Positions 1 to 49,272 of a stretch of DNA of 49,272 bases are shown piece by piece (positions within the stretch are counted from its first letter, which is position 1; each line of letters begins with the position of its first letter). The stretch lies in the NCBI GenBank assembly GCA_903920145.1, contig CAIXKV010000040.1, forward strand, positions 1 through 49,272, read 5' to 3'. The notes beneath the pieces were generated by a model, which was not told where the DNA came from, made no database searches, and saw only the letters and a program-made list of their open reading frames with translations. Position numbers and translations under genes: made by a program. The DNA is from an uncultured Rhodospirillales bacterium (lineage in GTDB: Bacteria > Pseudomonadota > Alphaproteobacteria > Azospirillales > Azospirillaceae).

Positions 1-216
1 CCGCAGTCGGTTCAGGCGCGGACGCAGGAGCCGAAGCTGGAGCCGCAGTCGGTTCAGGCGCGGACGCAGGAGCCGAAGCTGGAGCTGGAGCCACAGTCGG
101 TTCAGGCGTTGCCGCAGGAGCCGAAGCTGGAGCCGCAGTCGGTTCAGGCGCGGACGCAGGAGCCGAAGCTGGAGCCGCAGTCGGTTCAGGCGCGGACGCA
201 GGAGCCGAAGCCGGTG
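1..216. repeat. 42-bp tandem repeat (about five units) in coding DNA
   Basis: Units start at 1, 43, 91, 133 and 175; a 6-bp insertion (CTGGAG, 85-90) separates units two and three, and the third unit carries several substitutions. The period is a multiple of three, so the minus-strand reading frame is kept and encodes a 14-residue unit rich in Ala, Pro and Ser with one Glu-Pro-Thr. The array probably continues beyond the left edge. It looks like a coding minisatellite with variable copy number. Confidence 0.9.
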
Positions 217-1288
217 TTTCGGCCTTTGCTGGTTTGTCGATCACATCATCAAGGCTGGGTGCCAAATCTTTGGCGGCAGAGTCCGAGAGTCGATAGCGCC
301 AACCGGCAGTCCGGTCTTGAATGTCTTTCACCTCTTGGGCTGGATCAATCCCGCCTGGAGAGGTGGCATCCTTGGTCACACGGGCCGGATCCAGCGCAGC
401 AGAGAAGCGGGCCCAAGACTTGCCATCGCGATGATCCAGGCGAATGGTCAGCACCAGACCGTCGAAGCTGCGTATCGTGGTCACAGTACTGTCGGCTTCG
501 GGCTGAACCGCCGGATCCACAGCCTCCACATCCTCGAACGCCAGGAACTCCGCCGCCGCTGCCAGCTCATTGACCTTCAGGGGTTTGGCGGTGGCGCCTG
601 CCGGCAGATCTGCCACGGTAAACGTCTGCTGGGCAGCATCGGATCGGCTGATGGTGAGCGGGACCACACCCGAGCGACTGACCGTTACGGCCATCACCCG
701 AGCCGTCGCCACAGTCGGCAGGCTCCGTTCCACCCATTGCATCGGGTCAATGGCTAACGACGGGAGTTGCCCCACCGCCAACCAGGACTGCGCTTCTCCA
801 TCCCGACGGGCGTAGAACTGATGAACCGGATGCTCGGGACTCGCCGCCACCACCGCCTTACCCACCAACAGCGTCGGCACGGCTTGGCCGTCAGCCGTGC
901 GCAGCGTCACATGGACGGCGCCGGCCTCGTCCACCTGAAGCTTGCTGTACTGGTCGGGTCGAGAGGTGCGCGGCTCCAGGGTCTTGGCGGCGTCCACCCC
1001 CAGGATGACCCGGCGCACCTGATCAAGCGCGGCGGGATAGTTGGCTTTCTCGGCCACCGTCCAGCGGTCGCTGTCCGGTCCCGAACGCGCGATGGTCACA
1101 GAGCCGCGACCACCGGCCACCGTCAGGGCCACCACCTGATTGATGTGCTCGTTCAAACCCGGCACCAACGGCGCCCCACCCGTAACCTCGGGCGCGGTGT
1201 CGGCGGCCTGATCGCGCACCATGTGGACGGCTTCCACCGCAACCGCAGCGGTAACGGTAGCGAGAAGAACAAAGGTAAAGGGTCTCAT
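1..1288 (-). CDS. DUF4340 domain protein of a gliding-type ABC exporter operon (partial, runs off left edge)
   Basis: Open frame of 429 codons entering from the left edge, so the C-terminus is missing. The ATG at 1286-1288 is 13 bp after the GldG-like gene and has a GGGGCGA ribosome site. The protein starts with one hydrophobic segment (about residues 4-22) and continues as a periplasmic domain with the alternating beta-strand character of DUF4340 (for example GRGSVTIARSG and GLVLTIRLDHRDG). The last visible part is a low-complexity Ala/Pro/Ser/Glu tail made of a 14-residue unit repeated five times. In this operon type the DUF4340 protein is the last gene after ATPase, permease and GldG. The substrate is unknown. 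The family call rests on context plus general sequence character. Confidence 0.8.
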   Translation of the reverse strand, partial: MRPFTFVLLATVTAAVAVEAVHMVRDQAADTAPEVTGGAPLVPGLNEHINQVVALTVAGGRGSVTIARSGPDSDRWTVAEKANYPAALDQVRRVILGVDAAKTLEPRTSRPDQYSKLQVDEAGAVHVTLRTADGQAVPTLLVGKAVVAASPEHPVHQFYARRDGEAQSWLAVGQLPSLAIDPMQWVERSLPTVATARVMAVTVSRSGVVPLTISRSDAAQQTFTVADLPAGATAKPLKVNELAAAAEFLAFEDVEAVDPAVQPEADSTVTTIRSFDGLVLTIRLDHRDGKSWARFSAALDPARVTKDATSPGGIDPAQEVKDIQDRTAGWRYRLSDSAAKDLAPSLDDVIDKPAKAETPASAPASAPEPTAAPASAPASAPEPTAAPASAPAATPEPTVAPAPASAPASAPEPTAAPASAPASAPEPTA

Positions 1289-1301
1289 GACTCGCCCCTG
1301 A

Positions 1302-3260
1302 TTACTCGCGAACGGTTCGACTGCGACGGCGGGCCCGCCAAGCGGCCAGACCCAAGGCAAATCCCGCCACCAGAACCGGCATCGCACCGATATTGAGAAT
1401 TTTGACCGTGGCCGACAACCGCTCGATATCCTGGTTCAACGCATGCTGAACCTGCCGCAATTCTTTGCGAGTGCTCAACACTTCGGCTCGGAACCGTTCG
1501 ACGGTGCTCTGTTCGTCCTTGGACAGCAAGGCGCCGCCAGCAGTGCCTTTGCCAGCCTTGCCTTCCAGATCATTGATCTGGCGCTCGGCCTGCTCCAGCT
1601 TCTTGCGGAGAGCCTGCTCTCGAGCCAAAACCTGTTCTCCCGCCGCCCGGTGCAAATCCTCGACCACCTGGAACGGTCGGGACGCCCCGGCCCGACCCCG
1701 CAGGCCAATCAGATCATTGGACCCCGCGAGATTATCGATGCCGTTAGCGATCAAGTCGGCGTTGCCGGCAAAGGGCACGGACAGGGATTGACCCAATAGA
1801 TTTTGCTGCTGAACCCAGAACCGATCTTCCAGCATATCGGTATCGGCCACCACGATCAGGTGGGCCGGTTGGACGCTGGTGGTCAGCGGCTTGGCCCCCG
1901 ATGGAGCCGGGTCGGCTTTGTGCTCGGCCTTCTGCTCATCACCGGAAGCAACGGGCGTGGGAAGAGCCGCCGCCGGGGGACCGTCGGGGAACGCGGTCTT
2001 AACGGTCCCGCTGATCCGGGCCGCCAACACATAGGTTTGCCCGCCGGACGTCACCTTGGCCAGCATGGCCTCGGGGTCGGGTTCGCCCTGAAGCTCCTTC
2101 ACGTCCAACAGCTTGGCCCGTGGCGAGCTGGTCACCAGCGGCGTGAAGACACTATCGGCGCCCTGTCGCTTGATCAGCGCCCCCGCCGAAGCGAAGGTCA
2201 AGCTGGACAGGTCCGCCGTCACCACGTCGTTTTTATCGATGGTCTCGGGCGTTACCATCAGCCAAGCCGGATAGGGCACGCCCCGCCGCCGTCCCCCATC
2301 GCCAAAAGCCACTTGAATGGCCAGCTTAGGATCAGCGACGAAGTGATCGGGGTCCATGTCAAGGCCCCAGGCTTGGAGCAACGACGGCAGCAGCGCGGTA
2401 TGGGGCACGCCCGGAGTCGGCATCCCATCAGGACCAGGCTGATCCACGGCGCTTTCCACGTAAGGATCAACAAACACCATCGCCCGGCCCCCCGCCAAAA
2501 CATATTGGTCAAGCGCATAAAGCGCCTGGGGGCTTAGTTTTTGCGGTCGCAAAACCAACAGCACCGACACATCCTTGTCGATGGTCGTCAGGTCTTTCTT
2601 CAGCACACGCACATCGTAGGTTTGGCGCAAGGACTCCATGAAGGCATAGGGGTGAGCCTGCCCTCGCATCGCCGCCATCATGCCGCCCGGACCATAGGTT
2701 AGGTCCATATCGGTCAAAACGCCGACCACCGTCTTTTTGGGATCGGTGAGCGCGTAGACTAGCTTGGTGATGTCATATTCCAGAAACGACTCGCGCTCCT
2801 GGGCGAAAAAGGCGATGGTTTCCTGGTTATCGGTGGTGTTGGTGCCAACCAGACCGAAATAAACCGGCTTGCCGCCGTCCTGATCGAGCGGCACCCCCTG
2901 AATGCCGGCCTCCACGGCCCGATCCTCGGCATCGGAATAGGGTTCGGGGTCGATGACCTCCAACCGGATCATCCCGTGGGCGCGATGGGCGTATTCCTCC
3001 AACAGCTCCCGCACCCGCTGACCATAGGTCCGAAGCTGCGGATTGGCACCGGCCAGCTTTTCCGAGAAAAACAGCTTAAGGGTGATTGGCTCCTCCAGGG
3101 ACGCCAGGATATTGCGGGTGCCCTGGGACAGCGTAAAGAGCTGGTCCGCCGTCAAGTCCACCCGCGCTTGGCGCAAGGAGGCTTGACTGAGAACATTGAC
3201 CGCCAGGAACAAGACAGCAGCGACGCCAAGCGCCGCCATCGACAGAACTCTCCGGGTCAT
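1302..3260 (-). CDS. GldG-family ABC transporter auxiliary protein
   Basis: 652 residues. An N-terminal membrane helix (about 7-25) is followed by the GldG signature region VDLTADQLFTLSQGT (about 35-49), a large extracytoplasmic domain, a coiled coil (about 545-615, rich in Glu, Lys and Gln) and a final membrane helix (about 622-642) with an Arg-rich tail. This matches GldG-type proteins, named from the gliding-motility ABC system of Bacteroidetes but widespread in bacteria that do not glide. It lies 12 bp after the permease gene and 13 bp before the DUF4340 gene, so all four are probably cotranscribed. The family is thought to form the periplasmic part of the exporter; the cargo cannot be told from sequence. 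Confidence 0.85.
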   Translation of the reverse strand: MTRRVLSMAALGVAAVLFLAVNVLSQASLRQARVDLTADQLFTLSQGTRNILASLEEPITLKLFFSEKLAGANPQLRTYGQRVRELLEEYAHRAHGMIRLEVIDPEPYSDAEDRAVEAGIQGVPLDQDGGKPVYFGLVGTNTTDNQETIAFFAQERESFLEYDITKLVYALTDPKKTVVGVLTDMDLTYGPGGMMAAMRGQAHPYAFMESLRQTYDVRVLKKDLTTIDKDVSVLLVLRPQKLSPQALYALDQYVLAGGRAMVFVDPYVESAVDQPGPDGMPTPGVPHTALLPSLLQAWGLDMDPDHFVADPKLAIQVAFGDGGRRRGVPYPAWLMVTPETIDKNDVVTADLSSLTFASAGALIKRQGADSVFTPLVTSSPRAKLLDVKELQGEPDPEAMLAKVTSGGQTYVLAARISGTVKTAFPDGPPAAALPTPVASGDEQKAEHKADPAPSGAKPLTTSVQPAHLIVVADTDMLEDRFWVQQQNLLGQSLSVPFAGNADLIANGIDNLAGSNDLIGLRGRAGASRPFQVVEDLHRAAGEQVLAREQALRKKLEQAERQINDLEGKAGKGTAGGALLSKDEQSTVERFRAEVLSTRKELRQVQHALNQDIERLSATVKILNIGAMPVLVAGFALGLAAWRARRRSRTVRE

Positions 3261-3272
3261 GATCGGGCCCCC

Positions 3273-4010
3273 TCAACCGGCTTTGCGCAGCTCGACCACC
3301 ACCGCGTTGGCAAACAGCCAGAACGCGATGAGAGACGCGAAATAAATCAAGTCCCGCAGATCGATCACCCCTTGGACGATCGATTCAAAGCGAGTCAGAA
3401 AACTGAAAGAGGCTATGGCCTGGACCAGCGTATGCGGCGCCCAGGCGCTCACCAGATCCAACACGATCGGCGTGCCTGAAACCGTGAACAGCAGGCACAC
3501 CACCACCCCGACCACAAAAGCCACCACTTGGTTGCGGGTTGCCGCCGACAGGCAGGCGCAGATGGCCAGATAACCGCCGGCCATCAGCAAGCTGCCCAAA
3601 TAGCCTGCCAGGATCACGCCTTGATCGGGATGACCGAGAAAGCTGACCGTCAACCAAACCGGAAAGGTCAAAGCCAGTGCGATGGCGGTAAAACACCAAG
3701 CGGCCAGAAATTTACCAACCACCACGTCGAACAAGCCCACCGGCAGGGTCAACAGCAGTTCGATCGAGCCGCTCCGGCGTTCCTCGGCCCACAGCCGCAT
3801 GCCGATGGCTGGCATCAACAGCAGGTACAGCCACGGATGAAACATGAAAAACGGCCTCAAATCCGCCTGACCGCGTTCAAAAAGGCCGCCCACGTAAAAG
3901 GTGAAAATACCATTGAGCAGCAGAAAGATGATAATGAAGACAAAGGCGACCGGCGTAGCGAAATAGCCGGCCAGTTCGCGCCGGAAAATAGCCAGGGTTC
4001 CGTTCATCAT
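3273..4010 (-). CDS. ABC-2 type transporter permease (GldF-like)
   Basis: 245 residues with about six hydrophobic helices (for example near 20-40, 60-80, 105-130, 140-165, 170-195 and 220-240). The motif RLWAEERRSGSIELLLTLP (about 72-90) is typical of ABC-2 permeases: the E-R-x-S/T-G coupling helix that contacts the ATPase. Its start codon overlaps the stop of the ATPase gene by 4 bp, showing translational coupling. It forms the membrane channel of the exporter with the ATPase at 4007-4783 and the GldG-like protein downstream. Confidence 0.9.
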   Translation of the reverse strand: MMNGTLAIFRRELAGYFATPVAFVFIIIFLLLNGIFTFYVGGLFERGQADLRPFFMFHPWLYLLLMPAIGMRLWAEERRSGSIELLLTLPVGLFDVVVGKFLAAWCFTAIALALTFPVWLTVSFLGHPDQGVILAGYLGSLLMAGGYLAICACLSAATRNQVVAFVVGVVVCLLFTVSGTPIVLDLVSAWAPHTLVQAIASFSFLTRFESIVQGVIDLRDLIYFASLIAFWLFANAVVVELRKAG

Positions 4011-4783
4011 GCTGCCAACTCCGCGCTCTGATCGCTGCTGCTCTGGCCGGTGGTGATCTGCCGGAAGACGGCATCGAGTCGGCCCGGCGCGGCCTCCAGC
4101 GTACCGAAGCGCCAGCCGGCGTCCTCCGGCAGCGGTTCGCCTTCGGCCAGCACCTTGCCGCGCGCGATGATCAAAGACCGGGTGCAGACCGCTTCGACCT
4201 CTTCCAGAATATGAGTCGAGATGATGATGGCCTTGGTGGCGGCCATCCCTTTGATCAGGGTTCGCACCGCGTGCTTTTGATTGGGATCGAGACCATCGGT
4301 GGGCTCGTCCAAAATCAGCACTTCGGGATCATGAAGGATCGCCTGGGCCAAACCAACCCGGCGCTTGAACCCTTTGGACAGAGTATCGATCGGCTGTTCC
4401 AACACCGGCCCCAAATCGATCCGGGCAATCGCCTCATCCAGCTTGCGGCGGCGGTCGGCCCCGGTCAATCCCCGAACATCGGCGATAAAGTCCAGGAAAG
4501 CGCGCGGCGTCATGTCGGCATAAGCCGGGGCGCCTTCGGGCAAATAACCAATCCGCCGCTTGGCTTCCAGCGGTCGAGCCGCAACGTCAAACCCCGAAAT
4601 CCGGATTCGTCCCGAGCTGGGCGGCAAAAAGCCCGTGATCATTTTCATCGTCGTCGATTTGCCGGCCCCGTTAGGGCCAAGAAAGCCGAGGACGGTGCCG
4701 CGTTCGACGGAAAAGCCGACACCATCAACCGCAGTGAAGGCGCCGAAGCGTTTAACCAGTCGTTCGATCTCGATCATCGCCAT
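4007..4783 (-). CDS. ABC transporter ATP-binding protein (GldA-like)
   Basis: 258 residues. Walker A GPNGAGKST at 36-44, ABC signature LSKGF at 135-139, Walker B VLILDEP at 155-161 followed by the D-loop, and the switch His in ISTHILEE. These identify the energising subunit of an ABC exporter. It is the first gene of the four-gene operon running left. The ATG at 4781-4783 has AGGGG 12 nt upstream; a second in-frame ATG two codons later is also possible. The C-terminal 60 residues are short and degenerate compared with drug exporters, as usual in this subfamily. Confidence 0.93.
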   Translation of the reverse strand: MAMIEIERLVKRFGAFTAVDGVGFSVERGTVLGFLGPNGAGKSTTMKMITGFLPPSSGRIRISGFDVAARPLEAKRRIGYLPEGAPAYADMTPRAFLDFIADVRGLTGADRRRKLDEAIARIDLGPVLEQPIDTLSKGFKRRVGLAQAILHDPEVLILDEPTDGLDPNQKHAVRTLIKGMAATKAIIISTHILEEVEAVCTRSLIIARGKVLAEGEPLPEDAGWRFGTLEAAPGRLDAVFRQITTGQSSSDQSAELAA

Positions 4784-5132
4784 GGTAGAATTAATCCCCT
4801 ACGCACCCACGCCCACCCATTGGAGAGCCTCTCCCGATCGGGCCCCGATCTCCGGTCCCGCCGTCGCGGTCCATGTGGGCCATCAATGGTGACGCGGTCA
4901 GGGCGTTTTCGTGGCATTTCAAAGGCGACCGCCCATCCCGCCTCTCCCCTCTGCATAGCAAAAAGGGCGGGGATAAGGCAACCACCAGCCACAGCGTGGC
5001 ACCCAGGGGCCGAGATTAAGCCCCATGGGCGGGACGTTTTACGGGGGAAAAGTCGTTGGGCTCAAAGGACCGACCGGCCCTTCGCGGGTGTGGGCAGAGG
5101 CCCACGAAAGCCTTATCCAAGCGCCTATGCGA
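4784..5132. other. Intergenic region before the ABC operon
   Basis: 349 bp with no convincing gene. It must hold the promoter of the leftward ABC operon, but I cannot pick -35/-10 boxes with confidence. Visible structures are a 5-bp hairpin (GGGGC at 5006-5010 with GCCCC at 5020-5024) and a copy of the family-2 hairpin repeat at 5056-5131. Confidence 0.6.
5056..5131 (+). repeat. Family-2 hairpin repeat, copy 1
   Basis: About 75 bp that align along their length with 10642-10717. The core GTGGGCAGAGGCCCAC (5090-5105) forms a tight hairpin and is followed by GAAAGCC. It ends 1-2 bp from the stop codon of the SANT-repeat gene, so it lies in that gene's 3' region and could act as a transcription end or mRNA-stabilising structure. 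Confidence 0.75.
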
Positions 5133-6161
5133 TCAACCAACAGCGACCATGGCATCATCAGCCTGGCATCGGCCTGCGCTTCCCGATGTGACGAACGGGG
5201 CGAGATTGAGGCGCCGCCGCCGAACATTGACGAAGTCCAGCAACGAGCCCTCATCCTCCAGAATATGGCGGTCCACCTGCCAACCCGGCGTCCGATAGAG
5301 CACCATGAAGTCGCGCGAGCGCAGCCAGCGGACCATTTCATCCACCGAAGCCATGACGAAGGCGGGCTTAACCTCCCGCCGCTCGCGAATCAGGCGAACA
5401 CTGGTCCGGGGGGGTGACGGCAATGGCGACGGCGACGCAACTAAGGCCGCAGCCGGACTCGGAACCAAGGCCAGAACCGAAGCCACCCGGAGAGTTGGCA
5501 TCGGCGCGACCGTCTCCGGCTCTGCTGGTGTGGGCTCACCCTGCCCCCCGACCCCTGGCACCATCAGGCTACGCTGTGCAGATCGGAACGGTGCCGGACC
5601 AACCAATTCCTGCAACTTCTGCTGTACGGCATCAAGGCTTCGGCTCGGAACGGCTTCGGCGATCACGGCCAGCGACGCCCCCGCTGCATGCAACGCCACC
5701 ACCTGATCCCGTTCCTCATCGGTCCAGGGCCGACGGAAGCGCGAGCTTTGGACGTTCAAGCGGCGCAACTTATCGGCCACGGATGACCGCGGATGGCCGG
5801 TGGTGTCGGCGATTTCTTTCAGGCTACAGCCATCGTCCAGCATTTGCTGCAAGATCCGCAACTGCCCACTGGTCCAAGGGCGGGCGGTCTCCCGCCGCCG
5901 CAGTCCCAGCCGGCGGCTCATATTGCTTACGGCCTCGCTGGTCCGGCCCAACTGCTGGGCAATGTCGGCATTCGATAGCCGTTGCGTATGGAGCGCCCGC
6001 AGAATGTCCCGCTCTTCCTGAGACCAAGGCCGCAACTCCTCACGCCGGCCACCACCGCTTTCTTTGTTTTTTTCCGGATGATCTTGATGGCAATCCAACT
6101 CAAGATTATTTTGATCGATAATTACACACGTTTCTCTCATTTTAAATGCGGCATTCGCCAT
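5133..6161 (-). CDS. Protein with three SANT/Myb-like DNA-binding repeats
   Basis: 342 residues from the chosen start. Three repeats begin with RPWS or RPWT at residues 44, 94 and 144, a period of exactly 50. Each has the pattern RPW[ST]-x-E/Q-x-R/L-x(3)-L followed by a helix-turn-helix such as SNADIAQQLGRTSEAV, as in SANT/Myb-like or helix-turn-helix modules. A Pro/Ala-rich linker (about 200-260) leads to a C-terminal module (about 265-323, with MVRWLRSRDFMVLYR and FVNVRRRRLNLAPF) that I do not recognise. The role is probably DNA binding or gene control; the target is unknown. The frame stays open to 6422, but that part is AT-rich and unlike coding sequence. Other possible starts are 6140 and 6221, and none has a strong ribosome site, so the start is uncertain. 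Confidence 0.75.
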   Translation of the reverse strand: MANAAFKMRETCVIIDQNNLELDCHQDHPEKNKESGGGRREELRPWSQEERDILRALHTQRLSNADIAQQLGRTSEAVSNMSRRLGLRRRETARPWTSGQLRILQQMLDDGCSLKEIADTTGHPRSSVADKLRRLNVQSSRFRRPWTDEERDQVVALHAAGASLAVIAEAVPSRSLDAVQQKLQELVGPAPFRSAQRSLMVPGVGGQGEPTPAEPETVAPMPTLRVASVLALVPSPAAALVASPSPLPSPPRTSVRLIRERREVKPAFVMASVDEMVRWLRSRDFMVLYRTPGWQVDRHILEDEGSLLDFVNVRRRRLNLAPFVTSGSAGRCQADDAMVAVG

Positions 6162-6799
6162 ATCTAATAGCAAAACATGGCTTGATAATAAACTATGGTG
6201 GTGATGGTTGATGCTATCCATTGTTCCGATCATCCATTCGTTAAGAGCAAACCCAAGCCAATTATCCCGACACCGCACCAAGGCAACAAAGCATATATTC
6301 CATACTAGCGATATATTTTTATACAAAACACTATCCATACCGATAGGTCTTTTAACAAGGAGCAACAATCGCAACGCAACAGAAGGATTTTGCAATGCAA
6401 TAAATTCTTCATCCGGCGCCATAAGCTTTTGGTAAATTCGATTTTAATATTCCTCATTTGCTCGCCGAGACCAACCCAAGAATGGTTACGCCGGCCATTC
6501 ACAATCCACACTCGGTATGGTCAATAAATCAATAATCAGAACCCTCCTTAATCAGCGCCAGAATCGGTCGCCCCCAAAGTGTCCTGGCCTTATTCAAGGC
6601 CGGGTTGTCCCCCTCCCCTTCCCCGCAATTGCATACGCCGTTACGCGCGGGTCTGTCGTGCGATGGCGGCGTGACTGAGAGAGAGGCAGAACACTGAGGC
6701 TTAAGCTTTGGTGTGGGATGATTAGGGTCGTCGTCTCGATCCTGAAACAGCCACCGCTGCGGCTTGAAAACTTCAAAACAACACGTACCGGAGGCTGAC
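6162..6799. other. AT-rich divergent intergenic region
   Basis: About 640 bp between the leftward SANT-repeat gene and the rightward diguanylate cyclase. The part from about 6060 to 6560 is clearly richer in A and T than the rest of the window, with many TAA/ATA triplets. Promoters for both genes must lie here, but no consensus box is convincing. Open frames across it (for example 6305-6511 minus) have no recognisable content. Part of it may be the 5' end of the SANT gene if a far-upstream start is used. Confidence 0.6.
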
Positions 6800-7756
6800 A
6801 TGGTCGATTTACAGCCGAATGCCACCGGGATCGAAGACCTCTTCGCGACCGACCCCGAGGCCCAGAGAACCCAGGATCAATTGCTGATGACCCGCATCAC
6901 ATTGGGGGCGTTTCTGGATCTGATTCCCGTTGGGCTGGTTATTCATCAACGTCATGCGATCATCTTCGCCAATTCCGAGGCTGGCAGCATCATCGGCATT
7001 TCGCCTCATGAATTGATCGGACGCCACCTATTTGATTTTATTAATGGTGATGATGCCGAAATCGTGCACGATAAATTCAATCAGTGCTTTGATCATGCGT
7101 TGACCGTCCGCTCTCTGGAAGTTCGCTTGACCGACCCTGACAATCAAAAACGCGTAATTCAGATATCAATGAGCCGATTGTTCTGGGAAGGACTGCCAGT
7201 TATTAACATTGTTTTTAGCGATATTACCTTATTAAAACGCAAAGAGTATGAGTTATTCATCCTTTCGACCACAGATAGCTTAACCGGGGCCTATAATCGT
7301 CGGTATTTTATGGATGCGGCGGCTCGGGAATTTAAAAAATTCCAACGCTATAATACGCAATTGTCTTTAATGGTCATGGACATTGATCTTTTCAAACGTG
7401 TGAATGATACTTTTGGTCATGCTGTCGGCGATGACGCCATTAAAGCCTTTGTCAGGGCGGCCCTTGGGGATTTGCGGGAAGAGGATGTGCTAGGGCGCAT
7501 GGGCGGCGAGGAGTTTGCCGTTCTGCTGCCCCAGACCGGCCTGGAGAGCGCCAAACTGATTGCCGAACGCCTGCGTCTTCGAGTCGCCGAACTCGCCATC
7601 GCCGCCAATGACGGCTACGCTCGTTTCACCGTCAGCATTGGCATCAGTCAAGCCGCCCCTGGGGATTCCAGCATCGAAGCCGGCTTGAACCGAGCCGACC
7701 GGGCGCTTTATCGAGCCAAAGCCGCCGGTCGGAACCAAGTGATGGCGGAAGGCTGA
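6800..7756 (+). CDS. PAS-GGDEF diguanylate cyclase
   Basis: 318 residues. A PAS domain (about 30-145, with a DITLLKRKE exit) is followed by a GGDEF domain (about 155-318). The active-site motif is GGEEF (235-239), a functional variant. The inhibitory I-site RxxD is present (R226-D229), exactly five residues before GGEEF, so the enzyme should make cyclic di-GMP from two GTP and be product-inhibited. No membrane helix or signal peptide is seen, so it is probably cytosolic and responds to a small-molecule or redox cue through PAS. The ATG at 6800 has CGGAGG at 6789-6794, which is better than the in-frame start at 6764. Confidence 0.92.
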   Translation: MVDLQPNATGIEDLFATDPEAQRTQDQLLMTRITLGAFLDLIPVGLVIHQRHAIIFANSEAGSIIGISPHELIGRHLFDFINGDDAEIVHDKFNQCFDHALTVRSLEVRLTDPDNQKRVIQISMSRLFWEGLPVINIVFSDITLLKRKEYELFILSTTDSLTGAYNRRYFMDAAAREFKKFQRYNTQLSLMVMDIDLFKRVNDTFGHAVGDDAIKAFVRAALGDLREEDVLGRMGGEEFAVLLPQTGLESAKLIAERLRLRVAELAIAANDGYARFTVSIGISQAAPGDSSIEAGLNRADRALYRAKAAGRNQVMAEG

Positions 7757-7870
7757 AGCCACCCGGCCAACCCAAAGAACACAGTCACCGGATTCCTGCC
7801 GCGACAGCGTCTTGCGCCCCCTGGAACAGCGGCCTATAGTTACGGGCTCATCTTACGGAGTTTGTTCGGC

Positions 7871-8296
7871 ATGGCTCGCGTTACCGTTGAAGATTGCGTC
7901 CTCCAGGTTCCCAACCGATTCGAATTGGTGATGATGGCGGCCCAAAGAGCGCGGAGCGTCGCCGCCGGGGCGCCCCTGTCCATCGACCGGGACAACGACA
8001 AGAACCCCGTGGTGGCATTGCGCGAGATTGCGGAGCTGACCGTTTCGCTGGAGACGCTACGGAATGATTTGATCCGGGGCCACCAAAAGCATTCCGAGGC
8101 TGACGAGCCCGAGGAAGAAATTGTCGAACTTATTGCCGGGGAACAAGTCTGGAGCCGAACCGGCAGCGAAGTTGACGACGGCGGCGACCTAGACGCCTTG
8201 ATGGACGAAGGCGAGGAAGAGCCCGAAGAGCCTGTCGACGGAGACATAGACGACCTGTCTGCGGTTGATTTCGACGGAGACCTCCCCCCGGTATAA
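7871..8296 (+). CDS. rpoZ: DNA-directed RNA polymerase omega subunit
   Basis: 141 residues. The N-terminal 70 residues carry the omega fold, starting [20 protein letters not shown] and including [15 protein letters not shown]. Omega helps assemble and stabilise RNA polymerase around beta-prime and forms part of one ppGpp site in proteobacteria. The tail (about 80-141) is very acidic, with runs of Glu and Asp, making the protein longer than E. coli omega (91). The ATG at 7871 is preferred over an in-frame TTG at 7862; GGAG lies about 11 nt upstream. It sits directly before the (p)ppGpp enzyme, a standard alphaproteobacterial pair. Confidence 0.95.
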
Positions 8297-8414
8297 TCCC
8301 GGCGGGCGAGAGACCGTCTCACAGCAGCTTTCGGCGACCAGGGGCATCGCCCTTGAACCCCATCGGGGCCGAGGGCGCCGGCTCCCGTGACATGGGCGAA
8401 TGGGGCTGGCAGTT

Positions 8415-10577
8415 ATGATTCGACAGTACGAACTGGTCGAGCGGGTTCGAGCCTACGATCCCACAGCCGATGAGGACATCCTCAATCGGGCTTATGTGTA
8501 TTCCCTGAAATGCCATGGCTCGCAGTTGCGAGCCAGCGGCGACCCTTACTTTGCCCATCCGGTTGAGGTCGCCGGTCTTTTGACCCAAATGAAGCTTGAT
8601 GCCGCATCCATCGTGACCGGCCTGCTTCACGATACCGTCGAAGACACCAACGCCACCCTGGAAGACATCGAGCGGCTGTTCGGCAGCGAAATCGCCCGGC
8701 TGGTCGATGGCGTCACCAAGCTCTCGCGGATTGAGCTTCAGAGCGACCAGACCAAGCAGGCGGAGAATTTCCGCAAGCTGGTGCTCGCCATGTCCGAGGA
8801 TATTCGTGTCCTGCTGGTCAAACTGGCCGACCGGCTGCACAATATGCGGACTCTGCACTACCTCAAAAACCCCGACAAGCGTCGCCGGATCGCTCGGGAA
8901 ACCCTGGATATTTATGCGCCCTTGGCCGAGCGGATCGGTATTCAGCGGTGGAAGGACGAGTTGGAAGACCTGTCTTTCGCCGAACTCAATCCCGAGGCGC
9001 GGGATTCCATTTTAACCCAGTTGGCACGCCTGAGAACCGAAGGCGAAGGGCGGGTTGAGCGCGTGGTCGAGGCGTTGCGCCAGACCCTCCGGGATCAGGG
9101 CTTGCCGAATGCCACCGTCAGCGGCCGGGAAAAAAGCGTTTATTCCATTTGGCGCAAGCTCGAACACAAAAGCATTTCCTTCGAGCAGCTCTCCGATATC
9201 ATGGCCTTCCGGGTGATCGTCGACTCCACCGAAGCCTGTTACCAAGCTCTTGGCATTATTCATGCTCGCTACCCGGTGATTCCAAACCGATTCAAGGACT
9301 ATATTTCGACGGCCAAGCCCAACGGCTACAGATCGCTGCATACCGGGGTGATCGGCCCGGATCGGCAACGGATTGAGGTGCAAATTCGCACCCTTGACAT
9401 GCATGAAGTCGCCGAATTGGGAGTTGCCGCCCATTGGGCTTACAAACAAGACCAGCAGCGCACCGAAACCCGCGAATATCGCTGGATGCGGGAATTGCTG
9501 GACATTTTGGAACATGCCCAGCGGCCCGAGGAGTTCTTGGAGCACACCAAGCTCGAGCTGTTTCAAGATCAGGTGTTCTGTTTCACCCCCAAGGGAGACT
9601 TGATCAGCCTGCCGCGCGGAGCAACGCCGGTGGATTTCGCCTATGCCGTCCATTCTCAGGTCGGCGACACCTGCGTCGGCTCGAAAATCAATGGCCGCAT
9701 GCTGCCCTTGCGCACGCAGTTGCAAAATGGCGATCTGGTGGAGATTGTCACCTCGAAATCCCAAACGCCGTCCCCGGCCTGGGAACGGTTCGTCGTCACC
9801 GGCAAGGCCAAAGCGCGTATCCGCCGTTTTTTGCGAACCCAGCAGCGCACCCAATATATCCAGCTTGGCCGGGCCCTTCTTCAGAAAAACTTCCACCGGG
9901 AAGGGTATGATTTTTCGGATAAGTCCCTGGAAGGGGTTCTGAAGATTTTCCAGGCGGCTTCCACCGACGACCTGTTCGCCAATGTTGGCGCCGCCATCCA
10001 GTCGGCCCATGAAGTCTTCAACGCCGTCTTCCCCGGCCACAAGCCGCAAGTCGACCGCGAGGACAAAGACAAAGCCGTCCTATCCGCCGCTCGAGCAAAA
10101 CCCAAAGGCAAGGGAAAAGACCAACCCTTACAAATTCGCGGCCTCATCCCCGGCATGGCGGTTCATCATGCCCGGTGTTGCCACCCTCTGCCTGGGGATC
10201 GGATCGTTGGCATTGTCACCACCGGCAAGGGGGTGACCATTCATACCATCGATTGCGAAACCCTAGAAAGCTTCCACGATTCTCCCGAGCGTTGGATCGA
10301 TGTCGCCTGGGATAATGGTTCGGGACATCCCGAGAATCATGTCGGGCGCATCGCCTTGGTTGTGGCCAACGAACCTGGCAGTCTAGGATCCCTGAGCACT
10401 GTTATTGGCAAGAATCATGGCAATATTACCAATATCAAGATTACCAACAGACACCAGGACTATTTTGAATTGCTGATCGACGTTGATGTCAAAGACGCCA
10501 AACACCTGACAAACATTATTGCCGCTCTGCGCGCAACGCCGGTTATCAATTCGGCGGATCGGGCGCGAGGACGGTAA
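8415..10577 (+). CDS. rsh: Bifunctional (p)ppGpp synthetase/hydrolase (RelA/SpoT homologue)
   Basis: 720 residues with the full long-RSH layout. The HD hydrolase domain carries HDTVED at 72-77, and the synthetase domain (about 230-345) carries RFKD at 292-295. That RxKD form is typical of bifunctional enzymes, not of synthetase-only RelA. A TGS domain (about 384-447) and a C-terminal ACT domain (about 640-715) follow. The enzyme makes and degrades the stringent-response alarmone in response to amino-acid or other starvation at the ribosome. The start MIRQYELVERVRAYDP matches alphaproteobacterial Rsh starts, so 8415 is preferred over the in-frame ATG at 8400. It is probably cotranscribed with rpoZ, 118 bp upstream. 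Confidence 0.95.
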   Translation: MIRQYELVERVRAYDPTADEDILNRAYVYSLKCHGSQLRASGDPYFAHPVEVAGLLTQMKLDAASIVTGLLHDTVEDTNATLEDIERLFGSEIARLVDGVTKLSRIELQSDQTKQAENFRKLVLAMSEDIRVLLVKLADRLHNMRTLHYLKNPDKRRRIARETLDIYAPLAERIGIQRWKDELEDLSFAELNPEARDSILTQLARLRTEGEGRVERVVEALRQTLRDQGLPNATVSGREKSVYSIWRKLEHKSISFEQLSDIMAFRVIVDSTEACYQALGIIHARYPVIPNRFKDYISTAKPNGYRSLHTGVIGPDRQRIEVQIRTLDMHEVAELGVAAHWAYKQDQQRTETREYRWMRELLDILEHAQRPEEFLEHTKLELFQDQVFCFTPKGDLISLPRGATPVDFAYAVHSQVGDTCVGSKINGRMLPLRTQLQNGDLVEIVTSKSQTPSPAWERFVVTGKAKARIRRFLRTQQRTQYIQLGRALLQKNFHREGYDFSDKSLEGVLKIFQAASTDDLFANVGAAIQSAHEVFNAVFPGHKPQVDREDKDKAVLSAARAKPKGKGKDQPLQIRGLIPGMAVHHARCCHPLPGDRIVGIVTTGKGVTIHTIDCETLESFHDSPERWIDVAWDNGSGHPENHVGRIALVVANEPGSLGSLSTVIGKNHGNITNIKITNRHQDYFELLIDVDVKDAKHLTNIIAALRATPVINSADRARGR

Positions 10578-10649
10578 GGGGGCGCGGAGGCGCCCGCCCG
10601 GCGTCTGAGGGCAGCCTTGATGAGTCACCATCAAGGCCCGATGGTATCA
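10578..10649 (-). repeat. Family-1 structured repeat, copy A (truncated)
   Basis: Reverse orientation, directly after the rsh stop codon. Hairpin 1: GCCTTGATG (10614-10622) with CATCAAGGC (10629-10637). Hairpin 2: GGGCGC (10580-10585) with GCGCCC (10590-10595), loop GGAG. Hairpins 3-5 are absent because the copy ends at the rsh gene. It abuts a family-2 repeat on the other side. Confidence 0.85.
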
Positions 10650-10717
10650 AAGGGCCGATGAGCCCTTTGCGAGTGTGGGCAGAACCCACGAAAAGCCCTA
10701 TCCTAGCGCCAATGGGG
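10642..10717 (+). repeat. Family-2 hairpin repeat, copy 2
   Basis: Aligns over about 75 bp with 5056-5131. It contains AGGGC/GCCCT flanking CGATGA (about 10650-10665) and the hairpin GTGGG-CAGAA-CCCAC (about 10675-10689) followed by GAAAAGCCC. It lies between rsh and cheB. Confidence 0.75.
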
Positions 10718-10807
10718 CATTGCTTCCGCCCCTTTCATCAGGCTTCCCCCCCCTGAACCGACCAAAGGCCGAGGGTCTTTGGAAACCATGACGCGCCGGT
10801 ATAACCG

Positions 10808-11887
10808 ATGAAATTTCGGAAGAAAGTCAGAGTGCTGATCGTCGATGACTCTGCGACGATACGCCAAACTCTGTCTGAAATCATCACGTCGGACCCAGCC
10901 CTTGATGTTATGGCAACGGCCTCTGACCCTTATGTCGCGGCTTCGCGTATTGAGAAAGAAATTCCTGACGTCATTACCCTGGATATCGAAATGCCGCGCA
11001 TGGATGGCATCACTTTTTTACGCAAAGTCATGTCTCAAAAGCCGTTACCAATTGTGATTTGCTCGCCCCTGATCGAAGAGGGTTCGGCTTTATTGCTCGA
11101 GGTTCTCGACGCCGGAGCCGTCGATGCGGTGCCTCTGCCCAAAATCATCTCACGACAATCGCTTTTAGAGTCCAGCGACCGTATCCTCAGCGCAATCAAG
11201 GCGGCGGCGGCAACCCGTGTCGGTCGTCGTCCCGCCCTTTGGGATGCAACGCCAAAACTCACGGCCGACGCCATCCTACCACCTCCCACCCGGCGCACCG
11301 TCGCCGCGACCGATAAAGTGGTGTGCATCGGCGCCTCGACCGGCGGCACCGAATCCCTGCGGGTGGTGCTGGAAGCCCTACCACCAGAAAGCCCCGGCCT
11401 CGTGATTGTCCAGCATATGCCCGAAGCCTTCACCGCAACCTTCGCCCGGCGGCTTGACAGCTTGTGTCGACTGTCGGTCAGAGAAGCCCAAAACGGCGAC
11501 CTCGTCCATCGCGGGCAGGCATTGATCGCGCCGGGGAATCGTCATCTGCTGCTGCAACGGATGGGCACCCGCTACCGCGTGGAGCTCAAGGATGGGCCGC
11601 TGGTGTCGCGGCATCGGCCTTCGGTGGATGTGCTGTTCCGATCAGCCGCCCGCGCCGCCGGCCGCAACGCCATCGGCGTCATCATGACCGGAATGGGCGA
11701 TGACGGCGCACAGGGAATTTTGGAAATGCGGCGAGCCGGGGCCGCCACAGTGGCCGAAGACGAATCGACCTGTGTGGTCTTCGGCATGCCCAAAGAGGCG
11801 ATCAAGCGGGGCGCCATCCAATCGGTGGTGCCCCTTGAGCGCATCGCGGTAGAGATCCTTCGCCGGTCAAAACAGGAGCCGGCCTGA
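10808..11887 (+). CDS. cheB: CheB-type protein-glutamate methylesterase (chemotaxis response regulator)
   Basis: 359 residues. The receiver domain (about 7-120) has acidic pocket residues D13/D14 and phospho-acceptor D59 ([11 protein letters not shown]). The catalytic domain (about 168-355) has S177 in GASTGG, H203 in QHMP and D299 in TGMGDDGA, the complete CheB triad. The enzyme removes methyl groups from, or deamidates, chemoreceptors for adaptation. No cheA, cheR, cheW or receptor gene lies nearby, so it is an orphan copy that may serve a distant chemotaxis or Che-like cluster. The start is at the end of a 230-bp gap full of repeats; the ribosome site is weak. Confidence 0.93.
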
Positions 11888-11966
11888 CTTTGGCAGAGGC
11901 CCGCGCCCACGGAGCGCCCGAAGACAAGGAGGCAAGGCCCCCTTGTCTTCCGGGACAACAGGCTTG

Positions 11967-14552
11967 TTACGCTGCGACCCCGTCAGCCGCCTCGCTAAAC
12001 GCGGGGATCTGATCGAAGTTCATGTAGCGGTAAATGTCGGCGGCCTTCTTGTTCAGAACCGCCACCTGCTCTTGATACTCGGCCACAGTGGGAATTTGGC
12101 CCTTGAGGGCACACACTGCCGCCAGTTCCGCCGAGCCGAGATAGACCTGGGTGTCAATCCCGAGACGGTTCGGGAAGTTCCGGGTCGAGGTCGACATGGC
12201 CGTGGAGCCCTTGCGAATCTGCGCCTGGTTCCCCATGCACAAAGAACAGCCGGGCATTTCCATCCGGGCTCCTGACTTGCCGAGGACGGCGTAATAGCCT
12301 TCCTCGTTCAACACCAGGGCGTCCATCTTGGTCGGCGGCGCGATCCACAACCGGGTCGGAATGTCGGACATACCGTCCAACACTTTGGCAGCCGCGCGGA
12401 AGTGGCCGATGTTAGTCATGCAGGAACCGATAAACACCTCATCGATCTTGGCCCCAGCCACCTCCGACAGCACCTTCACGTCGTCGGGATCATTGGGGCA
12501 AGCCACGATCGGTTCCTGAACGTCGGCCAGATCGATCTCAATCACGGCCGCATATTCAGCGTCGGCATCGGGAGCCAACAAGGCTGGATTGGCGATCCAG
12601 GCTTCCATTGCCTTGATCCGACGACCCAAGGTCCGAGCATCCTGATACCCGCCCGCGATCATCCACTTCATCAGTGCAATGTTCGAGCGCAGATACTCGA
12701 TGATCGGCGCCTGGTCGAGACGCACGGTGCAGGCGGCAGCAGACCGCTCGGCAGCCGCATCCGACAGCTCAAACGCCTGCTCTACCTTCAGGTCAGGCAG
12801 ACCTTCGATTTCCAGAATCCGACCCGAGAAGACGTTCTTCTTGCCCTTCTTCTCGACGGTCAACAACCCCTGACGGATGGCATACAGCGGAATTGCATTG
12901 ACCAAATCCCGTAGAGTCACCCCCGGCTGCATCTGGCCTTTGAAACGCACCAGCACCGATTCCGGCATATCGAGCGGCATGACGCCCGTGGCGGCGGCAA
13001 ACGCCACCAAACCAGAGCCCGCCGGGAACGAGATGCCGATGGGGAAGCGGGTGTGGGAGTCGCCGCCGGTCCCAACGGTGTCAGGCAGCAGCAGGCGGTT
13101 CAGCCACGAATGGATCACGCCGTCACCGGGCCGCAGACTGACACCGCCACGGGTGGAGATGAAGGCCGGCAGCTCGTGGTGCATCTTCACATCCACCAGC
13201 TTTGGATAAGCTGCGGTATGGCAGAAGGACTGCATCACCAGATCAGCCGAGAAGCCGAGGCACGCCAAGTCTTTTAACTCGTCCCGCGTCATCGGGCCGG
13301 TGGTGTCCTGGGAACCCACGGTGGTCATCTTGGGCTCGCAATAAGCCCCTGGACGAACCCCCTGTCCTTCCGGCAAGCCGCACGCCCGACCCACCATCTT
13401 TTGGGCCAACGTAAAGCCCTTGGTGCTGATGGCCGGCACCGTCGGTAACCGAAACAGGGTCGAAGGCGGCAGTCCCAACGACTCCCGCGCCTTGGCCGTC
13501 AGGCCTCGACCAACGATCAGCGGAATCCGACCCCCGGCCCGCACTTCGTCAAAGATCACTTCGGACTTAACGGTGAACTCGGCGACCACGTCACCATTCT
13601 TCAGAACTTTGCCGTCGTAGGGCCGCAGTTCCACCACATCGCCCATGTCCAACCGGGACACATCAACCTCGATGGGCAGAGCACCAGCATCTTCCATGGT
13701 GTTGTAGAAGATCGGCGCGATCTTGCTGCCGAGACAGACACCACCGAACCGCTTGTTCGGGACATAGGGGATGTCTTCGCCCGTGAACCACAACACCGAA
13801 TTGGTGGCCGATTTACGCGAAGACCCGGTGCCCACCACGTCGCCGACATAGGCGACCAGATTCCCTTTGGCCTTCAGCGCCTCAAGCTGCTTGACCGGCC
13901 CACGCGCGCCCGGTTCGTCGGGATTAATCCCCGGACGGGCGTTTTTCAGCATGGCCAGCGCATGCAGCGGGATGTCGGGACGGCTCCAGGCATCGGGAGC
14001 GGGTGACAGGTCGTCGGTGTTGGTCTCGCCGGTCACCTTGAACACGGTGACGGTCAGGCTGGCGGGAACTTCCGGGCGGGACGTGAACCACTCGGCATCG
14101 GCCCAGGACTGCAACACGCCCTTGGCGGCGGCATTGCCCCGGTCGGCCAGCTCTTTCACGTCGTGGAAGTAGTCGAACATCAGCAGGGTGGTCTTCAACC
14201 CGGCGGCAGCCGCATCGGCACATTCGGGACAAGACAACAGGTCAATCAGCGGCTTGATATTGAATCCGCCGAGCATGGTCCCCAACAGCTCGGTGGCCTT
14301 GATCTTCGAGATCAGCGGCGACGTTTCTTCGCCCCGCGCCACCTTGGCCAAAAAGGCCGCCTTAACCTTGGCGGCGTCGTCGACACCTGCCGGAACCCGG
14401 TAGGTGATCAGATCGACCAGACCCTGCTCTTCGCCCGAGGGGGGAGACTTCAGGAGGCCGGTCAGCTCCTCGGTCTGCTTGGCGGTCAACGGCACGGGCG
14501 GAATCCCGAGCGCGGCACGCTCAGCGACATGCAGGCGATAGGCTTCAAGCAC
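11967..14552 (-). CDS. acnB: Aconitate hydratase B (bifunctional 2-methylisocitrate dehydratase)
   Basis: 861 residues, the usual AcnB length. The [4Fe-4S] ligands are C711 (SCMTN), C769 and C772 (CSLCMGNQ), almost the same positions as in the E. coli enzyme. The N-terminal HEAT-like domain ([19 protein letters not shown]), the swivel domain and the three core aconitase domains are all present. It converts citrate to isocitrate in the TCA cycle in the cytosol and probably also acts on 2-methyl-cis-aconitate; the family can act as an mRNA-binding iron sensor when apo. Transcribed alone; the upstream 175 bp separate it from the hemerythrin gene. Confidence 0.96.
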
Positions 14553-14727
14553 GGGCGATATCCTCTTGTCTAAAGTTGCCTAAGGGGGCTGATCATCACG
14601 ATGGCGGTGCGACTCGGAGAGGGCTCACGACCCACGAGCCCCTCTTCGGAAACACCCCATCCGGGTACCCTGGGAACTATTTTGTCTCACACGCCCTCCC
14701 CCCAGCGCAAGGCATCCCACCGCCGGA

Positions 14728-15153
14728 TTATGCCGTCGGTCGGGGGTCGGGCTCGGGATCAAGGCTATTCAAAAAATCGGCCAACTTGGCGTCGCTGTCC
14801 CGAAGATGGGCGGTGAACCAATTGTCGATAAACTCGATGGCCCCGGCTTTGATCCCGGCGCTTGCGCCTTCGAGGCTATTGATCAACGAGCTTAACTCAT
14901 CCAGCAATTCCCGATGCTGCCACAAGTGCCTCATGGTATCGGGATAGCTATAATGCTCCATCAAACGTTTTTCGTGACTAAAATGCTCTCGCGAGAACTC
15001 CAATAAGCTCCGAGCCACTTGGCAAGTCGCTTCGTTGCCAAATCCTTCATTGACACTTAAATAAAGTTTATTGATCAATACTGCCATTGTACGGTGATCA
15101 TCGTCCATCACCCCATGACTGAGGAACAAGCTGTCATTCCACTCCACGGACAT
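14728..15153 (-). CDS. Bacteriohemerythrin
   Basis: 141 residues, a single hemerythrin domain. All ligands of the di-iron oxygen-binding site are visible: H20, H57, E61, H76, H80, H116 and D121. Such proteins bind O2 reversibly and are thought to store, deliver or sense oxygen, which fits a microaerophilic or nitrogen-fixing host. The chosen ATG at 15153 has AGGGGGTGGG just upstream and gives the family's start MSVEWNDSL; the frame stays open to 15177. No partner domain (methyl-accepting or GGDEF) is fused. Confidence 0.92.
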   Translation of the reverse strand: MSVEWNDSLFLSHGVMDDDHRTMAVLINKLYLSVNEGFGNEATCQVARSLLEFSREHFSHEKRLMEHYSYPDTMRHLWQHRELLDELSSLINSLEGASAGIKAGAIEFIDNWFTAHLRDSDAKLADFLNSLDPEPDPRPTA

Positions 15154-15320
15154 TAGCCCACCCCCTGACAACACCACAGACCCCGCCTGCCCGTCATGAT
15201 TTTACGGCCCGACTTTCGATCGGAGCATATCACACAAACCTGGGGCATCGGAAACAGCCATAACGCCGGATCCAGACAGCTCCCCTCGAATTTCTTCATG
15301 ATTGTCTGGCGTGCTGACCT

Positions 15321-15420
15321 TATACCATCGAGCCTTGATGGTGACTCATCAAGGCTGCCCTCAGACGCCGGGCGGGCGCATCCGCGCCCTTGGCAGCGCG
15401 CTCACGACAAAGCGCGGCTG
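15321..15420 (+). repeat. Family-1 structured repeat, copy B (truncated, overlaps kinase 3' end)
   Basis: Hairpin 1: GCCTTGATG (15332-15340) with CATCAAGGC (15347-15355). Hairpin 2: GGGCGC-ATCC-GCGCCC. Hairpin 3 has its own arms: CAGCGCGCT (15394-15402) with AGCGCGGCTG (15411-15420), one G bulged. The stop codon of the Ser/Thr kinase (15402-15404) lies between these arms, so the last codons of the kinase are part of the element. Hairpins 4 and 5 are absent. Confidence 0.85.
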
Positions 15421-17834
15421 AACCCCTGAAGCAAGGTCTTCATATCTCGCGGTCGATCCTGCCAGTCCAACGCCAGCCCCCCCAGCAAAACCTCCTCAAC
15501 CGCCGCTGGAATCTGGACGCCAAGGCGACTGGGCAGAATCAGGGTCTCGGCCTCCTGACGAGCCATGGCATCGGGCGGAGGCCGCCCGGTAATCGCGCAA
15601 TAAAAGGTCGCGGTCAGGGCATAAACGTCGGTCCAGGGGCCTTGCCGGCCATTGGCGACATATTGTTCCGGCGGTGCATAGCCACGTTTAAGGATAACAG
15701 TCAACGCTCCCATCGCTTCGCCGACGCAATGGCGAGCCGCCCCGAAATCCAGCAGCTTGGCACCGCCGCCATCCAGTAGAAAAATATTGTCCGGGCTGAT
15801 ATCCCGATGCACCAGCCCCAACCGATGCACCTCGTGAACCGCCTTGGCAATCGGCAACATCAGGCCCAAGGCCCGGCGATGATCGATGATCCCGCCTTCC
15901 TCCAGCAAATGGCGCTGAAGCGTGCGGCCAATCAATAGCTCCATCACCAGATAGGCCGTCCCGTTGGTTTCAAAAAAGTCGAGCACTTCGACGACTTCTT
16001 TGACATAGCGCAGCCGGGTCAAAATCCGCGCTTCTTCGATAAATTTGACGATGCCGTCGCGAAAAGTTCCAGCATGAGCCTCGACGTAAGGCTTGAGCGC
16101 GCCGCTATCGGTTCGCCCGGCTAAACTGACCGGAAAATACTCCTTGATCGCAACCTTGACCTGAAGCCGTTCATCCCACCCCAAATAGGTAGCCCCGAAG
16201 CCGCCCTGCCCGATCAGACGCCCAATCACATAGCGCCCCTGAAGCACCGTTCCCGCCGAGAGATGAACGCCGGGACGGGCGCCCTCCACCTCGTCATAAC
16301 CACAGACCAAACAGAGCGCCCCACCCCGCTTCGCTTCAAAACAATAGGGGCAACGGTACCGGCCAAACCGTGAAATCAACCGCACGCTAGGGTCTTGACC
16401 GGCCAATCGCGGCCACCCCGGCACCCGCAGCACCGCCGGAACGCCGCCGCTGGCGGCCTGCCCGACCAGATGATCCATGTGCCGCTTAATGAGGGGCTTG
16501 CCGCCAAACTCCGTCACGAGCCCGGCCTCGATCACCGCCACCAGCCCCTCACGCCGCCGAAGTACCGAAGGTTCCTGGAGGTCCATCAATTCCAGAAAGC
16601 TGCCGCGCATGACAAAGGCATCGACCACCCCCAAAATCCGGTCCCGCAGTCGATCCTTGACCTCATCCGGCACGTCCGCCGGATCAAAGGCTGCGGCAGC
16701 CCGTACCAATGCAGCCCGTAGCTCCACCGGATCAAACGGACAAAACACCGCGCTTTCCAGCAAAGTTTGGTTGTGAACAGCGGCGTCCACCAACAGCGCC
16801 ACTTCGTCCACTGATCGTCGCCCCAATGGCGAGCAGGCCAAAGCCGCCAGGAAATAAAGCCGTGTAAACAGGTTGGGCAAGGTCTCGACCACCCCCTGGA
16901 TGGCCGATTGAGCGCTGGCGCCGCCATCCTGGTCCAACCGGCGAGCATAGCGTGCCACCAGAGCCTCGGCCATGGCGCCCTCGCCAACCACCCCCTCGGG
17001 AGTCGCCAGCAGTCCCAGCAGCTCATGAAACAGGCGGATATCCTCTTCCCGCCGCCCCGAACCCAACGGCAAGGGGGATCCCAACTGCCCACGGACTCGG
17101 TCGATCAACGCAGTTCGAGCCAACGGAAAGCGTTTTTGCACCAACAGTCGGTTCAGATCGAACACCAGCGGCGAAGCACCGCCATCCGCCGGACGCGGCA
17201 ACAGCCCCAGCACCAGATCCAACGCCCAGCGCAAATTGATCCCAAGATAGGGATGCACCCCCAGCAGCTCGGTCAGAACGCTCCCCGCCCCCAACAGGTC
17301 CGCCACCAAGCCGTCAACCAGCCCAGCCATCCCGCTCACGATGTCATGCTCGATATCGTCGCGAACCAAGGCCACCAACAGCGCCAGTTTTTCAAGCCAA
17401 CTCCGGCACCCGGCCAGCTCCCGGCAAACGGCGGCCCGTAACAGGTGATCCCGATCGGCTGACCGCCCTGGCTCCACGCCTTCCCGCCGGAGCGCCGCCA
17501 ATGGCGACCCCGTGCGGGCCAAATCATCCAGGAAGGCCTCGGCCATGACTGCCCGGTCGCGCAAATGCCCCAGAAGGGCCGACATGGCTCCTTGGCCGCC
17601 CCCTTCCGGGACGAACGCCTCTCCGTCGGCGACCATTCCAGGTTCGACCCGCAGAGCCGCTAACGCCCGAGGGTCATAAAGCAATTCGGTCGGAGTCAGA
17701 CAGCGGGCATCAAGCCAAGACCGCAGCGCCCGACCGACGGCCAAGCGCCCTTGGACGTCAAAACCGTCCTCTGGGGACAGAGGCGGCTCCGCGCCCTCAA
17801 CGAGGCCAAGCGCAGAAGGCGCGATCATAACCAT
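15402..17834 (-). CDS. Ser/Thr protein kinase with zinc ribbon and large unknown N-terminal region
   Basis: 810 residues. The C-terminal Hanks-type kinase domain (about 534-805) has GQGGFG in the P-loop, the lysine in VAIKEYFP, HRDISPDN with H676, and DFGAAR (696-701): a complete active site. Just before it is a zinc-ribbon motif with Cys 495, 498, 508 and 511, a known companion of this kinase subgroup. The first 490 residues are mostly helical and Leu/Ala/Arg-rich, and I do not recognise them. No membrane helix follows the kinase domain, so it is likely cytosolic. Both ends touch copies of the family-1 repeat: the stop lies in copy B, and the start codon (17834, or 17828) lies at the edge of copy C. 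The frame can be read further into copy C (to 17858), but that part is repeat DNA. Confidence 0.88.
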   Translation of the reverse strand: MVMIAPSALGLVEGAEPPLSPEDGFDVQGRLAVGRALRSWLDARCLTPTELLYDPRALAALRVEPGMVADGEAFVPEGGGQGAMSALLGHLRDRAVMAEAFLDDLARTGSPLAALRREGVEPGRSADRDHLLRAAVCRELAGCRSWLEKLALLVALVRDDIEHDIVSGMAGLVDGLVADLLGAGSVLTELLGVHPYLGINLRWALDLVLGLLPRPADGGASPLVFDLNRLLVQKRFPLARTALIDRVRGQLGSPLPLGSGRREEDIRLFHELLGLLATPEGVVGEGAMAEALVARYARRLDQDGGASAQSAIQGVVETLPNLFTRLYFLAALACSPLGRRSVDEVALLVDAAVHNQTLLESAVFCPFDPVELRAALVRAAAAFDPADVPDEVKDRLRDRILGVVDAFVMRGSFLELMDLQEPSVLRRREGLVAVIEAGLVTEFGGKPLIKRHMDHLVGQAASGGVPAVLRVPGWPRLAGQDPSVRLISRFGRYRCPYCFEAKRGGALCLVCGYDEVEGARPGVHLSAGTVLQGRYVIGRLIGQGGFGATYLGWDERLQVKVAIKEYFPVSLAGRTDSGALKPYVEAHAGTFRDGIVKFIEEARILTRLRYVKEVVEVLDFFETNGTAYLVMELLIGRTLQRHLLEEGGIIDHRRALGLMLPIAKAVHEVHRLGLVHRDISPDNIFLLDGGGAKLLDFGAARHCVGEAMGALTVILKRGYAPPEQYVANGRQGPWTDVYALTATFYCAITGRPPPDAMARQEAETLILPSRLGVQIPAAVEEVLLGGLALDWQDRPRDMKTLLQGFSRALS

Positions 17835-17974
17835 CGAGCCTTGATGCTGACTCATCAAGGCTGCCCTCAGACGCCGGGCGAGCGCATCCGCGCCCTTGGC
17901 TTCGCGTCCACGAGGACGCGGGGCCGCCGTCGCGGCCCGAGGACCGGCGACGTGTCATTGTTAGGGCTCGCCGG
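17826..17974 (+). repeat. Family-1 structured repeat, copy C (full length)
   Basis: Five hairpins in order. H1: 17838-17846 with 17853-17861. H2: GAGCGC-ATCC-GCGCCC (one mismatch). H3: CGCGTCC (17903-17909) with GGACGCG (17914-17920). H4: GGGCCGC (17921-17927) with GCGGCCC (17932-17938). H5: CCGGCGA (17944-17950) with TCGCCGG (17968-17974). H3 arms differ from copy F while pairing is kept. Same orientation as copy B, on the other side of the kinase gene. Confidence 0.9.
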
Positions 17975-18064
17975 TCTCACTCCTTGATTCATGTCCTGCC
18001 CATGGCCTGTCGGGTGCGGCCCCCCCCTTCGGCAGGATCCGCCAACCTCGATCCCCGAAGACAG

Positions 18065-18502
18065 CTACCGCCGCTCGACCAGCTCCACCCGATACCCGTC
18101 CGGATCTTCGACAAACGCGATCACGGTGCTCCCATGGGCCATTGGTCCCGGCGGACGTGGCACCGGCACCCCTTCGGCAGCCAATTGCTGGCACGTCCCG
18201 GCAATATCGGGAACCCCGATGGCAATATGACCAAAGCCGGTCCCAACCAGATAGGGCTCGGCCTGGTCCCAGTTATGGGTCAGCTCCAGGACCGCCGTAC
18301 TCGCTTCACTGCCGTAGCCGACGAAGGCCAGAGTAAAGCGCCCCCCGTGATAGTCGATTCGGCGCAGCAGCGTCATACCCAACAAGCGGATATAAAAATC
18401 CAACGAGCGGTCCAGGTCGCGGACCCGGATCATCGTATGCAGCAAACGGTATCCGGCTCCGACGACGTCGGTCGCTGGAGTTGTGGTCTGTCCCGTTGTC
18501 AT
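18065..18502 (-). CDS. gloA: Lactoylglutathione lyase (glyoxalase I)
   Basis: 145 residues. The metal ligands of glyoxalase I are visible: H22 (LLHTMIRV), E73 (VLELTHNW), H92 (GFGHIAIGV) and E140 (GYRVELVERR). The enzyme turns the hemithioacetal of methylglyoxal and glutathione into S-lactoylglutathione for detoxification in the cytosol. Length and motifs match short bacterial nickel-type GloA. It reads towards the lipid A block end, 91 bp downstream of which is the kinase repeat region; it is probably a single-gene unit. Confidence 0.94.
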   Translation of the reverse strand: MTTGQTTTPATDVVGAGYRLLHTMIRVRDLDRSLDFYIRLLGMTLLRRIDYHGGRFTLAFVGYGSEASTAVLELTHNWDQAEPYLVGTGFGHIAIGVPDIAGTCQQLAAEGVPVPRPPGPMAHGSTVIAFVEDPDGYRVELVERR

Positions 18503-18574
18503 CCTGCTCCCCTCCTCCCTGCTAACGCCCGCCTAGAGCGTTTTCCGACCAAGTTGGCGAGCCCCCTTGGGAGC

Positions 18575-18593
18575 GGCGGCCATCCTAGCCGCC
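18575..18593 (-). terminator. Hairpin after lpxB
   Basis: GGCGGC (18575-18580) pairs with GCCGCC (18588-18593), loop of 7 nt. It lies 45 bp past the lpxB stop, at the end of the long leftward block. There is no T-run, so intrinsic termination is only possible, not shown. Confidence 0.4.
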
Positions 18594-18637
18594 AACGGGC
18601 GAGACACGCCCACGCCCCAACCTGATCGGTGCTCGCT

Positions 18638-19831
18638 TTAGAGAGTGGCCACCCGCTGCACAGCCAACCGCCACACCACTTCGGCAGCCCGATCACTCGG
18701 CGCCATCCCGCCAGCCCCAAGCCACTCCCTCACCGCCGCCAGTCCATCCTTCTGAACCTGCCGGGCGGACGGGCTGCCCAACAACCCGGCCACTTCCGCC
18801 GCCAACCGATCTGGTCGGCACTCTTCCTGGATCAGCTCCGGGACCAAGGGACGGTCCAGCATGATATTGACCAGATTCGCATATTTGGTACGAACCAGCC
18901 GCCGGTAAAGCGCCACGGTTAGGGGATTCATCCGGTAGGCAATCACCGCTGGCAGCCGAGCCAGCGCCAACTCCAGCGCCACCGTTCCCGATGCTGCCAT
19001 GGCCACTTCAGCCGCCGCGAAGGCATCGTATTTCTCGGTATCGCCTTCAATCACCACCGTCCGCACCGGCCAGCGCGCGACCGCCGCCCGAACCGTCGCC
19101 GCCACATGGGACAATGTCGGGATCACCACCACCAGATCAGGAAAACGCAGAGCCAATAGCGCCACCGCCCCACCGAAATCCGGCAGCAACCGCCCCAATT
19201 CACTCATGCGGCTACCAGGCAACGCCACCAGCAAACGGGAATCGTCATGGATCTCGTGGCGCCGACGGAACCCGGCACCGTCACCACAATCAGCCTGACT
19301 TTCGACGATCGAGTGGCCAACATAGGTGGTTGCTAAACCCTCGCGTTCGAACCAGGGCGGCTCGAACGGCAACAGCACCAGCAAATGATCAAGAAATGCG
19401 GCCACTTTGCGGGCTCGCTCTGGCCGCCATGCCCAAACCGTTGGCGCAACATAATGGATCAGCGGGATTGCCCGTGCCGGGTGCCGGTCCCGACGCAGCC
19501 GCTGGCCAACCCGGAAAGTAAAGCCCGGCGAATCGATGGTTACGATCACATCGGGCATCTCTTTACGAATCCGGGCCACCGTCTGACTGAGCCGCCACAT
19601 CAGGCGGGGTAGACGCGGCAACAGCTCGACCACACCGAACAGTGCTAACTCCGCCATCGGAAACAAGGGCTCCAGTCCCTCGGCAATCATGCGGTCTCCG
19701 CCGATGCCCAGAAACTGCACGGGCCGATCCGCCCGCCGCTGAATCGCCGCCATCAACCGAGCGCCCAACAAATCGCCCGACGGCTCTCCCGCAATCAAAA
19801 ACAACCGAAGCGGAGTCGTTTCCGTCTTCAT
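18638..19831 (-). CDS. lpxB: Lipid-A-disaccharide synthase
   Basis: 397 residues. The GT19 family start FLIAGEPSGDLLGARLM (about 11-27) and internal blocks FLGIGGDRMIAEGLEPLFP, HYVAPTVWAWRPERA and LPGSRMSELGRLLP are all typical of LpxB. It joins UDP-2,3-diacylglucosamine and lipid X to make the lipid A disaccharide at the inner face of the cytoplasmic membrane. The start overlaps the lpxI stop by 4 bp. It is the last gene of the long rpsB-to-lpxB block. Confidence 0.96.
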   Translation of the reverse strand: MKTETTPLRLFLIAGEPSGDLLGARLMAAIQRRADRPVQFLGIGGDRMIAEGLEPLFPMAELALFGVVELLPRLPRLMWRLSQTVARIRKEMPDVIVTIDSPGFTFRVGQRLRRDRHPARAIPLIHYVAPTVWAWRPERARKVAAFLDHLLVLLPFEPPWFEREGLATTYVGHSIVESQADCGDGAGFRRRHEIHDDSRLLVALPGSRMSELGRLLPDFGGAVALLALRFPDLVVVIPTLSHVAATVRAAVARWPVRTVVIEGDTEKYDAFAAAEVAMAASGTVALELALARLPAVIAYRMNPLTVALYRRLVRTKYANLVNIMLDRPLVPELIQEECRPDRLAAEVAGLLGSPSARQVQKDGLAAVREWLGAGGMAPSDRAAEVVWRLAVQRVATL

Positions 19832-20661
19832 GAGGACCGCTGCGGAGCAAGCGTGATACCGACCACAAACAGATCCATGCGGTCGGCTGTCGCTATCAAC
19901 TCTGGACGATCCATAATCAGGGTTCCGCCGGCCTCAATGGCAATGCCGCGCAATCCCGCCGCCGCCGCACTCAGGACCGTCTGGACGCCCACTGTCGGCA
20001 AATCCAGCCGGCGATCTTGCTGGGGCTTTTTGACCTTGACCAACACTCCACCAGCACCGTCCCGACGCAAAGCTCCGCAACGAGCAATCAGGGCATCGGT
20101 CCCTTCGATGGCCTCCACCCCCAGCACGAGCCCCTGCTGAACCACCACCGCCTGTCCGACGTCCAACGCCCCGATGGTCCGGGCCACATCAAGGCCACGG
20201 GCAATGTCGGCCTCGGCAATGGCATCTGGCGAAAGAGCCCCCAGCACGCCTGACGGCGCCAGTAAATCGCACAGAATGTCTTGGATACCGACCACCCGAA
20301 ACCCCTCATCCTCCAGGCTTCGGACGATTCCACGCAGGAATCCATCATCCCCCAGCGCCCGCGAACCGATCTTCGCAAGCATTTTGGTGGCGCGCCAATC
20401 CGGCATGATTTCGGCGATCGAAGGGCGACGAACCGGACCGGCAAACACCAGTTCCGTCACGCCATGGCCATGCAGAAAATCGAGAATGAGTGAGGCCGCA
20501 CCGAAACGGCACCAAAGATGAGGGAGTCCCGTGACCGCCGATGGCTCGGTATGCCCTTCAAACGCCACCATAAACACGTCGCGCCCGGACCCACGCGCCG
20601 CCTCGGCTAACTGGGCCGGCAGCGCGCCGCCGCCAGCCAAAATCGCAAGCTTAACCGCCAT
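19828..20661 (-). CDS. lpxI: UDP-2,3-diacylglucosamine pyrophosphatase LpxI
   Basis: 277 residues of the LpxI (DUF1009) family, with [19 protein letters not shown] at the start and a C-terminal catalytic domain containing GQAVVVQQGLVLGVEAIEGTDA split over about 185-207. It hydrolyses UDP-2,3-diacylglucosamine to lipid X and UMP. Alphaproteobacteria use it in place of LpxH. It overlaps lpxA by 11 bp and lpxB by 4 bp, so the three are coupled. Confidence 0.94.
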   Translation of the reverse strand: MAVKLAILAGGGALPAQLAEAARGSGRDVFMVAFEGHTEPSAVTGLPHLWCRFGAASLILDFLHGHGVTELVFAGPVRRPSIAEIMPDWRATKMLAKIGSRALGDDGFLRGIVRSLEDEGFRVVGIQDILCDLLAPSGVLGALSPDAIAEADIARGLDVARTIGALDVGQAVVVQQGLVLGVEAIEGTDALIARCGALRRDGAGGVLVKVKKPQQDRRLDLPTVGVQTVLSAAAAGLRGIAIEAGGTLIMDRPELIATADRMDLFVVGITLAPQRSS

Positions 20662-21454
20662 TCTCCGCTCGCGGCTGACAGACGGCCCGTGAGGTCTTGA
20701 CCCGCAAAAAAGCGACGATATCGCCCACCACCGGATGATCCTGGAACGTCCCCGCTACCTCTTCCAGCCGCCCAGCCAACGTGCCCTCTGGCCCAAACAA
20801 CACACGGTAGGCCGCACGCAAGGCCTGAATATCGTCCCGACTATACCCCCGCCGTTCCAAGCCAACCAGATTCAGCCCGGAAAGCCGGGCCCGCTCTCCC
20901 ATCACCAAACCATAGGGGATCACGTCATTTTCGACGCCGGACATGCCCCCAATCATAGCGTGGGAGCCAATACGGACAAATTGATGAACCGCACTCAATC
21001 CACCGAGAATGGCATAATCGCCCACCACCACATGACCGGCCAACGTCGCGTTGTTGGCCAGGATAACATGATCGCCGATCCGGCAATCATGGGCCACATG
21101 GGCACCGACCATGAACAACCCCGAATCGCCCACGACGGTCATCATACCGCCGCCTTCGGTTCCGGGATTCATGGTGACATGCTCTCGGATACGATTGTTG
21201 CGCCCGATCACCAATTCCGACGGTTCGCCCCGATATTTAAGATCTTGGGGCGGCGTCCCCAACACGGCGAACGGATAGACGACCGAGCCAGCCCCAACCC
21301 GCGTCCGGCCTTCAACCACCACGTGGGACACAAGGCGGACGCCATCTCCCAATTCCACTTCGCTGCCGACACAGCAAAAGGGGCCGACCACGACCCCCTC
21401 GCCAAGGCGCGCCGCCGGATCGACGACCGCGCTAGGATGAACCGTCACGGTCAT
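20651..21454 (-). CDS. lpxA: Acyl-ACP--UDP-N-acetylglucosamine O-acyltransferase
   Basis: 267 residues. Hexapeptide repeats of a left-handed beta-helix run from about 5 to 190 ([20 protein letters not shown] and following), then a helical C-terminus. The catalytic His region is [14 protein letters not shown]. It catalyses the first step of lipid A synthesis in the cytosol. The ATG at 21452-21454 overlaps the fabZ stop (ATGA); the frame extends to 21496 but lies inside fabZ. Confidence 0.96.
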
Positions 21455-21921
21455 CGGTCGTTCAAAATCATCGCGGCATAAGTCGCTTCGGCGCACAGGA
21501 CATCGTTAACCTTGGCCTCGCCCCGGAACTTCCAAACATTACCGCGCTGACGAACCTTGCTGACATGGATATACGCCGTATCGCCCGGCGTCACCGGCTT
21601 GCGAAAACGCGCTTCATCAACGGTCATGAAGTAGACCAACTTGCCTTCAGCCTCGGCACCCAAAGTCGCCACCACCAACACCGCAGCGGTTTGAGCCATC
21701 GACTCGATGATCAAAACGCCCGGCATGACGGGCCGCTGAGGAAAATGGCCCTGGAAAAAATGCTCGTTGATCGTAACGTTTTTGATCCCGACCGCACTCT
21801 CGCCCCGGACAACATTAATCACCCGGTCAATCATCAGCATCGGATAGCGATGCGGAATCATTTGCATGACCCGCGTGATGTCGATGTCGGACATCGCATC
21901 CATTTCCGTTATCGCCCCCAT
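21451..21921 (-). CDS. fabZ: 3-hydroxyacyl-[acyl-carrier-protein] dehydratase FabZ
   Basis: 156 residues. The hot-dog fold signature includes [13 protein letters not shown] and the active-site helix block [20 protein letters not shown] (catalytic His in GHFP, Glu in LIIES). It dehydrates beta-hydroxyacyl-ACP in fatty acid elongation and competes with LpxA for the same substrate pool, which explains the linkage. An internal start seven codons in (MDAMSDID) is also possible. Normally lpxD precedes it; here a 162-bp gap with a hairpin separates it from ompH. Confidence 0.96.
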
Positions 21922-22031
21922 CTTCCGACCGCCGTCCTTCTGCTGAGTCTAAAGCCGATACCGCTGTCGGCCACGACTCCTTGTGCCCGATTCCCGACCA
22001 CCAATCAATCCCCAACCATCACTCCCAAGAA

Positions 22032-22062
22032 TTGCCTCCCCGGTTTTGCACCGGGAAGGCAA
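22032..22062 (-). terminator. Strong hairpin between ompH and fabZ
   Basis: TTGCCTCCCCGG (22032-22043) pairs with CCGGGAAGGCAA (22051-22062), 12 bp with one G-T wobble and a 7-nt loop. It starts about 20 bp past the ompH stop on the minus strand, at the site where lpxD is expected. No T-run follows, so it may be an attenuator, mRNA 3'-end stabiliser or weak terminator. Confidence 0.55.
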
Positions 22063-22083
22063 CCATTCGAGACCAAGCGATTG

Positions 22084-22656
22084 TTACTTCTTGATCGGCG
22101 GAATGTTGACCGTCACCGACGGCAGCTTACGATTAAGGCGCGACAGCACCTCTTGGGTTACATCCAAATCAGGACCGGCATAGAACACCGCTGGCCGTTG
22201 CAACACCAGATCAATGCCCTTGTCACGGGCCAAATCACTGATGATCTCGTTGATCGCGCCAATGATGGTCCGTTGAGCGTCGGCCTCACCTTGCTGCAAC
22301 GCCTTCTGACGCGCTTGCAGGTCACGCTGATAATCCGTCACCTGCTTTTCGAAGTCGCGCCGCTTTTTCGCGAAGGCATCTTCGGACAGGCTGGCGTGCT
22401 GGCGCTCCAGCTCTTGCTGCCCCTGCCGCAGCTTATCTTCTTGCGCCGCGATCTCCCGATGGAAGATTTCCCCTTGGTTCTCCAAGCCCTTTTGCACGGC
22501 CTTGCCGGCAGTGGACTCGTGAAGAACAAGTTGGATATCCGCAATCGCGACCACAGGCGACTTGCCATCAGCCTTCGCACCGCTGACCGGCGCCAAAACC
22601 AGGGCGAAACCAACCGTTGCGGCGGCTAGAGCCCACCGTGCGCTTTGAAGCATCAT
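22084..22656 (-). CDS. OmpH/Skp family periplasmic chaperone
   Basis: 190 residues with a signal peptide (about 1-28, cut near GAKADG). The mature part has the family pattern VVAIADIQLVLHESTAGKAV followed by a long charged coiled coil (about 55-130) and a C-terminal strand FYAGPDLDVTQEVLSRLN. Skp-type chaperones hold unfolded outer-membrane proteins in the periplasm and hand them to BamA. It starts 4 bp after the bamA stop; a second ATG follows at 22653. The frame stays open upstream through bamA, which is a shadow. Confidence 0.9.
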   Translation of the reverse strand: MMLQSARWALAAATVGFALVLAPVSGAKADGKSPVVAIADIQLVLHESTAGKAVQKGLENQGEIFHREIAAQEDKLRQGQQELERQHASLSEDAFAKKRRDFEKQVTDYQRDLQARQKALQQGEADAQRTIIGAINEIISDLARDKGIDLVLQRPAVFYAGPDLDVTQEVLSRLNRKLPSVTVNIPPIKK

Positions 22657-22660
22657 GTGT

Positions 22661-24982
22661 TTAGAACCTAGTGCCAAAGTTGAACCGGAATTGCTGGGTC
22701 TTGTCATAGCTCTCTTTGAGGAACGGCACCGCAAAATCGATCCCGATCGGCCCCATAGGCGAACGCCACTGAAGACCAAGGCCACTCGCCGCCCGAACCG
22801 AGGCATTATCCGCCACATTCGGATTGGAGCTGATTTGAACATGGCTGAGAGAACCCACGTCGGTAAAGGCGTGGCCGAACAGCCCCAGTTCATCCGGCAA
22901 GCCCAACGGGAAACGAAGCTCCACGGTTCCCCGATAGAACTGATTGCCGCCCAGCGCGTCCCCGGTGGAAATATCGCGGGGACCAATACCGGCGGTCTGG
23001 AAACCGCGAAGCGTATCACCGCCGATAAAGAACCGATCGGCAATGAACACATCCTGATTGATACCCTCAATATAGCCAGCTTCACCGCCGAAGCTCAACA
23101 CCCACTGATCCCAGGTCGGAATCGGAACATAGTAGGTTCCACTGATCCGGGTCCGAACATAATCGGCATCGCCCCCAAGCCCGGCCACATCATTGCCAAA
23201 CTTGAGAATATACCCATTCACCGGATCGGTCTTGCTGTTCCGGGTGTCGTAGCTCAACTCGTGACTAACCTGCGAAACATTGCGCGTACCGACCTGATCA
23301 ATAATGTAGACCGAGGCCGAAGACGGCACGTTGCTGATGGTGGTCTGCTGGAAGCTATAGCCCAACCGTTCCCGCAGATGCTCGGTTAACGGGAAGCCCA
23401 GATGAAAGCCGACACCGGTATCGGTCTCGTCGTATTGACTATAGGTCTGGTTATCTCGAACGATCCGGAACAAATCGACGCCTGCCGAAAGGTCGCGGTT
23501 CAGGAAGTAGGGTTCGGTGAACGAGATATCATATTGCTGGGTGCGCTGTGACACCGTAGCCCCGAAACGCAGATCCTGGCCCCGACCCAACAGGTTATGT
23601 TCGCTGATGCTGAAGTCACCCAGAGCGCCATCCGTGGTCGAAAAACCGGCACCCAGGGAGATTTCACCAGTTGACTTCTCGGTCACATCCACCTGAACCA
23701 CCGTCTGGTCCGGCTGGCTGCCTTCGGCGGTGGTCACGTTGACCTTCTCAAAGAAGTCCAGCTTGCGCACCCGCTCTTCCGAACGCTTGAGCTTGGAGGT
23801 ATTGAAGGGGTCGCCTTCGCTCAACAGCATTTCCCGCCGGATCACCTGATCGAGAGTCCGAACGTTGCCGTTGATGTTGATCCGTTCGACGTAGACTCGC
23901 GGCCCCTCGTTGATCTCGAAGGTAATATCCACGGTGTGGTTATCGCGATGCCGGTCGACCTTGGGGCGAATGTCAACGAAGGCATATTGCAGATCGCCGA
24001 GGGCATCGGTCAGCGCCGTGATGGTCTTTTCGACCTCATTGGCGTCGTACCAGTCCCCCTCTTCGAACGTCACCTTCTCGCGCAAGGTCTCGGGATCCAG
24101 CCCTTTGAGGTTGCTGGTCAGGCCAAGTTTACCGAACTGGTAACGCTCGCCTTCCTCGATGGTAAAGGTCATGTAGAAGGCATCGCGTTCCGGGGTCAAT
24201 TCGGCCACCGCCGACACCACCCGGAAATCCGCATAGCCTTGGGTCAAATAGTACTGACGCAGCAATTCCTTGTCATAGTTCATCCGGTCGGGATCGTAGT
24301 TGTCGTCACTCGACAAAAAGCGATACCAACGAGACTCCTTGGTCCGCAGGATCGACAGCAGCGTCGCCCGGCTGAATTTGGAATTGCCGACAAAATTGAT
24401 CCGCTCAACCTCGGTGCGCGGACCTTCGTCGATCTCAAAGACCAAATCCACCCGGTTCTGATCGAGCTTGATGACCTTCGGCTCAACCGTCGCAGCGAAT
24501 CGGCCATTGCGCCGGTAGAGATCCAGAATGCGCTGTACGTCGCTTTGCACCTTGGTCCGGGTGTAGACCACCCGCGCCCGTAGCTGCAACTCGCTCTGAA
24601 GCTGGTCTTCCTTAAGCCGCTTGTTCCCCTCGAAGGCGATACGGTTGATGATGGGATTCTCGACCACCTTCACCACCAGAGAATCGCCCTCGCGCCGCAG
24701 CGACACGTCGGCAAACAACCCGGTTGCGAATAGCGCCTTCAGCGATTGATCCAAGCGATCCTGGTCAAACGCCTCTCCGGGCTGAAGTTGCAGGTAAGAC
24801 CGGACAGTACTCGGCTCGATCCGCTGGGTGCCATCGACTCGTATGGCCGAAATAGTGCCGCCCCCCGGCACCTGAGCCACGCGAACATCCGCGCCGGCGG
24901 TCTCCGCACGCACCGGCCCACCGATGGTGAGAATGCCGACGGCGAACGCCATCAGCACCCATCCCGAGAAACTGAGCTTCAA
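22661..24982 (-). CDS. bamA: Outer membrane protein assembly factor BamA
   Basis: 773 residues. Signal peptide, five POTRA domains (about 45-420) and a C-terminal beta-barrel ending in Phe (FNFGTRF), the usual barrel signal. The loop-6 motif is present as DTLRGF. BamA folds and inserts barrel proteins into the outer membrane. No ATG fits: the best start is TTG at 24982, giving MKLSFSGWVLMAF, with GGGGGG six nucleotides upstream. Another TTG at 25000 opens the frame six codons earlier but would place that ribosome site inside the gene. It lies between rseP and ompH in the standard order. Confidence 0.95.
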   Translation of the reverse strand: MKLSFSGWVLMAFAVGILTIGGPVRAETAGADVRVAQVPGGGTISAIRVDGTQRIEPSTVRSYLQLQPGEAFDQDRLDQSLKALFATGLFADVSLRREGDSLVVKVVENPIINRIAFEGNKRLKEDQLQSELQLRARVVYTRTKVQSDVQRILDLYRRNGRFAATVEPKVIKLDQNRVDLVFEIDEGPRTEVERINFVGNSKFSRATLLSILRTKESRWYRFLSSDDNYDPDRMNYDKELLRQYYLTQGYADFRVVSAVAELTPERDAFYMTFTIEEGERYQFGKLGLTSNLKGLDPETLREKVTFEEGDWYDANEVEKTITALTDALGDLQYAFVDIRPKVDRHRDNHTVDITFEINEGPRVYVERININGNVRTLDQVIRREMLLSEGDPFNTSKLKRSEERVRKLDFFEKVNVTTAEGSQPDQTVVQVDVTEKSTGEISLGAGFSTTDGALGDFSISEHNLLGRGQDLRFGATVSQRTQQYDISFTEPYFLNRDLSAGVDLFRIVRDNQTYSQYDETDTGVGFHLGFPLTEHLRERLGYSFQQTTISNVPSSASVYIIDQVGTRNVSQVSHELSYDTRNSKTDPVNGYILKFGNDVAGLGGDADYVRTRISGTYYVPIPTWDQWVLSFGGEAGYIEGINQDVFIADRFFIGGDTLRGFQTAGIGPRDISTGDALGGNQFYRGTVELRFPLGLPDELGLFGHAFTDVGSLSHVQISSNPNVADNASVRAASGLGLQWRSPMGPIGIDFAVPFLKESYDKTQQFRFNFGTRF

Positions 24983-25007
24983 AGCGTTCCCCCCCGACAA
25001 TACTGAC

Positions 25008-26141
25008 TTAGGATATCAAGCCCCGGAGAAACTCGATCACCCGCAGATGAACCAAGTCGTTCCAAGTGGCAAAAACCATCAGCGTTAATACCAGAGCCAA
25101 CCCGATGCGAAAACCATATTCTTGCGCACGCTCGCCCAAGGGCCGCCCCCGCACCGCTTCGATGCCATAAAACAACAGGTGCCCGCCATCAAGAAGCGGC
25201 ACCGGGAACAGGTTGATTAACCCAAGATTGATAGACAAAAGTGCCAAGAACCAAATCAGGGAAGCAAGCCCACTCTGCGCCACCTGGCCTGACATTTGGG
25301 CGATCCGCAGCGGGCCTCCCAAGTCTTCGGTCCCGCGCACCCCCCGGATCATCTGGCCAACTCCGTTCAGAGTCGCGGCACTCAGATCGATGGTTTCGCG
25401 AACGGCCCGCCATGTAGCGGTGAGCGGATCATAACGCCGATAATCCAATCCCGACCGCGCAATCCCCAGGAGACCAACCTGATAACTGTTACCAAAGCGA
25501 TCCGTCACCGTCGAAGACTTGGGAACGGCCTGAAGCGTGAGTCGCTGCCCAGCACGCATGACCGTGATGGCCAGTCTCTGGTCCGGCTCCATGCTGACAA
25601 TGCTTCTCACATCCTCGAATCGCTCGATCGTCCGACCATCGATATCGACAATGAGATCTCCGGGCTGAAACCCGGCACTTTCGGCCGCACTGCCCGCCTG
25701 AACCGTGCCGACATCCGCTGGCGTAAAGGGCTGACCATAGGTCGCAAACAGAATCGCCAACACGATGATAGCAAAGAGGAAATTGGCCGCAGGACCAGCG
25801 AACACGATGGCCGCGCGTTGGGCCAACGGCTTGTGATGGAACGACACGGCCCGCTCCTCGGGCGTCATCTCGGGCAAATCATCGCGAGGCGTGCTCGCCG
25901 CCCCGGCATCGCCGAAGAATTTGACGTAACCGCCCAATGGCAACAGGCTCAACCGCCAGCGGGTGCCATGCCGATCGGTTCGCCCCAGCAGTTCCGGTCC
26001 CATTCCGAACGAGAACACCTCGACCCGCACCCCACAGCGGCGTGCCACCCAATAATGCCCAAGCTCATGCACGAACACCAGAACCGTCAGAACGACGATG
26101 AAGGGAACGGCGTAATGCCAAAGTCCGTCGAGTATTTCCAT
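25008..26141 (-). CDS. rseP: RIP metalloprotease RseP (site-2 protease)
   Basis: 377 residues. The zinc site HELGH (H25, E26, H29) lies in the first membrane helix, a PDZ domain sits at about 120-200 (AESAGFQPGDLIVDIDG), and the second catalytic motif NLFPVPLLDGGH lies near the end. It cuts membrane anchors such as anti-sigma factors and leftover signal peptides within the inner membrane. The ATG at 26141 follows GGGCGGA; the frame remains open to 26216 inside the dxr gene. Confidence 0.94.
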   Translation of the reverse strand: MEILDGLWHYAVPFIVVLTVLVFVHELGHYWVARRCGVRVEVFSFGMGPELLGRTDRHGTRWRLSLLPLGGYVKFFGDAGAASTPRDDLPEMTPEERAVSFHHKPLAQRAAIVFAGPAANFLFAIIVLAILFATYGQPFTPADVGTVQAGSAAESAGFQPGDLIVDIDGRTIERFEDVRSIVSMEPDQRLAITVMRAGQRLTLQAVPKSSTVTDRFGNSYQVGLLGIARSGLDYRRYDPLTATWRAVRETIDLSAATLNGVGQMIRGVRGTEDLGGPLRIAQMSGQVAQSGLASLIWFLALLSINLGLINLFPVPLLDGGHLLFYGIEAVRGRPLGERAQEYGFRIGLALVLTLMVFATWNDLVHLRVIEFLRGLIS

Positions 26142-26194
26142 CGATCCGCCCATCCAAAGCGCCGACGACCCGTGGTCGCGACCATATCCGAACT

Positions 26195-27373
26195 TTATTG
26201 ACGCCCCACGATCCACGCCGCCGCATAACGGCGAGCCGCGCCGTCGATCTCCAGAACATCGTCAATGGCTCGGGGGCGATCGTGGGGCACCGCCTCCAGC
26301 GTCTCCTCGACCACACGCTCAATGTCAAGGAAGCCGATCCGCCGGTTGAGAAAGGCATCAACCGCGATCTCATTCGCAGCGTTGAAGATAGTAGGGCCGC
26401 CCCCTCCGCTTTGCAAGGCTTGGCGCGACAGCCTCAGGGCGGGGAAACGATCCGGGTCCGGGGGTTCGAACGACAATGTGCCGGTCCGCGACAGGTCGAG
26501 TCGCTGTGCCGGCGTCGGGATGCGCGACGGCCACCCTAGCGCATAGGCAATCGGCGTCCTCATGTCCGGCGTCCCCAATTGGGCCAGAACCGAGCCGTCG
26601 ACATATTCAACCAAGCTGTGGATCACCGATTGAGGATGGACCAGCACGTCAATTTTGGCTTCAGGCATGCCAAACAGATAGTGAGCTTCGATCAGTTCCA
26701 AGCCCTTGTTCATCATGGTGGCGCTGTCCACCGAGATTTTGGCGCCCATGTCCCAAACCGGATGAGCCACCGCCTGTTCGGGCGTGACTCCGGCCATAGC
26801 GGCTCGGTCCATCGTGCGGAACGGCCCCCCGGATGCAGTTAAGATCAGCCGCGCCACGGTCTCCCGTCGCTCAAAGTCAAACACCTGAAAGATGGCGCTA
26901 TGCTCGCTGTCCACCGGCAACAAGGTAGCACCATGGTCGCGCACCAGATCCATCATCAACGGGCCGGCGCACACCAAACATTCCTTGTTGGCAAAGGCCA
27001 CCGTGGCGCCGCGCCGCGCCGCCGCCAGAGTCGGCTCCAACCCGGCAGCCCCAACGATTGCCGCCATCACCCAATCCGCCGGCATCAACGCCGCTTCCAC
27101 CACCGCCGCCGGTCCTGCCGCCACGCCGATGCCGGTTCCGGCCAAGGCCTGTTTAAGGTCGTCATAACGCTCGGGATCGGCGATCACCGCCAAACGAGGC
27201 CGCAACAGCAGAGCCTGCTCCACCAGCAAAGCGACATTCCGTCGAGCTGTCAAAGCCTCAACCTGATACCGTTCCGGCTCGAGAGCGATCAAGCTCACAG
27301 TATTGCTGCCCACCGAGCCGGTTGACCCCAATATTGTCACCCGCCGCTTCGCTTGCGCCTGCGCTTGTGCCAC
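26195..27373 (-). CDS. dxr: 1-deoxy-D-xylulose 5-phosphate reductoisomerase
   Basis: 392 residues. The NADPH-binding N-terminus [11 protein letters not shown], the metal and substrate blocks DSEHSAIFQ and [17 protein letters not shown], and the [16 protein letters not shown] block are all present. It catalyses the second step of the MEP pathway for isoprenoids, supplying the undecaprenyl and quinone side chains. The start is GTG at 27371-27373, with GGGGG just upstream, 23 bp after the cdsA stop; a longer frame to 27493 runs inside cdsA and is not used. Confidence 0.95.
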
Positions 27374-27395
27374 CTTGCCCCCGCGTTTTAAGGTC

Positions 27396-28235
27396 TCACC
27401 ACCAAATGGACTGCGCGCCCACCACGGCCTGGAATAGCGCCAAGACCGGCGCCGCCGCGACCAAGCCGTCAATGCGGTCGAGCAATCCGCCATGCCCCGG
27501 AATCAACTGGCCGCTGTCTTTGACTTTGTAACGGCGCTTGAGCGCCGACTCAAACAGATCACCGCCCTGCCCGACCACCGCCAGCAACGCGCCCAACGCG
27601 CCCAACGCCAACGGCTGCCGAGCCTCCACCGCCAGGGCCATCAATCCGCCCACCACACCCGCCGCGATCATCCCGCCCCAAAAACCAGCCCACGTCTTGG
27701 CCGGACTGATGCTGGGCGCCAATCGTGGCCCGCCGATCCCCTTGCCCACCACATACGCGCCAATATCATTGGCCCATACCGTCAAGAGCAGAAACAGAAT
27801 CAAAAACAACCCAATCCGGGGTTCCTCGCGAAGCCACGTCAAGGCGACACAACTGGCCCCGACATAAGGCACGCCGAACGCCGCCACCCGACGATCCGAA
27901 CCGCGCACGCGGGCGCTTCCCGCCCACGGCACCAAGGCCAGAACCAGGGCCAAGGCCAAGGCCACCCCCAGCGCCACCAGTGGCCCGGCCAGCACATCCA
28001 CCGCCATCACCAACACAATGGCCGTACAGGATAAGTAGAAAGAGCGACCGAGAGGGCCAGGAGCAATGATCCGCACCCATTCGCGAACCGCCAGCACCGC
28101 CGTCACCACCACCGCCGCGTAGAATAACCATCCTCCGGCGTAAACCACCCCCAGCACCAATGGCCCAAGGACCAGTGCCGAGACAGCGCGCTTGCGCAGA
28201 TTGGTTTTCTTATCGTGTGCCAACCGACGCGCCAT
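27396..28235 (-). CDS. cdsA: Phosphatidate cytidylyltransferase
   Basis: 279 residues with about eight membrane helices. The family signature near the C-terminus, S-x-L-K-R ... [19 protein letters not shown], is complete. It makes CDP-diacylglycerol from phosphatidate and CTP in the inner membrane, the branch point for all phospholipids. The start overlaps the 3' end of uppS by 26 bp, so the genes are coupled. Confidence 0.95.
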
Positions 28236-28953
28236 ACCGGCGTTCCCGCCGATGAAACTCTTGAATGGCGTCTTCCAGGTCTAGCCGGGTGAAATCCGGC
28301 CACAGCCTATCGATGAACACCAACTCGGCGTAAGCCGATTGCCACAAGAGAAAATTGCTTAACCGTTGCTCACCACTGGTCCGAATCACCAGATCGGGAT
28401 CGGGAATTCCGGCTGTCCACAAGGCGGCGGACACTCGACTTTCATCGATGTCTTCTGGACGAAGGGCGCCAGCGGCAGCTTGGCGGGCCAAACTGCGAGC
28501 GGCGTCCACAAGCTCCTGGCGAGATCCGTAACTCAGGGCCAGAACCAACGTCAAAACCTTATTGTCGGCAGTGGTCGCTTCGCCGCTGTCCACAAGCTGG
28601 ATAATATCGGGAGATAAGCGGCTGCGATCACCAACCACCCGCAACCGTACCCCTGATTTGTGAAGCTCGGCGATTTCGCTGCGCAAATAGAAACGCAGCA
28701 ACGACATCAGCTCGGTCACCTCGCTGAGAGGCCGCGCCCAATTCTCTGACGAGAAACTAAACAAGGTAACATACCCCACCCCCAGCGCGCGCGCGGCCTC
28801 CACAGTTCGCCGAACCGCCTCGGCCCCCTTGCGGTGACCGGCAATTCGCGGCAAACCGCGCGCCTTGGCCCACCGACCGTTGCCATCCATAATGATGGCA
28901 ACATGAGCCGGTGGCGCCCGATCCCTGGTGTTGGTGTCACCCGAACTCGACAT
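28210..28953 (-). CDS. uppS: Isoprenyl (undecaprenyl diphosphate) synthase
   Basis: 247 residues. The cis-prenyltransferase motifs HVAIIMDGNGRWAKARG (catalytic Asp) and FSSENWARP, and the C-terminal RTSGEQRLSNFLLWQSAY, are intact. It builds the undecaprenyl carrier for peptidoglycan and O-antigen. The ATG at 28951-28953 lies 4 bp after the frr stop with GAGG upstream; the frame is open to 29004 inside frr. Confidence 0.95.
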   Translation of the reverse strand: MSSSGDTNTRDRAPPAHVAIIMDGNGRWAKARGLPRIAGHRKGAEAVRRTVEAARALGVGYVTLFSFSSENWARPLSEVTELMSLLRFYLRSEIAELHKSGVRLRVVGDRSRLSPDIIQLVDSGEATTADNKVLTLVLALSYGSRQELVDAARSLARQAAAGALRPEDIDESRVSAALWTAGIPDPDLVIRTSGEQRLSNFLLWQSAYAELVFIDRLWPDFTRLDLEDAIQEFHRRERRYGASVGTR

Positions 28954-28957
28954 GACC

Positions 28958-29515
28958 TCAGACCTGCATGATTTCCTTTTCCTTGCTCGCCAGCACGTCA
29001 TCAATTTTCTTGATGTGAGTGTCGGTTAGCCCCTGGATCTTATCAGCCCAGTTTTTATGCTCGTCTTGACTAATGTCTCCGGCCTTTTCCTGCCGCTTGA
29101 GCATATCCATGCCATCCCGCCGAACATTACGCACCGCGACGCGCGCCTGCTCGGCGTATTTATGGGCAACTTTGGACAACTCTTGGCGACGATCCTGGCT
29201 GAGATCCGGGATCGGAACGCGAATGCTTTGGCCTTCGGTTTGAGGATTGAGTCCCAGACCGGCCTCGCGAATCGCCTTTTCCACCGCCTTGACCATCGAG
29301 CGATCCCAAACCTGAACCACGATCAAGCGCGGCTCCGGTACGCCGATGGTCCCAACCTGATTGAGCGGCATGTGGTTGCCGTAGGCATCCACCGTAATCG
29401 GCTCCAACAGGCTCGCCGAGGCCCGCCCCGTGCGCAGACCAGCGAATTCCTTGCGTAGCGACTCAAGCGCGCCGTCCATGCGACGCCTCACGTCGGAAAT
29501 GTCCGGATCGGCCAC
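28958..29515 (-). CDS. frr: Ribosome recycling factor
   Basis: 185 residues, exact family length. The motifs [33 protein letters not shown] and [18 protein letters not shown] are diagnostic. With EF-G it splits the post-termination ribosome in the cytosol. Lies between pyrH and uppS in the conserved order. Confidence 0.97.
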
Positions 29516-29553
29516 CTTGCCCTTACCTCTCTTGCCTGTCTTGCCTGATCACA

Positions 29554-30300
29554 TCACGAGTCCGTGATGATGGTGAATCGGCCCTGCCCCGCCATCACTT
29601 CGGCAAAGGCTCCGGCCGTAACGATCGAGAACACCAGTATGGGAATCCGGTTATCGCGCGCCAGCGAAATCGCCGAAGCGTCCATCACCCGCAAATCCTG
29701 AGACAAAACCTCTTGAAACGACAACTGCTCGTAACGCTCGGCGGTCGGAACGCGCTTGGGATCGGCGGTGTATACGCCATCCACATGAGTTCCTTTCAGC
29801 AGGGCTTCACAGCCCATTTCCGAGGCCCGGAGCGCCGCCGCCGTATCGGTGGTGAAGTACGGGTTACCCGTGCCGGCAGCGAAAATCACCACCCGCCCTT
29901 TTTCCATATGCCGAACCGCCCGACGACGAACATAGGGCTCGCACACGGTGGCCATGGGAATCGCCGACTGCACCCGAGTCTGGATTCCCTCCCGTTCCAG
30001 GGCATTTTGCATGGCCAACGCGTTAATTACGGTGGCCAACATGCCCATATAGTCCGCTGAGGCCCGTTCCATGCCGCTGGCAGCCCCCGAAACACCCCGA
30101 AAGATGTTCCCGCCGCCAATCACCAAGCAAACCTCGACGCCCATATCCCGAACGGTTCGAACTTCGGCGGCGATCCGGGCCACGGTCTCGGACTCGAGCC
30201 CGTACTCGCCCCGCCCCATCAGCGCCTCGCCCGAAATTTTCAGCAAGACGCGCCGGTAGCGCGGACTGGACTCGTCGCCCCGTGTGATCCGGATCACCAT
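29554..30300 (-). CDS. pyrH: UMP kinase
   Basis: 248 residues of the hexameric bacterial UMP kinase family: [15 protein letters not shown] at the start, [10 protein letters not shown] for phosphate binding, and the C-terminal [13 protein letters not shown] and [15 protein letters not shown] blocks. It phosphorylates UMP to UDP, with GTP activation and UTP inhibition typical of the family. It lies between tsf and frr. Confidence 0.97.
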
Positions 30301-30317
30301 CGCCGGTTCCTCCTTGT

Positions 30318-31262
30318 TTAGCCGACCGTCGACGGCTTGGCGCCAACCACCGCCGCAACTTCGCTGGCGAAATCGGTGGCTTCTTTTTCGATGCCTTCGC
30401 CCAAAACAAAACGGACAAAGCCCGTCAGTTTCACCGGCGCGCCAACCGTTTTGGCCGCTTGTTCAACGACCTTGCTGATCTTGGTCTCGTTGTCGATTAC
30501 GTAAACCTGTTCCAGCAACACGACTTCTTCGTAATATTTGCGCAACCGGCCTTCGACCATCTTGGCGATGATCTCTTCAGGCTTGCCACTGGCCCGTGCT
30601 TGATCGGCCAAAATTGCCCGCTCGCGATCGAGCTTGCTGGTATCAACATCCGCGATGGTCAAGGCTTCGGGCCGGGCCGCAGCCACATGCATCGCAATCT
30701 GCTTACCCAATTCCACCAGCTTTTCGCGGCTGCCCGTCGACTCGAGGGCCACCAGAACGCCGATGGTCCCCAGATTGGGTGCCAGCGCGTTATGCGTGTA
30801 GCTGACCACCACACCCGCCGGAACCGACAAACGAGCCGCCCGCCGGAGATTCATGTTCTCGCCAATGGTGGCGATCAGGCTGGTGATTTCGACGGACACA
30901 TCATGATCGGTGCCCGGATAGGTAGCCTTGCGCAAAGCCTCGACATCGCCGTCGCCGGTCAGGGCCAGCCCGGCCAGCGTGTTCGCCGCCGCCTGGAACT
31001 TGTCGTTACGCGCGACGAAATCGGTCTCGGCGTTCAGTTCAATCACGGCACCAACCGCACCATCGGTGGCCACCGCCACCAAACCTTCGGCAGCCACCCG
31101 CCCGGCCTTGCGCGCGGCGGCAGCCAACCCCTTCTTGCGCAACCAATCGATTGCGGCTTCAAGGTCGCCGGCGGTCTCGGTCAGCGCCTTTTTGCAGTCC
31201 ATCATGCCGGCGCCGGTCTTTTCGCGCAGCTCCTTGACGCGGGAGGCAGTGATTTCAGCCAT
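30318..31262 (-). CDS. tsf: Translation elongation factor Ts
   Basis: 314 residues. The UBA-like N-terminus contains [19 protein letters not shown], and the core has [11 protein letters not shown]. It exchanges GDP for GTP on EF-Tu in the cytosol. It follows rpsB by 110 bp and precedes pyrH by 17 bp. Confidence 0.97.
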
Positions 31263-31372
31263 CGTGATCTCTTCCCTTGACGAATTCCAATTGCAAGTCA
31301 GACCGCCGGCCTCATACGGAAATGGGGGCGCATCGCAGCCCCCCCATCTTCCAAACCAAACCGGCGCGCGGA

Positions 31373-32149
31373 TCAGGCCTGAGCGGCCGCCCCCTCCTCA
31401 ACCACTGCGGTCTCTTCCGGAACGGCCTCACGGGCACCGACATCGATTCCAGCCGCGACCATTTCGGCCTGAAGACCGTCGAGGACCGCCCCAGAAATCA
31501 ACTCGCAGTACAGCTCGATCGCCCGCAAGGCGTCGTCATTGCCCGGAATCGGAAAGGCGATGCCATCGGGATCGGAATTGCTGTCGATCACGGCCACCAC
31601 TGGAATGCCAAGCTTATTGGCCTCCTTGACCGCAATGGATTCTTTGTTGGTATCGATGATGAACAGAATGTCGGGCAAACCGCCCATTTCCTTGATGCCG
31701 CCCAGAGCCCGTTCCAACTTGTCGCGCTCACGCGTCAACTGAAGAGTTTCTTTCTTGGTCAAGCCGATATTGGCTTCGGCCAACCGCTCTTCCATCTCGC
31801 GCAAGCGGCGGATCGACTGAGAGATCGTCTTCCAGTTGGTCAGCATGCCGCCCAACCAACGATGGTTGACGAAGTACTGACCGCACCGGGTCGCAGAGTC
31901 GGCCACCCGCTCCTGCGCCTGACGCTTGGTCCCAACGAACAGCACCCGGCCACCGCCAGCCACCACGTCGCGAACCGCGACCATAGCGCGATGAAGCAGC
32001 GGAACCGACTGCTCAAGATCGATGATATGAACACCGTTGCGCACGCCGAACAGATACGGCTGCATCTTTGGATTGCGGCGACGGGTGTGGTGGCCAAAGT
32101 GGACGCCTGCTTCGAGCAGGCGGCGCATGGTAAAGGTTGGCATTGTCAT
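31373..32149 (-). CDS. rpsB: 30S ribosomal protein S2
   Basis: 258 residues. The start [20 protein letters not shown] matches alphaproteobacterial S2, and later blocks [14 protein letters not shown] and [16 protein letters not shown] are typical. GGAAAGAGA lies upstream of the ATG at 32149; a second ATG two codons on is possible, and the frame extends to 32317 without coding character. The tail is rich in Ala, Glu and Val, as often in this group. First gene of the long leftward block. Confidence 0.97.
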
Positions 32150-32562
32150 AATAAATATCTCTTTCCGGTTGCACCGCCGCGAGCCTGTCCCGTTCTTCCC
32201 GCAACCGAATCCGACAGATGTCGAACCCGCCTTTGCGATGAACGTCAAGGACACCGGAGCGGCCATTCGCCACGCCGTGGCAAAGGTCCGCAAGCCCGCG
32301 TGAGGGGTTGACGACACCGCTTAAATAGCCCGCAGCCGAAGCTTTGGCAACAGTTCTAGTGTGATGGGAATTTGTCGTCCTGGCCATATTCGTTATACCA
32401 TCGCGCCCGAGCGCCGGGCGGGCGCCTCTGCGCCCTTGGCTTTAGGCGCATGAGCGCACAAGCCTGCGGTCGCGGCCCGGTACCGGCACGCTATCATGGC
32501 CATGGCTGGCCGGTATTATAGTCCCCAAGGACAGCCCGAATGAAACAAGAGACGAGGTCTTA
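32150..32562. other. Divergent region between rpsB and the LOV-like kinase
   Basis: 413 bp with no gene. It must hold the leftward rpsB promoter and leader and the rightward kinase promoter. The middle (32394-32515) is family-1 repeat copy D. I could not place promoter boxes with confidence. Confidence 0.6.
32394..32515 (+). repeat. Family-1 structured repeat, copy D (diverged, lacks hairpin 1)
   Basis: H2: GGGCGC (32420-32425) with GCGCCC (32430-32435), loop CTCT. H3 is short: GCGC-ATGA-GCGC (32446-32457). H5 has new arms TACCGGC (32481-32487) and GCCGGTA (32509-32515), so pairing is kept although the sequence differs from copies C and F. The H1 region is deleted and H4 is weak. Confidence 0.75.
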
Positions 32563-33738
32563 ATGCGCGAAAACCTGATGGACCCTCCAAGCGATCAGGC
32601 CGAGCGGGATATGATGAGCTGGGGAGACGGCACCGTCTCCAACGAACTCTTTGTGGCTGCCATCGAATCATGTCCGATCGGCATCTCCATCAGCGACGCC
32701 ACCAAGCCAAGTATGCCATTGATTTATGTGAATTCGGCTTTTTTGGGAATTACCGGCTATTTCTTACAGGAAGTGGTTGGCAACAGCTTAAATTTTCTGA
32801 ACGGCCCCGAGACCGACTCGGAAGCGGTGCGGCGGGTGGCTGCCACCTTGTGCATGAACGAGCCGGTGGATGCCGAAGTCCTTCAGTACCGCAAGGATGG
32901 AGTGCCGTTTTGGTGTGAATTACGCATGACGCCGCTGTCCCAGGATGGGCAAATCGTCGCTCTGATCGGCGTTCACAATGATATCACCGAAAAACGGCAA
33001 CAACGGATGGAAGATCAGCGCCGGCAAAAGCTCCAGGCGCTAGGACAACTAGCGGGCGGCGTTGCTCATGAGATTAACAATCTGCTTCAGCCCATCCTGA
33101 CTTATAGCGATCTGGTGCTGTCCGGGACCGATGATCCGAGCACGATGCGGCGTATGAACCGGGTCGTGGCCAGTGCAGAAAAAGCGCGGGATATCGTCCG
33201 GGGGATTCTCCGCTTTTCGCGCGGCGAGACGGCTCCCGCCAGCGCAACCGCCCTGCAACCGGCATTGATCGAATCCCTGGAATTCGTGCGCGGATTGCTG
33301 CCCGTCACCGTTGCCATCGTGGTGAGGGGGCTTGATTCCGCCTTGGGGCACGCCCGAATTAGCGAAGTCGAACTGACCCAGGTGCTAACCAATCTTTTAA
33401 ACAATGCCGCCCAAGCCATGGGCGAACGGGGCACCATCACCATCGAGTTCGAAGCCGACAACCTCGAACCCCAACAGGCTCTTTTCTTGGGCATGGCCCC
33501 TGGACGAGTCTGCCGAGTCACGGTCACTGACAACGGCCCCGGCATGGACGAAACCACCTTAGCCCACGTCTTTGACCCCTTTTTCACCACGAAGCCTCTC
33601 GGCCAAGGCACCGGGCTAGGCCTCTCGGTGGTCTACGGCATTATCCAGAACTGGCATGGAACCATTTCAGTCACAAGCCTCCCTGGCCAAGGAGCACGGT
33701 TCGTTTTTCATATCCCCTGCGTGGCTCCCAACACATGA
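32563..33738 (+). CDS. Sensor histidine kinase with a degenerate LOV-type PAS domain
   Basis: 391 residues, no membrane helix, so cytosolic. The PAS domain (about 30-145) is closely LOV-like (FLNGPETDSEAVRR, YRKDGVPFW, GVHNDITEK), but the photoactive Cys of the G-x-N-C-R-F motif is Leu76 (GNSLNFLNG, 73-81). The flavin-contacting Asn positions are Gln108 and Cys118, and the signalling Gln is His138. The kinase core follows: H-box H169 in GGVAHEINN, N-box NLLNNAAQA, G1 DNGPGMD and G2 GTGLGLSVV. It resembles the LOV-histidine kinase family, but light sensing is unlikely. No response regulator is adjacent. It converges on nifT. GAGG precedes the ATG. Confidence 0.92.
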   Translation: MRENLMDPPSDQAERDMMSWGDGTVSNELFVAAIESCPIGISISDATKPSMPLIYVNSAFLGITGYFLQEVVGNSLNFLNGPETDSEAVRRVAATLCMNEPVDAEVLQYRKDGVPFWCELRMTPLSQDGQIVALIGVHNDITEKRQQRMEDQRRQKLQALGQLAGGVAHEINNLLQPILTYSDLVLSGTDDPSTMRRMNRVVASAEKARDIVRGILRFSRGETAPASATALQPALIESLEFVRGLLPVTVAIVVRGLDSALGHARISEVELTQVLTNLLNNAAQAMGERGTITIEFEADNLEPQQALFLGMAPGRVCRVTVTDNGPGMDETTLAHVFDPFFTTKPLGQGTGLGLSVVYGIIQNWHGTISVTSLPGQGARFVFHIPCVAPNT

Positions 33739-33746
33739 CGGGATCT

Positions 33747-33797
33747 CGGGGGTTTTCGCGGGCTCTGCCCACAGGCAAAGTCCTACGCCCCCCCGAC
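33747..33797 (-). repeat. Family-2 hairpin repeat, copy 3, between convergent genes
   Basis: In reverse orientation the core reads TGTGGGCAGAGCCCGCGAAAA, matching copies 1 and 2 over about 33 nt. An inner hairpin GGGC-TCT-GCCC is enclosed by TCGGGGG (33747-33753) and CCCCCGA (33791-33797). It lies between the histidine kinase and nifT stops, so it may end transcription from both sides. Confidence 0.65.
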
Positions 33798-33799
33798 TC

Positions 33800-34009
33800 T
33801 CACGCATCAGCCAGCTTGCGAGCCTCAACGGTAATGGGCAGACGGGTATCAACGGGCAGGTCCGGCAGCTCTAAGCGCCATCCATTCCCCAACTGCACCC
33901 AACCACCCCACAAACCGGGCTTTTCGGATTCGACAATCGGTTCCTCGAGGTCTTTTTTTGCCACGTAAATTTGAAACACGTCGCCTTTGCGATTGACCAT
34001 GACCTTCAT
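33800..34009 (-). CDS. nifT: NifT/FixU family nitrogen fixation protein
   Basis: 69 residues, the full family length. The start MKVMVNRKGDVFQIYVAKKD and the block GLWGGWVQLGNGWRLELPDL are typical of NifT. The exact function is unknown; the gene travels with nifZ or nifB and is dispensable in tested species. It overlaps nifZ by 4 bp and is the last gene of the nif unit. Confidence 0.93.
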   Translation of the reverse strand: MKVMVNRKGDVFQIYVAKKDLEEPIVESEKPGLWGGWVQLGNGWRLELPDLPVDTRLPITVEARKLADA

Positions 34010-34362
34010 GAACGAGCCTCTTCAGGTTGAACAACGGCACCAAATGGGTCGGCGACCACTTCCAGCTCCTGGAGGCGCATACCAACCACGCGACCAAGGC
34101 GAAAAAAATCAACACTATAGATATAATATCGCTGCAAAAATGTGCCGACGCGGTTGACGTAGCCGATTTCGCCCCGCTCCAGCAGAATCTCGCCCATCCG
34201 CTCTCCAGGATAAGTTCCGTCGTTCCGAATCGCCACCTTGGCCCGAACCTTGGTCCCCACAGCCAAAGCCGGGGGCCGATAAATTTCGATGGCCTCAAGG
34301 GCATCGGCCAGGGGAATGATCTGGTTCGGTGTGGATAGGGTGGACGGCGATTGATCGACCAT
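34006..34362 (-). CDS. nifZ: NifZ family protein
   Basis: 118 residues. The NifZ core is seen in PALAVGTKVRAKVAIRNDGT and RGEIGYVNRVGTFLQRYYIY. NifZ acts as an accessory factor in P-cluster maturation of the MoFe protein in studied diazotrophs. Start 15 bp after the LRV gene with GGGAG upstream, and a 4-bp overlap with nifT, so translation is coupled. Confidence 0.92.
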   Translation of the reverse strand: MVDQSPSTLSTPNQIIPLADALEAIEIYRPPALAVGTKVRAKVAIRNDGTYPGERMGEILLERGEIGYVNRVGTFLQRYYIYSVDFFRLGRVVGMRLQELEVVADPFGAVVQPEEARS

Positions 34363-34377
34363 GACGGTTTTCTCCCA

Positions 34378-34839
34378 TCACATCAGATGACGTTTGCCAC
34401 GCACCGCCGAAATGGCGAACGGGCGTCCCGGATGATGCCACATCCCCAAACGCAGCCGCGCCACCCGCTGAACCTCTTCGGCGTCGTCCTCAACCAGCCG
34501 CAGCAAAGCCGACGGCACCGCCCGTCCCGCAACAGCGGCCCGAACCCGAGGATCACAATCGCCCGCCAAAACCGTAAGCTGTTCTGGCCGCAGTCGACCG
34601 GCCACAATCAGGCGAACCCCGGCATCACGATCCCAGACCATCGCGGTCAACCACTCTTCAGCGATCAGCCTCGCCACTTCGCAGCGCACTTCGGGATCGG
34701 GATCGGTCATGGCCGCCGGCAGCAGGCAGGCCGGCAACCGTCGGACCACTCCCGCCCGAGCCGATGAGTCCGACCGGAGCGAACAGGCGCAACACGGCGT
34801 CGGCTCAACAATCCAATCTGGCCCATCGCACTCGTCCAT
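34378..34839 (-). CDS. LRV (leucine-rich repeat variant) FeS protein of the nif group
   Basis: 153 residues. The N-terminus has a cysteine cluster (C4, C16, C17, C19, with C38 further on) matching the LRV iron-sulfur domain. It is followed by about four helical repeats with the pattern D-P-[DE]-V-R-x-x-V-A (about 45-130, for example DPDPEVRCEVARL and DCDPRVRAAVAGR). LRV proteins were first described from a nif locus of Azotobacter; the function is unknown, and a role in Fe-S transfer or protein binding is inferred. The start MDECDGPDW at 34839 is preferred; the open frame continues to 35031, but upstream is repeat DNA. Confidence 0.88.
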   Translation of the reverse strand: MDECDGPDWIVEPTPCCACSLRSDSSARAGVVRRLPACLLPAAMTDPDPEVRCEVARLIAEEWLTAMVWDRDAGVRLIVAGRLRPEQLTVLAGDCDPRVRAAVAGRAVPSALLRLVEDDAEEVQRVARLRLGMWHHPGRPFAISAVRGKRHLM

Positions 34840-34884
34840 GACAAAACGCCCTCCCGGTTTCCAAGGGTCTCTGTCTCTCGTGGG

Positions 34885-34985
34885 CCCCGCCCCGCGCGCC
34901 TCTCCGCGCGAGGCCAAGGGCGCGGACACGCTCGGCGTCTCAGGGGTAGCCTTGATGAAGCCGTACCAAGGCTCGATGGTTGACA
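34885..34985 (-). repeat. Family-1 structured repeat, copy E, inside the nif unit
   Basis: Reverse orientation between fdxN and the LRV gene. H1 is AGCCTTG (34948-34954) with CAAGGCT (34967-34973): the inner part differs from other copies but still pairs. H3 is CGCGCG (34893-34898) with CGCGCG (34905-34910). H2 is weak; H4 and H5 cannot be recognised. Confidence 0.75.
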
Positions 34986-35067
34986 TCTCAAGGCCAAGGA
35001 GGCTGCACCGCCTTGCGGGGTGCAGACACAAGAACAGGGCCCTGTAACAAACCTTGCGACCTACAGA

Positions 35068-35259
35068 TCACGCCCGCGAAATACAATCCGCCGGACAAGC
35101 CGCAACGCATTGGGGAGAATCGAACTTACCGGCGCATTCGGTGCATTTGTCTGGATTAATGGCGTAGACATCGCCCTTCATACGAATGGCCTTGCTGGGG
35201 CAATCCGACTCGCAGGCTCCGCAGCCGGTGCAGTTAGCAGCATTGATTTTATAAGCCAT
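35068..35259 (-). CDS. fdxN: 2[4Fe-4S] ferredoxin FdxN
   Basis: 63 residues. Eight cluster cysteines: C10, C13, C16, C20 and C39, C42, C51, C55. The eight-residue gap between C42 and C51 is the insertion typical of FdxN-type nif ferredoxins. It probably donates electrons to NifB or nitrogenase. The ATG at 35259 has GGAGGAG at the right spacing; the frame extends to 35307 without a better start. It lies 131 bp downstream of nifB. Confidence 0.94.
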   Translation of the reverse strand: MAYKINAANCTGCGACESDCPSKAIRMKGDVYAINPDKCTECAGKFDSPQCVAACPADCISRA

Positions 35260-35351
35260 GAGTCTCCTCCGTTTGGTTTGGCTTGGGGTGATGGGCAAGG
35301 GGTCCACAAAAGAGCCCCCGATCGGGAGATGATTCGTTCACTCTCGGGTTA

Positions 35352-36985
35352 GGGGTCAAGCCCTTGGTACCAGCGTTCAACGCAAGTCGGTTACGACGCC
35401 CGCGCCACCGCCACATCCTCGACGGCGGCTAAGGCGGCTAAGTGCGCTCGATATACGGCGGCGACCCCTGTTTCGATATAATCGTAAGCGTGATCGGTGA
35501 CGACGTTAATGCCAGCTTCCTTTAGCCGATCGCTGGGACAGACGCCAATCTTAGCCGCCAACAAAACCGGCACGCCTTCCAGAGCCTTGATCACCGCTTC
35601 TAATTTATCCTCTTCGCCATAGCCGCCTTGGCAGTAATGATCAGCCCGGCGATGCCCGATAAAACGAATGCCCGAGCCATCGACTTCATAAAGCTGAAAT
35701 TCGCGGGCATGACCGAAATGCTGGTTGATCCGCCCGCCGCCCCGGCTGCATGTCGCGACCAGCAATGGCGGCGCGACGGCGGTGTTGAGACCACGCCCAA
35801 CGGCTTGGGCGGATTGGGCGGCCTGCTGGCGATCCTGGCGCTCGCGCTCGACCCACTCCCGATACTGGCGCCGCTCGTCGGGCCGGTCTTCGACCGTCAC
35901 CTCGCCCACGCGCTCCATCGTGAAATCCTGACTGAGATCCTGGCCCAACAGCCCCACCGCGTCGGCGCGACATTGGCGGCAATGCTTCATCAGGCGGGCA
36001 CCGCCACCCAACTGGTCCTGAACCTGCTTCAACTCTGCCGGAGTCGGCCCCCGTCGACCATCCAGGCCAAAACGCGTGCCATGGGCCGGGTCCGAGATCA
36101 ACGGCATGATATTATGCAAAAACGCACCGTAACCGCGCACAGTCTCATTGACTGTGGCCAGATGGGTATCGTTGATCCCTGGAATCAGGACCGAATTGAC
36201 CTTAACCAAAATCCCGGCTTCAACCAGCCGACGAAGCCCCTCGATCTGCCGCTCATGCAGAATGCGCGCGGCTTCGCGGCCCGTGTGGCGTCGATGATCA
36301 AAGAAAATCCACGCATAAATGTCTTCTCCAATCGCCGGATCGACCATATTGATGGTGACGGTGACATGGTCGACCTTTAAATCCCGAATGCGCTCCACAT
36401 GATCAGGCAAAGCCAACCCGTTGGTGGATAAGCACAGTTTGATATCGGGAAACTGCCGGGAAATCTGATCAAAGGTTTCGAACGTGTGACGCCAGTCGGC
36501 CAGAGCATCTCCTGGACCGGCGATCCCCACCACCGAAAGCTGAGGCATCCGCGCCGCCACCGCCGCGACCTTACGCACCGCCTGTTCTGGAGTCAGCCGT
36601 TCGCTGGTGACGCCGGGCCGGCTTTCATTGGCACAGTCATATTTCCGGTTACAGTAATTACATTGAATGTTGCAGGCCGGAGCCACCGCGACATGCATCC
36701 GGGCAAAGTAATGATGAGCCTGCTCACTGTAGCAGGGATGATTTTTGACCTTATCCCACACCTCGGGCGGCAAGTCAGAAGCCCCAGAGCTGCCGGACGA
36801 AGACCCGCAAGACTTGGCCGCACATCCGCCACGGGCATTGGGAGGGAGAACGGGGTTAAGGGTGGGATTGGCGCTGATCGGCGCCGAGATCCTGGTCGTG
36901 ACGGTGTCCAAGGGGATAATGTGCCGAGTCATTGCCGCCGCTCCTGATCCTTGGGTTCACACCGCCCCGATGGGGTCAAGCCCTT
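35352..36985. repeat. 14-bp direct repeat flanking nifB
   Basis: GGGGTCAAGCCCTT occurs at 35352-35365 (38 bp after the nifB stop) and at 36972-36985 (just downstream of the -12 box of its promoter). Both are in the same orientation. Meaning unknown. Confidence 0.6.
35391..36932 (-). CDS. nifB: Nitrogenase cofactor biosynthesis protein NifB
   Basis: 513 residues. The radical SAM motif CNIQCNYC supplies C87, C91 and C94, and accessory Fe-S cluster cysteines are in the N-terminal CAAKSC and central HCRQCRADAVG blocks. The C-terminal 110 residues (about 395-500, with RINQHFGHAREFQLYEVDG) are a NifX-like domain, giving the long NifB type. NifB makes the 8Fe-9S-C precursor (NifB-co) of FeMo-cofactor from two [4Fe-4S] clusters and S-adenosylmethionine. 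First gene of the nif unit, driven by the sigma-54 promoter at 37004-37019. Confidence 0.97.
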   Translation of the reverse strand: MTRHIIPLDTVTTRISAPISANPTLNPVLPPNARGGCAAKSCGSSSGSSGASDLPPEVWDKVKNHPCYSEQAHHYFARMHVAVAPACNIQCNYCNRKYDCANESRPGVTSERLTPEQAVRKVAAVAARMPQLSVVGIAGPGDALADWRHTFETFDQISRQFPDIKLCLSTNGLALPDHVERIRDLKVDHVTVTINMVDPAIGEDIYAWIFFDHRRHTGREAARILHERQIEGLRRLVEAGILVKVNSVLIPGINDTHLATVNETVRGYGAFLHNIMPLISDPAHGTRFGLDGRRGPTPAELKQVQDQLGGGARLMKHCRQCRADAVGLLGQDLSQDFTMERVGEVTVEDRPDERRQYREWVERERQDRQQAAQSAQAVGRGLNTAVAPPLLVATCSRGGGRINQHFGHAREFQLYEVDGSGIRFIGHRRADHYCQGGYGEEDKLEAVIKALEGVPVLLAAKIGVCPSDRLKEAGINVVTDHAYDYIETGVAAVYRAHLAALAAVEDVAVARAS

Positions 36986-37003
36986 CAGGTTGGTCCAAGG
37001 CAA

Positions 37004-37019
37004 TGCAAAGCCGGTGCCA
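37004..37019 (-). promoter_or_regulatory. Sigma-54 (-24/-12) promoter of nifB
   Basis: On the minus strand TGGCAC-N5-TTGCA, a perfect match to the RpoN consensus (TGGCAC-N5-TTGCW). Transcription should start near 36992, giving a leader of about 60 nt before nifB. Confidence 0.93.
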
Positions 37020-37074
37020 AAGGCTTCAACCTTGATGAACCGGCCTCATCCGGCTCATCCCTTGATCTCCCGGC

Positions 37075-37090
37075 TGTCCGACCCGCGACA
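37075..37090. promoter_or_regulatory. NifA upstream activating sequence (proximal)
   Basis: TGT (37075-37077), ten bases, ACA (37088-37090): perfect TGT-N10-ACA. It lies about 60 bp upstream of the -24 box. Confidence 0.85.
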
Positions 37091-37094
37091 AGCC

Positions 37095-37110
37095 TGTCGG
37101 GGATGCGACA
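37095..37110. promoter_or_regulatory. NifA upstream activating sequence (distal)
   Basis: TGT (37095-37097), ten bases, ACA (37108-37110): perfect TGT-N10-ACA. It is exactly 20 bp from the proximal site, about two helical turns, so two NifA oligomers could bind the same face. Confidence 0.85.
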
Positions 37111-37342
37111 GTGGCCGGCGTGCCGGCAAGCCTTGATCATGACGCACTGCCGATATTGGGCCGCGACAGCGACCTGAAATCTTCCTTAACAAAGTATGAA
37201 TATGCGACTCCCTGAACAGATAAGGGCGGCAAAACGCCGCGCCTCTTGTCAACTGTTGCGAAACAGGGCGCCTTTCCGATAGTTCCGTTTGTCACAAATG
37301 GCTTTAGACACTTTCTTCTCTCCGGGTTTCTAGGAATGCCGG

Positions 37343-40300
37343 ATGGCGACAGGACAGGCGATGCCGGTCGATTACATTTTTTTCATTTACGGTTTGGCCT
37401 TTCTCTACGTCGGTGCCGTGTGCCTCTCGATGCGTCAGGGCGTTCCCGAATTGGTGCCATGGCGACTGTTGGGCCTCTTCGGCGTCAGCCACGGCTTTCA
37501 CGAGTGGCTTGATTTATTGGCTCTTGAAATAGGCGATTCATCCGCATTCGTGCTCGCACGTCTTGCGTTAATGACACTGTCCTATGTGGCCTTATTCGAG
37601 TTTGGCCGACTCGGGGCCGAACGGCTTGGCTTATGGGTTCTGCCCCGTTGGGTGGTCGTTCCCGTCGTCTTGGCGGTGGGATTGACCGTTGTTGCCAATA
37701 ACTCGGCCACCGCTAACGGCCTTTGCCGCCTTTTCCTGGCACTGCCCGCCTGTCTGCTGGCCATGGGCACCTTAATCCAGCGGGCGCGCTCGGCAGGCCG
37801 CGCCGAACAGCCATGGTTACTGGCTACGGCCATGGGCTTTCTGGCTTACGGCCTGACGGCGGGTGTGGTCGGCCCGACCTCGGCCTTTCCGCTCGCCCAC
37901 CTCATCAACCAGCAGTCATTCCTGGCCACCACGGGCCTTCCCATCCAACTGTTCCGGGGCGCCTGCGCCGTATTTATCGCCACGGCTTTGTGGGCCTACG
38001 ACCTAGAGCGCACCGAATTGAACGGCCTCATGCGGCGTTCACGCTGGCATTTTTGGCTAACCTCGGCCAGCTTGGTCGTGGTGGTGACGGCGGGCAGCCT
38101 ATTCACCGACTGGATGGGGCGGCTCTACGACGCCGATATGCGAGAAGCCATGTCGGCTGATTTGGCCCTGATGGCTAATGGCTTGTCCGATGACTTCCGC
38201 GAAGCCGAAGGCGCCGCCTTTGCCATGGCCGACAGCGGTTGGCCGGGCAATCGTCCCGACGACAAAGAGGCCGCGAACCAGATTGTCGACCGTTTTCACC
38301 GCGCCACGGTCGGCGACCTCGCCTATTTTCTGAATCGCGATGGCACGGTGCTCGCGGCCTCCAACCGGAATGATCCGTCCAACCTCGTCGGACAGAATTA
38401 CGCCTTTCGCCCTTATTTCCAAGAGGCCCTAGCCGATCATCCCAGCCACTATCTGGCATTTGGCGCCACCACCCACCAAGCCGGCTATTTCGCCAGCAAC
38501 CCGGTCCATGCTGGCCACGACGGCCCGGTGATCGGAGTCGCCGTGGTCAAAGTGCCGCTGAACGCGGATCGGTTAGGCCTGACCCGCGCCGCTGACGCCT
38601 ATCTGATCAATCCTCAAGGATTGGTGCTACTCGCGGGGCGGCCCGAGCAGCAACTTCGCCCGCTGTGGCCGGTCGCGCCCGAAATCGCTGACCAGGCGGT
38701 CTCGTCCCGACAGTTCGATCCTCTGCAAAATACGTCGCCCCTGACACGAGAAGTCTTCGATGGCGAAACACTGGTTATTGATGGCGTCCGCATGTTGGTT
38801 GGTCGCAAAGCGATCGGCGATCAGGGCTGGTCTTTACTGCTGCTGAAGAAAGAAAAAATGGCGGTTATCAACCGCTTGTTCGGAATTATCATTACACTTC
38901 TGGTCAGTTGCTTAATACTTGGACATTTTGTTCTACTCCGCCGGGAATTAAATGAAGAATTTCAGTTGAGCAAGCGGCAGTGCCGCATTGAAGAGCTTCT
39001 TCTTTTTAACGAAAGTAATACTCGGGCGCTCCAACACAGTCAAGAGTTGTTAGACTGCATCACGCGGCTCCAGTCGCGCTTCATCGGAGAAACCGACGCT
39101 GCCAGTTTATTTGAAGCGGTCTTGGATGACGTCATCCGGCTGACTGGCAGTCGAAGCGGCTTCTTGGTTGAACTGGGAGATGCCCAGAACGGCTCTCACC
39201 GTCAGCGGGTGCTGGCCATGGTGGGGCTTGGGGCTCATGGAGTCGAGGGGCCAAACAAGCCTCATGACGGCTCTCTGTTCGAGCCAACCATCGGTGTCTG
39301 TCAAAGCCTCTCTCTGACGGCGGCAACCCTGGAAGAGCCGGTCATTCTCGACCGCCAAGCCCTCCGAACCGGCGCTCTTCGCACCCCAGCGGATCATCCA
39401 GAGCTGGATAGCTTCCTGTGGCTGCCCCTCCACCGAGGCGGAACCATGGTCGGAGCCATCGGTTTGGCCAACCGTCCGGGGGGATATGATCAAAACATCG
39501 CGGCCATGATCCAACCCGTGGTTTTGGCCTGTAGCCAGATCATCGAAGCCTACCGCAATCACCGTCAGCGCCAAGAGGCGGCGGCGGCTCTGGCGCGTGG
39601 CGAACGACGATACCGGGCCCTGGTTGACACCCAGGCTGACATGGTGATCCGTGTTGACACCGCCGGACGCTTTACTTTCGTCAACGACACCACGTGCCGC
39701 GTGATCGGACGCGAGCGGGGCGCCTTGCTCGGCACCGCTTGGCGGGACATCGTTAGCCCTCAAGATGCCGACCCAACGGCCACCATGCTGGCTGCCGTCA
39801 ACAGCGGAAACCTGCCGATCGCGATTGAAAACCGGGTGGTCACGGCGACAACTGGCGAACGCTGGTACGCCTGGGAAAGTCGCCACATCTGGGACACGAC
39901 CGATACGCTGGTGGAGATTCAGGCTACGGGCCGCGATATCACCGACCGTCGGCGGATGGAAGACGCCCTCCGCCAAGCTCGAGACGATGCCGAAGCGGCC
40001 GCCCGTGCGCGCACCGTTTTCCTGGCGACCATGAGCCATGAACTGCGCACTCCACTGTCTTCGATCATTGGCTTTGGGGAAATGATTACAACCCTGGAAC
40101 CGGGAAGAGAACCGGGCTCGGATTTCAGAACCGTGGCCACGGACTATGCCCGTGACATCGTCACCAGCGGCTACCACCTTCTCTACATCATCAACCGAGT
40201 CCTTGATTGCGCTAAAATCGAGTCCGGCCTGATGACCATCGAACCGTCATCGCTGGATGTCCGTTACACCATCGCTCATGCCCTTCGAGAGATTCGGAAC

Positions 40301-40717
40301 CATGTCAGCCGTCGCAGCGTCCGCATTGTTCTCTCTATCCCGCGCAACCTGCCCTTGTTACGGGCCGATCGACATGCGGTTTATCAAATTCTTGGGAATT
40401 TAATTTCGAATGCCATTACCTTTACACCAACCGGAGGGACCATTTCGGTCAGCGCCAAAACCGGAGCCGAGCAAGGTATAGAACTCGTGGTTGCAGATAC
40501 CGGCATTGGTATTTCGGAATGCCAGATCGCGCGGATTCGCAAACCCTTCGAGCAAGGCGATACCCGCTATGCTCGGATCGCTGATGGCATCGGTCTCGGG
40601 TTGTTTCTGGTCGAGTCCTTGGTCAGCCTGCACGGAGGCAAGGTGCAAATCACCAGCAAAATCGGCGTGGGAACAACCGTCACTGTTTGGTTTCCACCCT
40701 CTGGCGTAAGATCATAA
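37343..40717 (+). CDS. Multi-domain membrane sensor histidine kinase (7TM, Cache-like, GAF, PAS)
   Basis: 1124 residues. About seven membrane helices fill the first 240 residues (MASE-like sensor), then a helix at about 245-262, an extracytoplasmic dCache-like domain (about 265-505) and a further helix (about 510-535, LFGIIITLLVSCLILGHF). In the cytosol come GAF (about 575-745), PAS (about 753-870, exit GRDITDRRR) and the kinase core with H899 in MSHELRTPL, N-box NLISNAIT, G1 DTGIG and G2 GIGLGLFLV. No receiver domain. The ligand is unknown. The likely partner is the receiver-HD-GYP protein 167 bp downstream. An in-frame ATG at 37361 is an alternative start. Confidence 0.92.
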   Translation: MATGQAMPVDYIFFIYGLAFLYVGAVCLSMRQGVPELVPWRLLGLFGVSHGFHEWLDLLALEIGDSSAFVLARLALMTLSYVALFEFGRLGAERLGLWVLPRWVVVPVVLAVGLTVVANNSATANGLCRLFLALPACLLAMGTLIQRARSAGRAEQPWLLATAMGFLAYGLTAGVVGPTSAFPLAHLINQQSFLATTGLPIQLFRGACAVFIATALWAYDLERTELNGLMRRSRWHFWLTSASLVVVVTAGSLFTDWMGRLYDADMREAMSADLALMANGLSDDFREAEGAAFAMADSGWPGNRPDDKEAANQIVDRFHRATVGDLAYFLNRDGTVLAASNRNDPSNLVGQNYAFRPYFQEALADHPSHYLAFGATTHQAGYFASNPVHAGHDGPVIGVAVVKVPLNADRLGLTRAADAYLINPQGLVLLAGRPEQQLRPLWPVAPEIADQAVSSRQFDPLQNTSPLTREVFDGETLVIDGVRMLVGRKAIGDQGWSLLLLKKEKMAVINRLFGIIITLLVSCLILGHFVLLRRELNEEFQLSKRQCRIEELLLFNESNTRALQHSQELLDCITRLQSRFIGETDAASLFEAVLDDVIRLTGSRSGFLVELGDAQNGSHRQRVLAMVGLGAHGVEGPNKPHDGSLFEPTIGVCQSLSLTAATLEEPVILDRQALRTGALRTPADHPELDSFLWLPLHRGGTMVGAIGLANRPGGYDQNIAAMIQPVVLACSQIIEAYRNHRQRQEAAAALARGERRYRALVDTQADMVIRVDTAGRFTFVNDTTCRVIGRERGALLGTAWRDIVSPQDADPTATMLAAVNSGNLPIAIENRVVTATTGERWYAWESRHIWDTTDTLVEIQATGRDITDRRRMEDALRQARDDAEAAARARTVFLATMSHELRTPLSSIIGFGEMITTLEPGREPGSDFRTVATDYARDIVTSGYHLLYIINRVLDCAKIESGLMTIEPSSLDVRYTIAHALREIRNHVSRRSVRIVLSIPRNLPLLRADRHAVYQILGNLISNAITFTPTGGTISVSAKTGAEQGIELVVADTGIGISECQIARIRKPFEQGDTRYARIADGIGLGLFLVESLVSLHGGKVQITSKIGVGTTVTVWFPPSGVRS

Positions 40718-40734
40718 AAAGAGCTGTACTGGAG

Positions 40735-40749
40735 ATCCCCGCGCGGGAT
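40735..40749 (+). terminator. Possible weak terminator after the kinase
   Basis: ATCCC (40735-40739) pairs with GGGAT (40745-40749), loop CGCGC, followed after 5 bases by TTTT. Short stem, so low certainty. Confidence 0.35.
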
Positions 40750-40805
40750 TACCATTTTAAAAGCCGTACTTTTATCGGCGTTGTTATGCGAGAATATCCC
40801 TACAT

Positions 40806-40876
40806 CGGTCTTTTTCTGCGTTAAGGCGGCGGGAACCGCAAACTCGCAGACCGCTGGGACGAGGCCGGAGGCTAGG
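40806..40876 (+). promoter_or_regulatory. Possible structured leader before the HD-GYP gene
   Basis: CTGCG (40816-40820) pairs with CGCAG (40845-40849), and CGGT (40806-40809) with ACCG (40850-40853), with a 6-nt bulge containing five T. An inner hairpin GCGG (40826-40829) with CCGC (40836-40839) sits inside. The 3' part runs into AGGA (40874-40877), the ribosome site. It might be a regulatory leader; I do not recognise a known class. Confidence 0.35.
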
Positions 40877-40884
40877 ACTTACGG

Positions 40885-42867
40885 ATGATGCTTGAGAACA
40901 CCGAACTGCGGGAGATGCCGGCACGCATATTGGTGGTCGACGACACTCCCGAAAATCTGGCGGTGCTCACCCGTGTCCTGCGCGAGCACGGTCATTCGGT
41001 GGTCACGGCCCTAAGTGGCAAGCGGGCCTTGCAGGTGGCAAGCCGAGAGACGCCCGATCTCGTTCTTCTTGATGTCCGAATGCCCGAGATGGATGGTTAC
41101 GAGGTCTGCCGACGATTCAAGGCCGACCCGGCCCTAGCGGCCATCCCGATCGTGTTCATCAGCGCCGCAAGCGATACCGAAATCAAGATAAAGACGTTCA
41201 CATCCGGCGGCGTTGACTTTATCTCTAAGCCCTTTGAACCGGAAGAGGTGTTGGCACGCGTCCAAACGCATCTCGCGCTCCGTGCCATGGAAAGAAATCT
41301 GGAGCGACAACTAACCCATAGAACCGAGCAATTGCGTGCCAGTGAACGACGATATCGCAGCTTGGTCGAAACTCTTCACGATGATTATTTCTTCTATTCA
41401 CTCGATCCTGATGGCCAAGTGGTTTATGTCAGTCAATCGATCAATACCGTGCTCGGCTATACCCCTGACGAATTTTCGGCCCATTATCACGACTATCTGA
41501 CCTCTGCCCCTCTCAATGAGCAAGCCCGAAACCACCGCCGCCTCGTGTGCAGCGGAGAACGGCCACCGGCTTACCCCATCGAGATTCGACACCGAAACGG
41601 CGAGATTCATCGCTTTGAGATTTCCGAATGTCCGATCCTCGACCCCCAGGGCGCCGTGCTGGCGGTGGAAGGCATTGGCCACGACATCACCCAACGGACC
41701 TTGGCTGAAAATGCCTTGCGCCGTACCAATCGCGCTCTCAAAACCCTGACAAACTGCAATGGCGTATTGGTTCACGCCACCGATGAAGGCCAATTACTGG
41801 CAGAGATGTGCAGAGTTATTGTTGAAATCGGTGGCTATCGGTTGGCCTGGATCGGGATGGTTGACGAAACCCAGCAAAGACTTCGTTCGGCGGCACATCT
41901 GGGGGATCCGGTGATAGAAGCCCAAGGGGCCATCAACCCCTGGGGCGAAGGGGATTTTACCCCAACGCCGCTGGACAGCGTGGTGCGAAGTGGTACGCTG
42001 CGGGTGGTTCAGAATGCGGCAGCCGACCCCGATTTCACGCTCTGGCGCGCTGAAGCGGCGGCCCTTGGGTACGCCTCGGCCCTGATCCTGCCTCTGGCGG
42101 CGGGGGGCGGGGTCTTCGGCCTTCTCAGCATCCACAGTGCCGAGCCTAACGCTTTCGACGACGAAGAAGTTCGCCTGCTGGCTGAATTGGGGGAAGATCT
42201 TGGCTATGGCCTGTCGGCTCTCCGCACCCGAGCCAACCACGATCGCACCTTGCAACGCCTGGAAGCCAGCATGGAAGCAACGATCCAGGCCATTGCCGGA
42301 ACCGTGGAAATGCGAGATCCCTACACCGCCGGCCACCAGCAACGGGTGGCCCACCTAGCGGAGGCCATCGCCCGAGAAATGGGGATGCCAGAAAACGAGG
42401 TTCACGGCCTGTATCTGGCCAGCATCGTTCACGACTTGGGAAAAATTCGTATTCCTGCTGAAATTCTTGCCAAACCGGGGCGATTGTCGCCAATTGAGTA
42501 TGAACTGATCAAAATCCACGCCACCGCTGGCTTCGAGATTCTCAAGGCGGTCGATTTCCCCTGGCCAATCGCCCTCATCGTCTCCCAGCATCACGAACGG
42601 TTGGATGGCTCGGGATATCCCAAAGGGTTGGTGGGCGACGAAATCCTGCTGCACGCCCGAATCATTGCTGTGGCCGACGTGGTGGAGGCCATGGCCTCGC
42701 ATCGCCCCTACCGTCCTGCGCTGGGAATCGAGGTGGCACTGGCGGAAATTCAAGAAAATCAGGGCCGGCTTTATGACTCCTCTGTGGTAACGGCCTGCCT
42801 CCGATTGTTCCGTGACAAGAGCTTTGCCTTTTCGGTGAGATCGGAAGACGAACTCCATAGGCACTAG
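40885..42867 (+). CDS. Response regulator with PAS, GAF and HD-GYP (cyclic di-GMP phosphodiesterase)
   Basis: 660 residues. Receiver domain (about 14-130) with acceptor D63 (LLDVRMPEMDG), PAS (about 153-280, exit GHDITQRT), GAF (about 295-450) and HD-GYP (about 470-650). The HD pair is H516-D517 in VHDLGKI, the HHE block is at 569-571, and the GYP motif is at 577-579 (DGSGYPKG), so it is likely an active enzyme cutting cyclic di-GMP to GMP or pGpG. Placed after the large kinase, the likely phosphate donor. A second ATG follows immediately at 40888; AGGA at 40874-40877 serves either. Confidence 0.94.
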   Translation: MMLENTELREMPARILVVDDTPENLAVLTRVLREHGHSVVTALSGKRALQVASRETPDLVLLDVRMPEMDGYEVCRRFKADPALAAIPIVFISAASDTEIKIKTFTSGGVDFISKPFEPEEVLARVQTHLALRAMERNLERQLTHRTEQLRASERRYRSLVETLHDDYFFYSLDPDGQVVYVSQSINTVLGYTPDEFSAHYHDYLTSAPLNEQARNHRRLVCSGERPPAYPIEIRHRNGEIHRFEISECPILDPQGAVLAVEGIGHDITQRTLAENALRRTNRALKTLTNCNGVLVHATDEGQLLAEMCRVIVEIGGYRLAWIGMVDETQQRLRSAAHLGDPVIEAQGAINPWGEGDFTPTPLDSVVRSGTLRVVQNAAADPDFTLWRAEAAALGYASALILPLAAGGGVFGLLSIHSAEPNAFDDEEVRLLAELGEDLGYGLSALRTRANHDRTLQRLEASMEATIQAIAGTVEMRDPYTAGHQQRVAHLAEAIAREMGMPENEVHGLYLASIVHDLGKIRIPAEILAKPGRLSPIEYELIKIHATAGFEILKAVDFPWPIALIVSQHHERLDGSGYPKGLVGDEILLHARIIAVADVVEAMASHRPYRPALGIEVALAEIQENQGRLYDSSVVTACLRLFRDKSFAFSVRSEDELHRH

Positions 42868-42920
42868 AGCCGGCACCGATCCGGTTGGCGGGCGTCTCGC
42901 GCGCCTTCGGACTTCGCCGT

Positions 42921-44435
42921 CTATGGCGCCACCGGCAACCACACCGTGAAGGTTGTCCCGCGTCCAACTTCGCTTTCAATGGTCAAGCGCCCTCGGTGGC
43001 GGTTGAGGATGTGCTTGACGATGGCCAAGCCTAAGCCGGTCCCACCCAAGGCTCGAGACCGCGCGGGATCGACCCGGTAAAAGCGTTCGGTCAGGCGCGG
43101 CAAGTGAGTGCGGGCAATACCTTCGCCCTGATCGGCGATAGCCACCGAGATCATCTGCGGAGCCGGTCGAACCGCGCGCCGACTGCCAAGAGGACCGGCA
43201 ACGGCCAGGGGCGGTGGCATCGTACCGCCCACTGCTGTCGCATCGGTCAGAATAATGCTAACCGTGACCTCGGTTTGTTCACAAGTATATTTGATGGCGT
43301 TGCTAATCAGGTTATGCATGACTTGGGATAACTGGTCTGCATCTCCGGCCACCATGGGCAAATCATCGGCGGCCACAACCCGTAGCCGCACCCGTCGGGC
43401 AGCCGCCTTCAGTTCAAAAGCCGCGATCGCCGCGCCAACGGATCGCACCACGTCGACCCGACCCGTTGGCCGGGTGTGCTCGTCCAGCTCGATCCGCGAC
43501 AGGGACAGCAGATCATCCACCAATCGGGCCATCCGGGTTGACTGGTCATGCATAATACCGAGAAAGCGTTCCCGTGCGGGTTGATCGTCGCGGGCCGGAC
43601 CTCGCAGGGTCTCGATAAAACCAATCAGAGTGGCCAAGGGGGTGCGCAATTCGTGACTGGCATTGGCGACAAAATCGGCCCGTGACTGTTCCGACCGCTT
43701 GATGGTTGTGATATCGTGCAACGATAACAGAACCATCGGCGGCGCCGACACGCTGTCATGGTCGTCGTGGGGGCTGTTTGCGATTCCAGCCCCTGTTCCA
43801 ATCCCAGCCCCGGTTGGCCGATGCAAAAAAGGCTTGATGCGCGCCTGATAAATGCATTCCACCGGGCCCGGTAGTGGAAATTCCACGGCACGGGACGCAC
43901 CGCCGCCCAACACAGCGTCCACAGCTCCGACCACCTCGGGGTGGCGCAGACTGAGGGTCAGATCGACATCCAGCATCCGGGCGCCAAACAGGCTCCGGGC
44001 GGCCTGATTGGCATGACGAACCCGCCGCTCGCCGCCCACCAGGATCAACGGGTCCGGCAGGGCCTCGAGAATCGCTTCGTTGGTCTCGACTCGAGTCGCA
44101 AACTGATGAATGCGGTTGGCGTGGACCCGGTCCAGGCGGGCAATCCGCGTGATCAGGTCGTGCGCGATGCCATCCCCTTCATCGGGGCCGGGGTCTACCG
44201 CCGAGCCCGGAGACTCGGTCAGTTGGCGCAGATAATCCGAAACCGCCCGTGCTTCCCGATGATAGATCAGGATAATCCAAGCCGATCCCAACGGCGGCAA
44301 GACCACCGCCGTAACAACAGCCCAAACGGCAACAGTTCCTCCGAACACCAACGACACCACTGCGACCAGCAACGGCGCGGCCATGAGCAAGATCGGGAAA
44401 ACCAGTCGCTCGGAAGGAATTACGGGTGTTCTCAT
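42921..44435 (-). CDS. phoR: PhoR-type sensor histidine kinase
   Basis: 504 residues. Two N-terminal membrane helices (about 12-60), a PAS-like domain (about 105-190), and the kinase core with H261 in NASHELRTPLATLIGFIETLRG, a block very typical of PhoR split here as NASHELRTP and GFIETLRG. N-box NLISNAIKYT and G2 GTGLGLAIV follow. PhoR senses phosphate limitation with Pst/PhoU and phosphorylates PhoB. None of pst, phoU or phoB is in view, though they could not lie immediately downstream since an HD-GYP gene is there. So the PhoR name is by sequence, the role inferred. The frame opens at 44447; the ATG at 44435 is preferred. Confidence 0.8.
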   Translation of the reverse strand: MRTPVIPSERLVFPILLMAAPLLVAVVSLVFGGTVAVWAVVTAVVLPPLGSAWIILIYHREARAVSDYLRQLTESPGSAVDPGPDEGDGIAHDLITRIARLDRVHANRIHQFATRVETNEAILEALPDPLILVGGERRVRHANQAARSLFGARMLDVDLTLSLRHPEVVGAVDAVLGGGASRAVEFPLPGPVECIYQARIKPFLHRPTGAGIGTGAGIANSPHDDHDSVSAPPMVLLSLHDITTIKRSEQSRADFVANASHELRTPLATLIGFIETLRGPARDDQPARERFLGIMHDQSTRMARLVDDLLSLSRIELDEHTRPTGRVDVVRSVGAAIAAFELKAAARRVRLRVVAADDLPMVAGDADQLSQVMHNLISNAIKYTCEQTEVTVSIILTDATAVGGTMPPPLAVAGPLGSRRAVRPAPQMISVAIADQGEGIARTHLPRLTERFYRVDPARSRALGGTGLGLAIVKHILNRHRGRLTIESEVGRGTTFTVWLPVAP

Positions 44436-44609
44436 CGATTTACACAACGATTGGCTGACTCGGGTACGGCTGACATGAGCACGCTCCCGAGTCTACACCA
44501 AAGCGATTGTGGGCAAAGTCTTTTAGACGGCCTTCATGAGTTCTTCACAACCCACACCCAAACCCCGCAAACACCACCGCCCAACACCCTGTTCGGCGGG
44601 AATGTTCAC

Positions 44610-46880
44610 CTACCATTGTAGCGAATCATGAGCTGCCATCGCCGCCGCCGTCACCAGATCGGAAACAGTAGAGCCCATGGAGACGATTTGAACGGGCCGT
44701 TCAAGTCCGATCAATAACGGTCCCACCACCGTACCACCGCCCAGCTTGGCCATCAGCTTGTAGCTGATATTGGCGGCATGTAACGCCGGCATGATCAGAA
44801 CATTGGCCGGACCAGAGAGACGACAAAACGGAAACAGCCGTTTCATCAGATCATAATCGAGAGCGACGTCGGCGGCCATTTCGCCGTCATATTCGAAATC
44901 GACGCGAGTACGGTCGAGAATCTCCACCGCCGCCCGGACGTGCGCCGCCCGACCATGAGGATGTTGGCCAAAATTGGAGAAGGACAGCATCGCCACCCGT
45001 GGCTCATGCCCCATCTGGCGGGCCTTGGCGGCTGACTGGATGGCGATCTCGGCCAATTGATGACTGTCGGGCAGTTCGTTGATGGTGGTGTCGGCAATCA
45101 GCACGGTGCGCCCCCGTGCCACCAGCACCGCCAAGCCGAACACCCGCTCGCCAGGGCGAGGGTCGATGACGCGGGCGATTTCGCTGTACGAAACCCGGAA
45201 ATTACGGGTTAAGCCCGTGACCATGGCGTCGGCATCGCCCAACGAAACCATCAACGCGCCAAAGACATTGCGGTCTTGGTTCACCATCCGCTGGCAGTCG
45301 CGATAGAGCAACCCTTGACGCTGCAACCGCTTGTAAAGATGCTCGGTGTAGCGGCGGGTGTGGCTGGAGCGCCGGGCGTTGTGAATCTCCAGGTCATTGG
45401 CCCCCGCCAAGCCCAGAGACTTGATCTGTTCGGCAATGACCTCTTCCCGACCAATCAGCACCGGGGTTCCGTAGCCCGCAGCCCGGAAGGCGATGGCGGC
45501 CCGAATCGTGCGGTCCTCTTCGCCCTCGGCAAACACCACCCGGCGCGGATTGGACTTAACCTTTTCGAAGATGAGCTGGAGTGCATCCGCCGTGGGGTCA
45601 AGCCGGGTCCGCAATCTTTGGCGGTAGCCCGCCAAATCGATAATCGGCATCCGAGCCACGCCGCTATCCATCGCCGCCTGGGCCACGGCAACTGGAATAT
45701 TGACGATCAAGCGCGGGTCAAAGGGAACCGGGATGATGTATTCCGGGCCATACCGCAGATGCCGACCGGCATAGGCCGCGTCCACTTCGTCGGGGACATC
45801 CTGGCGGGCGAGTTCGGCGATGGCGCGGGCTGCCGCGATCTTCATGGCGTCGTTGATGGTTGACGCCCGAACATCGAGAGCACCCCGAAAGATATAGGGA
45901 AAGCCCAAGACGTTGTTGACCTGATTGGGATAGTCGGAACGCCCGGTGGCCACGATGGCATCCGCGCGCACCGCCTTGACGTCTTCTGGCGTGATCTCGG
46001 GGTCGGGGTTGGCCAAAGCGAAGATGATCGGCCTAGCGGCCATGGAGGCCACCATGGCCGGGGTCACCGCCCCCTTGGCCGAGAGCCCCACCAGAACATC
46101 GGCCCCAACCGTGGCTTCAGCCAAAGTGCGGGCCTCGGTGGGAACCGCGTGGCCAGACTTCCACTGATTCATGCCCTCCGTGCGGCCCTGGTAGATCACC
46201 CCCTTGGTATCGCACAAAATCACATGGTCGTGGGGCACGCCCATGGTCTTAAACAACTCGACACAGGCGATGGCGGCGGCACCGGCGCCGTTGACCACCA
46301 TCCGAATGTCTTTCAGATTTCGCCCCGTGATATGCACGGCATTGATCAGCGCCGCTGCCGCGATGATCGCGGTCCCGTGCTGGTCGTCATGAAACACCGG
46401 AATATCCATGATCTCGCGCAAACGCTGCTCGATGATGAAGCATTCCGGGGCTTTGATGTCCTCCAGATTGATGCCGCCGAACGACGGCCCGAGGAAGCGG
46501 ACGCAGTTGATGAACTCTTCCACGTCGCGGGTATCGACCTCCAGATCGATCCCATCCACGTCGGCAAAGCGTTTGAACAGCACCGCCTTGCCTTCCATCA
46601 CCGGCTTTGAAGCCAGTGCGCCCAGGTCACCCAGGCCAAGCACCGCCGTGCCGTTGGAGATAATGGCAACGATATTGCCTTTGGCGGTGTAGTCGTAGAC
46701 CGTGTTGGGGTCGGCAGCGATGCGTAGGCACGGCGCAGCGACCCCAGGCGAATAAGCCAGTGACAGGTCGCGCTGCGTGGTCAGCGGCTTGGTGGGCGTG
46801 ATCTCCAGCTTGCCTGGCCGGCCGCTGGCGTGCAACAGCAGGGCCTCTTCCTCGGTCACCCGTCTGGTGGTATCGGCCAT
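44610..46880 (-). CDS. maeB: NADP-dependent malic enzyme with phosphotransacetylase-like domain
   Basis: 756 residues, the long MaeB type. The N-terminal 430 residues are malic enzyme (AYSPGVAAPCLRIAADP, FHDDQHGTAIIAAAALINA, NGAGAAAIACVELFK), and the C-terminal 320 residues resemble phosphate acetyltransferase (PRRVVFAEGEEDRTIRAA, MGSTVSDLVTAAAMAA). It oxidises malate to pyruvate and CO2 with NADP; the C-terminal domain is regulatory, responding to acetyl-CoA in studied members. The ATG at 46880 has AGAGGAA upstream; an earlier in-frame start at 46910 is less likely. Confidence 0.95.
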   Translation of the reverse strand: MADTTRRVTEEEALLLHASGRPGKLEITPTKPLTTQRDLSLAYSPGVAAPCLRIAADPNTVYDYTAKGNIVAIISNGTAVLGLGDLGALASKPVMEGKAVLFKRFADVDGIDLEVDTRDVEEFINCVRFLGPSFGGINLEDIKAPECFIIEQRLREIMDIPVFHDDQHGTAIIAAAALINAVHITGRNLKDIRMVVNGAGAAAIACVELFKTMGVPHDHVILCDTKGVIYQGRTEGMNQWKSGHAVPTEARTLAEATVGADVLVGLSAKGAVTPAMVASMAARPIIFALANPDPEITPEDVKAVRADAIVATGRSDYPNQVNNVLGFPYIFRGALDVRASTINDAMKIAAARAIAELARQDVPDEVDAAYAGRHLRYGPEYIIPVPFDPRLIVNIPVAVAQAAMDSGVARMPIIDLAGYRQRLRTRLDPTADALQLIFEKVKSNPRRVVFAEGEEDRTIRAAIAFRAAGYGTPVLIGREEVIAEQIKSLGLAGANDLEIHNARRSSHTRRYTEHLYKRLQRQGLLYRDCQRMVNQDRNVFGALMVSLGDADAMVTGLTRNFRVSYSEIARVIDPRPGERVFGLAVLVARGRTVLIADTTINELPDSHQLAEIAIQSAAKARQMGHEPRVAMLSFSNFGQHPHGRAAHVRAAVEILDRTRVDFEYDGEMAADVALDYDLMKRLFPFCRLSGPANVLIMPALHAANISYKLMAKLGGGTVVGPLLIGLERPVQIVSMGSTVSDLVTAAAMAAHDSLQW

Positions 46881-46965
46881 CGATTCCTCTCGTTTCGTCC
46901 AAGGACCCAATGGTAGCGGCAGTTTCCCGTAACCGCTAGCATCTCGACGGCCCTGGTGGGGGTCT

Positions 46966-48036
46966 CTATTGACGGTGATCGGCTCCCACCGCTTCGGTCA
47001 AAGTGGCGAAGCCGTCTTTTTCCAACAGCTCCAGCACCCCACGCCGGATGTCCCGGATCAAACGCGGCCCCTGGTAAATCAAGGCCGTGTACATCTGGAC
47101 CAGCGAGGCCCCGGCACGGATCTTGGCGTAGGCGTCCTCGGCACTGGCGATGCCGCCAACACCGATCAGCGGCAGCCGCCCACCCGTCAGTCGATAAAGG
47201 TCCGCCAGGGTGCGGGTCGACGGCTCGAAGAGCGGGCGACCGGACAAACCGCCGGTTTCCCCGGCGGTGGCCACGCCATCAAGGCCAGGGCGAGAGATGG
47301 TGGTGTTGGAGATGATCAAACCATCGATCCCGGCTTCCAGACTGACCTCGGCGACCGCCGTCAAATCGTCGGTGGTCAGATCCGGGGCGATCTTGAGCAA
47401 AAGGGCGGGCGTCCGTTTCAGGCACAGTTCGGCCCGCGCTGCCAGCACCGCCGCCAACAGTTCCGCCAACGGCTCCCGGTCCTGAAGAGCCCGCAAGCCC
47501 GGCGTATTGGGCGACGAGACGTTGATCACCAGATAATCGGCCAGCGCCGCCAGGGCATACACGCCAGCCACATAATCGGCCACGGCGTCGGTGCTATCCT
47601 TGTTGCGGCCAATATTGGCACCAACAATACCCGGTCGATGCCGCCGCCGCCGGGTGGCCAAGCGACGCGCCACCACATCCAACCCGTCATTGTTAAAGCC
47701 AAAGCGGTTGATCATGGCCTGCTGTTCGGGCAGACGGAAACAGCGAGGGCGTGGGTTGCCAGGCTGGGGACGAGGCGTGACGGTGCCGGCTTCGACAAAG
47801 CCGAAGCCGAGACCGAGTAACGCCCCGACCGCTTCGGCGTTTTTGTCGAAACCGGCGGCAAGACCAACCGGATTGAGGAAATCGAGCCCCCAGAGCCGCT
47901 GCCGAAGCCGTGGATCCTCACGCTCACAGAGACGTGGCACCAGCCCGGCTTCAAGCAGACGCAGCGTCAGGGTATGGGCCACTTCGGGGTCAAGGCTGCG
48001 CAACAGCGGGCCAAGCACAGGAAACAGGTCAATCAT
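46966..48036 (-). CDS. pyrD: Dihydroorotate dehydrogenase (quinone)
   Basis: 356 residues, class 2 type: an N-terminal helical membrane-associating part (MIDLFPVLGPLLRSLDPEVA), then the FMN barrel with NPVGLAAGFDKNAEAV, GFVEAGTVTPRPQPGNP and NRFGFNNDGLD. The catalytic Ser is in VNVSSPNTPGLR. It oxidises dihydroorotate to orotate and reduces quinone at the inner membrane. The ATG at 48034-48036 has AGGTG upstream; the open frame to 48246 is over non-coding and hypothetical-gene DNA. Confidence 0.95.
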   Translation of the reverse strand: MIDLFPVLGPLLRSLDPEVAHTLTLRLLEAGLVPRLCEREDPRLRQRLWGLDFLNPVGLAAGFDKNAEAVGALLGLGFGFVEAGTVTPRPQPGNPRPRCFRLPEQQAMINRFGFNNDGLDVVARRLATRRRRHRPGIVGANIGRNKDSTDAVADYVAGVYALAALADYLVINVSSPNTPGLRALQDREPLAELLAAVLAARAELCLKRTPALLLKIAPDLTTDDLTAVAEVSLEAGIDGLIISNTTISRPGLDGVATAGETGGLSGRPLFEPSTRTLADLYRLTGGRLPLIGVGGIASAEDAYAKIRAGASLVQMYTALIYQGPRLIRDIRRGVLELLEKDGFATLTEAVGADHRQ

Positions 48037-48100
48037 CCGGCACCTTTCGGGCTCCGCGCGTCCGGGGGCTTTGCTGCGGAACGCGCGAGGGCGTAAAACC

Positions 48101-48469
48101 TCAGAACAAATCCCCGACCTTCCGCGCCAGCGAATAGGTTCCCGACGTGGCCACTCCCGTGACCAATCCATAGTAACAGCCAAGCCCCATCCGCAGCGCC
48201 AATGACCCCAGTTGGGTTGGCCAGCCAGAGTAGGGAATCCACCCAATGACCGGCGGCAGGCCCGTCAGCAAGGCCCCCAGCGAAGCCCCGCTGGCACAGA
48301 ATAAAAAGACCACATTCTGGTCGATGAAGGGCGGATTGGGCGGTGGCAGCGGGGGCGGAGACGGTTCGGTGGTGGTCGTTTCGCCAGCCATGGCTGTCCC
48401 GGCCCACGCCTCTCCAGGGATCAAAGCAAACAGCAGCAACAGGGCGACCAGCGCCGATATTATCTTCAT
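48101..48469 (-). CDS. Small exported/membrane protein, paralogue 2 of tandem pair
   Basis: 122 residues. Signal peptide (about 1-23, MKIISALVALLLLFALIPG), a Thr/Pro-rich linker (about 28-47) and two hydrophobic helices (about 52-78 and 88-112). Shared with the next gene: PPFI[DN]Q, GAS[IL]GA, LGC[FY]YG and AR-x-VGD-x-F at the end. I do not recognise the family. It starts 32 bp after its paralogue, so they are cotranscribed. The longer open frame to 48991 is a shadow of the paralogue. Confidence 0.75.
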   Translation of the reverse strand: MKIISALVALLLLFALIPGEAWAGTAMAGETTTTEPSPPPLPPPNPPFIDQNVVFLFCASGASLGALLTGLPPVIGWIPYSGWPTQLGSLALRMGLGCYYGLVTGVATSGTYSLARKVGDLF

Positions 48470-48501
48470 GGCCGTCCCTCCACGCCGCGCCTCATGACCC
48501 C

Positions 48502-48861
48502 TCAGTGTCGGTCGCTGAAAGCGTCGCCGACCATACGGGCGGTGGACTGCACCGCAGACACCGTGACGCCGCCGAGGATGCCATAAAAGCAACCCAAAGT
48601 CGAACGCCAGACGACGGTGGCCATGGATGGATAAACCCCCATGTAGAAGGTCCAGCGAGTCATGGACGGCAGCGCCACCGAAGCCGCGCCGATGCTGGCG
48701 CCAATCCCACAGCCGTAAAAGGGCAAGGCTTGATTGATGAATGGCGGCGTCGGTTCCACCTTGGCGGTGTCGGCCCTCGCCAAGGTCGCTCCTCCTCCCG
48801 ACACAGCCAGGGCGAGAACTGCGATCGCGAGGCACAGCGACAGGACACGGGCAAAGGTCAT
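48502..48861 (-). CDS. Small exported/membrane protein, paralogue 1 of tandem pair
   Basis: 119 residues. Signal peptide (about 1-29, cut near ARADTAK), then PTPPFINQALPFYGCGIGAS with two hydrophobic helices (about 38-60 and 78-105) and a short charged end (ARMVGDAFSDRH). About one third of the mature residues match the neighbour at 48101-48469, which shows gene duplication. Function unknown; small Gly/Ala-rich helices suggest an inner-membrane protein or oligomer. The frame is open to 48963 but the ATG at 48861, before the clear signal peptide, is preferred. Confidence 0.75.
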   Translation of the reverse strand: MTFARVLSLCLAIAVLALAVSGGGATLARADTAKVEPTPPFINQALPFYGCGIGASIGAASVALPSMTRWTFYMGVYPSMATVVWRSTLGCFYGILGGVTVSAVQSTARMVGDAFSDRH

Positions 48862-49130
48862 GGGAGGTCCGTAGCGAAGAAGGAGCGGCGGAACAAACCG
48901 CCAGATCGGGACGGGGCAACAAAAACAGACGGAACCGGAACGGCGTCCCGTCCGCCCCGACACTATGCGCCCGCCACCTGGAATCGGTCAACCGATACCA
49001 TGAGTGCTGACAGACCCGGAGCCAATATGAACGATGCGATACCGGGATAGCCGAAAAACCAATATCCCCGCCAATTTCCCAATTGACAGTCCGTCACATT
49101 TACCTTGAGACGCCATCCGGCGCATGACAT
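48862..49130. other. Intergenic region upstream of the small-protein pair
   Basis: About 270 bp before repeat copy F. It should contain the promoter of the leftward pair. Open frames here have no recognisable content, and I see no clear control site. Confidence 0.5.
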
Positions 49131-49272
49131 CCTCGAGCCTTGATGGTGACTCATCAAGGCTGCCCTCAGACGCCGGGCGGGCGCATCCGCGCCCTTGGCT
49201 TCGCGCGCATGGGCGCGCGGGGCCGCCGTCGCGGCCCGATACCGGCGATGTGTCAGTATCAGGGCTCGCCGG
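49131..49272 (+). repeat. Family-1 structured repeat, copy F (full length to window edge)
   Basis: Five hairpins. H1: GCCTTGATG (49137-49145) with CATCAAGGC (49152-49160). H2: GGGCGC (49179-49184) with GCGCCC (49189-49194). H3: CGCGCGC (49202-49208) with GCGCGCG (49213-49219). H4: GGGCCGC (49220-49226) with GCGGCCC (49231-49237). H5: CCGGCGA (49242-49248) with TCGCCGG (49266-49272). Nearly identical to copy C outside H3. Confidence 0.9.

Follow-up and report, generated by a model that had tools for sequence, protein, structure and literature searches.

The repeat dispersed through this contig is probably a miniature non-autonomous DNA transposon, similar in kind to the MITEs of other bacteria. 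It is built almost entirely of hairpins, and its three central hairpins form a core that recurs across the Alphaproteobacteria between different ends. We studied it in a window of 49,272 nucleotides (the whole stretch analysed, contig C40 of a genome assembled as 4.26 Mb in 269 contigs), in the rest of that genome and in related genomes.

Six copies in the window

Our covariance model of the repeat (R1) matches the window six times at E<0.001, at 17865, 49164, 32405 and 15359 on the forward strand and at 34878 and 10536 on the reverse strand; the best runner-up has E=0.11. An earlier note on this DNA had reported six copies in both orientations. The model recovers all of them at the reported places and no further copy at E<0.1. 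They are, with TSD for target duplication and TIR for terminal inverted repeat:

10578..10649, reverse strand: copy A, truncated; H1 and part of H2, TNA beside the TIR end at 10647-10649
15320..15394, forward strand: copy B, 3'-truncated; left TNA (TTA) 15320-15322, TIR and H1 15323-15355, H2 15367-15394
17825..17979, forward strand: copy C, full; TSD TCA 17825-17827, element 17828-17976, TSD TCA 17977-17979; H1 17838-17861, H2 17873-17900, H3 17903-17920, H4 17921-17938, H5 17943-17975
32393..32518, forward strand: copy D; TSD TTA 32393-32395, element 32396-32515 (TACC..GGTA), TSD TTA 32516-32518
34878..34985, reverse strand: copy E, degenerate; H1, H2 and H3, without H4 and H5
49131..49272, forward strand: copy F; H1 49137-49160, CCTCA motif 49164-49168, H2 49172-49199, H3 49202-49219, H4 49220-49237, H5 49240-49272 (cut by the contig end)

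In copies C and F the sequence can be read as the five serial hairpins described earlier, while A, B, D and E are incomplete. Copy F, which has a match of 140 bases at 100% identity in its own genome (G000:C78:34976-35115), is itself broken inside H5 because window base 49272 is the contig end, and its H5 looks different for that reason. Copy D has lost H1 through an internal deletion. Its H5 arms, TACCGGC/GCCGGTA, also frame H5 in further copies and so do not represent a compensatory change. The supposed H3 of copy B is host DNA. It spans the stop codon of a protein kinase gene (15402-15404), which comes after copy B, whose hairpins are H1 and H2 only (15323-15394), and its 3' arm is similar to the kinase end of G001, a genome of the same genus.

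Copy A adjoins the stop codon of a RelA/SpoT gene at 10577. Both truncated copies stop at H2 beside a stop codon (A at 10578, B at 15394) and are possibly one-ended deletions halted by the gene. Elsewhere in the window, positions 1-222 at the contig start hold a coding-like sequence (CCGCAGTCGGTTCAGGCG...) repeated in tandem with a unit of about 42-48 bases. Positions 35391-36932 encode a NifB-like protein (Radical SAM + Nitro_FeMo-Co), so the organism may fix nitrogen.

Architecture of the element

We read the layout from 51 H1-anchored places with their flanks, a few of which are not the element. The unit runs TACC–H1–core(H2, H3, H4)–H5–GGTA, is mostly 102–165 bp long and has a 3-bp direct repeat, TNA, on either side. 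Its 5' part reads TNA, TACC[AC]TCG[AG], H1 (GCCTTGATG..CATCAAGGC), TGC and CCTCAGACGCCGG..H2; from H2 onwards the 3' part continues with CTTGGCT, H3, H4, CGA, TACC..H5..GGTA and TNA. The terminal inverted repeats, TACC[AC]TCG[AG]GCC and TACCGGCGAGCC, are imperfect, and each lies within a terminal hairpin (H1, H5). The core itself is CCTCAnnCGCCGG–H2–CTTGGCT–H3–H4.

Thirty of 41 clean full copies measure 102, 147-148 or 164-165 bp. Counted by eye, the length is divisible by three in 27 of the 41. Copies differ in an exchanged linker after H2, in the H5 sequence and in H3, which is of two types (67 and 97 matches in a 954-kb sample of the own genome).

Smaller units occur as well: a solo H1 foldback of 42 bp flanked by TCA/TCA, a 51-bp H1-only unit (TGA/TGA) and a 35-bp H5-only unit (TAA/TAA). 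Among the eight candidates for such solo units, two look like chance, one lies inside another and two are H5-like with unequal TNA. G033, a genome of another family, likewise has a 42-bp solo unit, with flanks TAA and TTA. A foldback of 35-42 bp leaves very little length for an ordinary transposase synapse, which counts against the MITE reading. In our judgement, foldbacks of 35-51 bp with matching TNA would rank among the smallest mobile DNA units. Tandem core units, three at 103-base steps in L305 (G074) and two in L050 (G001), look as if the core perhaps expands locally too.

Evidence for mobility

The target duplication was assessed in 953,556 bases of the own genome (the window and 60 stretches; 22% of the genome). 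This sample holds 126 H1 copies with a TIR, 56 of them with an H5 end and 30 bases of flank left and right. Leaving out 15 composites gives 41, of which 33 have TNA on both sides. The middle base of TNA is identical in 24 of these 33 copies, while shuffling gives a mean of 11.9 and a maximum of 21 in 20,000 shuffles. The nine unequal pairs count against a simple duplication reading, and some solo units are unequal too; we assume that unequal pairs arose by recombination between copies. Of 13 copies retrieved from G033, where the hairpin sequences are other and the ends alike, 11 were recognised and nine have both flanks; TNA is equal in 8 of these 9, against a mean of 3.9 in shuffles (p=0.003).

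One orthologous site is empty. The flanks of copy C with a single TCA align gaplessly at the junction to G001, where the junction reads TCG. This clean empty site comes from copy C alone, the loci of copies B, D and E being not cleanly comparable. From the TNA duplication and the empty orthologous site we conclude that the repeat behaves as a non-autonomous, MITE-like element; with its terminal inverted repeats, three marks of a MITE are present.

The element is abundant. Genome-wide, we count 540 H1 hairpins with at most three mismatches (241 forward, 299 reverse) and 0 in the reversed control, and no H1 place in the own-genome sample scored on both strands. The 40 candidates scored out of 890, copy F included, all align to copy F with 99-100% identity along 135-142 bases. 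Among the contig termini examined, the assembly breaks in the element at 26 of 50 starts and at 22 of 36 ends, which helps explain its fragmentation into 269 contigs.

Within the genus the numbers are uneven. Among the 22 candidates scored in each genome, blastn matches number 21 in G001, two in G002 and none in G003 or G004. R1 gives one weak match (E 0.005) in 185 kb of same-genus stretches, and the same filters give six within the 49 kb of the window. The element seems to have multiplied recently and mostly in this lineage. The earlier note had expected many copies in the genome and had listed a non-autonomous mobile element among its readings: the roughly 540 hairpins bear out the one, and the duplications, the one empty site and the uneven copy number the other.

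A core with different ends

R1 matches at least 28 of 289 genomes of the class, own included, in 21 genera and 17 families; up to 16 candidates were scored per genome, and the counts are a lower bound. Copy F matches seven of nine named genomes by blastn at E<=0.001, in pieces of only 22-65 bases, some of which are perhaps chance GC-rich stems; Magnetospirillum fulvum (G047) has 11 such matches. There is no blastn match to copies A and F in 80 named AcnB loci at E 1e-3, and none to copy F in plasmid and phage collections at E 1e-5.

TACC..GGTA-like ends with TNA are established in the own genome and in G033. One or two cases per genome occur in G009, G029, G043 and G047 (TNA equal) and in G015 (unequal), and are no proof of duplication there because the choice of ends favoured equal TNA. 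In G074, representing one family, the core is enclosed by other ends, CAGGGCAATCGGG and CCGATTGCCCTG-like. Of ten copies retrieved from this genome, nine have a recognised left end: six carry 10-12-bp flank matches, each longer than in all of its 200 shuffles, one has a 9-bp match that is not above its shuffles, and two have matches of 5 and 6. Some cores lack H1 and lie directly after a stop codon, terminator or tRNA (L328, L265, L260).

One core in differing mobile contexts is the unusual feature of this element. The H2-H3-H4 core, with its unpaired signature CCTCA..CGCCGG..CTTGGCT, could be an old, class-wide DNA-hairpin hitch-hiker, taken up by unrelated transposition systems and aiding either movement or host tolerance; we offer this tentatively and think it rather less probable than otherwise.

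Folding and covariation

Copies F and C and a further own copy, L161, fold as DNA with z-scores of -5.5, -4.0 and -5.0, and L278 and L052 of relatives with -10.8 and -8.4; copy D folds weakly (z -1.1). The minimum-energy DNA fold places the hairpins in series in C, L161, L278 and mostly in L052. In copy F, both ends pair with each other and enclose H2-H4.

Eighteen core sequences from nine genomes were aligned without reference to structure. The alignment keeps CCTCA, CGCC, a GG facing TT in H2, and CTTGGCT; the motif search used for picking sequences asked for CGCCGG and TTGGC, which makes the constancy of these letters partly a product of the sampling. Other genomes have ACTCA, GCTCA and CTTCA as variants of CCTCA. 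H2, H3 and H4 vary on both arms: 42 cells are two-sided, where shuffles give 13.6 (none of 500 reaches 42) and slid-alignment controls at most 27. Kinship among the aligned sequences inflates counts of this kind. A single cell (of 43) is changed on one side and still paired.

Copies within the genome look otherwise. Among distinct own-genome sequences, two-sided changes make up 18 of 321 changed cells, and mismatches number 74 for G·T and 95 for A·C (p=0.12), that is, with no G·U excess. From these few two-sided changes and the lack of a G·T excess, copies seem to decay freely; the lack of G·U bias gives no support to a host RNA role. Together with 42 of 43 cells being two-sided, it points to pairing at the DNA level, and the covariation between lineages in this small alignment looks, we infer, DNA-level. 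In H2, the invariant GG opposite TT would form G·U pairs as RNA and mismatches as DNA; it speaks for RNA and against DNA-level pairing.

The compensatory changes proposed earlier are found mainly in the comparison between genomes, the examples from copies B and D having failed. The selection on a folded RNA or single-stranded DNA drawn from them is borne out in part: it agrees with the pairing kept between lineages, while the lack of a G·U excess among own-genome copies favours DNA over RNA.

Search for a mobilising transposase

In the 954-kb own-genome sample, we found no IS-sized pair of ends enclosing a transposase among three of five candidate pairs inspected. Candidate pairs were spaced as in an IS and had the same TNA and at least 13 of 18 matching bases; two of the five are at one place in L222. 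The L205 pair belongs to two separate elements with an OmpA-like gene between them, and the L222 pairs are two elements around a small regulator-like ORF (both genes named by eye); the remaining pairs are in L226 and L150. Among the end matches listed for G033, whose genome is 77% complete, no gene is bounded by element ends.

Transposase matches in the own genome comprise two to Y1_Tnp, five to DDE_Tnp_1 and one to DDE_3, with 0 to DUF4096 (an IS5-type N-terminal domain). We scanned eight transposase loci (L179-L186). Element pieces lie near the matches in L183, L184 and L185, and an H1-like stem near that in L182; the L183 and L185 transposases are remnants, not bounded by element ends. None of the own-genome transposase matches was seen bounded by element ends. 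That these searches found no autonomous partner counts against the MITE reading.

Proposed mechanism and rival explanations

A DDE-type transposase, supplied in trans, would recognise the TACC ends and make a 3-bp staggered cut, giving rise to the TNA duplication. Pairing would be kept if only copies that fold as DNA, as a cruciform or as a single strand at replication, were propagated or tolerated; individual copies would afterwards decay without selection. The core would be a module inherited across the class and joined to at least two unrelated sets of ends.

Compensation might instead be purely mutational. Arm repair by template switching could perfect quasi-palindromes and yield two-sided changes with no structural selection needed, and the 42-to-1 excess between lineages is in keeping with it. 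Within the genome, however, the low share of two-sided changes shows that arm repair is not fast, and the unpaired motifs recur between lineages, an invariance owed partly to the motif search. We consider this explanation unlikely. A structured RNA, a 3'-UTR element that protects or terminates mRNAs and was spread by chance or selection, would account for the strong fold, the covariation and the GG/TT of H2, which pairs as RNA only. Gene context lends it something too: convergent pairs around copies exceed divergent ones (12 vs 3 in the own sample, 11 vs 2 in relatives), and among cores with a sense gene upstream, 10 of 18 in relatives (6 of 23 in the own sample) start at most 40 bases from the stop codon. 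The sparing of divergent regions is, however, equally expected for any insertion that must spare promoters. Placements scored as inside an ORF (37 of 73 own copies, 28 of 59 in relatives) are in our view largely spurious long frames, and the remaining context counts are weak evidence. Against an RNA role, copies A and B run antisense to the RelA/SpoT and protein kinase genes that they abut, own-genome copies lack a G·U excess, copy number is uneven within the genus and Rfam has no match; we consider such a role distinctly unlikely.

The reading as a REP/BIME-type element, moved through the H2 hairpin by a RAYT (a single-strand tyrosine transposase), draws on H2 itself, a hairpin that is short, contains an invariant GG/TT mismatch and adjoins the unpaired CCTCA, much as a REP has a tag next to its imperfect hairpin, and on the cores near stop codons in relatives. 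The own genome also has, in L180 (contig C169) at 542-877 and 1453-2124, a Y1 tyrosine transposase gene and a partial self-duplicate upstream; the length of the Y1_Tnp gene is one that we take to be RAYT-like. Against it, no core lies beside the L180 gene and the GTAG tag is missing. Y1_Tnp occurs in 8 of 28 core-bearing and 51 of 261 other genomes (p=0.32, with two draws of 289 genomes taken as one set) and in none of G015, G021 and G033, which have at least 16 core matches each; the distribution of the core does not follow that of Y1 transposase genes. Moreover, IS200/IS605 enzymes make no larger target duplication, as far as the available part of that account goes (PMC2817692). We judge a RAYT-moved element very unlikely.

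Comparison with known families

Rfam has no match in the window, and at eight loci its lone match at E<=1 is mir-621 (0.23), below gathering and outside the core. A tRNA scan gave nothing of use. In literature searches by keyword and sequence string, with most subscription papers outside their scope, we recognised no description of the element. The earlier note knew of no named family with this layout, and the element indeed fits none among those tested. The comparison is based on the parts available to us of PMC10969869, PMC2817692, PMC3733652, PMC2573895 and PMC5082802.

Bacterial MITEs (ERIC, Correia, RUP, QMITE) are described there as short and intergenic, with terminal inverted repeats, direct repeats and predicted stable stem-loop transcripts, and are commonly regarded as deletion products of one insertion sequence (PMC10969869). 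Our element is likewise short and intergenic, with inverted and direct repeats. It differs in that a parent IS was not found, both ends are hairpins, and the three-hairpin core is common to the class and to different ends.

The CGTC REPs, found mainly in Alphaproteobacteria, are abundant palindromes, often downstream of genes: single 8-9-bp hairpins with loops of 4-5, AT first stem pairs, a CCA tail and a tag (CGTC, TGTC or CCTC) unpaired at one end, in the available account (PMC3733652). In a few species REP dimers are set inside larger palindromes, and Di Nocera et al. report no dedicated transposase and suggest a broad transposase spectrum (PMC3733652). Class, abundance, a place often downstream of genes, loops of 4-5, a CCTC tag (here within CCTCA) and, as far as the searches above reach, the lack of a dedicated transposase are shared with our element, whereas its GCC/GGC stem, GG/TT mismatch, three to five hairpins, terminal inverted repeats and target duplication are not. 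The stem begins a few bases after the tag, without AT pairs, and a T stands in place of CCA. A distant relationship of the core to CGTC REPs is possible. GTAG-REPs and their RAYTs offer an imperfect hairpin with a conserved unpaired tag, in what was available of their description (PMC2817692); here the tag is CCTCA, with no GTAG or GTGG, a target duplication is present and there is no association with Y1 genes. What remains of the earlier suggestion of a REP/BIME-like element is the CCTC tag, without GTAG, the other CGTC-REP features or the Y1-gene association.

Br-REP1 of Bradyrhizobium has three successive palindromes at gene ends, as our element can, around the central consensus CCGGAATCTCGAGATTCCGG, which differs from the CCTCA..TTGGC core; the part of the source available describes no terminal inverted repeat or target duplication (PMC5082802). 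With the RIME of rhizobia in view, we ran R1 on 100 kb of S. meliloti pSymB, and it gave no match. The GC clusters, or double-hairpin elements, of fungal mitochondria are small GC-rich foldbacks with the behaviour of mobile units; they resemble our element in this and differ in genome type, ends and duplication.

Implications

MITEs are usually seen as derived from a single IS. Here, one folded core occurs with different ends and duplication lengths, in 17 families. If the hitch-hiker reading is true, the core would be a shared, protein-less "passenger" part of mobile DNA, common to systems with a 3-bp TNA and a ~10-bp duplication. The layout appears to be kept while the hairpin sequences turn over. 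If so, what is inherited and selected would be the structure itself, and one can look for a shared factor, from the host or a transposase, that recognises CCTCA-H2-TTGGC.
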